Part shown: in pieces, positions 1-64,000 of the stretch | Position numbering within the stretch: position 1 is the first letter of the stretch | Layout: each line of letters begins with the position of its first letter | Assembly: GCA_024277115.1 (NCBI GenBank) | Contig: JAJRVW010000145.1 | Coordinates: 41,318-105,317, forward strand | Origin: Calditrichota bacterium | GTDB lineage: Bacteria > Calditrichota > Calditrichia > Calditrichales > J004 | Direction of reading: 5' to 3' | Length of the DNA: 64,000 nt | Made by a program: the position numbers and the translations under genes | The notes under the pieces: model-generated | What the model saw: only the letters and a program-made list of their open reading frames with translations | The model's database searches: none | Told to the model about the DNA's origin: nothing

Positions 1-462
1 TATGGCCGAAAAGGCTAAAGCAGCCGAAAGCTCCGCGGCAATTTCCCTTTTAAATTGCTCGGCCGTTCCAAAATTCCCGCTGGAACTTACATCCACCAAA
101 AGCATTACCGTCAGTTCACGTTCTTCATCAAAAACCTTTATAAACGGATGGCCCGCACGTGCGGATACATTCCAGTCGATGGTACGCACATCATCACCCG
201 GCTGGTATTCGCGCACCTCGGCAAACTCCATCCCACGCCCTTTAAAAACAGAGTGGTACTCGCCGGAGAACACTTCGTTTACAACACTGCGTGTGGCCAC
301 CTCGATTTGCTTCACCTTTTTTAATATCTCGCGGGTTTTAGCTTCCTGGGACAGCTCTTCCTGCAATCCAGGCGACGTTGCCGGAGATTTCAAGAACAAA
401 ATGATGGCAACGGTAATTACCACAAGGGCAAATGCAATCAGGCTGATGTATAGTAATGTCAT
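1..462 (-). CDS. DUF58 domain-containing protein (3' part cut by window edge)
   Basis: Own reverse-strand translation from ATG at 462: MTLLYISLIAFALVVITVAIILFLKS...VNEVFSGEYHSVFKGRGMEFAEVREYQPGDDVRTIDWNVSARAGHPFIKVFDEERELTVMLLVDVSSS; YxPGDDVRxIDWxxxAR is the DUF58 signature. Open to the window edge, so absent from the ORF track. Confidence 0.93.
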   Translation of the reverse strand, partial: MTLLYISLIAFALVVITVAIILFLKSPATSPGLQEELSQEAKTREILKKVKQIEVATRSVVNEVFSGEYHSVFKGRGMEFAEVREYQPGDDVRTIDWNVSARAGHPFIKVFDEERELTVMLLVDVSSSGNFGTAEQFKREIAAELSAALAFSAI

Positions 463-543
463 AATTATTCTGTCAAAAAAATCAATAAAAGTAGTGGAAA
501 AAAACTTAATCCTGCAATAATCCAATCTTACAATCTTTCAATC

Positions 544-1533
544 CTAGGGCACTTCTACACGGTTTAGTACTTTGCGGATTACATCTTCAGTGCTCATATC
601 TTCCGCTTCTGCCTCGTACGATAAAACCACCCGGTGGCGCATTACATCCATCCCGATGGAGCGAATATCTTCGGGCGTAACATAACCGCGACGGTTCAGA
701 AAAGCATGTGCTTTGGCTGCAAGGGTCAGCGAAATTGAAGCGCGTGGGCTTGCGCCAAAAGTGATCAAATCTTTTAAATCGTTCAAACCGTACTCTGCCG
801 GTTCGCGCGTGGCAAAAACAATATCAATAATATACTTTTCGATTTTTTCATCCACGTAAACATCTTTTACAACATTACGTGCGCTGATTATTTCTTCAGG
901 GGAAATGACGGCATTTACCGTGGCCGGGGTGCCTCTTGTCTGCCGACGGATGATTTCGAGCTCTTCTTCCTTTGTTGGGTAGCCTACGCTAATTTTTAGC
1001 ATAAACCTATCGACCTGCGCTTCGGGCAAAGGATACGTCCCCTCTTGTTCGATTGGATTCTGGGTGGCCAAAACCAGAAAGGGGTCTTCCAACGGGAAGG
1101 TATTTTCGCCGATGGTAACCTGGCGTTCCTGCATGGCTTCCAGTAGCGCGCTTTGTACTTTTGCCGGAGAGCGGTTAATCTCGTCGGCTAAAATCAGGTT
1201 GCTAAACAAAGGCCCTTTCTTTGTCGTAAAAGTGCCCTCTTTTTGATTATAGATCAGCGTTCCAATCAAATCGGCCGGTAACAAATCAGGCGTGAATTGT
1301 ATACGCTGGAACTTTGTTTTGATGGATTCCGAAAGCGTTTTTACTGTGAGCGTTTTAGCAAGGCCGGGCACGCCTTCCAATAAAATATGCCCGTTGGAAA
1401 GCAAACCAATCAACAGCCGTTCTATCATATAATTTTGGCCGACAATTACTTTTGAAACTTCTGCTTTTATTTTTTCAACAAAAATACTTTCCTGTTCCAC
1501 TTTTTCATTGATGGCTTTAATATCCGGGTTCAT
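544..1533 (-). CDS. MoxR-family AAA+ ATPase
   Basis: ORF 329 aa; HILLEGVPGLAKT Walker A, LADEINRSPAKVQSALLEAMQE, ATQNPIEQEGTYPLPEAQVDRF; adjacent to DUF58. Confidence 0.96.
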   Translation of the reverse strand: MNPDIKAINEKVEQESIFVEKIKAEVSKVIVGQNYMIERLLIGLLSNGHILLEGVPGLAKTLTVKTLSESIKTKFQRIQFTPDLLPADLIGTLIYNQKEGTFTTKKGPLFSNLILADEINRSPAKVQSALLEAMQERQVTIGENTFPLEDPFLVLATQNPIEQEGTYPLPEAQVDRFMLKISVGYPTKEEELEIIRRQTRGTPATVNAVISPEEIISARNVVKDVYVDEKIEKYIIDIVFATREPAEYGLNDLKDLITFGASPRASISLTLAAKAHAFLNRRGYVTPEDIRSIGMDVMRHRVVLSYEAEAEDMSTEDVIRKVLNRVEVP

Positions 1534-1549
1534 AATTGCTCCTGAAATT

Positions 1550-2476
1550 CTATTTTTCTTGTTCGTTTTTATCGATTGTCTCTAACACATGTTCAATACT
1601 GTCATAAAACAAATGTAATTCAGAGATTTCAATCTCTTCGCCTGCAAAGCTTGCCAGCTCCGCCTTGGAATACATCGTTTCAATTTTTAAGATCATATCT
1701 TGTGGGATATTTAATTCTGCCAGTCTGTCCCTTACAATTGCCGAATCCACATTGCCGGGAATTGAAAATTTTTCTGAGATATAACTGTTCAATAATTTTT
1801 TTAACTCCGAAATTATTTCTTTTCTTGCACCACTGGTCAGATGGATTGTGTCTCTTAATAACGTAAGATATTTTTGTTCCAAAGTTATGGGGACCTCATC
1901 CGTTTCATCCACTTGCCGGCGCTGCATATAGCGCACCAGAAAATAAATCACCGCAATAAAAAAAGCTGCTAACAACAACCACAGCATAATTGTTCCGGGA
2001 ACAAATTCATCATCCATACTTGCTGTTGGTTCGCCAATTTTAACTGAAATTCTCTGGGCCAGCAGTGTCTCGGTTTTCTTTAAAAGATTATCTTTATATT
2101 CAATGGTCAGGCCATCAATATAAGCCATGCCCATCTCAATGGCCTTAAAATAATAAGTAACCCGCCGGATAGATTTGGGTTGCCCTTGATCATCGGTGAT
2201 GAGCTGGTTTGATGAACCACTACCCCTCAAAGTAAGGTTAGAAACAATCGGATCACCGACATCCTTTATGGTGTACCGGTCAAGTTCACCTTGCCAGGAT
2301 AATTCTACCTGATAAATTATTTCTTCATTTAGCGCTACATTATCCTTTTCTACAAAGGTTTTTAAATGGATTTGGTGGGAAGTTGAATCGGCATGCTGCG
2401 CCAGAAGTATTGACCGTGAAATTAAGAAAACCGTCCAAAACAACATGTGGACGGCCCTAAAATTAATACGTTTCAT
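1550..2476 (-). CDS. BatD-like membrane protein (signal peptide, Ig-like N-term, one TM)
   Basis: ORF 308 aa; N-terminal hydrophobic signal, later TM segment IMLWLLLAAFFIAVIYFLV; position next to MoxR/DUF58. Confidence 0.6.
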   Translation of the reverse strand: MKRINFRAVHMLFWTVFLISRSILLAQHADSTSHQIHLKTFVEKDNVALNEEIIYQVELSWQGELDRYTIKDVGDPIVSNLTLRGSGSSNQLITDDQGQPKSIRRVTYYFKAIEMGMAYIDGLTIEYKDNLLKKTETLLAQRISVKIGEPTASMDDEFVPGTIMLWLLLAAFFIAVIYFLVRYMQRRQVDETDEVPITLEQKYLTLLRDTIHLTSGARKEIISELKKLLNSYISEKFSIPGNVDSAIVRDRLAELNIPQDMILKIETMYSKAELASFAGEEIEISELHLFYDSIEHVLETIDKNEQEK

Positions 2477-2608
2477 GAGACATATTTTCTTTGTTTTAAT
2501 AAATCGATGGAGTTTATATACGCCGTTTTTTAATCCGATCTAAATATTATATTTTGCGCCCTGTTGCCCAACACTCCAAACAACATAAAACAGGCATCTG
2601 GGACAAGA

Positions 2609-3004
2609 CTAATTGATCGAAGATTCTTTTAAAGAATCCTTTCCGATATTTTTAAACATGGGCAATTCATTTATATCTTTGCCCAAGGTCTCTATTTCGT
2701 ATAAAGCATCGTCTGCAAGTTCATGTTCCGGGTATTTTGTAGTAAACTCCACATAATATTTTTTTGCTTCATCGTATTGTTTCAGGTCATTGGCAAGGAT
2801 AAAGCCTATCATAAACAGCGCTTTGGAGTTATTTTCACTATTGGGATAGTTTTCCACAAGGCCTTTATAATTTTTAACAGCTTCCTCAAAATTTTGCTCG
2901 GAATATGCTTTCTCTGCCTGGGAATAATATTCCTTCTCAGATAATTTTTGTGAACACGCAAATAAAATCAAACTAATTGAAACAATGCTAAATAGGTATT
3001 TCAT
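2609..3004 (-). CDS. Tetratricopeptide-repeat lipoprotein (YbgF/BamD-like)
   Basis: ORF 131 aa; lipobox ILFACS; TPR-like YYSQAEKAYSEQNFEEAVKNYKGLVENYPNSENNSKALFMIGFI. Confidence 0.75.
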   Translation of the reverse strand: MKYLFSIVSISLILFACSQKLSEKEYYSQAEKAYSEQNFEEAVKNYKGLVENYPNSENNSKALFMIGFILANDLKQYDEAKKYYVEFTTKYPEHELADDALYEIETLGKDINELPMFKNIGKDSLKESSIN

Positions 3005-3187
3005 TGAATAGCCTCCAATATATCGTTGTATTTTAAACAGCCCTTAATTTATAGCTATGCCCGTATCAAATCAACAAAACTTATAAAATGTAAAATAGAC
3101 TTCGTTATTAAAAATCCGTTGGTTTAGAATGGAAAAACAATTCTACTTTGTTGGATAAATAAAGTTCTCAAAAAAATTACTTTTTTA

Positions 3188-3871
3188 TTAAAAAATTATA
3201 CCAAAAAGAAAATGAAAACTATGCAATTTATATTTAAGCGGCCGGAGCTGACCAACCTGGCCAATGGGTTGCAAATTATTCATATAACGTAGTTCTGAAA
3301 ACAGTCTGCGATAGGAAAAAGATAAGCCAATATTTAAAGACCAGCTGGTCCGGAAGCTATATGGGAAATTCTCATAGTCGCCTTGTATGTATTCAAAGTC
3401 ATAATTATCCCAGTCAATTGTACCTCCCGTTATATCAATTTGCTCCCGGTTCTTTAATTTGGTTTTAGTAAAAGATTCGGTATGGAAAGATGGGAAGAAA
3501 CGAAATGACATCGAATAGCTTTTTTTCTCAATAAAGGGAAAATCAAAAACAAGGGCAAGGTCCATGCTTGTGCGCACGATATTTATATCATTTCGAAAAA
3601 GTAAATCGCCATAATAATTTTCCGTCCAAACCGGTTTATTTTTTATTAACCCACCTTGCTTTGACCAGAGAACTTCAGGGCTAATTGAAAAAAAAGAGTT
3701 TATTGGGATATTCCGTTCCACGCCAAAAGAGTAATTATAGCTGGGAATGGCCTTTACACTATATAATTCCGAATAATTAAAACCACCTTTAATAACCCAA
3801 TTGTTTTTAGCATTCGCATTGTTTAAAAGGAAAAAAATAAAGATAAGAATATATGTTCTTTTGACTGGCAT
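3188..3871 (-). CDS. Outer-membrane beta-barrel protein
   Basis: ORF 227 aa; signal peptide, alternating aromatic strands, C-terminal FHFLFGIIF. Confidence 0.65.
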   Translation of the reverse strand: MPVKRTYILIFIFFLLNNANAKNNWVIKGGFNYSELYSVKAIPSYNYSFGVERNIPINSFFSISPEVLWSKQGGLIKNKPVWTENYYGDLLFRNDINIVRTSMDLALVFDFPFIEKKSYSMSFRFFPSFHTESFTKTKLKNREQIDITGGTIDWDNYDFEYIQGDYENFPYSFRTSWSLNIGLSFSYRRLFSELRYMNNLQPIGQVGQLRPLKYKLHSFHFLFGIIF

Positions 3872-3894
3872 AATTAGTGTCCTAGTTTTTTTGG

Positions 3895-5760
3895 TTAAAA
3901 TGCAAAATATATCCCGAGATGAAATGCATCATTGTCTGCATCGACAGAGCGTTTATTGAGTTTGTAGCCATAATACACGCGCACCGGGCCAAGAGGCGTT
4001 AAAATGGCGATACCCACGCCACTAGTATATCGAATTTCCCGGGCATCAAAATCGTTTAAGCCAGCCCAGACATTACCGGCATCAAAAAACACTTCGCCCA
4101 TCAAAAGCCAAAACAGCGGGATACGCGCTTCGATATTGCCAAGCAGCAACAATTTTCCACCTGCCGCCACATTAATCTTGCCATTTTTATCCAGCGACGC
4201 CACGGGCCCGAGAAGCTGTTCGGAATAACCACGTACGGTCGTTGCACCACCGGCATAAAACCGCTCACTTATTGGAATGGATTTTGTCTTACCAATTTCA
4301 AAAATAGCGCCTGCTTTTAAGCGCGATGCCAAGGTCCATTTAAATTTTGAACGACCGATTTTTATCCGCCAGGGTTGGAAGCGGCTCCAGGAAGTGGTCA
4401 GGGTAAAATAGCGGTTATTTTGATTGAGAAGTGAATCGCTGTTACTTACACTTTGAGAAAAGCTGATACTAAAATCGGTTAAGGAACCTTTGGCCGGGTT
4501 AAACAGGTTCTCTCGCGTATCGCGCTTGGCATAGCTGGACAGCGAGTAAATTTCCGATTGCCCCACTTCTATCCCAACCAGGTTCTTTATATCGATGCTG
4601 TCGCTATTCAATACGGTTAAATATTTTGCGCTGACCGTTCCGCTAATTTCGATATTGTTAAAAAATTTATGGTGTACCTCAAAGGAGGTTTGAAGTAAAT
4701 TAAATTTTCCTGTGCTTTCCAGACGGAATTGCTCGTAAGATAATTGAAAAATACCGGGTGTGCGTGTATAACCGATCCAGGGTTCCACAAATTTAAAGGC
4801 AACTTTATTTTTAGCGTTGATAAAGCGGTTGGTTTTAAACTCATACAAAAACGAAGGCGTAATATGCAAACTTGCGCTGCGTGCCGTACCAAATAAGTTG
4901 CGATGGCCACCTTGCAGGGTTACCTCGGCCGTACTGCCATAAAACTCCTCGTGGCCAACGCCAAAATTGACACCGATCCAACGTGCGTCGCGTTCCTGTA
5001 CGATAATTTTTAAAATCACATTTTCCGGATTATCGGGAATAGGGTCTATCTCCAAACGGACAAAGCGGAACAAACCTGTCCCATAAATATTTTGTTGCGA
5101 TTTTTCCAAGGCCTCACGGTTGTACATATCGCCTTTATGTACTTCCAGCTCACGCCGGATAAGAAATTTTTTAACAATATTCAGTCCGGAATATTTTATT
5201 TTCTTGATATAAATGGTCTGGTTTTCTTTAATCTGGATGAAGGCAAAAACGAGGGAATCTTGCTCGAACCTAAAGTCGGATTTAACCGAAACAAAAGGTT
5301 TGCCTGAATTATAATAAATATTTTCCACTCGCTTACGCGCTTCAATTACAAGGCTTTCATCAAAAGGTGAACCAATTTCTATATCTTTAAATGGCTTGGA
5401 CAATTGTTCTTCGGTCAGTTCTTTTTCACCCTCAAAACGCACACCGCCATAATAATAACGGGGGCCTGTATCGATAATATATTTGATTCGGACTTCTGTC
5501 CTCTTTTTGAAATAATAGAGGCTGTCACTTACATCAACAAGCAGATAACCATTTTTTCGGAAGAAATTATTTAATAAAATTTTATCTAATTTTATGAGAC
5601 GGGGCTCAAACTCATCATCTTCTTGCGAATGGATCAGATCTAGTAGTTCATCATTGTCAAAACCAGAACTTTGTTTAAAGGAAATTTCCGTCACCTCGGT
5701 TGCAGCAAAAGTGATATTGGAGAAGAGGATGATTAAAAATATTAGTAGAATTATTTTCAT
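3895..5760 (-). CDS. BamA/TamA family outer-membrane protein (POTRA + Omp85 barrel)
   Basis: ORF 621 aa; POTRA-like repeats, FYAGGATTVRGYSEQLLGP and GPVRVYYGYKLN motifs, terminal HLGIYFAF. Confidence 0.9.
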   Translation of the reverse strand: MKIILLIFLIILFSNITFAATEVTEISFKQSSGFDNDELLDLIHSQEDDEFEPRLIKLDKILLNNFFRKNGYLLVDVSDSLYYFKKRTEVRIKYIIDTGPRYYYGGVRFEGEKELTEEQLSKPFKDIEIGSPFDESLVIEARKRVENIYYNSGKPFVSVKSDFRFEQDSLVFAFIQIKENQTIYIKKIKYSGLNIVKKFLIRRELEVHKGDMYNREALEKSQQNIYGTGLFRFVRLEIDPIPDNPENVILKIIVQERDARWIGVNFGVGHEEFYGSTAEVTLQGGHRNLFGTARSASLHITPSFLYEFKTNRFINAKNKVAFKFVEPWIGYTRTPGIFQLSYEQFRLESTGKFNLLQTSFEVHHKFFNNIEISGTVSAKYLTVLNSDSIDIKNLVGIEVGQSEIYSLSSYAKRDTRENLFNPAKGSLTDFSISFSQSVSNSDSLLNQNNRYFTLTTSWSRFQPWRIKIGRSKFKWTLASRLKAGAIFEIGKTKSIPISERFYAGGATTVRGYSEQLLGPVASLDKNGKINVAAGGKLLLLGNIEARIPLFWLLMGEVFFDAGNVWAGLNDFDAREIRYTSGVGIAILTPLGPVRVYYGYKLNKRSVDADNDAFHLGIYFAF

Positions 5761-5882
5761 AAAATCAGATTAATTAAATTTTCATTCTTTATAAACTGTC
5801 GTTTTAGAATAAATGGGTATAACGCCATTTATTGTTGGCCCAAAATTAAAACCCTCGTGACTTTTCCTCTTGGTATCATCAA

Positions 5883-8800
5883 TTAAAAAGAATATTCCCA
5901 GGAGAGACCCAACTTAATTTTATTATTGCCCTGCGGAACGGTTTTTTCATAATGGCTTTCAAAACTCCACAGTTTGTTTAAACGATATTGAAGCGTAATA
6001 CGATTTCCCGCGTCCCAACTTAGCTTTGGCGTCGGCACACCGCTGCCAAATTGTGTGCGGTACTCAATGTATAGATCGCTGGTCAGGTATTTCCCAAATG
6101 AGATAGAAGCCTGTGCCAGGCCATTGTTCAGTTTCAGCTTCTGTAAATCCAAAAATTTATCACTGGAGCTGATCTCAACCTTGTCCAGGCCGGTCAGTTC
6201 TTCCACGCCCCGCTCTGCCGCAGTTAGTACAACATTAGAAGCAATATCCTCGCCCACGCCGCGCATGGTCGAATCCGTTTTGCTTGATACCATGGATAGA
6301 TCGGCACCTAAAGTAAGCAAAGCGATCTTATCTTGCTGCGAGAGGTTTAGTTCCGCTCCCCTGCTATCCCTTACAATAATATTTTGTTGAATCGATTCAA
6401 GGTTTCCGCTAATTATCAGATCGAATGTTTTGTCTTTTAGATTTTTTCGGGTCACTATATTTAAATCGGGGTTTATACGCAGCGGATTATTAAAATCTAT
6501 GGAACCGGAAGTGACATTAAAACTTTGGTTAAACGATGTAAACTTGCCGGACTCTGTCTCCATCAGGCCAATCAATGACATATTGTCCGAACCTGCCTCA
6601 CGGCTTGCTTGCAGGTTTCCACGCATTACAATTTTAAAATTATTTTGCAAATCGAGAGCCGAGCTGGTTATAACAAAATTGCCAGGAATCTCAATTTCCA
6701 GGTTCATGCTGATGTATGGTTTGCTTACTCCGGTAGAAGGTTTTTGCAGGTATATATTTTTTTGCATCTGCTCCAGGTTTACCACGTATTCACCGGATGG
6801 CAAAACCAATTTTCCCGAAACTGAAACGGTGTCTTGCCCACTGATTCTTAAGTTTTTTGTGGTTACAAGAAGCTTGGTATTCTCCACAAAATAATCCACA
6901 AAAAATTGGTTCATTTTTATATCAAGATTGATTCCGGGACGCATAATGTTTTCCAAATCAATGGTGCCATCAACAATAAGCGTTCCCTTTTTCTTCTCTT
7001 TGGGTAAAAACCAAGACCATAATTTACGCACATACGAAAAGGCGGTTTGTAGTAAATCCTGTTTCTGTTCCGATTTTCCATTAAAAGTATTAATCGTTAA
7101 GATATTATCCTCAATCTCAACATCAACCTGTACATCTTCGATGGGGTCCTTTACCCGAGATAGTAAAATCTTGCCCTTTTCCATTTTAACTGAACCGCTA
7201 CTAATGGCCGGTTTTTGAGGCGTACCGGAAATATACATTTCCAGATCATAATCCCCATAAATGGCTTCGAGCTGATCATTAAATAGGCCGACAAATTCGA
7301 TTTTATCATCTTTGCTGGTGAGATAAAACTCAAACGGGTTATCCACAAAAACACTATCGGTGCTGCCAAATCCCAAATCGATTTGCTGGTACCCTTTAAG
7401 CTAAACGAGGTACCATTAAAGTCTGCGGCCAAACTATCTAAAATCATATATCCGGAACTATACTGGCCAAACATAATAAGAGAATCCACTACAAAATCGC
7501 TATACTTAAAACCGGACATCGTAAGCGATTGACGCATAAACGGTGCATCTACCGTACCCTCAACCTCCAGATAACCATCAAGATTGCCCCTGATAGGGTG
7601 CTTTAATTTCAATAAAGAATTGTATTTTTGCAGGTTGATATTTGTCCAGTTAAGCTTAAGGTTTGTATCTGTTTCGCGAAGAATATCTAACAACTGCCCC
7701 ACTTTTTTATCAAACTGAAAAGAGAGGTCACCGGACAGTTCAAGTTTGGAGGAATCCGATTCCATGAACAGTTCTTTTATTAACACCTTTTCTTTGTCAT
7801 AAGTGAGGTCGGCCTTAAAATCACCAAATGCAACATCATTATACTCGATTGCACTGCAGGCCATTTTAACCTCAACTTCCGGTTCTGTAAGAATATTTTT
7901 TAAATTAGCCTTGCCTGTCACAATTCCTTTAAACCTGTGTTTCTTGCCCATGAATTGCTGGAATGGCTCCAGGCTGAGGCTCTCCAAATTTAAAGCAATA
8001 TCAAAATCGGATTTGCCAAGGTTGTAAGTGCCGTTGGCGATAAGGGACGTATTTCTTGGGCCAGTCAGATTAAAATCATCAAAAACAATCTGAGTTGAAT
8101 CGATTTTTATGGCAATATTACGGTTATTTTCCAGCCAGTAATTTTCATATTCCATGCGGATTTTATCCACAATAATGTCGACCCTGTCCTTCAGTAAAAA
8201 GAGCTGCAATGTACTCTCGATATAATTATCCTCACTAAATATCCGTGCGTTGGAGATACGAATTTTAGAGCTATCAACCGCAGCATTAAGGGTTACATTG
8301 CGGATGGGTATACCATAAACGGCGCCCTGTGTGATTAAAAAATTACCAACACCCACAGGCATCGATAAAATATTGGAAAGTTGTAAATCAAGAGCGATGC
8401 TATCGAGAAGGATGTTTTTATATTTAAAACCACTTATCCAAAAATCACCTTCGAGATGCGGGTCATTTAAGTTGCCAAAGGCCCTAAATTCCGAATGATA
8501 GGTTCCAAATAAACTATCCTGGCCTAAAGCGGATGTAAGGCGGTTCAGATCACCAATGGCTGTGCGTACCTGAAAATCAAGTTGCTTCCCTTTGTTTAAA
8601 TAACCCAGAATTTCAAACCGTGCCTGGTTGGCAATCTTAAGAAAGGAAGGCTGTACCAAGCCAATATTTCCCCGCTGTGCCGAAAGGGCAAAACGCAGGG
8701 AATCAAGCCGAAAATCCTGATAAAATGAATTATAAATGACTACTTCACCCTGCCCAGTTAAGTTTTTAATGGTACCTTTTAGCTTATTTATATCGAAGGC

Positions 8801-9970
8801 GCCTGTCGGAAAGTCAAATTTCACATAACCATTTAATGCACTTGGTGCGAGAGACGTATCAACGGTATGGGGCATAATATTATCAAAAGATAATCTCCCG
8901 CTCGCGCTTTTATTAGGATCGATTTTACTGTTTAATGTAAAATTGCCACTCGTGCTTTTAAGAAGCATTGTATCGATCTCAATGGTCCCATAATCATAGG
9001 ATGAGACCAGTTTTAACTGATCCAATTGATGGTCGCGCCAACGGCCTTGCAGATCGCCATTTATGGCAAAATTTTGTGGCGACCCAATAAATGAGATCGT
9101 TCCGTCTGCGCTTCCGCCTTCCTCAAAAGCAGGGACAAATCCAGCAAAACTTTTAAAATCGAGATGGAATTCCTCGATAGCGATCAAAGCCCGCATTGTC
9201 TCGATTTCCAAGTCACCTGCCAAAACAATACGCGAATTACCTGCCTCGATCAGGAAATTATTAAGGGTCAACTGTCCTTCTTTTGCAATGAGCTGGAAAT
9301 GCAGGTTTTCCAACTCAAGATCACGCTCGTACCAATAGCCGCTAAGGTTTTTAAGCTGAAAATTAATCTGCCCTGGCCGGGTTTCTAATGCCATATTGAG
9401 ATATACATTTTCAAAAGTAAGTCCCTTGTCCTGTATTTGCAGATGCCCGGTAACAATCTCCAGTTCTTCAAGTTTGAGTTGGGGCAATGAGTTTACAAGT
9501 GAATCAAGAAAATGCGAAGATTGAATTTGCGCTAACAAAGAATCCAGGTTAAATGGCGCATTTTCTTCTTTATCAGATTTGTTTTTGGGCGGCCGGGGAA
9601 ATTGATTGATGCTCAGAGAGTCAATATAAATTCTGGAAATTTCTATTTTATCATCTATAAGCGGCCATAGATTATAGCGTAATTCAATTTTTTTTGCGCT
9701 CAACCCTATTTTATCTTTTTGATCAAAACGAATGGAATCGATGAAGATACTATTAAATAAGGTACCTTTAATTGTTCCGTAATCAATACTTGTGGAATCA
9801 TTAAATGATGTGTTTAAATATTTTTTAGCGGCATCGGCAACGACATTGGTTTGCCAATAAAGCAGAATTGTGGCTGTAATAATTACAGTCAGAAGAACGA
9901 GGGAAATTAAAAAGACCTGGCCAAGATAGGAAGCCGTTTTTTTTAAGATCGATTTGATTTGGAGCTGCAT
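5883..9970 (-). CDS. tamB: TamB-like translocation/assembly module protein, split by a -1 frameshift near 7392-7397
   Basis: ORFs 7151-9982 and 5883-7376 join as ...AADFNGTSFSLKG|YQQIDLGFGSTDSVFVDNPFEFYLT...; N-terminal TM anchor, C-terminal DUF490 region (NNGLAQASISFGKYLTSDLYIEYRTQFGSGVPTPKLSWD..). Confidence 0.85.
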
Positions 9971-10018
9971 TAAAATGACCAATTATATGTTTATTACTAC
10001 AGGGAAAATCTTCTTTTT

Positions 10019-10285
10019 GGATGTAGGGACAGGACATTGTCCTGTCCTATGCCTAATCAATGAAATTTTTACTTGCAACAGTTTTTCTATTTTAACCACT
10101 AAGCTCACGAAGCACACTGAGAAAAACTTTTTTGTTGGATGTAGCGACAGGACATTGTCCTGTCCTATGTTGAATCCAATGAAATTTTACTTGCAACTGC
10201 TTTTCTTTTTTAACCACTAAGCTCACGAAGCACACCGAGAAAAACTTTTTTGTTGGATGTAGCGACAGGACACTGTCCTGTCTTA
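10019..10285. repeat. 118-bp tandem repeat, just over two units (three palindrome copies)
   Basis: ggatgtag[g/c]gacaggaca[t/c]tgtcctgtc begins at 10019, 10137 and 10255, i.e. period exactly 118; intervening ...aaccactaagctcacgaagcacac[t/c]gagaaaaacttttttgtt repeats. Confidence 0.9.
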
Positions 10286-10498
10286 TGTTTATATAAAAAA
10301 CTATCTCGATTGTTTCTTTTTATTAACGCAGAGCACACGAAGAAAAAAAATCTTTTTTGTGTGCCGTCCCTTGTCCTCACGATACAAGACGAAATTAACG
10401 CCTACAAAGAATAAAGTCTATAAGAATGATTTTTTATTTGGGAATTATCCATCAATAAAGAAGAAGAAATATTCGGCAATTCTGGGAAAGGCTTAACC

Positions 10499-11611
10499 TT
10501 ATTGAGCTAACAACCCTTCCGCAAATTTAACCCGTTTGCCAACAGATGGATGGCTGTGGAAAAGGAATTCGACCAGCGGGTGCGGGTCTGGATCGCTTAG
10601 GTTTGACTCGGCAAGTTTTTGCAAAGCGGCAATAAATGCGGCAGGATTAGAACTGTTCTCGATAGCATAACGATCGGCCTGGCGTTCGTTATAACGGCTT
10701 AGCATATTTGTAAATGGCGCGGCTATCATCGAAAGCAGGGTAATTATCAAAGACAAAATTGGCAGGGCGGCCAAATCGGCAACGCCGGTAAAATGTGTAG
10801 CGGCCAATATCCAATCAAAAATAAGATGTGTAATATAAAGCGTAAGGTATGTGCTGAGGGTTCCAATAAAAACCCCTTGTGTGATATGTTTATGCACATA
10901 ATGTCCTACTTCGTGGGCAAAAACACCTTCAATCTCATCTGCATTAAATTTCTCCAAAAGTGTATCGCCTAAAATAATCCGTTTTGATTTGCCCATTCCG
11001 GTAAACGCGGCATTGGCTTTTTTTGTTGATTTGCTCATATCAAAGCGGTAGACGCCTTCTAAGGAAAAATTTCCTTTTTTGGCAAGGGACTGCATTCTGT
11101 CCAACAATATTTCATCGTCCAGCTTTTCAAATTTATAAAAAAGCGGCATGATAACCTGTGGCGCTATTTTGCCAATGATAATAGAAAAGAAAAAGAGGAT
11201 GGTGGCAGTCCAAACCCACCATGTATCCGGGTAATTTAATAAGAAAAAATAAAATGCCAAAAGTATGGGAAGGCCCAATATGCTTCCTACAATAAAGCCT
11301 TTTGTTTTCTCCCATATCCACGCCGAAAAAGTCTGGTTGGAAAGTTCAAAGTGATGCTCCAGCCAAAAATCGCTAAAATAACTTAACGGAAATGAAATAA
11401 CAGAATAGCCTGCCCCCATTGCAAACAAAAAGTAGATCAGTTGTAAATAGGCATTATCGGACCAGCTAGAAACGATATCACGGAGTTGTGCAGAGTAGCC
11501 CAGCACCACAAATATTACAAGGATTATGATTGAGAGGATGGTGCTGAAAATGGAAAAGCCCAGGTTGATTTTTTCGTATTGTTTTGCTTTTTGGAGGTTT
11601 GTGGTGGGCAT
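10499..11611 (-). CDS. M48 family metalloprotease (Ste24/CAAX prenyl protease-like)
   Basis: ORF 370 aa; EGVFAHEVGHYVHKHI (HExxH), multiple TM segments, NERQADRYA. Confidence 0.93.
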   Translation of the reverse strand: MPTTNLQKAKQYEKINLGFSIFSTILSIIILVIFVVLGYSAQLRDIVSSWSDNAYLQLIYFLFAMGAGYSVISFPLSYFSDFWLEHHFELSNQTFSAWIWEKTKGFIVGSILGLPILLAFYFFLLNYPDTWWVWTATILFFFSIIIGKIAPQVIMPLFYKFEKLDDEILLDRMQSLAKKGNFSLEGVYRFDMSKSTKKANAAFTGMGKSKRIILGDTLLEKFNADEIEGVFAHEVGHYVHKHITQGVFIGTLSTYLTLYITHLIFDWILAATHFTGVADLAALPILSLIITLLSMIAAPFTNMLSRYNERQADRYAIENSSNPAAFIAALQKLAESNLSDPDPHPLVEFLFHSHPSVGKRVKFAEGLLAQ

Positions 11612-11638
11612 AAATTTTATTTTTATTAATGTGGATAT

Positions 11639-12787
11639 TTACAATAATTCATGATAGAGTTCATCAATTTGAGTTACCAATCTCTCAAAATTATAGTATT
11701 TTTTAATTTTTTCTTGCACTTGTTCCGACACAACCAATGGTTTTTCAAGATGCAATGTGATTTTTTCCACGAAACTATTAACGTCGCCTCTTCCAACTAA
11801 ATAATCTAATGAATAATTCTTCATTATATCAGGAACACCACCAACATTTGTTGAAATCACGGGTATACCAGCTGCTAAGGATTCTATTATGGCCACTGGT
11901 GTGCCTTCATTATTTGATGTCAAAAGAGTAAGGTCAAATTCTTGGTAAAGGTTTTTGTTTACTTTTTGCCACCCAGCAAAAGTAATACTATCTGCAATTC
12001 CCAATGCTTTGCACTTTTGTTTTAAAACAGGTGCTAATTCGCCATCACCAATTATAATAAAATGAAATTGGTCTTGACAGCGGTGAAGTATTTTATTTGC
12101 AACATCTATGAAGAGCCGGTGGTTTTTAATGGGAACAAGCCGGCCCACAATTCCAATCATCTTTTTATTCGGGTTTATAGAAAAGTGTTCTCTTAAGGAA
12201 ACTCCATTTTTACTTTTTTTATCAAATCCTTCCCACTCAAAACCTAAGGGAATTGTTACTGTTTTTTTTGCTGGGGCGATTAGATATCGTTCACAAATAT
12301 CCTTGCGTTGCTCAGAACTAATTACGATAATCTTAGTCGACATCTTAGCAAGTATTTTTTCTAAAAATAAAAAAATTTTAGTTTTAAAATTCCCAAAATA
12401 TCCGCTAAAAACATTTCCATGGAAAGTGTGGAAAATTATGGGGACACGGGCAATATATGCTGCAAACCTTCCTAGTGCTCCTGCTTTAGCTGTATGCGTA
12501 TGTACAATTTGAGGCTTTTCCTGTTTAATAATTTTAAATAATTTGTAAAAAGAAATGAGGTCATCATAAAAATGAATATCCCTGCCCATTTCAGGGATTA
12601 TCCTGCAATCTATGTTTTTACTGACCAACTCATCAACCAGGCTTTTCTCATCAGCACTATTAGTGCCCCCAATAAGGATAGTCTGATATTTATTAGGATT
12701 AAGCTTCTCGGATAATATCCGTGTATGAATAGCTGGGCCACCGATTACTATACGCGATTGTATTCTTATAATTTTAATTTTTTTCAA
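11639..12787 (-). CDS. Glycosyltransferase family 4
   Basis: ORF 382 aa; VGRLVPIKNHRLFIDVA, TSNNEGTPVAIIESLAAGIPVISTNVGGVPDI. Confidence 0.92.
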   Translation of the reverse strand: MKKIKIIRIQSRIVIGGPAIHTRILSEKLNPNKYQTILIGGTNSADEKSLVDELVSKNIDCRIIPEMGRDIHFYDDLISFYKLFKIIKQEKPQIVHTHTAKAGALGRFAAYIARVPIIFHTFHGNVFSGYFGNFKTKIFLFLEKILAKMSTKIIVISSEQRKDICERYLIAPAKKTVTIPLGFEWEGFDKKSKNGVSLREHFSINPNKKMIGIVGRLVPIKNHRLFIDVANKILHRCQDQFHFIIIGDGELAPVLKQKCKALGIADSITFAGWQKVNKNLYQEFDLTLLTSNNEGTPVAIIESLAAGIPVISTNVGGVPDIMKNYSLDYLVGRGDVNSFVEKITLHLEKPLVVSEQVQEKIKKYYNFERLVTQIDELYHELL

Positions 12788-12820
12788 GATTCTAATTTCT
12801 GCACTAAATATTAAAACTCT

Positions 12821-13915
12821 TTAATGTATAGCAGATACCTCTTCAAGGTACAGGATTTCTATTGATTTTGTTATTTTTTCAACAGCAAATAATTCTTTTA
12901 TTATAACTGATGCATGATTTGCACTATCGCGTTTAAACTGATCATCTTTTAATACAACACTAAGAGAATCCGCTAATGTATTAACCGTATTGTTTTCAAT
13001 CAATTTTCCGTTATAGCCATCTTTTATTATTTCAGTCGCGATGCCTACTGAAGTAGAAATTGATGTTTTTCCCATAGCCATGGCTTCGACCAATGCCAAA
13101 TTAAACCCTTCATATTTTGAACAACAAACATAAATTTCTTTTTCGTTCAAAAGGGGAATTATCTCCTCTGTTGATTTCTCTCCTAACAGGAAAACGGAAC
13201 TCTCCAATCCTTCTTCTCTAATTTGTTTAGAAAGGTTTGAAAATTCAGGCCCATCACCAATAATGTAACAACTTACCTCATTAATTTTTTTCTTGATTAT
13301 TTTTATTGCGCTAATCAGTTTCTTATAATCCTTTGCTTCTACCAAACGACCTACTGAAATCAAAGAATTTGACTGTACCTTCTTTCTCTCTTGCACATTA
13401 ATAAAAACAGGATTTACCGCATTGTAAATTACTTTCAGTTTATTCTTTGGCAAACCTTTTGATAAAAAATGATTATAGACCGATTTAGAAACACAAATTA
13501 TATTAGTATATCGTTTTAATATATGGATTAAAAACGTGTATAAAAGGGACCTTTCTTTATCAGATAAAGTATGGTGCCGCGTATAAAAGAAGTATTTACA
13601 CCCAGCAAACTTACCAATGATAAAGCCAAATATCCCAGCGTGGACAAGATGTGTGTGAATTATCTCAATATTATTAATTTTTATATATTTATACAACCGA
13701 ACCAAACCGAATAATGAGAACCGGCCTTTATTAGAAAAATCATTTATAAAAATTTCGTTTTTGTTAAAACCCTTTAACAAAGAACTGTTTTTATGGAGAG
13801 TCCCGAGATGCCATTCAAATTTACTTTTATTAAAGTTGGACAGCAATAGCAATAACTGGTTTTCCGCACCACCCATCTCAAGGCTATTTATCAAATGGAG
13901 TACTTTGGTTTTCAT
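12821..13915 (-). CDS. Glycosyltransferase family 4
   Basis: ORF 364 aa; NSLEMGGAENQLLLLL, SVGRLVEAKDYKKLI, CCSKYEGFNLALVEAMAMGK. Confidence 0.92.
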   Translation of the reverse strand: MKTKVLHLINSLEMGGAENQLLLLLSNFNKSKFEWHLGTLHKNSSLLKGFNKNEIFINDFSNKGRFSLFGLVRLYKYIKINNIEIIHTHLVHAGIFGFIIGKFAGCKYFFYTRHHTLSDKERSLLYTFLIHILKRYTNIICVSKSVYNHFLSKGLPKNKLKVIYNAVNPVFINVQERKKVQSNSLISVGRLVEAKDYKKLISAIKIIKKKINEVSCYIIGDGPEFSNLSKQIREEGLESSVFLLGEKSTEEIIPLLNEKEIYVCCSKYEGFNLALVEAMAMGKTSISTSVGIATEIIKDGYNGKLIENNTVNTLADSLSVVLKDDQFKRDSANHASVIIKELFAVEKITKSIEILYLEEVSAIH

Positions 13916-15180
13916 GCCGGCACCCTTGCAACTTTGTATTTATTCATAAACCGGAATAAAGCTACTAAAAAGAAAAAGGAAACGGGGAAAATATATGTGG
14001 GGAGAATAGTAAAATATTGAACGAAAAAACTAAGCGAACTTAAAGTAAGTAAAAACCATGAAAAAAACTGAAAGAAAACATTACTTTTTCTAATACATCT
14101 TGTATAAACAAAATACATTAAAATTGCAAAGCTCGTTGTCATAATGATCGTAAAAGGAATACCACCTATTAAATAATATACACCAAAACTAGTACCAACA
14201 TTAGAATCTATCCCCGGTCCAAGATTCTCAAAACCATTGGAGACTAAATGCAAAGTTGGAACTCTAAGTGGGTTACTAGTAACTACATAAATAATATTTT
14301 GCAAAATCGCAAACAAAGTCCAATCAGGTTTTATACCTGGCGTATTCAACCAATTATCTAGTACAAGTGGACTTGTTAAAAAATAATTTAAAATTGTTTT
14401 ATAAAAAAACTCCCACATCCGCACGCTGGTAATAGAAAAGGTATCCCAAAAAATAGTCAAAAACACAAAATGAAAAACAAAGATAAATATGAGAATACTA
14501 AAGGTTTTGATAATTGTACTTATTTGCTTTTTTATTTTCAGGTTCATGTTTTTAATAAAAAAAATCATCATGATCATCCATAACAGGTTAAACTTTACCA
14601 TAAGCAGAAAAAATGAAATACCTAGTAGGATAAGTACTGTGTAGGAAATATATTTTTTTCCCGTCTTTGCAGAGACAAGATAAAGGAGTATAAAAACGGC
14701 TTCACCGAAAACAATTAAATAAGCGCCCGGCCCGGAATTAATTAAACTCTCATATTCATAATTACCAAGAAAAAACCATCCTCCATTGGCATGAACAATT
14801 GAATAAACCCTATAGAAAGTTATCATCGAAATAGCAAACGCGAGGAGAATTAGCAGCGGTTTATAATTATTGAGGTCTGAAAAATAATTAAAATAATCAA
14901 TTTTATTAAATGAGGAAGAAACCTTTATTTTTCTTGTAAAGAAGAATCCTACAATCCAAATAAGAGTTAAATTAAAAAGAATAAAGTATATTGCCCGTAC
15001 AGAAATAGGCGTTATCTGGGCATCTATATAAACAAAGGAAAGTAAGAAAACAATAGCAACAAATGGTAATGCTGTCACAGTAAAAGGTGTAATTATAGTT
15101 TTAAGGCGCCTAATCTCAAAACCGGATAAACCAAGAATTGTAATCACAAAGGCAATTCCTGCAAATTGGGTTTCCATCAT
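13912..15180 (-). CDS. O-antigen/polysaccharide polymerase-like multi-TM protein (Wzy-like)
   Basis: ORF 422 aa, many TM helices, in glycan cluster, ATGA overlap with GT4. Confidence 0.7.
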   Translation of the reverse strand: MMETQFAGIAFVITILGLSGFEIRRLKTIITPFTVTALPFVAIVFLLSFVYIDAQITPISVRAIYFILFNLTLIWIVGFFFTRKIKVSSSFNKIDYFNYFSDLNNYKPLLILLAFAISMITFYRVYSIVHANGGWFFLGNYEYESLINSGPGAYLIVFGEAVFILLYLVSAKTGKKYISYTVLILLGISFFLLMVKFNLLWMIMMIFFIKNMNLKIKKQISTIIKTFSILIFIFVFHFVFLTIFWDTFSITSVRMWEFFYKTILNYFLTSPLVLDNWLNTPGIKPDWTLFAILQNIIYVVTSNPLRVPTLHLVSNGFENLGPGIDSNVGTSFGVYYLIGGIPFTIIMTTSFAILMYFVYTRCIRKSNVFFQFFSWFLLTLSSLSFFVQYFTILPTYIFPVSFFFLVALFRFMNKYKVARVPA

Positions 15181-16239
15181 CTAACTATTCCCAATAATTT
15201 TATCAATCATCTTTTTGCTTACCGTCCAATTATTATTACTAATCTTATTTATCTTTAAAAGTATTGGCAAGATATTAAAATATGGTACTCTTGCAAGTTT
15301 ATTAAATAAATGTAAATAGTATACGAGGACAAGAATCTTCCATATAGACCACTTGAAAGGTGAAAAATATGATTTCATATCAATAATACGGTTTAAGGCG
15401 GATAAAACAAGCTTCTCCTTTTTTTTCTCAATAAACTTATCGACGCTCGCACCTTCTTTATGATAAACAATACTTGTGCAACAACAAGATATCGTCACTG
15501 GTGTTTTACTAATTCGCCAACTGAATTCAAAATCCTCTTCGCCATGAAAAAACTTCTCTGTTAAAGTACCATATTTTTCAAAAACACTTTTCCTGACCAT
15601 CATCGCACAACCATGGGCAAATTCTGAATCGCGAAAATTATTATCGGGTAATGAATTAAAATAACTGGCCTTTCCCCAACAAAACAACCTTCCTCCGGCA
15701 AAGTCAATTTTATCCTGTTGATAGTAATTATAAATAATTGAGTTCGAAATCTGTCGGTCCTCTTTTTCCATATGCTGAACAAGCCGGGTGATTGTATCTT
15801 CTTTAATCACAGTATCATTATTTAGTAAATAAATAAATTCATAATCAAGGTTATTGGAAAGTATATAATTTATAACCTGATTATTGGCCTTTGCAAAACC
15901 AAGGTTTTTATTATTTGGAATTATCTTTATTTTTGATTGCCTGGATATACTAAATAATGGTTTAAAGGAGTTTTGATTAACCACACCGAGTTCATAAAAA
16001 AGTGGTTTTTTAGCATATGGGGATATTAGTTCGTCAAACGCACTATTCAATTTAACATTATTATCACCGTTCAGCCAACTTGTTATAGATTTCAAAGAAC
16101 CATCTTTAGAATTATTATCAACTAAAAAGACTGTAAAGTTCTTGTATGTGCTTTTAAAAATACTTTCAAGGCACTCAATCGTATCATCTGCCCCATTCCA
16201 GTTTAGCAAGATAATCGCAACCTTTTTCTGATTAGGCAA
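15181..16239 (-). CDS. Glycosyltransferase family 2
   Basis: KKVAIILLNWNGADDTIECLESIFKSTYKNFTVFLVDNNSKDGS; probable TTG start at 16239 overlapping the upstream flippase stop (ORF track extends to 16335). Confidence 0.88.
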   Translation of the reverse strand: MPNQKKVAIILLNWNGADDTIECLESIFKSTYKNFTVFLVDNNSKDGSLKSITSWLNGDNNVKLNSAFDELISPYAKKPLFYELGVVNQNSFKPLFSISRQSKIKIIPNNKNLGFAKANNQVINYILSNNLDYEFIYLLNNDTVIKEDTITRLVQHMEKEDRQISNSIIYNYYQQDKIDFAGGRLFCWGKASYFNSLPDNNFRDSEFAHGCAMMVRKSVFEKYGTLTEKFFHGEEDFEFSWRISKTPVTISCCCTSIVYHKEGASVDKFIEKKKEKLVLSALNRIIDMKSYFSPFKWSIWKILVLVYYLHLFNKLARVPYFNILPILLKINKISNNNWTVSKKMIDKIIGNS

Positions 16240-17521
16240 TTTTCCCACCCCACATAAAACGGTATTTGTAGATAGTAAGAACCAGAAGAATAAACAAAAA
16301 GGCTTCAGCAGAAATAAAGGAAATGGCAGTCCCAATATCAGAATAAAAATAGGTTAAAATAGAACAGAGGAAAAGATTAAAAAAACCAGTACAGATAACA
16401 GCCTGTGTAAATTGTTTTTTCATACCAAAATTCATCATAAAAATAATACCAAGAATGTAATTTAATACACCGAAAAACAATACAAAAACAGTTATTTCGA
16501 TTATCTTGCGAGAAAGAGCAAACTTAGCACCTAAAAATATTTGTGTCACCTGATCAGAAAACATATAAACAGCAAAGGAGATTATCAAAGTTATAATACC
16601 TGCACCAAAAGTTAGTACTTTAATAGCCTTAATACTTTTATGAATGTTTTGAGATTTAATTCGGGAAATAAATGGGTAAACCGTTTGTGTAATCGGGTTG
16701 AAAATATTTTGAAGCACTTTTACTAATTTTTCACCTGCAGCATAAATACCAACAATGTCTTTGGTGACAAGTAAACCAAGGATGAAAATATTTGTATTTC
16801 TATATAAATTAATTGAAAAGTTTGCCACGAATACTGGCCAGGCATCAAGGAAGTTCTCTTTCATGGTACCCCAGCCAGGAAAAAATAATTTTATATCTAA
16901 CTTAGTTTTTACAAAATACAAGCTGGATAGTCCCGCAAAAAACAATGAAACTGAATTAATCAATGGTACCCATAAATAGTTTTCCTCATTTTTAATAAAA
17001 ATAAATATACAAATCAGATAAATTAGGCGGCTAACAAGGTTTGTATAATTTAGATATTTCACTTTTTCCAACCCATTATAAACCCAACTACTAATCAATA
17101 TTTGTGCGGGGATGATTCCAAATGAGAAGATATAAACCCATAAATATTCTGTCAATTCATTCCAAAAAAGAGATAAAATACCCAACAGGACCAATGTCAC
17201 CACCATTATAAAAATTCGAATATAAAAAACACTGCTGTATACTCCTGATTTTTCATGATTTGTAAGATTTACATTTGAAATCTTTGTAATGGAAGAAATA
17301 TTAAAACCATAATCTACAAGTATAAGGGCAAACTGAATAAGAGCTTGTGCAAAGGTAATGATCCCAAATCGCTCTGCTCCGATTACACGGACAATATAAG
17401 GAATGGTTATAAGAGGAACGAGATAGTTGGTTACCTGTAAAATCGAAAAGTTAGTAATATTTGTAAAGAGCTTTTTAAAATCTTCAGACTTAAAAAAGGG
17501 ATGTTTTAAAAAGTTCATCAA
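16232..17521 (-). CDS. Polysaccharide flippase (Wzx-like)
   Basis: ORF 429 aa; LVPLITIPYIVRVIGAERFGIITFAQALIQF. Confidence 0.9.
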   Translation of the reverse strand: MMNFLKHPFFKSEDFKKLFTNITNFSILQVTNYLVPLITIPYIVRVIGAERFGIITFAQALIQFALILVDYGFNISSITKISNVNLTNHEKSGVYSSVFYIRIFIMVVTLVLLGILSLFWNELTEYLWVYIFSFGIIPAQILISSWVYNGLEKVKYLNYTNLVSRLIYLICIFIFIKNEENYLWVPLINSVSLFFAGLSSLYFVKTKLDIKLFFPGWGTMKENFLDAWPVFVANFSINLYRNTNIFILGLLVTKDIVGIYAAGEKLVKVLQNIFNPITQTVYPFISRIKSQNIHKSIKAIKVLTFGAGIITLIISFAVYMFSDQVTQIFLGAKFALSRKIIEITVFVLFFGVLNYILGIIFMMNFGMKKQFTQAVICTGFFNLFLCSILTYFYSDIGTAISFISAEAFLFILLVLTIYKYRFMWGGKIA

Positions 17522-17522
17522 T

Positions 17523-18497
17523 TCAATTTAATTTTAAATTCGCAACAAAATTTTTTAATATCAATCTTCCACCAACAAACCCAATGTGAAGGAAAACAGC
17601 AATAAGTACAAAGGATATTAATAATAACGAACGCTTAGGACGGCTCTTTTTAAAGGAAGGTTTGGCCGAATCTAAAACCTTTATATCACTTAAATTGACC
17701 ATATTTTCGAGAATGAATATTTCTTGTTGTTTTCGTAATTCGATAAAAATACCAGTTTGTATTTCTAAATTTCTACGTAACCGAATTTGTTCCACCTGAA
17801 ATTGCGGTGTTGTGGGATCTGTATTAGACTCCAGGAATAGTTCCAATTCTCTCTCTACAGTTTTAAGACTATCATTAACCTCATTAATTTTTTCTTTTAA
17901 GTAGTTTAATTGATATCTGTATTCGCTTTGCACTTCAGTCTGCACGAGCTCATTAAGGCGCTTAGTAATATAATTAGCGAGCTGTGCAGAATAATCGGAA
18001 AATGGTGTTGTTACTGAGAGATATAAAATTCCATTATCGGTATCAATATCAATATAAATGGTTTCTTCACGAATAGCTTTTAAAGCTTTCTCTATAATCT
18101 CAATTTCAGAATTGCCTTCTATCTCTAAAAATCCAATATAATTTTTTTTAAGAGTTTCGCCTTTTTCCATAATTGTAAACTCCTTAATTATGGCTGAATC
18201 TAAAAGTTTACGGGAATTAATTATCCCCATATACATTTCCTGGCTTTGAGCCGATGCACCACCAAAATTTAAACCGGCTAAATCACTAAGGGCACCTAAC
18301 TGGCCTCCAATACCACCTGAAGCAAAACTTGCAGCAGAGGGAATTATTGAAACAACTGATGTATATTGTTTTTTAAACACAAACAGAACAATCAACAAAG
18401 AAGCAATTATGTAAAAAAGAAAAATCGAAATATTCAGTTTTTTGTGATGATATAGAACTTTTAAAATAGGAAAGTTGGAAGTTGTAGATTGGCTCAC
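17523..18497 (-). CDS. Polysaccharide co-polymerase / Wzz-type chain-length protein
   Basis: ORF 324 aa; two terminal TM segments, coiled-coil core, VLDSAKPSFKKSRPKRSLLL before TM2. Confidence 0.85.
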   Translation of the reverse strand: MSQSTTSNFPILKVLYHHKKLNISIFLFYIIASLLIVLFVFKKQYTSVVSIIPSAASFASGGIGGQLGALSDLAGLNFGGASAQSQEMYMGIINSRKLLDSAIIKEFTIMEKGETLKKNYIGFLEIEGNSEIEIIEKALKAIREETIYIDIDTDNGILYLSVTTPFSDYSAQLANYITKRLNELVQTEVQSEYRYQLNYLKEKINEVNDSLKTVERELELFLESNTDPTTPQFQVEQIRLRRNLEIQTGIFIELRKQQEIFILENMVNLSDIKVLDSAKPSFKKSRPKRSLLLISFVLIAVFLHIGFVGGRLILKNFVANLKLN

Positions 18498-18521
18498 TTT
18501 AAATTCCTTAAAATTTAATCA

Positions 18522-20135
18522 TTATTTTGGTATACTAATATACAGCAAGAAGAGTGAGGCCAATTGACTGGCAATAACAAGAGTTTCTTTTACTATATAA
18601 TATGTATCAAACTCTGCACGGAAAGGAATAAAAATTATGTCATTTTCTTCAATTGGAATATTCTCCTCTGCATCAATCCAATTCCCTGTTCTATGTCGGA
18701 TAATTTTAACGAATCCTTCTTTTGCACGCGCTGAATACCCCCCTGCAGCCTGAACATACTTTTCAAAATCCCAGTTCTTATTATAGAGGAAAACCCCTGG
18801 GTTCAGCACACCGCCCGAAATATAAATATTTTTTGATATCTTTGGTATGACAATAATATCTTTATCTAGCAAAAGAATATTCTGAGTTTGATCATCTTTT
18901 TCAAAAAGACGCTTAAAATCACAATTTACAACACGTGTATCTTCTCTATTTCGAGCCCGTAAATAACTTAATTCTGTGCTACTCATTGCTTTGGCAACCG
19001 GTGCATTTAACCGTTCAAATTCTTTGTCCTCATAATCGCCTTCATCACGTAAAACCCTTGCCTGTTGAAGAGATGCCTTTTCAGTAAAACCACCGGCCAA
19101 TTCAATCAAATCCTTTAAACGTATTTTCCCATCTTCAATGGAATATTCACCAGGGAAAGCAATTTCTCCCTTTATTTCCACACTTGACTTAATATGATAT
19201 TGTTTCTTGTCCCGTACATAAATACGGTCATCAGGCTGCAATAGAAAATTACTATCACCGGGCATAGAAAGGGTGATATATTTAATCTTTGAATTTTCAT
19301 AAAACCTGGTAACAATAATTTTATTTAATTCGGCATTTGGTGCAAGACCACCGGCAAAATCAAAGGCCTTAATTAAATCATCGCCCGTTTTATATTCAAA
19401 ATCAGTCGGATTAGTAACTGCTCCTTTGACAGAAACATGGTGTGCGGTAGAATCTTTAAAGGAAAAATAAACTATGTCTTCATGTTGAAGATAAGGATTA
19501 ACAGCAGATGAATAGTTTATCTTAAACTCTCTTAGATCATAAACGGATGTATTTCCCTTCCTGATAAGCTTTACGTTGCGTAATGAAAGTCTATCCAACA
19601 TGGCCTGACGAATGCTATCCATCTGCATGCTTTCGACAAATTGAGTATAAGCATCAAAAAGCCTGTTTGAAGAATTTAAAAGTAAGGAATTATTAATTTT
19701 TTCTGGTGCCAAAATAGTTACATTAATAGCATGCAATCCAAAAAGATACGTTTCAATCAGTGCATCAGGGTATCTTTTTTTTAAAGTCTTAATGATATCT
19801 GCTTTAACATTACTAAGTAACTTGCCTCTAACAAAAATGCCTGAAATATCTGGTAGGGCAATGTAGCCTGCAGGAGTGACCGGGGAATTAAAAATTTTAA
19901 TCGCGGGGCCTTTTCGGTCAATTTTAATTAAAAAGATATCACCCGAACCAACATAATACTCATTCTCATTTATTGAATAGTTAAAACCACTTTGAGCCGG
20001 AATCTCATTAAGATTTGGAATATTGTTCATTCCAAAAGATGAACTTCGGGATTGATCCTTACTCTCATTTTGATATAAGGATTGCGCGGAAAGTTTTAAA
20101 GAAAAGATTAATAGAACACAAAAAAAATATCTCAT
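18522..20135 (-). CDS. Polysaccharide export protein (SLBB-domain, Wza/OPX family)
   Basis: ORF 537 aa; YYVGSGDIFLIKIDRKG, SVEIKGEIAFPGEYSIEDG, repeated SLBB domains, C-terminal TM. Confidence 0.88.
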   Translation of the reverse strand: MRYFFCVLLIFSLKLSAQSLYQNESKDQSRSSSFGMNNIPNLNEIPAQSGFNYSINENEYYVGSGDIFLIKIDRKGPAIKIFNSPVTPAGYIALPDISGIFVRGKLLSNVKADIIKTLKKRYPDALIETYLFGLHAINVTILAPEKINNSLLLNSSNRLFDAYTQFVESMQMDSIRQAMLDRLSLRNVKLIRKGNTSVYDLREFKINYSSAVNPYLQHEDIVYFSFKDSTAHHVSVKGAVTNPTDFEYKTGDDLIKAFDFAGGLAPNAELNKIIVTRFYENSKIKYITLSMPGDSNFLLQPDDRIYVRDKKQYHIKSSVEIKGEIAFPGEYSIEDGKIRLKDLIELAGGFTEKASLQQARVLRDEGDYEDKEFERLNAPVAKAMSSTELSYLRARNREDTRVVNCDFKRLFEKDDQTQNILLLDKDIIVIPKISKNIYISGGVLNPGVFLYNKNWDFEKYVQAAGGYSARAKEGFVKIIRHRTGNWIDAEENIPIEENDIIFIPFRAEFDTYYIVKETLVIASQLASLFLLYISIPK

Positions 20136-21226
20136 GAAAGTTCTTTCTTTATAATTTCAACAATTCGTTTGGCAGCATTGCCGTCCCATAATTCCGGAAT
20201 TTTACTGTCACGTTTCGCGCCGTTCATTACTTTTTGGAACTCATCTAAAATCATATCCACATCGGTGCCAACTAAAATATTTGTTCCAACTTCAACTGTG
20301 ATTGGGCGCTCCGTATTTTCGCGCATGGTGATACATGGAATCTGCAAATAAGTTGTCTCTTCCTGCAGGCCGCCGGAATCGGTTAACACCAACTTGGAAT
20401 TATGCAACAGTTTCATAAAATCCAAATACCCTTGTGGCTCAAGGAGAACCAGATTTTGCATATCTTTAACCTTATCTTCAAGGCCAAAATTCTGTATCAT
20501 TTTACGGGAACGGGGATGGATGGGAAAAATGAGTTTTAAATCTTTTTCAATGACTTCAAACGCATCAATCAGTTTTGAAAAAACCTCTATATTGTCCACA
20601 TTGCTAGGGCGATGTAAAGTAATCAACCCGTAATTACCTTTCTCAATATCCAGCTCTTCCATAATCGTCGATTCAGCTGCTTTTTCACTAAAGTTGATTA
20701 GTGAATCGATCATTACATGACCTACAAAGTGAACCTTAGAGTCAGGAATACCTTCATTCTTCAGGTTTTCCATACCGCTCTTTTCCGTCACAAAAAGCAT
20801 ATCCGAGATGGCATCCGTAATTAAGCGATTAATTTCTTCCGGCATCCGGCGGTCAAAGGAACGTAACCCCGCTTCCACGTGTGCAACCTTAATATGCATC
20901 TTTTGGGCAACGATGCTGCATGCTGCTGTGGAGTTTACATCACCAACAACCAGCACCAGATCGGGTTTTTCTTTTTCAAGGATTTTTTCAAACTCAACCA
21001 TTATTTTGGCCGTTTGCACCGCGTGGCTTGCCGAACCGACATTGAGATAAATATCAGGTTTAGGCATTTGCAAGTCATCAAAAAACAACTTGGACATCTT
21101 TTCATCATAATGTTGCCCGGTGTGTACCAAAAAAGTTTCAATATCAGGGTCTTGGGCCATCACCCTGTCAATGGGTGCAATTTTCATAAAATTAGGTCGC
21201 GCGCCAACAACATTTATAATTTTCAA
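20132..21226 (-). CDS. wecB: UDP-N-acetylglucosamine 2-epimerase (non-hydrolysing)
   Basis: ORF 364 aa; VVGARPNFMKIAPI, VHTGQHYDEKMS, HVEAGLRSFDRRMPEEINR, LTDSGGLQEE. Confidence 0.95.
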   Translation of the reverse strand: MKIINVVGARPNFMKIAPIDRVMAQDPDIETFLVHTGQHYDEKMSKLFFDDLQMPKPDIYLNVGSASHAVQTAKIMVEFEKILEKEKPDLVLVVGDVNSTAACSIVAQKMHIKVAHVEAGLRSFDRRMPEEINRLITDAISDMLFVTEKSGMENLKNEGIPDSKVHFVGHVMIDSLINFSEKAAESTIMEELDIEKGNYGLITLHRPSNVDNIEVFSKLIDAFEVIEKDLKLIFPIHPRSRKMIQNFGLEDKVKDMQNLVLLEPQGYLDFMKLLHNSKLVLTDSGGLQEETTYLQIPCITMRENTERPITVEVGTNILVGTDVDMILDEFQKVMNGAKRDSKIPELWDGNAAKRIVEIIKKELS

Positions 21227-21240
21227 TTTATTTTCCTTAA

Positions 21241-22017
21241 TTAATTTTTAAGAAACTTCTTTACGTCAGAATTACTCTTTGCAATTAGGTCGAGCGTTTG
21301 TTTTGCTGCATTTTGTTCAGCGCTTTTTTTATTGGCCCCGGTTCCGCTTGCGCTCCAGTCATCATTTACAACAACCCGTATTAAAAATGTTTTTTGATGG
21401 TCCGGTCCGGTTTCTTCTAACACAGAATACGTCGGCGCGCCCCACCCCTTTGATTGGGCAAATTCGAGCAAGCTGGACTTATAGTTAAAAAATGTTTTTT
21501 CTTTTAAAAGTTCTTTGTAGCGTTTAATTAAAAAGCTGTCAATAAATTTGCGTGACGGTTCGATGCCGCCATCAAGATAAATTGCGCCTAAAATGGCCTC
21601 AAATAAATTTGCCAGGTTAGAAAGGCGTTTACGGCCACCGGTTTTCTCTTCTCCTTTGTTTAGGATCAGATAATTACCAAAACCTTTCTCTTCACTAATC
21701 TTGCCTAAAACCTTGCGCGAAACAAGAATAGCCTTTTTCTGAGATAACAGCCCTTCATTTTCATTTGGAAATTTATTATACAAAAAGTCCGTCACCACTA
21801 GGTCGAGTACCGCATCACCCAAAAATTCCATCAGCTCATTAGAACGCAAATGATTGCCGGATTCAACATAATACGAACGATGGCTTACTGCCTGGACTAT
21901 CAAGCTTTGGTCATTAAAATCGTACTCGATAATTTTAGTTATTCCAGCAATATCAAGAGGCTGGGATTCAGTCGCTTTTACCCCATTAGCAAACCACGGT
22001 GTAATTTTTTGAATCAT
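21241..22017 (-). CDS. rnc: Ribonuclease III
   Basis: ORF 258 aa; RSNELMEFLGDAVLDLVVTDFLY; C-terminal dsRBD SASGTGANKKSAEQNAAKQTL. Confidence 0.96.
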   Translation of the reverse strand: MIQKITPWFANGVKATESQPLDIAGITKIIEYDFNDQSLIVQAVSHRSYYVESGNHLRSNELMEFLGDAVLDLVVTDFLYNKFPNENEGLLSQKKAILVSRKVLGKISEEKGFGNYLILNKGEEKTGGRKRLSNLANLFEAILGAIYLDGGIEPSRKFIDSFLIKRYKELLKEKTFFNYKSSLLEFAQSKGWGAPTYSVLEETGPDHQKTFLIRVVVNDDWSASGTGANKKSAEQNAAKQTLDLIAKSNSDVKKFLKN

Positions 22018-22055
22018 AGATCACTGTATTTCGGATAAATTAAACAACCCGCTTC

Positions 22056-23300
22056 CTACATCTCAAATTTCTTTACACACAAACAGGTATTGTGCCCGCC
22101 AAAACCAAAAGAATTACTGATCGCCACCATCACTTCCCGTTCCACCATTTTGTTTGGTGTATAATTTAAAACACACTCAGGGTCAGGTACGGTGTAATTA
22201 ATGGTTGGAGGGATTTTATTTTCTTTCACCGCAAGCGTGGCGACAATCATTTCCAGCGCGCCGGCAGCGCCAAGCAAATGCCCTGTCATCGACTTTGTCG
22301 AGCTTACATTCAGCATTTTGGCGTGTGCGCCAAAAACCGAATGAATGGCTTCCGTTTCAAGTTTATCGTTAAAATAGGTAGATGTGCCGTGTGCGTTAAG
22401 ATAATCCACGGCTCCGGCCTCAATCCCGGCGTCTTTTAGTGCAATACGCATGGCGCGGATTGCGCCCTCTCCGCCCGGCGCGGGTTGGGTCATATGGTAC
22501 GCATCGGCTGTAAAGCCCATTCCGGCAAGCTCGGCATAAATGGTTGCGCCACGTTTTAAAGCATGCTCCAATTCTTCCAAAACAACCGTTCCGGCGCCTT
22601 CGCCCATTACAAACCCGTCACGTTCTTTATCAAAGGGGCGGCTCGCTTTTTCCGGCTCATCATTCCGCGTGGAAAGCGCTTTGGATGCGTTAAAGCCCGC
22701 AACGCTCATCGGCGTTACAGATGACTCGGCGCCACCGCACAACATAATATCGGCATCGCCATATTGGATCGTCCTAAGCCCAAGCCCGATACTGTGCCCG
22801 GATGTTGCACAGGCAGAAACCGTGGCGTAATTTGGGCCTTTTAAATTATGTTTCATGGAGACATGACCGGCTGCAATATCGGCGATCATCAAAGGAATAA
22901 AAAAGGGGCTTACACGGCGCGGGCCGCCATGGATCAATTTGGAATGCTCATCCTCAAATGACTTCATGCCGCCGACACCCGAGCCTATAATGACACCGAT
23001 GCGGTCCCGATCTTCTTTTTCCAAGTCAAGTTTACTATTTAAAATGGCCTCATCCGCCGAGATCATCGCAAACTGGGAATAACGGTCTAACTTACGCGAC
23101 TCTTTCTTGTCAAAATAATTTAATGGATCGTACCCTTTTACTTCAGCGGCAATTTGGGTTTTAAAATCAGTACTATCAAAACGTGTTATTTTTGATGTAC
23201 CACTTTTCCCTTCGAGTAGCGCCTCCCACGTTTCCATCGCTGTATTTCCCACAGGGGAAATTGCGCCAAAACCTGTTACAACAACACGTTTCTTACTCAT
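22056..23300 (-). CDS. fabF: Beta-ketoacyl-ACP synthase II
   Basis: MSKKRVVVTGFGAISPVG start; VSACATSGHSIG active site; fab cluster context. Confidence 0.97.
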   Translation of the reverse strand: MSKKRVVVTGFGAISPVGNTAMETWEALLEGKSGTSKITRFDSTDFKTQIAAEVKGYDPLNYFDKKESRKLDRYSQFAMISADEAILNSKLDLEKEDRDRIGVIIGSGVGGMKSFEDEHSKLIHGGPRRVSPFFIPLMIADIAAGHVSMKHNLKGPNYATVSACATSGHSIGLGLRTIQYGDADIMLCGGAESSVTPMSVAGFNASKALSTRNDEPEKASRPFDKERDGFVMGEGAGTVVLEELEHALKRGATIYAELAGMGFTADAYHMTQPAPGGEGAIRAMRIALKDAGIEAGAVDYLNAHGTSTYFNDKLETEAIHSVFGAHAKMLNVSSTKSMTGHLLGAAGALEMIVATLAVKENKIPPTINYTVPDPECVLNYTPNKMVEREVMVAISNSFGFGGHNTCLCVKKFEM

Positions 23301-23346
23301 ACTCAACCTTATAATTTTATTTTTAACATGTTTACAAAACAACTAA

Positions 23347-23371
23347 AGCAATCCTCAAAAGGAGGATTGCT
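23347..23371 (-). terminator. Candidate attenuator/terminator hairpin between acpP and fabF
   Basis: AGCAATCCTC-AAAAG-GAGGATTGCT 10-bp perfect stem, followed on the minus strand by TTTAGTTGTTTT. Confidence 0.5.
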
Positions 23372-23511
23372 CTTAAAATTAAATCCTTTATGAATATATT
23401 TCGCTGGATTATTAAAGTTAGGCCGTAACAAAAAAATCCAGTTAAAACAAAAATATAGTTATTGAAAGGATTATAAATACAGGAACTTAACCTATATTTC
23501 TTTACAAATAT

Positions 23512-23745
23512 TTATGCTAATTTTTCTGTAAGATAATTAACAGCATCACCTACCGTACGTAATTTTTCGGCATCCTCATCAGGGATTTCAATATCAAATT
23601 TTTCTTCAAAAGCCATAACAAGCTCAACGGTATCCAAGCTGTCTGCACCTAAATCATCTATGAAAGAAGCTTCGTTTTTAACTTGTGCCTCATCAACACC
23701 CAACTGGTCTATAATAATCTCTTTTACATCTACCTCTACTGACAT
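23512..23745 (-). CDS. acpP: Acyl carrier protein
   Basis: ORF 77 aa; [33 protein letters not shown]; strong RBS AGGAGGGAG. Confidence 0.98.
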
Positions 23746-23783
23746 GTGTCTCCCTCCTACTTATTCGTTAGTTATAAAAATTG

Positions 23784-24524
23784 TTAAATTACCATCCCAC
23801 CATCAACATTAATAGTCTGGCCAGTAATATATTTTGCTTTTTGTGATGATAAAAACATAACCAAATTGGCTACATCCTGAGCGCTACCTAATTTGGCCAA
23901 AGGAATTGAATTAATCAATTCTTCTTTTGCTTTTTCGGCTAAATTGTCGGTCATATCGGTCTCAATAAAACCGGGGGCAATGGCATTAACTCGTATATTC
24001 CGTGATGCCAACTCTTTTGCGACACTTTTTGTCATACCAATCATACCGGCTTTGGAGGCGGCATAATTTACCTGCCCTGCATTGCCCATAACCCCGACAA
24101 CCGAGCTGATATTTATAATAGCGCCCATCCGTTTTTTCATCATCGGCTTGGTACAGGCCTTAATGCAATTAAAAGCCCCTTTAAGATTGGTATCCAGTAC
24201 CGCATCCCAATCCTCTTCCGAAAGCCGTAATAAAAGATTGTCGCGCGTAATGCCCGCATTATTTACAAGTACATCAATTTGCCCAAATTCTTCGATTGTC
24301 TTCTTGATCAAATTTTGTGCATCGTCCACCTTGGCAACATCTGCCGCAACCGCCAATGATTTTGCGCCAATCGCGTCCAAGGCATCTATAACAGGGCTTA
24401 GTGTATCCGCAGTACGGCCACTCACAACCACAGAAGCCCCGGCCTTTGCAAAACTAAGGGCAATCTCTTTTCCAATCCCACGCGATGAACCTGTAACGAT
24501 TACAACTTTTTCTTTAAAATCCAT
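23784..24524 (-). CDS. fabG: 3-oxoacyl-ACP reductase
   Basis: MDFKEKVVIVTGSSRGIGKEIA; YAASKAGMIGMTKSVAKELASRNIRVNAIAPGFIETDMT. Confidence 0.97.
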   Translation of the reverse strand: MDFKEKVVIVTGSSRGIGKEIALSFAKAGASVVVSGRTADTLSPVIDALDAIGAKSLAVAADVAKVDDAQNLIKKTIEEFGQIDVLVNNAGITRDNLLLRLSEEDWDAVLDTNLKGAFNCIKACTKPMMKKRMGAIINISSVVGVMGNAGQVNYAASKAGMIGMTKSVAKELASRNIRVNAIAPGFIETDMTDNLAEKAKEELINSIPLAKLGSAQDVANLVMFLSSQKAKYITGQTINVDGGMVI

Positions 24525-24525
24525 A

Positions 24526-25446
24526 CTATTCCTTAAAAGTTTCCAGTTGTTCAACCGTTCCGCATAAATTACAGTTTGCCCCGCGGTCAATCCGTTTTAA
24601 TAAGCCTTTTAAAACTTTACCTGGACCAACTTCTATAAAATTTGAGTATCCACCATCTATCATTTTGGTAATCAGGTCTTGCCATAAAACCGGTTTTGTA
24701 AGTTGTTCTAATAATAATTCTTTGATTATATTACCATCGGTTTCAGGCTTTGCTGTTACATTTGTGTATAAGGGCACATCGGCATTTTTAATGATGGTAT
24801 TTTTTAATGCTTCGGCTAAACCATCCTGCGCATCTTTCATCAAAGGTGAATGAAATGCACCGGAAACTACCAATTCCACCGCTTTACGCGAGCCCATTTA
24901 CTTTGCCGCGTCCAATGCTTTTAAAACCGTTTCTTTATCTCCGGAAATAGCAATTTGCCCGGGTGAATTAAAATTGGCTGGTTGAACAATGCCAACACTT
25001 TTAAAATTATCACAAATCTGCTTGACCTGCTCCGGTGTCAGCCCGATAATCGCACCCATCGTTCCCGGATTGTTTTGCCCGGCCTGATACATCAAACGGC
25101 TGCGTTCTTTTACCAATTTTAAACCGCTTTCAAAACCCAGTGACCCCGCAGCGAACAAAGCGCTGTACTCGCCCAAACTGTGACCTGCCACAGCGACAGG
25201 TGAGATACCTGTTTCCTTCAACAAAGCGGATAAAATACAACTGTGTACAAAAATAGCAGGTTGTGTAAAGTATGTTTTTTTAAGTTCTTCTTCCGGCCCT
25301 CTAAAACAGATTGATTTCAAATCTGCTTCCATTATTTCATTGGCCTGCTTAAAATATTCTTTAGCGAGATCAAATTTTTCAAAAAGATCCTCAGCCATGC
25401 CAACATACTGTGAGGCCTGACCGGGAAAAATAAAGGCTTTATTCAT
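24526..25446 (-). CDS. fabD: Malonyl-CoA ACP transacylase, interrupted by in-frame TAA (24898-24900)
   Basis: Two same-frame ORFs; FPGQASQYVGM, VAGHSLGEYSAL; junction ALDAAK-*-MGSRKAVELVVSGAFHSPLM. Confidence 0.93.
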
Positions 25447-25480
25447 GTGGTGTTTTTTGAGTTAGGTATTTTAAATCGAA

Positions 25481-26488
25481 TTATTTTTTTACAGGGTTGT
25501 CCATAGACCATTTTAATAAAGAACTGCCCCATGTAAATCCACCACCAAAGGTAGCAAACAAAACAAGGTCACCTTTATCCAAACGCCCTTCCTGATATGC
25601 TTCAGATAAGGCAAGAGGAATTGTTGCGCCAGTGGTATTCCCATATTTGGCAATATTGATCATCACCTTGTCACTATCCACACCAACACGTTTAACGGCA
25701 GCATCTATAATACGCAAATTAGCCTGGTGCGGAACAAAAAGTTTTAAATCATCGCCGGTATAATTGTGTTTTTCAAGAATCCTGGCAGACACATCGGCCA
25801 TACGCTGAACGGCAAATTTAAAAACCTGCTTGCCATCCTGATATAAAAAATGCCAATCGCTGGTTACAGTTTTTAATGATGCAGGATAAAGGCTCCCGCC
25901 GCCTTTCATTTTAAGGAACTCTGCTCCGGAACCATCCGAATGTAAAAGAAAATCGATAATGCCATTACCTTCCTCATCAGGCTCAAGCAAAACAGCACCG
26001 GCCCCATCGCCAAATAAAACACATGTATTTCGATCTTTATAATTTATAATGGAACTCATTTTATCAGATCCGACCACCACAACTTTTTTATACATACCGG
26101 ATGCGATAAATTGGGTTCCTGAAGCAAGTGCATATAAAAATCCCGAACAAGCGGCGGCCACATCAAAAGACCAGGCATTTTTAGCGCCTACTTTTTCCTG
26201 TACCAAATTTGCCGTGCTGGGGAAAAACATATCCGGGGTTACTGTGCCTACAATAATTACGTCTATCTCATCCGGGCTAATCCCACGCTGTTCACACAAT
26301 CTTTTCACAGCTTCAGCCGACATATCCGAAGTGGCTTTTCCGTCTTCGCAAATATGGCGCTCACTAATCCCCGTGCGGGACCGTATCCACTCGTCATTTG
26401 TATCGACCATCTTTTCGAGGTCAAAATTTGTTAAAACTTTTTCCGGTACATAATGGCTTACTGCACTGATTTTAGCTTGCTTTAGCAT
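25481..26488 (-). CDS. fabH: Beta-ketoacyl-ACP synthase III
   Basis: ORF 335 aa; DEWIRSRTGISERH, FDVAAACSGFLYAL, FVPHQANLRIIDA, ATFGGGFTWGS. Confidence 0.97.
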   Translation of the reverse strand: MLKQAKISAVSHYVPEKVLTNFDLEKMVDTNDEWIRSRTGISERHICEDGKATSDMSAEAVKRLCEQRGISPDEIDVIIVGTVTPDMFFPSTANLVQEKVGAKNAWSFDVAAACSGFLYALASGTQFIASGMYKKVVVVGSDKMSSIINYKDRNTCVLFGDGAGAVLLEPDEEGNGIIDFLLHSDGSGAEFLKMKGGGSLYPASLKTVTSDWHFLYQDGKQVFKFAVQRMADVSARILEKHNYTGDDLKLFVPHQANLRIIDAAVKRVGVDSDKVMINIAKYGNTTGATIPLALSEAYQEGRLDKGDLVLFATFGGGFTWGSSLLKWSMDNPVKK

Positions 26489-27491
26489 TTATGGTTTCCT
26501 CAAGTTTTAGCTGTTTTTGTATATGGCTGTTTACTTCTTTTTCTTTCATTTCTTTGGCTACACGCAGCGCATTTTTTATGGCCAGCGCAGAAGATTTTCC
26601 ATGGCAAATAATTGAAATCCCATTAACGCCTAATAGGGGCACACCGCCATATTCTTCATAATTAAAGCTCTGTTTTAATGCGCTAAAGGCAGGTTTTACA
26701 AGCATTGCGCCAAAATTTTTAACAAGGTTTTTTCCGATATTCTTACGGATTTGATGGAGAATAACGCCCATTACGCTTTCAACCATTTTAAGCATAATGT
26801 TGCCGATAAACCCGTCACATACAATTATGTCTGTTTTACCTTTAAAAATATCGCCACCTTAAATATTTCCAAAAAAACCCGGCAGGTGCTCTTTTAATAA
26901 TTTATGGGTGGCAATGGTATTTTCATTACCCTTTGTCGCTTCTTCACCATTGCTGAGCAAACCAACAGTACACGATTTATTATTAAAAATTTGAGATACG
27001 AAAATACTGCCCATTATGGCAAATTGCAAAATATGCAGCGGCTTGGAATCAACATTTGCTCCGGCATCCAATAAATAAACCATCCCTTGTTCAGATGGAA
27101 GAAAAACGCCAATTGCCGGCCTCTTCACACCGGATAACCGACCAAGGATCAATAAACTACCGGCCATTTGCGCCCCGGTGCTTCCTGCACTTACAAACCC
27201 ATCAACCGCGCCATCTTTATGTAACTTTAATCCAACAACCATCGACGAGTTTTTCTTACGTTTTACAGCATCGGTCGGTGACTCGGACATGGAAATATTT
27301 TCTGGGGCATGGACTATGGGTAATCGGGAATGAAATTCGGCAGGAATCTTACTTAATTCTTCCTTAATCTCTTCACGGCCACCAACGAGCAAAACTGTAT
27401 CACCGGGATTATCCTGTAAAAAATGATATGCCCCTTGAACCGTTATATGTGGCCCATGGTCGCCGCCAAGCGCATCTAATGCTAACTGCAA
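26472..27491 (-). CDS. plsX: Phosphate acyltransferase PlsX, interrupted by in-frame TAA (26859-26861)
   Basis: Two same-frame ORFs; LALDALGGDHGP, junction [34 protein letters not shown]. Confidence 0.94.
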
Positions 27492-27513
27492 TTATACTAT
27501 CCTGTTTCCTAAA

Positions 27514-27702
27514 TTAAACTGATTGAGGGCTGATAACACTTTTGCCCCGATAAAATCCACAGGAAGGACATGCCCTGTGTGCGATCATTTTTTCGCCGCA
27601 ATTATCACAGGGAATTACGTTGTTTGTACCAAGGGAATTAACCCAGTGGGCGCGTCGCATATCTCTTTTGGAACGCGATACTTTTCTTTTGGGATTTGCC
27701 AT
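27514..27702 (-). CDS. rpmF: 50S ribosomal protein L32
   Basis: ORF 62 aa; MANPKRKVSRSKRDMRRAHW, CxxC...CPSCGFYRGKSV. Confidence 0.96.
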   Translation of the reverse strand: MANPKRKVSRSKRDMRRAHWVNSLGTNNVIPCDNCGEKMIAHRACPSCGFYRGKSVISPQSV

Positions 27703-27712
27703 TTATTTTCTC

Positions 27713-28207
27713 CTATTTAATCAATTTGCGAAGTTGTTCCCAGCGAGGATCAATATCCTTCTCTCCGCATTTACATTTCTCATTATTAAGGTTTGTCCCA
27801 CATCCCGGACATAACCCCTTACATTCTTGTGTACATTTCAATTTTATTGGGTGGGCCAAAATTACGGCCTCAGAAAGTAAACCATCCAAATCAATTTCGA
27901 TTGTGTCACGCGTCAGATAAACAATCTGACCGTCTTCTACCTGTGGTTTATTTCCAATTTCATAAACTTGCTGCACCTTAACATCGATAGTTTTTTCGTA
28001 CTCTGTTAAACATGAATCACATATAAAAGAAGCGGTGGATTTCATTTTAACCGATAATCGAATATCACGCTCAAACTTATCCATTTCCACTTCAACCAAA
28101 AAATCATTGGGATAAAAATCCCTGTATGGTTTCTCAATGAAGTTTGAAGAAATTTTTTCAGAATGGCGTGTTACACCTTGCTTAAGGCCTTGAATAGATA
28201 TTTTCAT
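27713..28207 (-). CDS. DUF177 (YceD-like) protein
   Basis: ORF 164 aa; CDSCLTEYEKTIDVKV, CTQECKGLCPGCGTNLNNEKCKC; immediately upstream of rpmF. Confidence 0.92.
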   Translation of the reverse strand: MKISIQGLKQGVTRHSEKISSNFIEKPYRDFYPNDFLVEVEMDKFERDIRLSVKMKSTASFICDSCLTEYEKTIDVKVQQVYEIGNKPQVEDGQIVYLTRDTIEIDLDGLLSEAVILAHPIKLKCTQECKGLCPGCGTNLNNEKCKCGEKDIDPRWEQLRKLIK

Positions 28208-28316
28208 TACAAGCGTCGAATATAAAAAACCCGCTCTAATTTTCCAAATAAAATAAACATTAAAGCGGATTGATTTTTTTAACTATAAAACCATCTCTTG
28301 AGATGGATTGTATAAA

Positions 28317-28742
28317 TTATTTATTAGCGATTATCTCGGTTTCAGAGAAGAAGAAACCAATCTCACGTGCGGCATTTTCATCTGAATCGGAAGCATGGAT
28401 TGTGTTGCGTCCTTTGTTTTCCGCGTATAATTTCCGGACCGTTCCGTCTGCTGCTTCAGCGGGATCGGTAGCACCAATGGTTTCACGCAGGGCGACAACG
28501 GCATTTTCTTTTTCCAGCACGATGGGCACGACGCGTGTTTCCATCATAAAATCCACAAGCTCACCATAAAAGGGGCGTTCTTTATGTACTTCGTAAAACG
28601 CGCCTGCAGTCTCTTTGGTAAGTTTAACCATTTTCATGGCAACGATTTTAAATCCTGCATTTAAAAGATGGTCAATCACTTTTCCGATATTATTGTTCTG
28701 TACGCAATCCGGCTTGAGGATTGCCAAAGTCTTGTTACTCAT
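28317..28742 (-). CDS. ndk: Nucleoside diphosphate kinase
   Basis: ORF 141 aa; [52 protein letters not shown]. Confidence 0.97.
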
Positions 28743-28866
28743 TGAAGCTCCTATTTATAAAATATTTTCTTTTTAATGTCTATTATTTTTGAGCCCCTAA
28801 ATTACGGATAGAAAAAACAAAATGCACGTCAATATTCTATATTTTTGGGGGAAAAACAATATAAGA

Positions 28867-28900
28867 AGACGTTCCAGGGTTTTGGAAACCTGGAACGTCT
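28867..28900. terminator. 12-bp perfect-stem hairpin between sucD and ndk
   Basis: AGACGTTCCAGG...CCTGGAACGTCT. Confidence 0.6.
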
Positions 28901-28902
28901 AT

Positions 28903-28937
28903 AAAAAAAAGCCCTCTTAAAAAACTTAAAAGGGCTT
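28903..28937 (-). terminator. Rho-independent terminator downstream of sucD
   Basis: Minus strand: AGCCCTTTTAAGTTTTTTAAGAGGGCTTTTTTTTAT, hairpin plus T-tract. Confidence 0.8.
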
Positions 28938-29006
28938 AAAACTATCAATCTCTAATCCATCTTAAATATTTAAGACGGTTTTTAATAATCAATCGTCAAT
29001 TATAAA

Positions 29007-29876
29007 TCAAAGCACTTCTTCGATCATCTTACCAATATCCGCCGGGCTTTTGCATACATGGATTCCCGCGGCTTCCATGGCTGCCATTTTATCGGCTGCT
29101 GTGCCTTGCCCACCACTAATAATTGCGCCGGCATGTCCCATTCTACGTCCCGGGGGCGCTGTTTGCCCGGCAATAAACCCGACAACGGGTTTCTTAAAAT
29201 TGGCCTTGATCCACTCGGCCGCTTCTTCTTCGGCAGAGCCGCCAATTTCGCCGATCATTACAACGGCATGTGTGTCTTCATCTTCATTAAATAATTTTAG
29301 AGCATCAATAAAACGGGTGCCAATAACCGGATCGCCACCGATACCGATACAAGTGGACTGCCCGATATTACGCGCGCTTAACTGGCCAACGGCTTCATAG
29401 GTTAAAGTCCCGGAACGGCTGATAACGCCCACATGGCCTTGCTGATGGATAAAAGCCGGCATAATGCCCATTTTGCCAATTCCCGGTGAAATAACACCTG
29501 GACAGTTAGGCCCAACTAGATGCGTGTTTTTGTCTTGGATATAATCATAAACCTTAACCATGTCTTTTGCGGGGATGCCTTCGGTGATACAAATAATCAA
29601 CCCCAGTCCGGCTTCGGCGGCTTCCATAATAGCATCGGCGGCAAAAGGCGGTGGAACGAAAATTACCGAAGCATTCGCACCTGTTTCGGCTGCGGCTTCT
29701 TTTACGGTATTAAAAATTGGAACGGTCTCATTAAATTTTTGACCGCCTTTTCCCGGCGTAACCCCGGCCACAACTTTTGTGTTGTATTCCATCATTTGCT
29801 GGGTATGGAAAGACCCTTCAGAGCCTGTGATGCCCTGAACAACAATTTTTGTATTTTCAGTTAATAATACACTCAT
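29007..29876 (-). CDS. sucD: Succinate-CoA ligase alpha subunit
   Basis: ORF 289 aa; [41 protein letters not shown]. Confidence 0.97.
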
Positions 29877-29999
29877 TTTTTTCTCCTATATCAAGGATAT
29901 TTCTGTCATACTAAGCAACTGGGATTCTTCACTTCACTCCGTTTCGTTCAGAATGACAATTACGAAAGCTTAATAATTTTTAACTATTTTTGATTTATT

Positions 30000-31160
30000 T
30001 TAATTAATTGCCGCTACAACTTTTTGTGCCGCATCGGCTATATCTGAAGCAACAATAAAATCCATCCCGGATTCTTGAAGCAAAACAGCCGCTTCTTTTG
30101 CATTGGTACCCTCAAGGCGAACCACAACGGGTACATTAATATCCATGGAGTTTACTGCCTCAATCACACCACCCGCAACACGGTCACAGCGGACGATACC
30201 ACCAAAAATATTGATCAGTACAGCTTTAACATTTTTATCGCTTAAGATAATTTTAAAACCATTTCGGACAGTCTCAACATTCGCGCCGCCACCTACATCC
30301 AACAAGTTTGCCGGTTCGCCGCCAGCCAGTTTAATGATGTCCATTGTAGCCATGGCCAGGCCTGCGCCATTTACCATACAACCCACATTGCCATCCAGTT
30401 TAATGTAATTTAGCCCATCTTTCGAAGCTTCAACTTCCGATGGGTCCTCTTCGGTCAGGTCGCGCAGTTCAAGAATATCTTTGTGGCGGTACAACGCGCT
30501 GTCGTCAAAATTGATTTTTGCATCCAGGGCCAGAACATCGCCGCTTTTTGTAACAACCAGTGGATTGATCTCTGCGATGGAGCAATCGTTGGCATCAAAA
30601 GCATTGTACAAGGCCATCATAAATTTAACGGCATTTCCGACCTGTTTACCTGCCAAACCCAGCCCAAAAGCCAATTGACGCGCCTTAAACCCTTGCAAGC
30701 CAACGCCGGGATCGATCCATACTTTTAAGATTTTTTCAGGTGTTTCCGCAGCGACTTTTTCAATCTCCATTCCGCCTTCGGTGCTGGCCATCATCACATA
30801 TTGTGATGAACCACGGTCCAAAACCATGCCCAGGTAAAGTTCGCGGTCAATATCGATACCCTGCTCTATCAATAGTTTATTTACTTTTTTACCCGCGGGG
30901 CCAGTTTGGTGTGTTATCAGGGTCATGCCCAAAATTTCCGAAGCAAGGCCTTTTACATCGTCTTTGGTTTTGGCAATTTTAACACCGCCGCCCTTGCCAC
31001 GGCCACCGGCATGAATTTGCGCTTTTACAACACACACATCGGTGGGTAATTTTTTAGCCGCTTCAACAGCTTCATCAACACTAAAAACCGGATAACCTTC
31101 CGGCACAGGCACTTTATATGCTTTTAATATTTCTTTGGCCTGGTATTCATGGATGTTCAT
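30000..31160 (-). CDS. sucC: Succinate-CoA ligase beta subunit
   Basis: ORF 386 aa; [52 protein letters not shown]. Confidence 0.97.
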
Positions 31161-31252
31161 AAAACACTCCTAATCTATATTTATTCTTGTAAGAAAATTA
31201 CTTTCGGTTTTGAATCTTGAAACTTGACGCTTGCCATTTGTTAATTGGCAAT

Positions 31253-32200
31253 TTAGTTCTGCACAATCCGGGTGCCGTTTTTACCTTCCATTGCCTCGAT
31301 TACATTTTCGATGGATGTAATCAACACCTCTTTACCGCCACCTTCTATAAAATGGATGGCAGCTAAAATTTTAGGCCCCATACTTCCCCTGGGAAACTGC
31401 CCTTCATCATAATATTTTTTCGCTTCATCAACGGTTAACCGGTCTAAATCTTTCTGATCGTCACTTCCAAAATTGATGGCCACCTTATCCACACCTGTTA
31501 ATATAATCAACTTATTGGCGCCCACCTCATTACCCAACAAAGCCGAAGCGTGGTCTTTGTCGATTACAGCGTCAACGCCTTCCAACCAGCCACGCGCATC
31601 CTGATAAACCGGAATACCGCCACCGCCTGCCGCAATAACGATAATATCATTTTCCAATAAAGTGCTGATTATTTTTTTTTCAATAATACTTTGTGGAGCA
31701 GGCGAAGGGACAACCCGACGAAACCCGCGGCCTTTGTCTTCTTTCATTTCCCAGCCCCGTTTACTTTCAAGTTCGGCAACCTGCTCTTTTTTAAAAAAGG
31801 GCCCGACATATTTGGTAGGATTTTTTATAGACGGGTCTTTGGGGTCAACCACAATTTGTGTCAGTACGGTTGTTACGTTATTATCAAGACCAGCGTCATA
31901 CAATTTGTTTTGCAAGCTTTGCTCGATCATATAACCCATGCCCCCTTCCAAATCGGCCACAATAATACCAAGTGGCAACGGCGGTACCAAATCCCGGGAT
32001 TCTTCCACGCGGATTAAAGCATTGCCAACTTGTGGACCGTTGCCGTGGGTAAGGATTACACGATAACCCGATTTTATTAGATGCACAACCCCCTCGAGGC
32101 TCCGGCGTGTATTTTCAAACTGTTCGGGAATCAAACCTTGCTCATATTCTCGCGTGATGGCGTTTCCACCAAGGGCAACTACAACGATTTCTTTGGACAT
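31253..32200 (-). CDS. arcC: Carbamate kinase
   Basis: ORF 315 aa; VALGGNAI, LTHGNGPQVGN, VIAAGGGGIPV, GSMGPKILAAIHFIE. Confidence 0.95.
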   Translation of the reverse strand: MSKEIVVVALGGNAITREYEQGLIPEQFENTRRSLEGVVHLIKSGYRVILTHGNGPQVGNALIRVEESRDLVPPLPLGIIVADLEGGMGYMIEQSLQNKLYDAGLDNNVTTVLTQIVVDPKDPSIKNPTKYVGPFFKKEQVAELESKRGWEMKEDKGRGFRRVVPSPAPQSIIEKKIISTLLENDIIVIAAGGGGIPVYQDARGWLEGVDAVIDKDHASALLGNEVGANKLIILTGVDKVAINFGSDDQKDLDRLTVDEAKKYYDEGQFPRGSMGPKILAAIHFIEGGGKEVLITSIENVIEAMEGKNGTRIVQN

Positions 32201-32377
32201 TTTTTCATGTTTCCGGTTAAAATTGACAAGTGTTTAATTTACCCTTTCATTACCTGTAAATCAACACACGAATTAAGCGTTTCATGATAAAATATTTTAT
32301 TATAAAAACAAACATCCCAATCTCCTACTCTCACTCTTTCTCTTTGTCTTTATCATTATTTTAATCCTAATCTAAAA

Positions 32378-32412
32378 TCTTCAATCTTCAATCTTCAATC
32401 TTCAATCTTCAA
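32378..32412. repeat. 7-bp microsatellite (TCTTCAA)x5
   Basis: Direct reading: tcttcaatcttcaatcttcaatcttcaatcttcaa. Confidence 0.95.
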
Positions 32413-32535
32413 TCAAAAAGGTGAACGCTGTTCGCCCCTACATTATCAATTATTTTCGTCAATCAAAAAAGGTGTTTTTATAAATCAAATTCGTTTAATT
32501 TATGCTTTCAACATTTAAGACCGGATTAAAAAATA

Positions 32536-34665
32536 ATGCCCTCAAAAAAAAAGAAACAAAAATCAAAACGTGATCAACTACTTGGCAAAGTCACACCCAA
32601 ATTTGCAATCAAACGAGGCCATCCCTGGCCGCTTGGCGCAGCGCTGGTACGCGATGGCGTTAATTTTGCCGTTATCTCCGGCAGCGCCAAAAAAGTATAC
32701 TTACTCATTTATGGCGAGGATACCAATAAGCCGCTGGTCGAGTTTCCCCTTGACCCGCGTGTAAATAAAACGGGCGATATTTGGCATGCACACATTACCG
32801 GGCTTGATCCGTGGCTGAGTTATGCCTATCGGGTGTTTGCCGATGACCCCTTCCGCAAAGGTGGCCTGCTTGTACTCGATCCCTACACAAAAGCAACTTG
32901 TGGCGGGGAAATTTGGGGCAGGCCTAATACAATAATCAATGAAGGAAAGAAAACGCCGCTACGCCTCTCAACTATCGTGGATGATACCTTTGACTGGCAG
33001 CTTGACCAACCCCTAAACAGGCCATTGCAGGAATCAATCATCTATGAAATGCATGTTCGTGGTTTTACCCGGCATGAATCGGCAAAGGTGGCACACCCCG
33101 GAACTTTTGCAGGAATAATCAAAAAAATCCCTTATTTAAAGGATTTGGGCATTACCGCAGTGGAGCTTATGCCTGTCACCGATTTTGACGAGACCGGTGT
33201 TCCCCGTAAAAATCCCTTTACCGGTGAACTCTTAAAAAATTATTGGGGCTACGATCCTATTTCATTCTTTGCTTTAAAGTCGGCTTATGCACACGATTCT
33301 TCCGCTGCCGGGGCAGTAATTGAATTTAAGAAGATGGTACGGGCGCTGCACCAGGCTGGGATAGAAATCATCCTCGATATTGTTTTTAACCACACGGCCG
33401 AGGGCAACGAGCATGGCGAAACATATAATTTAAAAGGCCTGGACCGGGACACCTACTATCTTTTTGATCAGGACAAGCAACATTACCTTAATTATACAGG
33501 TTGTGGCAACACCGTTAATTGCAACCATCCTGTGGTGCGTAGTATGATAATCGATGCTCTGCGATACTGGGTAACCGAGATGCATATCGATGGCTTTCGC
33601 TTCGACCTCGCCTCCATCTTAAGCCGTGGCCCAAATGGCGAAGTGCTCTCCGATCCACCGATTTTAGAAAGGATTGCCCTTGATCCTGTTTTGACCGGAA
33701 CCAAAATTATCGCCGAAGCCTGGGATGCCGCCGGACTGTACCAGGTGGGCAGTTTCGGGCGCTGGCAACGCTGGATGGAGTGGAATGGTAAATTCCGCGA
33801 TGATGTGCGCCGTTTTATAAAAGGCGATGAAGGCATGATCCCTTTATTGGCAACGCGGCTTTCGGGCAGTTCCGACTTATATGAGGATGATGGACGCTAA
33901 CCCTATCACAGCGTCAATTTTGTAAGCTGCCACGATGGTTTCCCGCTGGCAGACCTGGTCTGTTATAACGAAAAACACAACCTGGCCAATGGTGAAGAGA
34001 ACCGTGACGGGGAGAACCATAACAACAGTTATAATTACGGCGTTGAAGGGTCCACTGACGATCAACAAGTTTTAAAAATCCGTGAAAGGCAGATAAAAAA
34101 CTTTGCGGTGATTTTACTGCTTTCACAAGGTGTGCCTATGTTCCATGCCGGTGATGAATTTGGCCGGACGCAGGGTGGCAACAATAATGCATACTGCCAG
34201 GACAATGAAATCAGTTGGGTTGATTGGTCCCTTGCGGAAAAGAATAAGAACCTGTTACGTTTTTTTAAAAAATTGATTGCCTTTCGTAAAAATCAGAAAA
34301 GCTTACAGCGATTGCAATTTTCGGTTAAAGAAATCAATGGCCAGCCGGAAATGAGCTGGCACGGTACAGAAATTGACAAACCGGATTGGTCGAAAGAATC
34401 CAAAACATTGGGATTGTTTTTAGCCGGGCAAAACAATCAGGAAAATGATATTTACATCATGATTAACGGCGATTTAAAAAGCCATACATTTGAGTTGCCA
34501 ATTGCGCCAAAGGGAAAAAAGTGGCGGTTGTTTTTAAACACCTTTAACACTGCACCGGATGATATTATTGATGAGAACCCAACCGAAGCAGTTAAACCCC
34601 AAAAATCATTTTTAGTGGCGGATAGGTCGGTAGCTATTTTTATTACAATAAAAGAAAATGATTAA
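32536..34665 (+). CDS. glgX: Glycogen debranching enzyme / isoamylase GlgX-TreX type, interrupted by in-frame TAA (33898-33900)
   Basis: Same-frame ORFs 32536-33900 and 34108-34665; junction [54 protein letters not shown]. Confidence 0.94.
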
Positions 34666-34812
34666 TCTATAAGCCTACCTGAGTTCATAATAATGATTGA
34701 GATTAGACTGAGTTTACAAAGATTCCTTTTTAAGCTTGGATTTCTTGATTCACCATAATATATTTGCTCTTTCAAAGCCAATGATTTTTACGATAAATTA
34801 AACGAGCACCAC

Positions 34813-35481
34813 ATGCCCATTAAAACCACCAACGATACTTTAAATAATCTCCCAATCCCCGAACGGATCAGTTATATTTTTAATTGTTACGCCCCTGAGG
34901 AGATTTTGATTACTTCCTCTTTTGGCACAAGTTCGGCTTTTCTGCTATATCACATCAGTCGTTTCAATACCAAGCCCGATGTCCATTTTATAAATACCGG
35001 CTTTCATTTTAGCACAACCCTGCAATACCGTGATGAATTGGCGCATCTTTTTGGATTAAATATTATCGATGTGAAACCGGATTTTGAAGATCATTCCTAC
35101 ACAGAGTATGAAAAATTGTGGCAACGCGACCCGGATGCATGTTGTGAGCTCAATAAAGTAAGCCCGCTGGAAGCCTTGAAGAAAAAATATAAAGTGTGGG
35201 TAACCGGCCTTATGGCGCACCAATCGGATACACGGGAAAAAATTTCTATCGTTGAAGTAAACCCGGCCATCCTTAAATTTAATCCCCTTTTTGATGAAGA
35301 CCCCACAAAAATTACGGACAAATTGAAAAAGCTGAAAATCCCCCTGCATCCGCTTCTTGAACATGGATTTGAATCGGTAGGTTGTATGCAGTGCACCGAT
35401 CGGGGTGTTGGCCGTGACGGGCGTTGGCAGGGATTAAATAAAACCGAGTGTGGGTTGCATAATTTTCAGAAAAAAGATTAG
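34813..35481 (+). CDS. cysH: Phosphoadenylyl-sulfate/adenylyl-sulfate reductase-like protein
   Basis: ORF 222 aa; FINTGFHFSTTLQYRDEL, MAHQSDTRE, C-terminal TECGLH. Confidence 0.85.
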   Translation: MPIKTTNDTLNNLPIPERISYIFNCYAPEEILITSSFGTSSAFLLYHISRFNTKPDVHFINTGFHFSTTLQYRDELAHLFGLNIIDVKPDFEDHSYTEYEKLWQRDPDACCELNKVSPLEALKKKYKVWVTGLMAHQSDTREKISIVEVNPAILKFNPLFDEDPTKITDKLKKLKIPLHPLLEHGFESVGCMQCTDRGVGRDGRWQGLNKTECGLHNFQKKD

Positions 35482-35748
35482 ATACCTGCCGAATTTTTGT
35501 AGGGGCGGAGAGTTTCCGCCTGCAACATAAAACCAACCCTCTTCTTTTTCATTTTCTTCTTGTTGCCGGATAGACAGAACGATGTCCTGTCGCTACATTA
35601 GTCCTTTATAACTGAACTTGGTTATATTTATAATGCGGTTCATTCTTCCTATTTCTCAATAATTATCCCACAAAATAAAATTTATGGATTGAATCCAAGA
35701 CAATGAATAGCGATATTTCGGGCTGCCAAAAATATTAAAAACTCAAAA

Positions 35749-37287
35749 ATGAAAAATAAAAAATATACAATCGACGACGTAAAAAACTGTATCGACATCC
35801 TGGAAGATTTGGTCGAGAACAGCGAACAACTTACAGCCCTTACAAAACAGGAAAAACGCAAGCTCTTTACCGCTGCCGGCACAATTGCCCGCCCCTCGCC
35901 TGAAGAACGAAAAAAACGGCGCACCGATGAAAAAATCGCAAAGCGCAATGCATTAAAAAAAGATGAGCGCCTCGCCCGTGCCCATACCGGCATCCGCGCT
36001 GCCCGCACCAGGGATGTTTTTAGCGCACCGAAGGAGTTGCCATTAAACCGTATCGAGACGGAACCGAGCAAGGCCAACCTGCGTTCGGCCCGAAATTGTT
36101 ATGTATGCAAGGCCGAGTACAGCAAACTGCACCATTTTTATGACTCCATGTGCAAATCCTGTGGCGACCTGAATTATAAAAAACGCTACCAGACAGCCTC
36201 ACTGCATGGCAAGGTTGCGTTGATTACAGGCTCGCGTTTAAAGATTGGCTATCATGCCACATTAATGATGTTACGCGCCGGGGCAACGGTTATTGCCACA
36301 ACACGCTTTCCGGTCGATTCTGCCATACGCTACGCCAAGGAAGAAGATTTTGAGCAGTGGAGAGACCGCTTGCACATACACGGACTTGATCTGCGCCATG
36401 CGCCCAGCGTTGAACTTTTTGCCCGTTATATCGAGCAGAGTTATGACCGCCTCGATATCCTGATCAATAATGCGGCCCAAACCGTACGTCGTCCACCCGG
36501 TTTTTACGCGCACCTTATGGAGAATGAAATTCGGGATCATGCCACGCTGCCCCAGAATGCCCGCCATCTTTTAGAGAGCCACATGGCGTGTACAAAAACG
36601 CTTTCCGCCTTGTGCCAACCGGAAACGGAAAAAGGCTCCAACCTCCCAGTTTCCTGGCATGACAAAGGTCCGGGGATTGGCATACGCGCCTCTGCAAGAC
36701 TTTCTCAAATCCCTTATAATTTTGATAATTCGCTTGTGGCCGAAGAGGTCTTCCCTGCTGGCAAGCTAGATGCTGACCTGCAACAGGTTGACCTGCGCAA
36801 AACAAATAGCTGGCGTCTAAAATTAGGGGAGATCGAAACACCGGAAATGCTGGAGGTACAACTGGTTAATGCCGTGGCCCCATTTGTGCTGAACAACCGC
36901 CTATCCAATTTGATGAAACGCGATTATACCGGCGAAAAACACATCGTGAACGTAACGGCCATGGAAGGCAAATTTTATCGTTTTACAAAAGCCGACCGCC
37001 ACCCGCACACAAATATGGCCAAAGCGGCCCTAAATATGCTCACCCACACCTCGGCGAGCGATCTTGAAAAATATGGGATTTATATGAACGCCGTAGACAC
37101 AGGCTGGGTGACCGATGAAGACCCGGCAGAACTCTCGCAGTTCAAACAAGATGTGCATGATTTTCAGCCGCCATTAGATATTGTCGACGGTGCCGCCAGG
37201 GTTTGTGATCCTTTTTTTGATGGGATTCTTACAGGCAAGCATTGGTCGGGCAAATTTTTAAAAGACTACTTCCCCATCGATTGGTAA
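35749..37287 (+). CDS. SDR-family oxidoreductase with N-terminal helical region and CxxC...CxxC knuckle
   Basis: ORF 512 aa; [100 protein letters not shown]. Confidence 0.88.
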
Positions 37288-37398
37288 GTATATTTTTCTC
37301 CAAAAGAACTGTTAGATGCTCTTGTAATATGAGTATTTCCTTATTAAGTTAGTTTTTTTGATTTTGAAAATATTAACGTTTTTAATTAAGGAGACGTA

Positions 37399-38076
37399 AT
37401 GAGAAGATTCTTTTGGATTTCTATGCTTTCTTTTGGATTTCTATCTGCACAAGATTCCACTGATTTTAATAACTTTTTTGGGATTACTTATTCGCCTTTC
37501 GGGCAGGCACAAGTGAGGGATAATTCAGCATTTTCTTATGGATATTCCGATGTGCCTAAGCTTGGTGTTTATAAAAATGAATTTAATATGTTTTTTACCT
37601 CTACGTTTGGGATTAAGATTAAGAAAGAAATATTTATGATTTTTGACCTTGATATAAACAAGGGGTCATTTTCAATTGAGAATAAAGGTGACGGAACTGT
37701 CAACAATAATTCAGAAACGGTAGAAGAGAGTTTAACGCTTATCACTCCAAAGTTTGGATTGAAGTTCTTTTTAAACCGGCATAAACAGATCGCTCCTTAT
37801 TTCCGTTTGGCATTTTTTAAAACACTTGCCCTCGCATCCTTTAAGAATAAAAACAATAGTGGCCGACCTGACCAGGGAGATTTTTTAGAAAAACTGAACT
37901 CCCCTTTCGGGATTGAATTAGGTGCAGGTACAGAAATATATTTTATGGACCAACTGTCCTTTTTCCTTGATGGAAGATTTGTATATCAAAGGACAAGCTT
38001 TACTCTTGAAGAAAAAGATTATACTTTTAGCGAAATCCTAAAAACAGTCGCCTTTGGATTTAATATGTATTTCTAA
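37399..38076 (+). CDS. Outer-membrane beta-barrel protein, hypothetical
   Basis: ORF 225 aa; signal peptide; terminal VAFGFNMYF. Confidence 0.6.
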   Translation: MRRFFWISMLSFGFLSAQDSTDFNNFFGITYSPFGQAQVRDNSAFSYGYSDVPKLGVYKNEFNMFFTSTFGIKIKKEIFMIFDLDINKGSFSIENKGDGTVNNNSETVEESLTLITPKFGLKFFLNRHKQIAPYFRLAFFKTLALASFKNKNNSGRPDQGDFLEKLNSPFGIELGAGTEIYFMDQLSFFLDGRFVYQRTSFTLEEKDYTFSEILKTVAFGFNMYF

Positions 38077-38093
38077 AGTGATCGTTTCAATGA

Positions 38094-38273
38094 TCATTCT
38101 TCGTGGAGTTGCGCCCTGATTTTCTCGGTTACCTGGTCAATAATTTCGTCCATTACATCGCTGGCGCAGGCCACGTTATCACGGTATTTTTCAAAAACAT
38201 CTTTTATGATTTTTTCAAAGGGTTCACGCTGGATACTTGGATTTTTAGGTTGTTTGCGTTTTTTTAATTTCAT
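38094..38273 (-). CDS. Small hypothetical protein (59 aa), not in ORF track
   Basis: Own translation: MKLKKRKQPKNPSIQREPFEKIIKDVFEKYRDNVACASDVMDEIIDQVTEKIRAQLHEE*; preceded on the minus strand by GGAGGAATTTT. Confidence 0.65.
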   Translation of the reverse strand: MKLKKRKQPKNPSIQREPFEKIIKDVFEKYRDNVACASDVMDEIIDQVTEKIRAQLHEE

Positions 38274-38295
38274 AAAATTCCTCCAAACTTTTCAT

Positions 38296-39156
38296 TTAAA
38301 GATAAAACCAAACCAGTTCTTCCGCTTCGGCCTGATAGCCAAAACCAAAAAGGTTGAGGTGGTTGAGCACATGGTACAATTTGTAAATATTTTCCCGGTA
38401 CCCTGCCCCATCCGCCAGTGGCAAAACCTCCTGATAAGCGCCGTAAAACGATCCCGGAAACCCGCCAAAGAGTTTTGTCATCGCCAGATCGGCCTCACGC
38501 TGGCCATAATAAACCGCCGGGTCAATCAGCACAGGTAAACCATTTTCATCGGCTAAAAAATTCCCGCTCCACAGGTCGCCGTGCAATAAGGTTGGAGGCT
38601 CGTTTTGATTGGATAGAATAGATTCTATTTTGTTTTCGAGTAGTGCAAAACCTTTGCTTAACTTTTCTGAAGCCCGGTTTTTTCTCTCCGCCAGTTTAAA
38701 CTGAAATAGCAAGCGTTTCTCAAAATAGAATGTACACCAGTCTGTTGCCTGATGTTCATTGACGCTATTGTCCTGTATGGTGTGCCCAATAAAATTATCC
38801 TCATAAAAGCCAAATTGAGCTGATTTTGATTTATGCAACTCTGCAAATTGCCGGCCAAACCTTTCAAAAAAATGGGCTTTTTGCACACCGGGCCGGATGT
38901 ATTCCATCAATAAAAAATCAGGTTCTACTACAAAAATATAGGGTACGCGGATCACATCGGCTTTTTCAATTTCCTTTAATCCGTTTGCTTCGGCCCTAAA
39001 CATTTTGGGATTTTGTGCGCCGCTCTTCAAAAAATATTTTTTGCCCGATTCCATCTCGATCAAACGCGCTTCGGCAATGGAACCTCCGCTTATGGATTGT
39101 GTGGAAGCAATCCTGTCGCCCAATTTTTCTTCGAGATTGTTTAGAATTTTGTTCAT
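38296..39156 (-). CDS. Fructosamine kinase family protein
   Basis: ORF 286 aa; FRAEANGLKEI, LLHGDLWSGNFL, PAVYYGQREADLAMTKLFGGF. Confidence 0.94.
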   Translation of the reverse strand: MNKILNNLEEKLGDRIASTQSISGGSIAEARLIEMESGKKYFLKSGAQNPKMFRAEANGLKEIEKADVIRVPYIFVVEPDFLLMEYIRPGVQKAHFFERFGRQFAELHKSKSAQFGFYEDNFIGHTIQDNSVNEHQATDWCTFYFEKRLLFQFKLAERKNRASEKLSKGFALLENKIESILSNQNEPPTLLHGDLWSGNFLADENGLPVLIDPAVYYGQREADLAMTKLFGGFPGSFYGAYQEVLPLADGAGYRENIYKLYHVLNHLNLFGFGYQAEAEELVWFYL

Positions 39157-39255
39157 TTATCTTTATGGGTGGTTTGTGGCATTTTCAATACGGGCGTATG
39201 CAAGATGCCCGTACAATTTCAATTCCAGTGTGGCGAATGCGATTCGCCCCTGCGA

Positions 39256-39732
39256 TTATTCTTCATTATGGGTGATTTCCTGCAATAATCCGTCGCAGGC
39301 ATCATCCAAAATATCCAGGACATTTTCAAATCCTGCCGCGCCGCCATAATAAGGATCGGGCACCACATCGGCCGGGATATTTTTATTAAAACCGGTCATT
39401 AAATAAATTTTATTGGCATATTTTCCTTCCGGGTCCATGGCACGCAAGTCCCGCATATTTTCGTGGTCCATCCCGATGATATAATCAAATTTTTCAAAAT
39501 CAACCGTGGGATCAAATTGTCGTGAAAGACTTGTCAGGTTATATCCACGTTTTTCAGCATGCTTTTGCATACGTTGATCGGCCGGTTCCCCCGCGTGCCA
39601 GCCCATAATCCCGGCAGAGTCAGTAGAGATTTCATGTTCCAGCTTTTTTTCGTTGATTTTTGCGTTCATTACCGCTTCGGCGCTGGGTGAGCGGCAAATA
39701 TTTCCAAGACAAACAAATAATACTTTTTTCAA
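39256..39732 (-). CDS. Low-molecular-weight protein tyrosine phosphatase family (TTG start)
   Basis: VLFVCLGNICRSPSAEAVM P-loop, VPDPYYGG. Confidence 0.95.
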   Translation of the reverse strand: MKKVLFVCLGNICRSPSAEAVMNAKINEKKLEHEISTDSAGIMGWHAGEPADQRMQKHAEKRGYNLTSLSRQFDPTVDFEKFDYIIGMDHENMRDLRAMDPEGKYANKIYLMTGFNKNIPADVVPDPYYGGAAGFENVLDILDDACDGLLQEITHNEE

Positions 39733-40077
39733 TTACTTCCCCTCGTCCTGATCAGTTTTATCTTCCGCACTTTTTTGGATGCCTTTGGAAATAACATAGG
39801 TGCCGCCGCTAATTCCCAATAAAATAAATATTTCGGATGGAATTGTTTCAGGGAATCCCGGTGGGTTTTGGCTTACAACAATAATCAGTAAACTGGCCGC
39901 AATCACAAAGGTAAAAATCAGAAACTGGAAGCGTGAAAGACTTGCCGAACCATCCTTTTCACTGATTAATTTTGTCAGGTCAATTTTTCCTTTTATCACA
40001 TAAAAAAGGATGATGAAACCTAAAACACCAATAAAGACAGCAATCAGCCAACCCGTTACAAGCGCTAAACTTTCCAT
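39733..40077 (-). CDS. Small two-TM membrane protein, paralog of 40103-40435
   Basis: ORF 114 aa; GKIDLTKLISEKDGSASLSRFQFLIFTFVIAASL. Confidence 0.75.
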   Translation of the reverse strand: MESLALVTGWLIAVFIGVLGFIILFYVIKGKIDLTKLISEKDGSASLSRFQFLIFTFVIAASLLIIVVSQNPPGFPETIPSEIFILLGISGGTYVISKGIQKSAEDKTDQDEGK

Positions 40078-40102
40078 AATATATCTCCTTGATAATAAAG
40101 TA

Positions 40103-40435
40103 TTAATTTCTAATTTTTTTTATGATCCATCTTTTCAAACGGGCTTTTCCACTTAAATAAACGGCAGAACTTCCTGAAAGAAGGTATAAAAGAAAGGTAT
40201 CTATTTTTGGGAAAGCCGATGGATTTTTAAATGTTAAGTATAAATAATAGCTGGCTATAAGAAGTGTAAAAACAAGTTGTTGGATACGTGCGGAACTGAG
40301 TGTTTTTGTCCCTTTATCAGAAAGTAATTTGCGGGTTTTTATTTTCCCCGTAAATAGACGAAAAAGGACAACGGCAATAAACGCAGCCAAAAGCAGAAGA
40401 ATCTCAAGTTTTATAAATTGTGCTAAAACAGACAT
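40103..40435 (-). CDS. Small two-TM membrane protein, paralog of 39733-40077
   Basis: ORF 110 aa; GKIKTRKLLSDKGTKTLSSARIQQLVFTLLIASY aligned with its neighbour. Confidence 0.72.
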   Translation of the reverse strand: MSVLAQFIKLEILLLLAAFIAVVLFRLFTGKIKTRKLLSDKGTKTLSSARIQQLVFTLLIASYYLYLTFKNPSAFPKIDTFLLYLLSGSSAVYLSGKARLKRWIIKKIRN

Positions 40436-40504
40436 TTAATTCATCTAATTGATCAAATATTTCTGAATCCGTTCAGACAAATAATTTCCTTAAATACAAA
40501 CGGT

Positions 40505-41152
40505 TTATTTACGAACCGTGACAGTAATCTTGCTGGCTGTTTCCAATGGTAATGCTAAATATTTTTTCCCGTTCCCCACTAAAAAACATTGCTTGCCGGG
40601 TGGGATTTCGTCCAAAGTCCAATTCGAACCGGGTAGCAGACCTGGCTTACCATAATATTGCTTTTCATTTTGATCAAAATCTATTTTAAAAATTGTAAAC
40701 GATTCATTCAAGCCCACCTCGTTTAACCTTTTATGGAGGACAACTTTGTCCCAGGATGGTATCGGTGAGCCGTGCGGGTCTTTATCCGGAAAACCAAGAT
40801 AGGCATCAATCCGGTACATCAATTGGTCAGAAATCACATGCTCAAGCTTCTCGGCCTCTTCATGAATGTGCAGCTCGTCCATCTCTAAAACAGTTTCCAA
40901 AAATGTTTCGATAAGGCGGTGTTTACGGACAAGTTTACGGGCAATCTCCTCGCCTTTTGCCGAAAGAAGTGCACCATCGTTCTTATTATAAGAGAGCAGG
41001 CTGCATTTTTCCAATTGCCGGAACATGGACAGAACGGTTGGCGATTTTAAGTGTAGGCCATCGGCCACAACTTTGGCGATGGCCTTTTTGTGTTGTTGTT
41101 GAAGATGCCAGATAATTTTAAGATAATCTTCCTGGCTACGGGTAATTTTCAC
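40505..41152 (-). CDS. DtxR/MntR-family metal-dependent regulator with C-terminal FeoA/SH3-like domain
   Basis: ORF 215 aa; SQEDYLKIIWHL, HLKSPTVLSMFRQLEKCSLL, KHRLIETFLETVL, HEEAEKLEHVIS. Confidence 0.93.
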   Translation of the reverse strand: MKITRSQEDYLKIIWHLQQQHKKAIAKVVADGLHLKSPTVLSMFRQLEKCSLLSYNKNDGALLSAKGEEIARKLVRKHRLIETFLETVLEMDELHIHEEAEKLEHVISDQLMYRIDAYLGFPDKDPHGSPIPSWDKVVLHKRLNEVGLNESFTIFKIDFDQNEKQYYGKPGLLPGSNWTLDEIPPGKQCFLVGNGKKYLALPLETASKITVTVRK

Positions 41153-41466
41153 GGATTGCTCCAGAATTAAATCGGCTGAAATGTGTTTGCTTGAAATGTG
41201 ATGGCCTAACTTACGCTTTTGTTAAAATCCATGAAACTTTTTTCCATAATTGAAAACTCATCCTTTTAAAAATATCCACAAACGCCTTTTAGGCACCTCG
41301 TTCCAAATCTCAGGATTTGGAATGAAAGTGAAATGAAACTTTGTTTCAGTTGCAAATACCCATTTTATTCCACAGTTACACATGCGAAAAAATATTCCGT
41401 TGCGGATTCACAATAAAACATCTATTTTATTATCCACCTGCCACAATAAATCATTCAGGAAAAAAT

Positions 41467-42489
41467 ATGACTCCAAATAAAATAATCGAGATTAAACCCC
41501 TGGGATTTCCATGGGACACCCAAGACCCTTTTCTTTTTTGTGCGCACCATGCGGATGCTTACCCAAAAGGAAATGAAAATCTTGGCCCGCAGCCAAGCCT
41601 CTTAAAAGGCAGAAATATCGGACAAGATTTTACGATAAAAGATGGCTGGCGCATGTACCACGGAGATTCAATCCCCGGGTTTCCCGCACATCCGCATCGT
41701 GGATTTGAGACGATCACTATTGTTAAAGAAGGCATTGTAGACCATGCCGATTCCCTCGGTGCTGCCGGACGGTATGGCGCAGGGGATGTGCAATGGATGA
41801 CCGCAGGTAAAGGCGTGCAACATTCCGAAATGTTTCCATTGTTAAAACAAGAAGAAGAAAACCCTCTGGAACTTTTCCAGGTATGGCTCAATTTATCAAA
41901 ATCCAATAAGTTTACCGAACCTTATTTTGGGATGTTATGGGCAGACTCGATCCCGCTCTTAAAAGAAAAAGACTCAAATGGAAAGTCCATCGAAGTAAAC
42001 ATAATTGCCGGAAAATTAAACGGGCTTACGGCCCCAAATCCCGGACCGAATTCCTGGGCTGCAAATCCTGACAATGAAGTTGCGGTTTGGACAATCAAAC
42101 TACAAGCCGGCGCACAGTGGCAATTGCCAGCCGCTAAAAATGAAGTAAACCGAACACTCTATTTTTATAAAGGTAGCGGTCTTAGCATTGAAAATAACAC
42201 AATCCCTGAATATCACTCGATACAACTTATAGCAAAAGAAAATATTATGCTGCAATGCGCTGATCAGGATTGTTATATTTTGATGTTACAGGGAAAACCC
42301 ATGAAAGAGCCTGTTGCCAAATATGGACCTTTTGTGATGAATACTCATGAAGAACTTCAACAAGCCATGCAAGACTACCAAAACACTCAGTTTGGTGGAT
42401 GGCCATGGTCGAGGTCGGACCATGTCCATGCAAGTGTTAAAGGTCGATTTGCACGTTATGCGGATGGACGGGAAGAGATAAAATCGTAA
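41467..42489 (+). CDS. Pirin family protein
   Basis: Start MTPNKIIEIKPLGFPW; FPAHPHRGFETITIVKEGIVDHADSLGAAGRYGAGDVQWMTAGKGVQHSEMFP. Confidence 0.94.
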   Translation: MTPNKIIEIKPLGFPWDTQDPFLFCAHHADAYPKGNENLGPQPSLLKGRNIGQDFTIKDGWRMYHGDSIPGFPAHPHRGFETITIVKEGIVDHADSLGAAGRYGAGDVQWMTAGKGVQHSEMFPLLKQEEENPLELFQVWLNLSKSNKFTEPYFGMLWADSIPLLKEKDSNGKSIEVNIIAGKLNGLTAPNPGPNSWAANPDNEVAVWTIKLQAGAQWQLPAAKNEVNRTLYFYKGSGLSIENNTIPEYHSIQLIAKENIMLQCADQDCYILMLQGKPMKEPVAKYGPFVMNTHEELQQAMQDYQNTQFGGWPWSRSDHVHASVKGRFARYADGREEIKS

Positions 42490-42494
42490 TTATA

Positions 42495-42899
42495 TTAATT
42501 GGTATAATAGGCACGTAAATTTTTAACGGCAAAATTTTGATATTGGCTTTCATCATATTTAGAAGATGAAAACTTTAATTGGAACGAAGTGCTTTCGCCT
42601 TTAGCCAATGAATAATTAAGCCGGTTATTATCGCCGCCCAGTTTAAAGCTGTAACTGTCATCTGTGTAAAAATCCGCCTCAACATACCAGACAGGCGTGA
42701 TATTTTTCTTGCCTGTATTTTTTACAGTGCCTTTCACAAACAAAGCTGTGCCCATATTCGTTTTTTCGGTGATGGTGAATTCAACTGTTTTTATTACGGC
42801 CACGTCATCCGATCCTGTAATTGTAGAACCACCGTCGCCACAACCACCGCTGTTTAAAAGAAAAAAGGCACTCACAAATAAAACGATGTGTTTATACAT
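42495..42899 (-). CDS. Lipoprotein with FxLYD-like domain
   Basis: ORF 134 aa; signal peptide/Cys, VKGTVKNTGKKNITPVWYVEADFYTDDSYSF. Confidence 0.65.
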   Translation of the reverse strand: MYKHIVLFVSAFFLLNSGGCGDGGSTITGSDDVAVIKTVEFTITEKTNMGTALFVKGTVKNTGKKNITPVWYVEADFYTDDSYSFKLGGDNNRLNYSLAKGESTSFQLKFSSSKYDESQYQNFAVKNLRAYYTN

Positions 42900-43025
42900 T
42901 TTTCTACTCCCTTTAGTTTATTGAACGATTGTTCCATAACATAATTAAAAATATCTGCTTTTTCAATCCCTAAAAGGAATCTTATAAAATTACTAACCTT
43001 TTTAAATTTATCCATCCTTAAATAA

Positions 43026-43060
43026 AAAAACCTTCCGGGATTGAGAATCCCGGAAGGTTT
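43026..43060 (-). terminator. Strong hairpin with T-tract on the minus strand
   Basis: aaaccttccgggattgagaatcccggaaggttt; minus-strand readout ends GGAAGGTTTTTTTATT. Confidence 0.8.
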
Positions 43061-43136
43061 ACGGATGTATATTTCCAACTTTAATAACCCGAGTTCGCTC
43101 TAAAGAAAACATTTATTTTTGGTATATTTTTTTTAG

Positions 43137-43218
43137 AACTCACCCCTAAATCCCCTCTCTTGTAAGAGAGGGGACTTGAAAAACTTAAAAATCAGCAGAA
43201 ACTGCTTAGGGGTGAGTT
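43137..43218. repeat. 82-bp nested inverted-repeat element (MITE/REP-like)
   Basis: 13-bp perfect terminal IRs AACTCACCCCTAA/TTAGGGGTGAGTT; internal TCCCCTCTCT-TGTA-AGAGAGGGGA stem. Confidence 0.8.
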
Positions 43219-43286
43219 GTTTTTATATACCTATACTTAGGGTTAAAATAATTTTCTTAATGCATAAGTTTTATATTGAACTCACG

Positions 43287-44819
43287 TTAAATATCAAATT
43301 TGATACCTTGAGCTAATGGCAGGTCGGCACCATAGTTGATGGTATTTGTCTGACGGCGCATATAGGTTTTCCATGCATCCGAACCGGACTCACGTCCACC
43401 GCCGGTTTCTTTTTCGCCACCAAAAGCGCCACCAATTTCCGCACCGGATGTACCGATATTTACATTGGCGATACCACAGTCACTGCCCCAAGGAGATAGA
43501 AATGTCTCGGCCTCGCGCATATTATTCGTAAAGATTGAAGAAGACAATCCTTGCACAACACCGTTTTGGATAGCAATCGCATCATGCACATCTCCGCTGT
43601 ACTTAAGCAAATATAAGATCGGCGCAAAGGTTTCTTCCTGCACAATCTCGTACTGGTTTTCGGCTTCTACAATGGCCGGGCGCACATAACTGCCGGATTC
43701 ATATCCTTCACCTTCAAGCACTTCACCGCCAAAAATAACAGTGCCGCCCTCTTCTTTGGCTTTCTTTAAAGCAGCCTGCATATCTTCAACCGCGTACTTA
43801 TCGATCAACGGCCCAACATGATTATTTTCATCCAGCGGATTACCGATTTTCAGGCCGCCATAAGCTTTAACCAGGGAATTCTTGACTTTATCATAAATAG
43901 ATTCGTGAATAATCACACGGCGTGTAGAGGTGCAACGTTGGCCACACGTCCCAACCGCGCCAAAAACAATCGATGGCAGAGCCATCTCCAAGTCTGCTTC
44001 CGGGGTCATTATAATAGCATTGTTACCGCCCAGCTCCAGAATATATTTACCAAGGCGCCCGGCAATAACTTCTCCGGCATGCTTGCCAACCCGTGTAGAA
44101 CCCGTCAACGAAACTAGAGGAATCCGTTTGTCATTTAAGATTTTTTCGCCAATAGTAGATCCTTTGCCAATAATCAGGTTAAAAACGCCTTCGGGGATAT
44201 TATTTTCCACCAAAACATCTTTGATAATATTTTGACAGGCGATGGCCGTTAAAGGCACTTTTGAAGCAGGCTTCCAGATATTTACATCACCACAAACCGC
44301 GGCGATCATCGCATTCCAGGCCCACACCGCAACAGGGAAGTTAAAAGCGGAGATAGTTACAACAGGGCCAAGTGGCTGATACTGATCATACATGCGGTGG
44401 CTCGGCCGCTCGGACTGCATTGTAAAACCATACAACTGGCGTGATTGCCCAACGGCAAAATCACAAATATCGATCATTTCCTGAACCTCGCCCCAACCTT
44501 CTTGTAAAGATTTTCCCATTTCATAGGAAACCAGGCGGCCTAGAGGATCTTTGAACTCACGCAATTTATTGCCCATTTGGCGAACGATCTCACCACGCAA
44601 TGGCGCGGGAACCGTACGCCAGTATTTAAAGGCTTCCTGTGATGTCTTTACAATTTCATCATAATCCGCTTCCGATGCCTGATAAACAGAGGCAATATAT
44701 TCACCCGTGGCAGGCGATGTAATTTTTAACTCGCCCTGATCGCTTGTCTCGCGCCATTTTAGGCCAGTAGAACAACCGAAATTTTTATCCTGGATACCCA
44801 GTGTTTTAAGAAAATCCAT
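43287..44819 (-). CDS. Aldehyde dehydrogenase, ALDH7-like (alpha-aminoadipic semialdehyde dehydrogenase type)
   Basis: ORF 510 aa; FNFPVAVWAWNAMIAAVCGD, LELGGNNAIIM, FGAVGTCGQRCTSTRR, GGAFGGEKETGGGRESGSDAWKTYMRRQTNTINY. Confidence 0.93.
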   Translation of the reverse strand: MDFLKTLGIQDKNFGCSTGLKWRETSDQGELKITSPATGEYIASVYQASEADYDEIVKTSQEAFKYWRTVPAPLRGEIVRQMGNKLREFKDPLGRLVSYEMGKSLQEGWGEVQEMIDICDFAVGQSRQLYGFTMQSERPSHRMYDQYQPLGPVVTISAFNFPVAVWAWNAMIAAVCGDVNIWKPASKVPLTAIACQNIIKDVLVENNIPEGVFNLIIGKGSTIGEKILNDKRIPLVSLTGSTRVGKHAGEVIAGRLGKYILELGGNNAIIMTPEADLEMALPSIVFGAVGTCGQRCTSTRRVIIHESIYDKVKNSLVKAYGGLKIGNPLDENNHVGPLIDKYAVEDMQAALKKAKEEGGTVIFGGEVLEGEGYESGSYVRPAIVEAENQYEIVQEETFAPILYLLKYSGDVHDAIAIQNGVVQGLSSSIFTNNMREAETFLSPWGSDCGIANVNIGTSGAEIGGAFGGEKETGGGRESGSDAWKTYMRRQTNTINYGADLPLAQGIKFDI

Positions 44820-45004
44820 TCTGTATTCCTTGTGTTTGGTATTATGTTTTAATTATATATAGTAAAATCGGGATAAAAGGGTCCCAATTTCATAACGCCT
44901 TTTATGTAGTAGTAACCACCATATAACAGTTATTAATTCATTACTTCTAATTTATAAATTCGTTAACCAATGTTCGATATTCAAATGATCCAAGTACCCG
45001 TTGC

Positions 45005-46039
45005 TTAATAATCATAGAATACAATATCAATCATAAAATGATCTTCACCATGGTTTGTTAACCTCGATACTTTCCCTGAATTAAAATTTACTTTAATCAT
45101 TACATGTTCATCATCAATGTTAAATGCCTGCGCCAAGATATAAAGCTCATTTTCCCCAGTAAGAAAGAGTCCTCTACCACAGGCATATTTATTTACAGAA
45201 ATGGCCTTTAGCAAAACATCGCCTTCAAATAGTTTCAATTGTTTTTCTTCTTCAAAATTATACGTCACTCTGTAATCCGCATTTAGATAGATAGTTTGGC
45301 CGTCAGGCTCTGGGAACTGCCCATTGTTAATGGAATTATCACTGAGGTGAAATTCTACATAAAAATTGCCTGAAGCAGTTATCACAAAGGAAGAATCTGT
45401 ATAAAAAGGTGCCGAATATGTTGTGAGCCATTTATCAGATGGATACTCTTTTATTGAATAATCGTCAATATCCATTACAGCAAATTGGGTTGATGCATAC
45501 ATCACCAGATGCTTATTATCAGGCAACATAGATAATTGGTACAACCCGCTTACTTCTGATCGAAACAAAATATTTCCATTTAAATCCAGAACAGTAATCG
45601 AATTTAATGAATCTTCATTGCTTGCTACAGCAATTTTATTTTCACTAATCCAATCGATAAAATAGACTGTTTTCAAGTCAGAACTCATTAATTCGGTTTC
45701 ATTCCCGGAAAGATCATCAGATATCGTTATTGTCGGCACGCCTTCGGTGTAATATCCAAACCAGGGATGTAAGGAACTATGTTTCACATAGGCAAAATGT
45801 TTTCGATCAGGACTAATCCTGATGTTGGCTCGAATGAAATTATCATCAAACAGCTGTTTATCTCGGTCTGAATAAATAATCCTATTTTGGATCTCATTAT
45901 TGGATATTAGGCTATAAAGAGTTACAGACCCGTTTAACTGAGTTAGAAGATCATCGGGAACAGGTACAACAGTAGACTCAGAACAGCTAATTAAAAATAG
46001 AAGGCCGGTCAACAGAACTGAAAAATAATATGTACGCAT
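45005..46039 (-). CDS. Hypothetical lipoprotein, WD40-like/TolB-type propeller
   Basis: ORF 344 aa; lipobox LFLISCSES; repeated ISPDRKHFAYV-like strands. Confidence 0.6.
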   Translation of the reverse strand: MRTYYFSVLLTGLLFLISCSESTVVPVPDDLLTQLNGSVTLYSLISNNEIQNRIIYSDRDKQLFDDNFIRANIRISPDRKHFAYVKHSSLHPWFGYYTEGVPTITISDDLSGNETELMSSDLKTVYFIDWISENKIAVASNEDSLNSITVLDLNGNILFRSEVSGLYQLSMLPDNKHLVMYASTQFAVMDIDDYSIKEYPSDKWLTTYSAPFYTDSSFVITASGNFYVEFHLSDNSINNGQFPEPDGQTIYLNADYRVTYNFEEEKQLKLFEGDVLLKAISVNKYACGRGLFLTGENELYILAQAFNIDDEHVMIKVNFNSGKVSRLTNHGEDHFMIDIVFYDY

Positions 46040-46085
46040 AAAAAGTATCCTGCATTTTTTTTATCAAAAGGATTGGACAGCGTCT

Positions 46086-46502
46086 TTAAGCGCCAACTTT
46101 ATCAACCACATCTTTCAGGCTGATTCGCCCCATCCTGTTTTCGATGGCCACCTGCACATCGGCAAAAAGGTCATAAAAAAAATCATTCATTTTTGAGGAG
46201 GAGCTGTTACTGTCCGCATGGTCGTGCACATCCAGATAAAAGGCCTTGTTTTCCTCAACCGAACAATACACTTCTTGCAAACTTATCGATCCTGAATCAC
46301 GTTTAAGCACAAACCCACCGCCTGTCCCCTGTGTACTTTCCACCAAATTACTTTTTACAAGCAAGGATAATATCCGCCTTAACTTGGAGGAATTGACACC
46401 CAACTCGGAAGCAATCTGGCTACTGGAAAGTGGCGTATTTTTATGTTTTTCCAGCACATAAAGCGCTTTTACGGCAAGTGATAATTTTTTTGACGCGGCC
46501 AT
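46086..46502 (-). CDS. Rrf2-family transcriptional regulator
   Basis: ORF 138 aa; LSLAVKALYVLEKH..LSSSQIASELGVNSSKLRRILSLLVKSNLVESTQGTGGGFVL; no CxxxxxC cluster ligands visible. Confidence 0.9.
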   Translation of the reverse strand: MAASKKLSLAVKALYVLEKHKNTPLSSSQIASELGVNSSKLRRILSLLVKSNLVESTQGTGGGFVLKRDSGSISLQEVYCSVEENKAFYLDVHDHADSNSSSSKMNDFFYDLFADVQVAIENRMGRISLKDVVDKVGA

Positions 46503-46513
46503 TTTTTACCATC

Positions 46514-46532
46514 TGTTACATTAAGGGTAACA
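46514..46532. promoter_or_regulatory. Candidate autoregulatory operator upstream of the Rrf2 gene
   Basis: TGTTAC-ATTAAGG-GTAACA inverted repeat 12 bp from the start codon. Confidence 0.4.
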
Positions 46533-46705
46533 ATTTACGGAATAAAAAATGAAAGGTAAAGATAAAAGTAAGTTTTTTCATTTTTGGGGAAGAGTTGAGG
46601 TAGTCTCGGCTAAACGCTGCAAAGGTCGTCATTTTGAATTCAGTTTGGCACCCATTCAACTGATTAAGATGGCCAAACCATGAGTAGTTTTCATTTTATG
46701 TTTGT

Positions 46706-48913
46706 TTAATCTGCAACAAAAGTATAGGTGTATTTTAATAAAAGCGTGCGGTTGTTAAAAACAGGCAAGGTAGGCAAATCCCTACGCCGGTCACTATTGC
46801 TGTCCTCATTATAAACGATATATAAATCGTTTCCTTCAGCCGGGTTATAGTGCAAACGGGCATTTGTAATAATCAGGTTGGCCGAGCTGTTGTACTGCAC
46901 AAACCCGGAAAGGGACAAAGCAGGCGATAACGTTAAGGAGGAACGGAGCCGCAAAATATGGACGGTTAGATTTTGATTGCGGTTTGCAAAATTCAGTTTA
47001 TTAAACTCATAATTAAAATTTAGGGAAAAATCCGCATTTACAATCCATCTTGGAGATATAGTAAAAGCCAATTGCGTCCCATCATAAAAACTGCCCACCC
47101 CAAAACTTGCATCGGCGCCAAACACATCGCCGCTTGGCGTGTTTATACTTCCTTCAAAATTATAAAAATCATATTCCCCTGGGATAATATCCACATCGCC
47201 TTCAAAGTTTAATGTATCGGCGATGTTTTCGTAACTCAGCCTGGAGCGCACCGAAAAATTATACCCCTTTTTAGTCACAAAGTCCCAACTTAGCCTGGAA
47301 TCTGCCGTTTCAATAGCGCCATCATCATTACGTTCGTAAACAGCATTGCGCACTGAAAAATTATGCCTTTGCAAAAAATGTTTCTCGTCCATAATCCAGC
47401 CATAGCCAAAACCTAATCCGCTCCGTCGATAATTTTCACGGGTTTTAAAGCCCATTCCCGGCGTGTAATTTTCCCCCTGAAAACTGTAGGAAAAATTATA
47501 ATTAATCCCGTCAAAACGGCGTCTGTCCCAAAAAGTCACAATACGCATCTGATCCAAAGTAGCGCCTTTGTTTCCATTTTCGGTATCATAGGTATGGGCA
47601 ATGGTCAGGTTATAATAGTCGTCTCCAAAAACCCTAAAAATCCCGTCAATTCCAATTGCTGAATTTTGTGTTCCATCCTTTGCGAGACGGTTTGTAACCA
47701 TGCCGCCAATAAAAGAGTTTTCGTTAAACACACTGCGCCTTAAACGTAACACCCCAAAATTTTCCGATGCAAGCGAATCCAGTTTGGCGGTCTGCATATC
47801 CAGGAATCCTAAATCCCATTGCCCGACCCTGCCAATAAGTCGCGCTCCGCCTAAAATCGGAACCTGTTGTCCGGCGCTTAAACCAATCCTGCGGCTGTAA
47901 AACAAGCGGTTTGGCCCGCCAAAACGAAAATCAAAGACGGCAGCCCTTTCCTGAAAGAACAACCGTTTTTCAGGAAAAAAAAGTGAAAAGCGTGTCAGGT
48001 TAATTTGCTGGTCATCGGCCTCAACTTGGGCAAAATCTGTATTTATAGTCAGGTCTGCGGTCAAATTACTTGTAATACCATATTTAATATCCAGCCCAAA
48101 ATCGTATTGTAAATCATCCCTGCGCTTATATTTTGTTTCATTGTCGTTTAGCTCATTATTGCGTGAAAATCCTCCGCTAACATACGGTGCAATATAGAGT
48201 GGGTTCTTGTTTTTTATACCGCTTAAAACAATCTCCTGGGCCATCGATGGCTTAACCTGGCTCCACCATCCCCATTGGTTGGGAATGGCCGGATATATGG
48301 ACGACTCGTTTTTACGGGCAATCCAACGCCAGGGAATAATGCCCATCACTACCTCGCCATTGGCCGCATCAAAACGCAAACTACTGAGGGGAATACGCAT
48401 CTCCACATTCCAGCCATTTTCATCAATGGAAGTAAGTACATCCCAAAAAGTATTCCAGGAAATATTTACGGGAAACCCGCCAACCGCATCATTGAATATT
48501 GTAAAATCCCAACGGCTGCCAACGGGATTTGTGTAAAAAGCCAGACCATTTTCTTTATCGTTGAATGTATCGATCATGATCCCAAAAATATCATTGCTGC
48601 GGTTCCAGCCATCCCGTTTATTGGAAGCAACCTGGATTTTATCAGGCTCATGGTCATATAAAATGGCCGAAACATATAAAAACTCATCATCATAGGCTAT
48701 GCGGATTTCTGATTTTTCTGTCGGCGTTTCGTTAAAATTAGGCAAAAACATAACCATTTTAACGGGACTAATTTCAAGCCATTCTTGTTCATTAATGACA
48801 CCATCAAAAGTCAGGGCATTTTCAATCCGGTTAATTTTTAGGCGAGCGGATGGCTTGGCGAAGAGAAAGGTAGTAGATAGTAAACAGACGAGCAGCAATA
48901 TTTTTCTATACAT
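46706..48913 (-). CDS. DUF5916 / CBM9-like N-terminal domain outer-membrane protein
   Basis: ORF 735 aa; FDGVINEQEWLEISPVKMVMFLPNFNETPTEKSEIRIAYDDEFLYVSAILYD; C-terminal beta-barrel; FFPEKRLFFQER. Confidence 0.9.
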   Translation of the reverse strand: MYRKILLLVCLLSTTFLFAKPSARLKINRIENALTFDGVINEQEWLEISPVKMVMFLPNFNETPTEKSEIRIAYDDEFLYVSAILYDHEPDKIQVASNKRDGWNRSNDIFGIMIDTFNDKENGLAFYTNPVGSRWDFTIFNDAVGGFPVNISWNTFWDVLTSIDENGWNVEMRIPLSSLRFDAANGEVVMGIIPWRWIARKNESSIYPAIPNQWGWWSQVKPSMAQEIVLSGIKNKNPLYIAPYVSGGFSRNNELNDNETKYKRRDDLQYDFGLDIKYGITSNLTADLTINTDFAQVEADDQQINLTRFSLFFPEKRLFFQERAAVFDFRFGGPNRLFYSRRIGLSAGQQVPILGGARLIGRVGQWDLGFLDMQTAKLDSLASENFGVLRLRRSVFNENSFIGGMVTNRLAKDGTQNSAIGIDGIFRVFGDDYYNLTIAHTYDTENGNKGATLDQMRIVTFWDRRRFDGINYNFSYSFQGENYTPGMGFKTRENYRRSGLGFGYGWIMDEKHFLQRHNFSVRNAVYERNDDGAIETADSRLSWDFVTKKGYNFSVRSRLSYENIADTLNFEGDVDIIPGEYDFYNFEGSINTPSGDVFGADASFGVGSFYDGTQLAFTISPRWIVNADFSLNFNYEFNKLNFANRNQNLTVHILRLRSSLTLSPALSLSGFVQYNSSANLIITNARLHYNPAEGNDLYIVYNEDSNSDRRRDLPTLPVFNNRTLLLKYTYTFVAD

Positions 48914-49387
48914 TTAAACAAGTGTCCTTAAATCAAAACAATTTTTATCGCTGCGTAATCTAAAATTACACAGCGAGTAAACCAAATGATATTCTGTTTG
49001 TGAGGGCAAGCATAATTCTTTGTAATTTATGCCAATTAACTCCCCTAAAAAACATCGGGATGTAAAAAATCTACAAACCGCTTCTGTTCGAGTATAGATG
49101 CATTTATCAGCGGCATTATTTCATAAAAATGAAAAAAATTATCTCGAACGACAAATGTGGTGATTACAGATGAAAATTTGTTTTATTCTTCTTAAAAAAA
49201 ATGTTTCTGATTTATTACTAATAAATTAATTTTGTGTGTATGTTTAAATCATTGGTAATTTACCAGATAATAAAATCACTTTAAAAATCAGCTATTCAAT
49301 TTCTTATTTTTAATATTCCCAACCCACTCTTGCCCAAAAGGAGTTAATTGAATGGGTTGTATTAACCTTATTCAAAAGGAATCTTTC

Positions 49388-49864
49388 GTGAATAAATTTA
49401 TCTCATTTTTAATAGTCGTCACTCTTGCCTTTACCATCTCTTTTGCAGGAGAAAAAGATTCAAGCGCGATTTACTCAAAATCAATCGACAAACCCTTAGA
49501 TGCTGTTTATGACAGCGTGTACGCTGCTTTGGAAAGTGAAAAATTCTGGGTAATCTTTGAGCCCAATATTGGTAAAAATCTTTCTAAGATGGCCAAGCGA
49601 TTTGGTGATGATTATAATAAAAACAACCTATCAGGCATCCGCAGCCTTGTATTTTGCAATCCAGGCTATGCTAACCAAGTAAGTAATCTCGACCCAACCA
49701 TGTTGGCGATTTGCCCGTTAAGCGCGACATTGATCCAAAAAGAGAACACCACGACAATCTCATTTGTACGTCCATCGCTTATTGCAAAAGGGAGCGCTGC
49801 CGAAGAAGTTTTAACGGAAGTTGAGAAAATAATTATAAACGCCATCGAAAAAGGTATGAAGTAA
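49388..49864 (+). CDS. DUF302-like secreted protein
   Basis: Signal peptide from GTG at 49388 (VNKFISFLIVVTLAFTISFAG; ORF track starts at 49352); SLVFCNPGYANQVSNLDPTMLAICPLSATLIQKEN. Confidence 0.75.
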   Translation: MNKFISFLIVVTLAFTISFAGEKDSSAIYSKSIDKPLDAVYDSVYAALESEKFWVIFEPNIGKNLSKMAKRFGDDYNKNNLSGIRSLVFCNPGYANQVSNLDPTMLAICPLSATLIQKENTTTISFVRPSLIAKGSAAEEVLTEVEKIIINAIEKGMK

Positions 49865-49888
49865 AAGATTCAATCCGGAGAAAGAGAA

Positions 49889-50974
49889 ATGCCATTAGTT
49901 CCACAACATATTAAAGACCTTGTACCATATAAAGCCGGTAAAGCTATCGAAGATTTGCAACGGGAGTTTAAACCGGAACGTATTGTAAAGCTGGCATCAA
50001 ACGAAAACCCACTTGGCCCGTCACCTAAGGCCATCGAGGCCATGCACGCATCACTCTCCGCCCTGCACCGTTACCCAAACCCGGCTGCAATCGAGTTGCG
50101 TTCTGCCTTAGCCAAACGATTCGACGTAAAGATAGACCATGTGATAGCCGGGCATGGATCGGAAGGGATTATGTCGTTGATTATGCGTACATTTATGCTC
50201 GATGATGAAGAAGCGCTTACCTCCGAAGGCACCTTTATTGGCTTTAAAGTATTGGCTCAATCGCGGGGTATTAAACTGCGGATGGTCCCCTTAAAAGATT
50301 ATCGTTTCGATTTGACCGCCATAGCAGATAATATTAATGAAAAGACAAAAATCATCTACCTCGCCAATCCCAACAATCCTACCGGTACAATTTTTACGGT
50401 ACGCGAATTTTTAGAATTTAAAGAAAAAGTACCTGAGGATGTACTGATAATAATGGATGAGGCCTATTTTGAGTTTTGCTATGAAAACCCTGTCTATCCA
50501 GATTCGATGAAATACAGGCTCGATAATGTTATCACCCTGCGTACATTTTCTAAAGCGTATGGCCTGGCAGGCATCCGCATTGGCTATGGTTTTGCACACG
50601 AGCAGCTCATCTGTAATTTGATGAAAGTAAAGTTACCGTTCGAGCCAAGCATCCCGGCGCAAGCCGCTGGCCTGGCAGCTATGCAAGACCAGCCTTTTAT
50701 TGAAGAATACCTGAAACTAAACCTTGAAGGCATCCAATATTTTTATGATTTATTTGACAAATTAGGCGTGCAGTACATAAAAACACATGCTAATTTCGTA
50801 ACCATTGTCTTTGAAAATGAGACCACCGTAAATACAATCAACGACAAGCTTTTAAGAAAAGGGGTAATTGTTCGGCCATTAAAAGCATTTGGTCTACCCA
50901 ACTGTATCCGGGTAAACACCGGCTTGAAGGAAGAGAATGAATTTTTTGCTAAAAATTTTAAGATGGTTTTATAA
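49889..50974 (+). CDS. hisC: Histidinol-phosphate aminotransferase
   Basis: ORF 361 aa; LASNENPLGPSPKAIEAM, YLANPNNPTGTIF, RTFSKAYGLAGIRIGYG. Confidence 0.95.
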   Translation: MPLVPQHIKDLVPYKAGKAIEDLQREFKPERIVKLASNENPLGPSPKAIEAMHASLSALHRYPNPAAIELRSALAKRFDVKIDHVIAGHGSEGIMSLIMRTFMLDDEEALTSEGTFIGFKVLAQSRGIKLRMVPLKDYRFDLTAIADNINEKTKIIYLANPNNPTGTIFTVREFLEFKEKVPEDVLIIMDEAYFEFCYENPVYPDSMKYRLDNVITLRTFSKAYGLAGIRIGYGFAHEQLICNLMKVKLPFEPSIPAQAAGLAAMQDQPFIEEYLKLNLEGIQYFYDLFDKLGVQYIKTHANFVTIVFENETTVNTINDKLLRKGVIVRPLKAFGLPNCIRVNTGLKEENEFFAKNFKMVL

Positions 50975-51103
50975 AAATACTTGATTTAGAAAAAGATATT
51001 TAAAATCCAAACTGTGCTTGACTAATTTTCAAAAAAAGTCTAATATGACTACACAAATCATGCCAAAACTAAAAATTGCGATTGAAGGAATAGAAAAAAT
51101 ACG

Positions 51104-52573
51104 ATGAGCGGGATTTATTTAGGACAGTACCTAAAACTTGAACAGAAACTGACGCCACAGCAGATATTACTTTCTACACTTCTCCAGCTACCAATGCTTA
51201 GCCTGGAGCAACGTATAAAAAGCGAACTTGAACAAAATCCGGTTTTGGAAGAAGGCGAGGAAGACCCGGATGAGCTTGAGGAGACCATCGAGGCAACAAC
51301 AGAAGAAGTTGAAAAAGTAGAAGCCGAACTGGAAATACATGATGCGGATAAAAATAGCGACGAATATGATAAAGAAGAATTAAAAGAGGCGCAGGAAAGT
51401 ACAGAGATAGAAGACCTCTTTAAAGATGAAGACACCTTTGAAATAAAAATCCCAAAAGATAAAAGTAAAGAAGAATTTGATCGCCCGGAAGTAAGTCAGA
51501 CCAGCCTTCACCAACATTTGTTGGATCAGCTACACACACTAAGATTACCTGAGGTTGAATATCAAATTGGCGAGCATCTTATCTGGAATATCCGGGATGA
51601 TGGCTATCTGGATAGAGATCTAGACTTAATCCGAATCACAGAAAATTTTGATACTACAATCGATGTGATAGAGAAAGTATTAAAACACATCCAGCATTTT
51701 GAACCGGTAGGAATTGGCGCACGGGACCTACGCGAATGCCTGTTGGCGCAACTTGAAGAACAAGAACTGCCTGATCCTCTCGCCATTAGCATTATTAAAG
51801 ATTATTTTGAGGATTTTAAAAATCGACGTTTTGACAGACTGATGCAGGAATTAGACTGTGATAAAGAAAGGCTTATCGAGGCCATAGGTGAAATAAAGCA
51901 GCTTAACCCTAAGCCCGGCCGCGAACTCTTTGAGACGCACACAAATTATATTACGCCTGATTTTAATGTAGAGAAAATCGACGGAGAATTTGTTGTGACA
52001 TTAAACGATTGGAATGTGCCACCGCTTCGCATCAGCAATACCTATAAAAACATGATGCTCGATAAAAAAAATACCGACTCAGAAACACGCAGTTACATCC
52101 GTAAAAAAGTGGAAAATGCGCGCTGGTTTATTACATCGATCTATCAACGCAAAATGACAATGATGAAAGTAATGGAGGCCATTGTTGAGCGCCAATTGGA
52201 GTTTTTTGAAAAAGGGCCCGACTTTATAAAACCACTGATAATGCGTGAAATTGCCGAAATGATCAACATGGACATCTCTACCGTAAGCCGTGTTTCCAAC
52301 GGAAAATATGTACAGACCGATTATGGCGTTTTAGAATTAAAATATTTCTTTAATGAGCGGATCGAGAATGAAGAAGGCGAAGAAATAGCCACACCGCGCA
52401 TTAAAAAACGCATCCAGCAAATTGTTAGCGAAGAAGACCCTAAAAAGCCTTTTAGTGATGATAAATTATCGGCTATGTTAAAATCGGAGGGCTTCCCGAT
52501 TGCACGGCGTACTGTGGCAAAATATCGTGAGCAATTAGATATACCAGTGGCAAGGCTACGCAAAGGCATATAG
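51104..52573 (+). CDS. rpoN: RNA polymerase sigma-54 factor
   Basis: ORF 489 aa; LKLEQKLTPQQILLSTLLQLPMLSLEQRI, MDISTVSRVSNGKYVQTDYGVLELKYFF, C-terminal ARRTVAKYREQLDIPVARLRK (RpoN box). Confidence 0.97.
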   Translation: MSGIYLGQYLKLEQKLTPQQILLSTLLQLPMLSLEQRIKSELEQNPVLEEGEEDPDELEETIEATTEEVEKVEAELEIHDADKNSDEYDKEELKEAQESTEIEDLFKDEDTFEIKIPKDKSKEEFDRPEVSQTSLHQHLLDQLHTLRLPEVEYQIGEHLIWNIRDDGYLDRDLDLIRITENFDTTIDVIEKVLKHIQHFEPVGIGARDLRECLLAQLEEQELPDPLAISIIKDYFEDFKNRRFDRLMQELDCDKERLIEAIGEIKQLNPKPGRELFETHTNYITPDFNVEKIDGEFVVTLNDWNVPPLRISNTYKNMMLDKKNTDSETRSYIRKKVENARWFITSIYQRKMTMMKVMEAIVERQLEFFEKGPDFIKPLIMREIAEMINMDISTVSRVSNGKYVQTDYGVLELKYFFNERIENEEGEEIATPRIKKRIQQIVSEEDPKKPFSDDKLSAMLKSEGFPIARRTVAKYREQLDIPVARLRKGI

Positions 52574-52682
52574 CCGCTTGCTACTTCCACAACAAAAACT
52601 ACCTTAAAACTCACTTTAATCTGGTTTCCATGCAATATTTAAAATACCGGATTATAAAAAATCTGATTAACCAGGGCAAAAA

Positions 52683-53759
52683 ATGCTGAAATATTTAATT
52701 TCTATATCGATTCTTTTTTTTATTAACTGTACAGCTTCACCAAACGGGCATCCACCCAAAAATATAATTTTATTTATTGGCGATGGGATGGGGCTATCGC
52801 AGATAACCGCGCTAAAAACCGTAAGCGGGAATTCCAATTTAGACCGGTTTAAGAATATTGGTTTATTAACAACCCATTCTGCAAATAATTATGTAACAGA
52901 TTCAGCTGCGGGGGCCACGGCTTTGGCAACCGGTTACAAAACGAATAATAAAGCGATTTCACTTTCTCCCGAAAACAAACCTTTAAAAACTGTTCTGGAG
53001 TATGCACATGAGAAAGGCAAAGCAACCGGCCTTGTAGCAACATCCGGGATAAACCATGCGACACCTGCAGCTTTTATAGCACATATTGATTTACGCTATA
53101 AATATAACGAAATAGCCCGGCAAATTACCGGAAGTAATGTTGATGTACTTTTTGGTGGCCGACTTGGAAATTTTTTACCACAAAGTAATGACAGTAGTTT
53201 ACGCGAAGATAATTTGGATTTGATTGCCACATTAGCAAGAAAAATGAATGTGGTTTATACGGCAGAGGAATTTAAAAATGTAAAGCCAGGCACCACCCTT
53301 GCCTATCTCTATTCGTATCAGAGTCCAAAAAAAGCCGGCTTCAGGCCTGTTTCCCTTAAAGAGATGACGCAAAAAGCTATTGAGATTTTATCAAAAAATG
53401 AAAATGGATTTTTCCTTATGGTCGAAGGCTCACAGATCGATTGGGGTGGACATAAGAACGATGCCAATTATATTATTTCGGAAATAGTTGAATTTGACCA
53501 AGCTATTGGCACAGGGTTGGATTTTGCAGCATCAAACAAAGAAACTTTGGTCATCGTAACTGCCGACCATGAGACGGGCGGTTTTTCCCTCTTGGACGGC
53601 AGCGTTAAGGATAAAACAATAACCGAGACAGCTTTCACAACTACCCACCATAGCGGAACAATGGTGCCTCTTTTTTCATTTGGACCGCAATCTGAACTAT
53701 TTACAGGAATTAGAGATAATACTTTTGTGGGGAAAAAACTTATCAGTTTTGTAAAATAG
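52683..53759 (+). CDS. Alkaline phosphatase
   Basis: ORF 358 aa; NIILFIGDGMGLSQITAL, TDSAAGATALATGYKT, VEGSQIDWGGHKND, VTADHETGGF. Confidence 0.95.
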   Translation: MLKYLISISILFFINCTASPNGHPPKNIILFIGDGMGLSQITALKTVSGNSNLDRFKNIGLLTTHSANNYVTDSAAGATALATGYKTNNKAISLSPENKPLKTVLEYAHEKGKATGLVATSGINHATPAAFIAHIDLRYKYNEIARQITGSNVDVLFGGRLGNFLPQSNDSSLREDNLDLIATLARKMNVVYTAEEFKNVKPGTTLAYLYSYQSPKKAGFRPVSLKEMTQKAIEILSKNENGFFLMVEGSQIDWGGHKNDANYIISEIVEFDQAIGTGLDFAASNKETLVIVTADHETGGFSLLDGSVKDKTITETAFTTTHHSGTMVPLFSFGPQSELFTGIRDNTFVGKKLISFVK

Positions 53760-53767
53760 ATTATTGC

Positions 53768-56700
53768 TCAGGGCGCTATTTTTTTTAGATCGGTACCCAG
53801 TTCTTTTGCAGAGCCGTACCGGTTGATGGGATCTTTGTCCATACACTTCCCAACTATCTTATCAACTAATTCTGGTATGCCTTTTCTTATGGAAGATGGC
53901 GCTGGCGGTACCGTGTTAAAAATAGAATGGATCATGGCCATTTCATTTTCGCCTGTAAAAGGGCGTTTATGGGTCAGCATAAAATAAATCAATACCCCCA
54001 AAGAAAATATATCTGTCCTGTGGTCTACATTTACCCCTGTTACTTGTTCGGGTGCGACATAGCCCAACGTCCCCATAGCTGTTCCAAGATTTGTCATACT
54101 AGAAACCAGAGGCGACTTTGATAAACCAAAATCCATGATCCGAATATCTTTCTGGTCATCCAACATAATATTTCCAGCCTTAATATCCCGGTGAAAAATA
54201 TTTTTTGAGTGAATCTCACTGAGCCCATCGCAAATTTGCATGGCAATACGTTTTATTTCGTCAAGTGGCAGCGGATGGTTTTCCTCGATGTATTCATCAA
54301 GCGTACCGCCTGTAAGGAACTCCATTGCAATAAAGCCAAGGTTGCCCAGCTCACCAATCTCATAAGTCTCGACAATATGTTTGTTAGATAACGAGGTTAG
54401 CAGGTGCCCTTCATGACGAAACCGTTTTCTATTGGATTCATCCTTTAACATTTCCGGCTTTAACACTTTCAAGGCCACAACCTGATTGGTATTCACATCA
54501 ACGGCGCGGTAAACAGAACCCATACCGCCCTCGCCCACACGTTCAATTAATTTATAATGCGAAATTTTCCGTTTACGGATGGCGATTAAACTTTTCCAAT
54601 TCAACACGACCCAACGTAACCCAAAACCAATCAGGACAAGCGCGGTAAAATAAATTAGAAATGCCCACCAGGTAAGCCAGGGCGGCGCATTGATATGAAT
54701 TTTTATTGAAGTGCCTTCTTCATTCCAGATGCCGTCGCTATTGGTCCCTTTTACCATAAAAACATAATCGCCAGGATCAAGGTTAGTATAACTGACATAG
54801 CGGCGCGTCCCACAATACACCCAATCTTTATCAAAACCTTGCATTTTATACGCGTATTGATTTTTTTCCGGGGCGCTTAAAGAAAGAGAGGCAAATTCAA
54901 ACGAAAAGAAATCCTGGTCATAATCCAGCGTTATATTTTTTGTTTGAGAAATATTTATGGGTAGTGTGACATCTTTATCAAAAATTTGAAACCGTGTAAT
55001 TTTTACAGGATGTTTAAAATTGCTGTACCTTATACTATCCGGATGAAAAATATTTAACCCTGAAATGCCACCCATAAAAATTTCACCCCGGGCATTCTGG
55101 GAACTTGCGCCAATATTGAATTCCAGGTTTTGCAACCCGTCTTCCAGCCTAAAATTACGAAACGTATTTTTTTGCGGGTCCAACCGGGAAATGCCATTAT
55201 TGGTGGCTACCCAAATATTATGGTTTTTATCAATCTGTATTGTATAGATTACATTATTGGGCAAACCATCTTCTTCAAAATAACGTGTAAACTTTCGTGC
55301 ATCAACGTCAAAGCGGTTAAGGCCGTTGGCGCTCCCAACCCATAAAATCTGCTTGTTGCCCTGTTTGGCCTCCTGAATAGAACCAACCAAATTATTACTA
55401 ATGGAAGACGGATCTTCCGGATTATGACTAAAATGTTCAAATGTTTCATCACGCGGATCAAAACGGTTTAAACCGCCATCAAAAGTACCCAGCCAAAGAA
55501 TGCCCTTCTTGTCCGCATAGAAAGCCCGTACATCATTGCTGCTTATTGATTTTGGGCCTTGGCCGGGGACGTATGTTTTAAAGGTCTTATCTATACGATT
55601 GTATCGTACCAGTCCGTTGTTTACCGTTCCTATCCATAAATATTTTTCTTTATACAATGAATCCTGCCCGATTGTCCTTACGGCAAAATTATATTTATTT
55701 TCTGGATCAATATTTTCAAATATTTCTCTGTCTGGATCAAAGCTGGCTATGCCGCCGTTGGCAACCCCAACCCAATATTTCCCAAAGCTATCTTTAAACA
55801 TGGCACGGACTGAGTTTCCGGGGATGGATTTTTTTTGAGACGGGTTATGATTGAAATTTTTAACCTGCCCTGTCTCTAGGTTCAACCGGTCAAGCCCCCT
55901 CTTGTCCGTCCCGACCCATAAAATATTTTCATCGGCCAAAAGCATATAAACCATATTATCAGTCAAACTATTTGCATTGCCCGGATTATGAAAAATATGC
56001 TTAAATTTTTTACGTTTTGGATCGTAGATATTGATTCCACTCGCGTTCGTTCCTACCCAAATCATACCGGCCCGGTCTTCAAAAAGGCTTTCGATAAAAT
56101 CACCACTCAGCGAAGCCGGGTCAGCGCCAAACCTAAAATGTTCAATTTTATTGTATTTCTCGTCCCAAACAGCCAATCCATCAAATTGTGTGGCGATCCA
56201 AATTTTATTTTTAGACATCTTTCGCACATCCATAATTTTAGATATGGGCAGCATGCCGGCTGTTTTTTCCAAAGGATCATAAAATTCCATCGTTCGCAAA
56301 TCAAACGCCAGTAAGCCTGATTTATCTGTCCCAAGCAAGAGACGTGTTTTCTCCAAAATGATCGATTTTGCATAAAAATTTGGATTGGCGCCGTCGAAGG
56401 AAAAGCGTTCAAAATGATTTTTCTGGGCATTAAAACGGATCAAACCACCAGGTGTACTAAAATAATAGCTTAAGTCATCAACCTGTATGATTGCATTTAT
56501 ACTGTTGGTGAACTTATTTTCCCGGCTTCGGCCAATTGTATCTATTTTTGTAAACGAGGTAAAAGATTTTGAGGCCGTTTCTATTCTGGTCAAACCCTTT
56601 GAACGTGTCGCAATAAATAATTCATTTTGGTTGTTTTCAAAAATGGCGTTTATATAAGAGCCGGCTAATGCCTCAATAAAATTAAACCGGATTATTTTCT

Positions 56701-57031
56701 CGGTTTGCGGATTATACCTGCAAAGCCCTTCTGAAGTGCCAATCCAGATAAAATTATTTTTATCTTGCAAAAGCGCCGTAACCATGTTGTTGGGAAGAGA
56801 GTTTGTATCTGAGATATTTGTTTTAAAAACCCGGAAATTATAGCCATCATAGCGGTTTAGCCCGTCTTCAGTACCAAACCACATAAACCCGTCTTTGTCT
56901 TGCAGAATAGCAAAAACGGAGCTTTGGGAAAGCCCGTCTTCAACATTTAGGTGGGTAAAATGTATGGATGTATTTTGTGCAAAAAGACTAACAGCACACG
57001 ACATTAAAATTACATTTAGTTTAAGAAACAT
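53768..57031 (-). CDS. Two-component-type beta-propeller (Reg_prop) + Y_Y_Y + TM + cytoplasmic Hanks-type Ser/Thr kinase fusion
   Basis: ORF 1087 aa; repeated GFMWFGTEDGLNRYDG/ WIGTxxxGLxRYN units; YAYKMQGFDKDWVYCGTRRYVSYTNLDPGDYVFMVKGTNSDGIWNE; TM WWAFLIYFTALVLIGFGL; kinase VGEGGMGSVYRAVD..VALKVL..FHRDIKAGNIML..DFGLSKS..GYVAPEQ. Confidence 0.95.
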   Translation of the reverse strand: MFLKLNVILMSCAVSLFAQNTSIHFTHLNVEDGLSQSSVFAILQDKDGFMWFGTEDGLNRYDGYNFRVFKTNISDTNSLPNNMVTALLQDKNNFIWIGTSEGLCRYNPQTEKIIRFNFIEALAGSYINAIFENNQNELFIATRSKGLTRIETASKSFTSFTKIDTIGRSRENKFTNSINAIIQVDDLSYYFSTPGGLIRFNAQKNHFERFSFDGANPNFYAKSIILEKTRLLLGTDKSGLLAFDLRTMEFYDPLEKTAGMLPISKIMDVRKMSKNKIWIATQFDGLAVWDEKYNKIEHFRFGADPASLSGDFIESLFEDRAGMIWVGTNASGINIYDPKRKKFKHIFHNPGNANSLTDNMVYMLLADENILWVGTDKRGLDRLNLETGQVKNFNHNPSQKKSIPGNSVRAMFKDSFGKYWVGVANGGIASFDPDREIFENIDPENKYNFAVRTIGQDSLYKEKYLWIGTVNNGLVRYNRIDKTFKTYVPGQGPKSISSNDVRAFYADKKGILWLGTFDGGLNRFDPRDETFEHFSHNPEDPSSISNNLVGSIQEAKQGNKQILWVGSANGLNRFDVDARKFTRYFEEDGLPNNVIYTIQIDKNHNIWVATNNGISRLDPQKNTFRNFRLEDGLQNLEFNIGASSQNARGEIFMGGISGLNIFHPDSIRYSNFKHPVKITRFQIFDKDVTLPINISQTKNITLDYDQDFFSFEFASLSLSAPEKNQYAYKMQGFDKDWVYCGTRRYVSYTNLDPGDYVFMVKGTNSDGIWNEEGTSIKIHINAPPWLTWWAFLIYFTALVLIGFGLRWVVLNWKSLIAIRKRKISHYKLIERVGEGGMGSVYRAVDVNTNQVVALKVLKPEMLKDESNRKRFRHEGHLLTSLSNKHIVETYEIGELGNLGFIAMEFLTGGTLDEYIEENHPLPLDEIKRIAMQICDGLSEIHSKNIFHRDIKAGNIMLDDQKDIRIMDFGLSKSPLVSSMTNLGTAMGTLGYVAPEQVTGVNVDHRTDIFSLGVLIYFMLTHKRPFTGENEMAMIHSIFNTVPPAPSSIRKGIPELVDKIVGKCMDKDPINRYGSAKELGTDLKKIAP

Positions 57032-57242
57032 AAACTCACTTTAGTAAAGAAATTACGTGTAAATTTCTTGAAAGGGATTATTATATGGCTCTAATGATTT
57101 TAATTGTGTAGAAATTATTGTTAAATAAATGGAATCAAAAAAAATTTGGAATAAACTTCAGAACTTAAAAGCGAGTAATAGAACGAGTACGATCATGATT
57201 AAGAACTCAAATTTATCCCACAGTAAATTTACATGAAACCAA

Positions 57243-57998
57243 TTAAATATATTTTCCAACCCAGGCGGCAACAAGCCCGGCCACATATTCAGAATCTTCT
57301 TTTCGGGTTAATAGGTGGTCTGCTTTATCTAAGGAAATAAAACTTTTGGGATGTTTTGCCGCGCCATAAATTTTAGCGGCTTCATTTATTGAAACGGTGC
57401 CATCCGTGGGCGCGTGCATCACCAGCAAAGCTTTCCGCAAATCGGCGACATGGTGGCTTTTATCATACAGATCGATATCTTTTAAAAACTGTTCCTTGAT
57501 TGTAAATTTTCTGCCTGCCAGGTTTACTTCGGCCAATCCTTTCTCCAGAATTTCTTTTTCATGGACGGCAAAATTATGTTTAACATGTGCTGCCGTGGCC
57601 GGTGCGCCTATTGTTACAACGGCTTTAAGTTCAGGAATTTCAGTTGCAGCCACAAGCACCGCCGCCCCACCTAAACTATGCCCGATAAAAATGCCAGGCG
57701 CCGCGTAATTCTCGCGCATAAAATTAGCTGCGCATACCAGGTCTTGTACATTGGATGAAAAATTTGTATTTGAAAAATCTCCGTCACTATTGCCAAGGCC
57801 GGTAAAATCAAATCGTAAAACGGCAATACCTTTATTTGAGAGCGCCCTGCTTATTCGCGAGGCGGCCGCTATATCTTTGGAGCATGTAAAACAATGGGCA
57901 AAAACAGCATACGCAACCGGCTGTTCCGGTTGTTCAAAAAGCCCATAAAGTGTTTCTCCGTCATTATTTTTAAATTCTATTTTTGATCTCTTTGTCAT
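57243..57998 (-). CDS. Alpha/beta hydrolase
   Basis: ORF 251 aa; [39 protein letters not shown]. Confidence 0.92.
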
Positions 57999-58017
57999 TA
58001 AGCTCCCTATAATTAAA

Positions 58018-58269
58018 TTAATTATTTTTATTTCGTATAAACCGGATTATACCCAGGATGCTGATAACAAACCAAAATGCCTCTACAATAAAGGCCGAAA
58101 GATTAAATTGTTGCAACAAAGAAAAGACAATCAGCAATGCGCCTGTGGCATTGAAAAGAGAATACGAAATATCAGTGCTATTCATCCTGCCAAGTTGTAA
58201 CAAAAGATAGGTGATAATTATAAAGGCGACGCCAATGTTCCCGGCAAAATCATAAATTGAATAGTGCAT
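58018..58269 (-). CDS. CBU_0592-like small membrane protein
   Basis: ORF 83 aa; [36 protein letters not shown]. Confidence 0.75.
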
Positions 58270-58385
58270 TAAGGATTGTAGCTTTCGAGTTGGGTATTTT
58301 TAATGCAGCAAAATAGGAAGGAAAAATAAATAAAAAAATAAAAAATGGTTTTCCGTGGAGAAACGGGAGGGTGTAAACAATTTAC

Positions 58386-58547
58386 TCAGTTTGCGATACG
58401 TTGTTTGTGGCGCTCTTTATCTTGATTGATCCCTGGAAACACAACCTTTTTCTTTAGCTTTTTTACGCCATCTACCGCAGTAAACATGATGTCTTCGATT
58501 TCTTTTATCGAGAAACCTTTAAACAATTTATCTAATTCGGTCGCCAT
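58386..58547 (-). CDS. Small hypothetical protein (53 aa), not in ORF track
   Basis: Own translation: MATELDKLFKGFSIKEIEDIMFTAVDGVKKLKKKVVFPGINQDKERHKQRIAN*. Confidence 0.6.
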   Translation of the reverse strand: MATELDKLFKGFSIKEIEDIMFTAVDGVKKLKKKVVFPGINQDKERHKQRIAN

Positions 58548-58750
58548 AGTTTAACCTTTTATTTTTATTTGGAGATGTTGCAACAGTTATGCCAAGTGGA
58601 ATTCATGTATCGATAAAATAAATTTCACATCTTTAAATGTTATTTCAAATGATCGATATCATATTTTGATTTGGCCGCTAAATGTAAAATTCTACTTTTG
58701 TGAGAACTTTAAAAAAGATATATTAAAATTTCCAAACAATACCTGCAATA

Positions 58751-59824
58751 ATGACACGCATCATTTTAATACTCATCTTTCTATTTCAGATGGCCTCTGC
58801 ACAAGATGCCAAAAACTATTTTTATAACCCGGATGCCAAAATAGGTTCAGAGTTATATTTTAACCCGCTCACCCTTTTCATGAATGGTTCTTTCGATATT
58901 TTACGAAATGGCGGGCATAGTAAAGATATAACAAAGGTAAATTATAAGATTGCCATTAAAAATGTTTGGTGGAACCTGACACATGCCCAAAAGGCGATTA
59001 AACAATACGGCACGAATTATTTTTTAAGTGAAGAAATATTTCCTGTAAGTATCCGCAAAGATAAAGCACAATATTTTCCAAATTATGCCCATCACATGAT
59101 TGGCGGCGGAATGTTATATGTCAAAACAGCCGAGTGGTACCGCTCGCAAGGTTTTCCATATCCCAAAACGGCCTCTCTTCTTACATCCACCGCGTATCAA
59201 TTTTTAAATGAAGTCGTAGAAAATTATGGCTTTGAAGGTGTTCATACAGACCCAATTGCCGACTTGTTGATTTTTAATCCTCTCGGGTATGTGTTGTTTG
59301 AGTTTGATGCCGTAAAGCGTTTCTTCTCAAAAACCATTCCTCTATACGACTGGTCCCTTCAACCCGTCTTTACTGTCCGAAATAATTTTCTGGAGAATAC
59401 CGGTCAGCAATTTGTTATAAAATATGATCCCGGATTTTTCGACGATTATTCATTTTTCTGGTATTGGGGAATTTATGGCATTGCCGGGGTAACCTATTCT
59501 ACGGATAAAAAACATAATTTTTCTTTTGGTGCAGGGCAGGTTGTAAACAGGCTTAAAACTAAAATCCGTCGTAATTCACGGGTAACTGTACCCGATGAGA
59601 CCGATGGTGCGCTGGGTTTTTTTTATGACATCGAAAACTCGTTGGTAGCTTCGCTTTTAATTACCGGACCGGGATTGTATAATGTGCGGCTAAATATTTA
59701 TCCTGGCTTAACAGAAATAGCAGGTTTTAAACCCGGTTTATATTTAGGATTTGGAGAGTGGGACAAATTTATTTTTGGCATTACTTTGGCCCATTTTCCA
59801 CTTAGGCTTAGCATCGCCAAATGA
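58751..59824 (+). CDS. DUF3943 domain-containing protein
   Basis: ORF 357 aa; GGHSKDITKVNYKIAIKNVWWNLTHAQKAIKQYG; YQFLNEVVENYGFEGVHTDPIADLLIFNPLGYVLFE. Confidence 0.75.
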   Translation: MTRIILILIFLFQMASAQDAKNYFYNPDAKIGSELYFNPLTLFMNGSFDILRNGGHSKDITKVNYKIAIKNVWWNLTHAQKAIKQYGTNYFLSEEIFPVSIRKDKAQYFPNYAHHMIGGGMLYVKTAEWYRSQGFPYPKTASLLTSTAYQFLNEVVENYGFEGVHTDPIADLLIFNPLGYVLFEFDAVKRFFSKTIPLYDWSLQPVFTVRNNFLENTGQQFVIKYDPGFFDDYSFFWYWGIYGIAGVTYSTDKKHNFSFGAGQVVNRLKTKIRRNSRVTVPDETDGALGFFYDIENSLVASLLITGPGLYNVRLNIYPGLTEIAGFKPGLYLGFGEWDKFIFGITLAHFPLRLSIAK

Positions 59825-59847
59825 TAGCATGCGTTTTGGACAAAAAA

Positions 59848-59880
59848 AAAGGTTCCAGGTAATTAAAACCTGAAACCTTT
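59848..59880. terminator. Bidirectional terminator between convergent DUF3943 gene and dnaK
   Basis: AAAGGTTCCAGGT...ACCTGAAACCTTT flanked by A-tract and T-rich sequence. Confidence 0.75.
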
Positions 59881-59898
59881 TATTATTTTACTTACAGA

Positions 59899-61856
<1,958 letters not shown>

Positions 61857-61986
61857 TCAAATTTATTTTAAGATTTGTTTATTCAATTTTCATGGCACAG
61901 CTTACTGCAATCATCATGCCAAATTTAATATCTTCCGCAAAAACTTAAAAAACAAAGACTTAAGCCAAAATCAATATAAAGAGAGG

Positions 61987-62007
61987 TTGCTGTCATAATG
62001 ACAGCAA
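61987..62007. promoter_or_regulatory. Perfect palindrome upstream of dnaK
   Basis: TTGCTGTCAT-A-ATGACAGCAA, 10-bp arms with 1-nt centre, about 145 bp upstream of the dnaK ATG. Confidence 0.45.
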
Positions 62008-62031
62008 TGTTTTTTTTTGACAGGTTTAAAT

Positions 62032-62069
62032 AAAAAAACCTCCCAGAGATTCACATTCTGGAAGGTTTT
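62032..62069 (-). terminator. Rho-independent terminator downstream of htrA
   Basis: Minus strand AAAACCTTCCAGA-ATGTGAATC-TCTGGGAGGTTTTTTT. Confidence 0.8.
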
Positions 62070-62089
62070 AATTTTTTACTTTTATATTG

Positions 62090-63619
62090 TTAGTTTTTAC
62101 TCTCCGGGATTTCCATAAAAACTAATCGATCAAAATTTGTTTGATTTTCTAATTTGCTGCGTATTTTAATTTTTACAACGTCACCACTCTTAAACCCTTC
62201 AAGGCTATCATTAAAATCCCGTACATTTTCAACAGTTTTTCCATTCATCTCATAGATCACATCTCCCCGGCGGATACCGGCTTCGGCTGCCGCGCTATAG
62301 CGTTCTACCGAAACTACTACAACGCCACCATCAAGATCAAATTGGTTCAGCTGGCGTGTTGACAAATCTTGTAAATTAAGGCCCAGCTCGGGCAAGTCTT
62401 TGTGCGTTTTCTCCGGTTTAGTTTTTGCGGATAGTTCCGTTTCGCCATCTTTATCTTGTAAAATAATTTTAAATGTCCGGGTTTTTCCATCACGCCATAC
62501 TTCAATCTCGATCTCTTCACCGGGATTAAAAGTGCCAACTTTTGCCTGTAACTCATTGGGCTGGTCTACAACCTCACCATTTACCTTTAAAATTACATCG
62601 CCCGATTGAATGCCAGCCTGATCTGCCGCCCGCCCTTTTTGTAAGCTTGTTACAAGTACCCCGATTGGTTTATCTAAACCGACTCCTTTAGCAACCACCG
62701 GTGTTACTTCTGCAATATAAACACCCAGGTAGCCCCGTCGTACTTCACCATATTTCATCAAATCATCAATAATACTTTTTGCAATATTTATAGGTACGGC
62801 AAAACCGTAACCCATATAATAATTTGTACGGGTAGCGATGGCCGAATTTACGCCAATTACCTCTCCGCGTAAATTAACAAGCGCCCCACCGCTGTTTCCA
62901 GGGTTTATGGCGGCATCAGTCTGGATAAAATTTTCGATTGCGTCACCACCGCCAAGCAGGCTTACATTCCGGCCAATAGCGCTTACAATCCCTGCGGTAA
63001 CTGTGGAAGTTAAATTAAGCGGACTGCCAAACGCCATCACCCATTCGCCTATTTTTGTTTCGTCCGAGTTGCCCAAAACCGAAATAGGCAGATCTTCTGC
63101 ATCAACTTTTAAAAGTGCGATATCCGTTTTGGGGTCACGGCCAACGATCTCCGCTTTAAATTCCCGATGATCGATTAGTTTAACATTAATTTCATCTGTG
63201 TCATCAACAACATGGTTGTTGGTTAAGATATAACCATCTTTACTGATAATTATCCCTGACCCCATTCCACCCTGTCGCTGTTCATGGTTACCATCATCGG
63301 GTATAGGGTTTTTCCTGCCAAAAAATTCATAAAAAGGGTTTTTACCCATTTTAACCATTTTTACCGTATAAATTGAAACAATCGATGGCCTCACTTTTTC
63401 TACAATGTCAACAAATTGTGTACCCGGATTAAAATTACCGGCTGTAAGTGGCTGTGTATCCTGAACCATCCGTACGGTATTTTCTGTATAAATCGTGCCT
63501 GTCGGGGTTGCGCCTAGACTGGAATGCGCCCCAAAATTTGAAGTCATCACCACACCTACAACAATCCCGATTGTAATTAAACCGGCGATTAATGCGAATG
63601 GACTTTTCTGATGTCTCAT
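62090..63619 (-). CDS. Do/HtrA-type serine protease with two PDZ domains
   Basis: ORF 509 aa; GSGIIISKDGYILTNNHVV, TDIALLKVDA, AAINPGNSGGALVNLRGEVIGVNSAI; two PDZ regions. Confidence 0.95.
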   Translation of the reverse strand: MRHQKSPFALIAGLITIGIVVGVVMTSNFGAHSSLGATPTGTIYTENTVRMVQDTQPLTAGNFNPGTQFVDIVEKVRPSIVSIYTVKMVKMGKNPFYEFFGRKNPIPDDGNHEQRQGGMGSGIIISKDGYILTNNHVVDDTDEINVKLIDHREFKAEIVGRDPKTDIALLKVDAEDLPISVLGNSDETKIGEWVMAFGSPLNLTSTVTAGIVSAIGRNVSLLGGGDAIENFIQTDAAINPGNSGGALVNLRGEVIGVNSAIATRTNYYMGYGFAVPINIAKSIIDDLMKYGEVRRGYLGVYIAEVTPVVAKGVGLDKPIGVLVTSLQKGRAADQAGIQSGDVILKVNGEVVDQPNELQAKVGTFNPGEEIEIEVWRDGKTRTFKIILQDKDGETELSAKTKPEKTHKDLPELGLNLQDLSTRQLNQFDLDGGVVVVSVERYSAAAEAGIRRGDVIYEMNGKTVENVRDFNDSLEGFKSGDVVKIKIRSKLENQTNFDRLVFMEIPESKN

Positions 63620-63957
63620 TTTGAACTCCTTTCCTTCTTTAAATAGAAGATAATTTTTTATATCATTTATAATTTTATTATTTAAACAGCATCAAAACTG
63701 CATGCAATTAAATAAAGTTCCAATCATTTTAAATAATATCGAACCCACTTCTTTGTAATCCAAATTTTACTTAACTCAAGATTGTCCTAAAAAAAACACA
63801 TTTACTTATTATAAAAATATCCACTTTATTATATTCTACCGGCAATCTCTTTTTATTTTCGAGATTGCGTCCTTAAATTTGTGTAAAAAGGCAAATATGT
63901 GAAAAATTGCCATGTCCTTCCTAAATTTAGTTTGACCAAAAAAACAAAGGAAAAAAC

Positions 63958-64000
63958 ATGGCAAAAAGAGAAAATCAAAATATAGGATTAGTGAAAGAAA
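63958..64000 (+). CDS. Start of an unidentified gene (truncated by window)
   Basis: ATG at 63958 after AAAGGAAAAAAC: MAKRENQNIGLVKE...; divergent from htrA. Confidence 0.4.
   Translation, partial: MAKRENQNIGLVKE

Follow-up and report, generated by a model that had tools for sequence, protein, structure and literature searches.

The gene analysed here, from a member of the Calditrichia, encodes a receptor in which a sensor half of the hybrid two-component sensor (HTCS) type is joined through a single predicted transmembrane (TM) helix to a Hanks-type Ser/Thr kinase. The protein resembles HTCS in sensing and PASTA kinases in output, belongs to neither family, and represents a real receptor type that recurs in several bacterial groups and is apparently undescribed. 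All positions refer to the window, i.e. the whole stretch of 64,000 nucleotides that was analysed.

Domain architecture

A single ORF of 1087 aa with an ATG start spans exactly positions 53768-57031, the coordinates given in the preliminary description, and lies on the minus strand, which that description left out (Table 1). Searches against Pfam identified Reg_prop repeats (1.8e-43) in the 1087-aa protein and a Pkinase match at residues 826-1074 (8.8e-55). The ectodomain carries 11 W-x-G/A-T blade motifs with a spacing of mostly 43-51 residues, one gap in the series where weaker blades fit and a further blade near residue 650, a pattern that agrees with a predicted pair of seven-bladed propellers comprising 14 Reg_prop-type blades, this count having been read partly by eye. 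The complete Hanks catalytic set of P-loop (GEGGMGSV, 833-840), Lys (VALK, 852-855), helix-C Glu (874), HRD (HRDIK, 947-951), DFG (967-969) and APE (APEQ, 993-996) is present. The catalytic residues are invariant in 12 aligned proteins, in which Thr is also kept in the activation loop, and the conserved Thr of the MTNLGTAMGT segment are putative autophosphorylation sites. The Reg_prop propellers, Y_Y_Y domain and one TM helix of the preliminary description were borne out by Pfam, hydropathy and the structural model, and its intact P-loop, VALK, HRD, DFG and APE motifs by their positions in the sequence.

Table 1. Features of the receptor gene, with approximate residue boundaries marked by a tilde
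Feature	Residues	Position in window	Strand	Basis
Whole gene, Reg_prop/Y_Y_Y receptor Ser/Thr kinase	1087 aa	53768..57031	-	ORF call, Pfam
Predicted signal peptide (MFLKLNVILMSCAVSLFAQ)	~1-19	56975..57031	-	Sequence reading, hydropathy
First beta-propeller	~24-310	56102..56962	-	Reg_prop, model, 4a2m fold match
Second beta-propeller	~311-668	55028..56101	-	Reg_prop, blade motifs, model, fold match
Y_Y_Y domain	719-780	54692..54877	-	Pfam PF07495, 5.3e-21
Single TM helix	~788-810	54602..54670	-	Hydropathy maximum 783-811; model helix 788-810
Conserved basic juxtamembrane linker (NWKSLIAIRKRKISH)	811-825	54557..54601	-	Homologue alignments
Hanks-type kinase domain, C-terminal	826-1085	53777..54556	-	Pfam PF00069, PDB matches
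Activation-loop segment MTNLGTAMGT	979-988	54068..54097	-	Alignments; low pLDDT 975-987

Structural comparison and relation to known receptors

The structure was predicted with AlphaFold2 from an alignment of 12 sequences, yielding a model with a mean pLDDT of 80.8 and a pTM of 0.59, at which the placement of the ectodomain relative to the kinase is uncertain; the signal peptide region appears as a low-confidence N-terminal helix. Foldseek gave 4a2m (BT4663) as the best fold match of the ectodomain, with a TMt of 0.79 and an E of 2e-64; for the kinase, PknB was matched with a TMt of up to 0.91. Searches of the PDB by sequence returned 4a2l for the ectodomain (4e-116), with the HTCS sensor 3v9f also among the best matches, and PknB/Stk1 for the kinase (about 1e-53). 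The preliminary description had read the gene as an HTCS-type ectodomain with a Ser/Thr kinase output and had suggested structure prediction as a check; this reading is upheld by the HTCS-like ectodomain and PknB-like kinase fold of the model, by the sequence matches, by the conservation of the catalytic residues in all 12 aligned homologues and by that of the junction.

Like the HTCS BT4663 (4a2l, 4a2m), the receptor combines two seven-bladed propellers and a Y_Y_Y domain with one TM helix; unlike HTCS, the Calditrichia receptor gave no Pfam match to HisKA/HATPase_c, a receiver or an AraC-type HTH, and its chain ends at the Hanks kinase. With the PASTA kinases PknB/Stk1/PrkC it shares a kinase domain and, as predicted, a single TM helix and an external sensor, but it has no PASTA repeats, its kinase is C-terminal and its sensor N-terminal, and its score against the Stk1/PknB equivalog NF033483 of NCBIfam, which residues 825-1085 alone match, was 291.6 versus a curated cut-off of 450 bits. 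In PknD of Mycobacterium tuberculosis the kinase is N-terminal, with the propeller behind it. PknD is also a receptor Ser/Thr kinase, and its sensor is a beta-propeller outside the cell, as predicted for the present protein; however, its propeller is single and six-bladed (PMC2877116, PMC3601408), whereas here two seven-bladed propellers and Y_Y_Y stand ahead of a C-terminal kinase. Cyanobacterial CHASE2 kinases, cited in PMC2877116, have an extracellular sensor that is common to histidine kinases and Ser/Thr kinases; a CHASE2 member (L176/L075) falls in the same kinase clade as the present receptor, but the CHASE2 sensor is unrelated to propeller/Y_Y_Y. Because the sharing of CHASE2 and the propeller sensor of PknD were already known, the new combination is less surprising than it would otherwise be.

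Homologues and integrity of the gene

Full-length homologues with 36-54% identity span the TM-kinase junction in independent assemblies. The homologue from the same genus (G001) is 54% identical and that of another Calditrichia genome (G004) 44% identical, both over the full length; those of G023 and G025 show 41-42% identity over residues 253/272-1083 and 36-37% over the full length, and those of G032, G028 and G038 match across the junction. Chance is excluded, because full-length homologues with an identical domain order occur in independent assemblies. The misassembled chimera envisaged in the preliminary description, an HTCS gene fused to an unrelated Ser/Thr kinase gene, would fit a fragmented source assembly (4.97 Mb in 255 contigs) and two halves that come from large families, but it was rejected as having a negligible probability on the evidence of homologues that cross the same TM-kinase junction in numerous independent assemblies from different phyla, of the similar GC of the two halves (0.39 and 0.43) and of the location of the gene on a 105 kb contig.

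Distribution

The junction alignment (Y_Y_Y, TM and kinase) was used as a search profile against 40 Calditrichia genomes, and 10 proteins in eight of these matched the whole alignment with 716-556 bits; below 556 bits a score gap was followed by kinases matching the kinase part alone. The architecture was also present in 3 of 98 Chlorobia genomes, in one of 391 Ignavibacteria genomes and in seven of 396 sampled Acidobacteriota genomes (eight proteins, four of them confirmed with Pfam). The scan of named genomes relied on patterns that characterise a single kinase clade, and the true spread is therefore underestimated. The co-occurrence of the domains and their phyletic spread, proposed for checking in the preliminary description, thus extend over Calditrichia, Chlorobia, Ignavibacteria and Acidobacteriota; the architecture might have proved widespread and already described, but its occurrence is sporadic, if beyond one lineage, and no description of Reg_prop or Y_Y_Y joined to a protein kinase was found in the open-licence literature. 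Signalling kinases are not discussed in the searched passages of the Caldithrix abyssi genome paper.

Several further observations were made during these comparisons. Two Reg_prop receptor kinases nearly adjoin each other in G004 (L123:9472-12738 and 13438-16803), and an FG-GAP kinase lies ~4 kb from the Reg_prop kinase in G001 (L122). The loci L048 and L069 (WYBG01, titled Deltaproteobacteria PRO9) are related in sequence to Calditrichia, in disagreement with the title, and the bin appears to be misnamed. The single genome of Uabimicrobium amorphum (L113, G550) contains at least 150 matched Hanks kinase domains.

Kinase clade and exchange of ectodomains

In a tree of 119 kinase domains, 42 that lie at the C-terminus after a large N-terminal part group into a single clade (support 100/100), the ectodomains of which are of Reg_prop/Y_Y_Y types, FG-GAP types and one CHASE2 type. 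FG-GAP types were identified with Pfam in two proteins of the source genome and two more, the rest being assigned by motif count; the four proteins carry FG-GAP_3, to which PSII_BNR is added in those of full length and a weak ASPIC match in some. The FG-GAP receptor kinases, which occur in Ignavibacteriota and Calditrichota, share the clade and the order of N-terminal sensor and C-terminal kinase with the present receptor, but theirs is a YCF48-like plus FG-GAP sensor (with ASPIC in some) and they have 2-3 predicted TM helices. These FG-GAP (VCBS-like) kinases, found also in Stygiobacter electus (L062), are encoded at loci L001/L172, L002/L173, L122:14844-18284 and L053-L074.

Within the clade, monophyly was rejected both for the Reg_prop members (p-AU 0.002) and for the FG-GAP members (p-AU 0.003), and the Reg_prop/Y_Y_Y, YCF48-like plus FG-GAP and CHASE2 ectodomains were, as judged from the tree, exchanged on the kinases of the clade during evolution. 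The clearest apparent swap is found in G028 (Calditrichia), where one kinase of the Reg_prop type and one of the FG-GAP type have kinase regions that are 71% identical and are sisters in the tree. Proteins of Acidobacteriota form the sister group to the clade (support 98/91), so that the Reg_prop/Y_Y_Y ectodomain may, on this reading of the tree, be the older state.

Genomic neighbourhood

The neighbouring genes encode Aldedh, Rrf2, DUF5916/CBM9, DUF302, HisC, RpoN, an alkaline phosphatase, an alpha/beta hydrolase, one protein of unknown kind, DnaK and a DegP-like protease, consistent with the earlier remark that no response regulator or SusCD/PUL gene adjoins. A conserved operon partner or substrate gene was sought and rejected, none being found in the loci compared; among these loci, the rpoN and alkaline phosphatase neighbours are kept only in the source genome, and the alpha/beta hydrolase is the sole neighbour kept, in the same genus only. 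A gene standing alone in this way fits an orphan one-component receptor. The dnaK gene appears to be frameshifted near its N-terminus (window ~61650-61840, minus strand), its remainder (60166-61626) lying in a different frame from the N-terminal part, probably owing to a sequencing or assembly indel.

Proposed mechanism

In the most probable reading, which we hold with good though incomplete confidence, the protein is an orphan one-component, single-pass inner-membrane receptor Ser/Thr kinase that is switched by ligand-driven rearrangement of a dimer. The proposal joins the scissor-like signalling movement reported for the heparin/HS sensor BT4663 (PMC8534201) to the activation of PknD and PknB, which proceeds through dimers of the N-lobes and phosphorylation of the activation loop (PMC3601408). 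Architecture, conservation, catalytic motifs and predicted fold are established by the analysis, whereas the topology in vivo, dimerisation, ligand class and kinase activity are inferred. The HTCS-type sensor half, with its two propellers and a Y_Y_Y beta-sandwich, would be exported to face the periplasm, with the PknB-like kinase half in the cytoplasm, tied to the TM helix via ~15 residues. By analogy with BT4663, the ligand would most likely be a carbohydrate or a fragment of a cell-surface polymer. It would alter the geometry of the ectodomain dimer, and the Y_Y_Y/TM module would relay this change inward, allowing two kinase domains to meet productively and to trans-phosphorylate the Thr of their activation loops. 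Once active, the kinase would phosphorylate Ser/Thr substrates in the cytoplasm, with no response regulator involved. A glycan ligand would be expected by homology alone, since no PUL genes adjoin, and the coupling from TM helix to kinase is conjectural, because HTCS act on a DHp coiled coil and this kinase is without one.

Outputs of homologous ectodomains and alternative readings

Homologous ectodomains are joined in the source genome to HisKA-receiver-AraC (two proteins), to HisKA_3, LytS-type and Hpt/HATPase-type histidine kinases, to one HisKA fragment and to SpoIIE phosphatases. The ectodomain tree was poorly resolved with long branches, and a single clade of Ser/Thr kinase-linked ectodomains was not rejected (p 0.19). 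At least 8 of the 24 SpoIIE domains of this genome are located on Reg_prop/Y_Y_Y receptors, including Reg_prop–Y_Y_Y–SpoIIE tandem arrays on contigs C36, C63 and C138 (L195, L194 and L193), which are broken at contig ends and encode receptors of ~1090-1290 aa. No FHA domain, a reader of phospho-Thr, was found in the source genome at E<=0.001, and 12 STAS domains are present, mostly in small proteins; partner-switching substrates are therefore possible, though linkage gives no support for them.

These SpoIIE and STAS domains could mean that kinase and SpoIIE receptors with a common kind of ectodomain jointly set the phosphorylation of shared targets, e.g. STAS-domain proteins. Such an arrangement, which adds to the ligand-switched receptor proposed above and does not exclude it, is unlikely, as the kinase gene has no physical linkage to SpoIIE or STAS genes and SpoIIE and STAS proteins usually pair with RsbW-type kinases. 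A constitutively or concentration-dependently active kinase, with an ectodomain that chiefly anchors or localises the protein by binding to another protein or to a polymer of the cell wall or surface, is in our view improbable. In PASTA kinases, the roles of localisation and of ligand-induced dimerisation continue to be debated (PMC3601408), and the swapping of ectodomain types on a near-identical kinase implies that tight co-evolution is unnecessary; however, the same ectodomain gates histidine kinases and is attached to SpoIIE phosphatases in the source genome, and the TM/juxtamembrane stretch is conserved, both of which speak against this reading.

Significance

In Bacteroidota, HTCS-type sensors provide one of the main routes for reading polysaccharides and are always discussed as inputs to histidine kinases and transcription, whereas here such a sensor is predicted to feed Ser/Thr phosphorylation, in lineages whose Ser/Thr signalling is almost unstudied. 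As the ligand of BT4663 is known, the common ectodomain offers a direct test of whether a ligand can switch a bacterial Ser/Thr kinase across the membrane, which is still debated for PASTA kinases, and the kinase clade provides a naturally occurring series of sensor exchanges on a single kinase. More tentatively, and with the balance against it, the clade may constitute a bacterial counterpart of receptor-like kinases, in which one kinase carries interchangeable sensors (Reg_prop/Y_Y_Y, FG-GAP and CHASE2) and histidine kinases and SpoIIE draw on the propeller as well; signals from outside the cell, perhaps glycans, would then be read via antagonistic Ser/Thr phosphorylation and not via two-component phosphotransfer.
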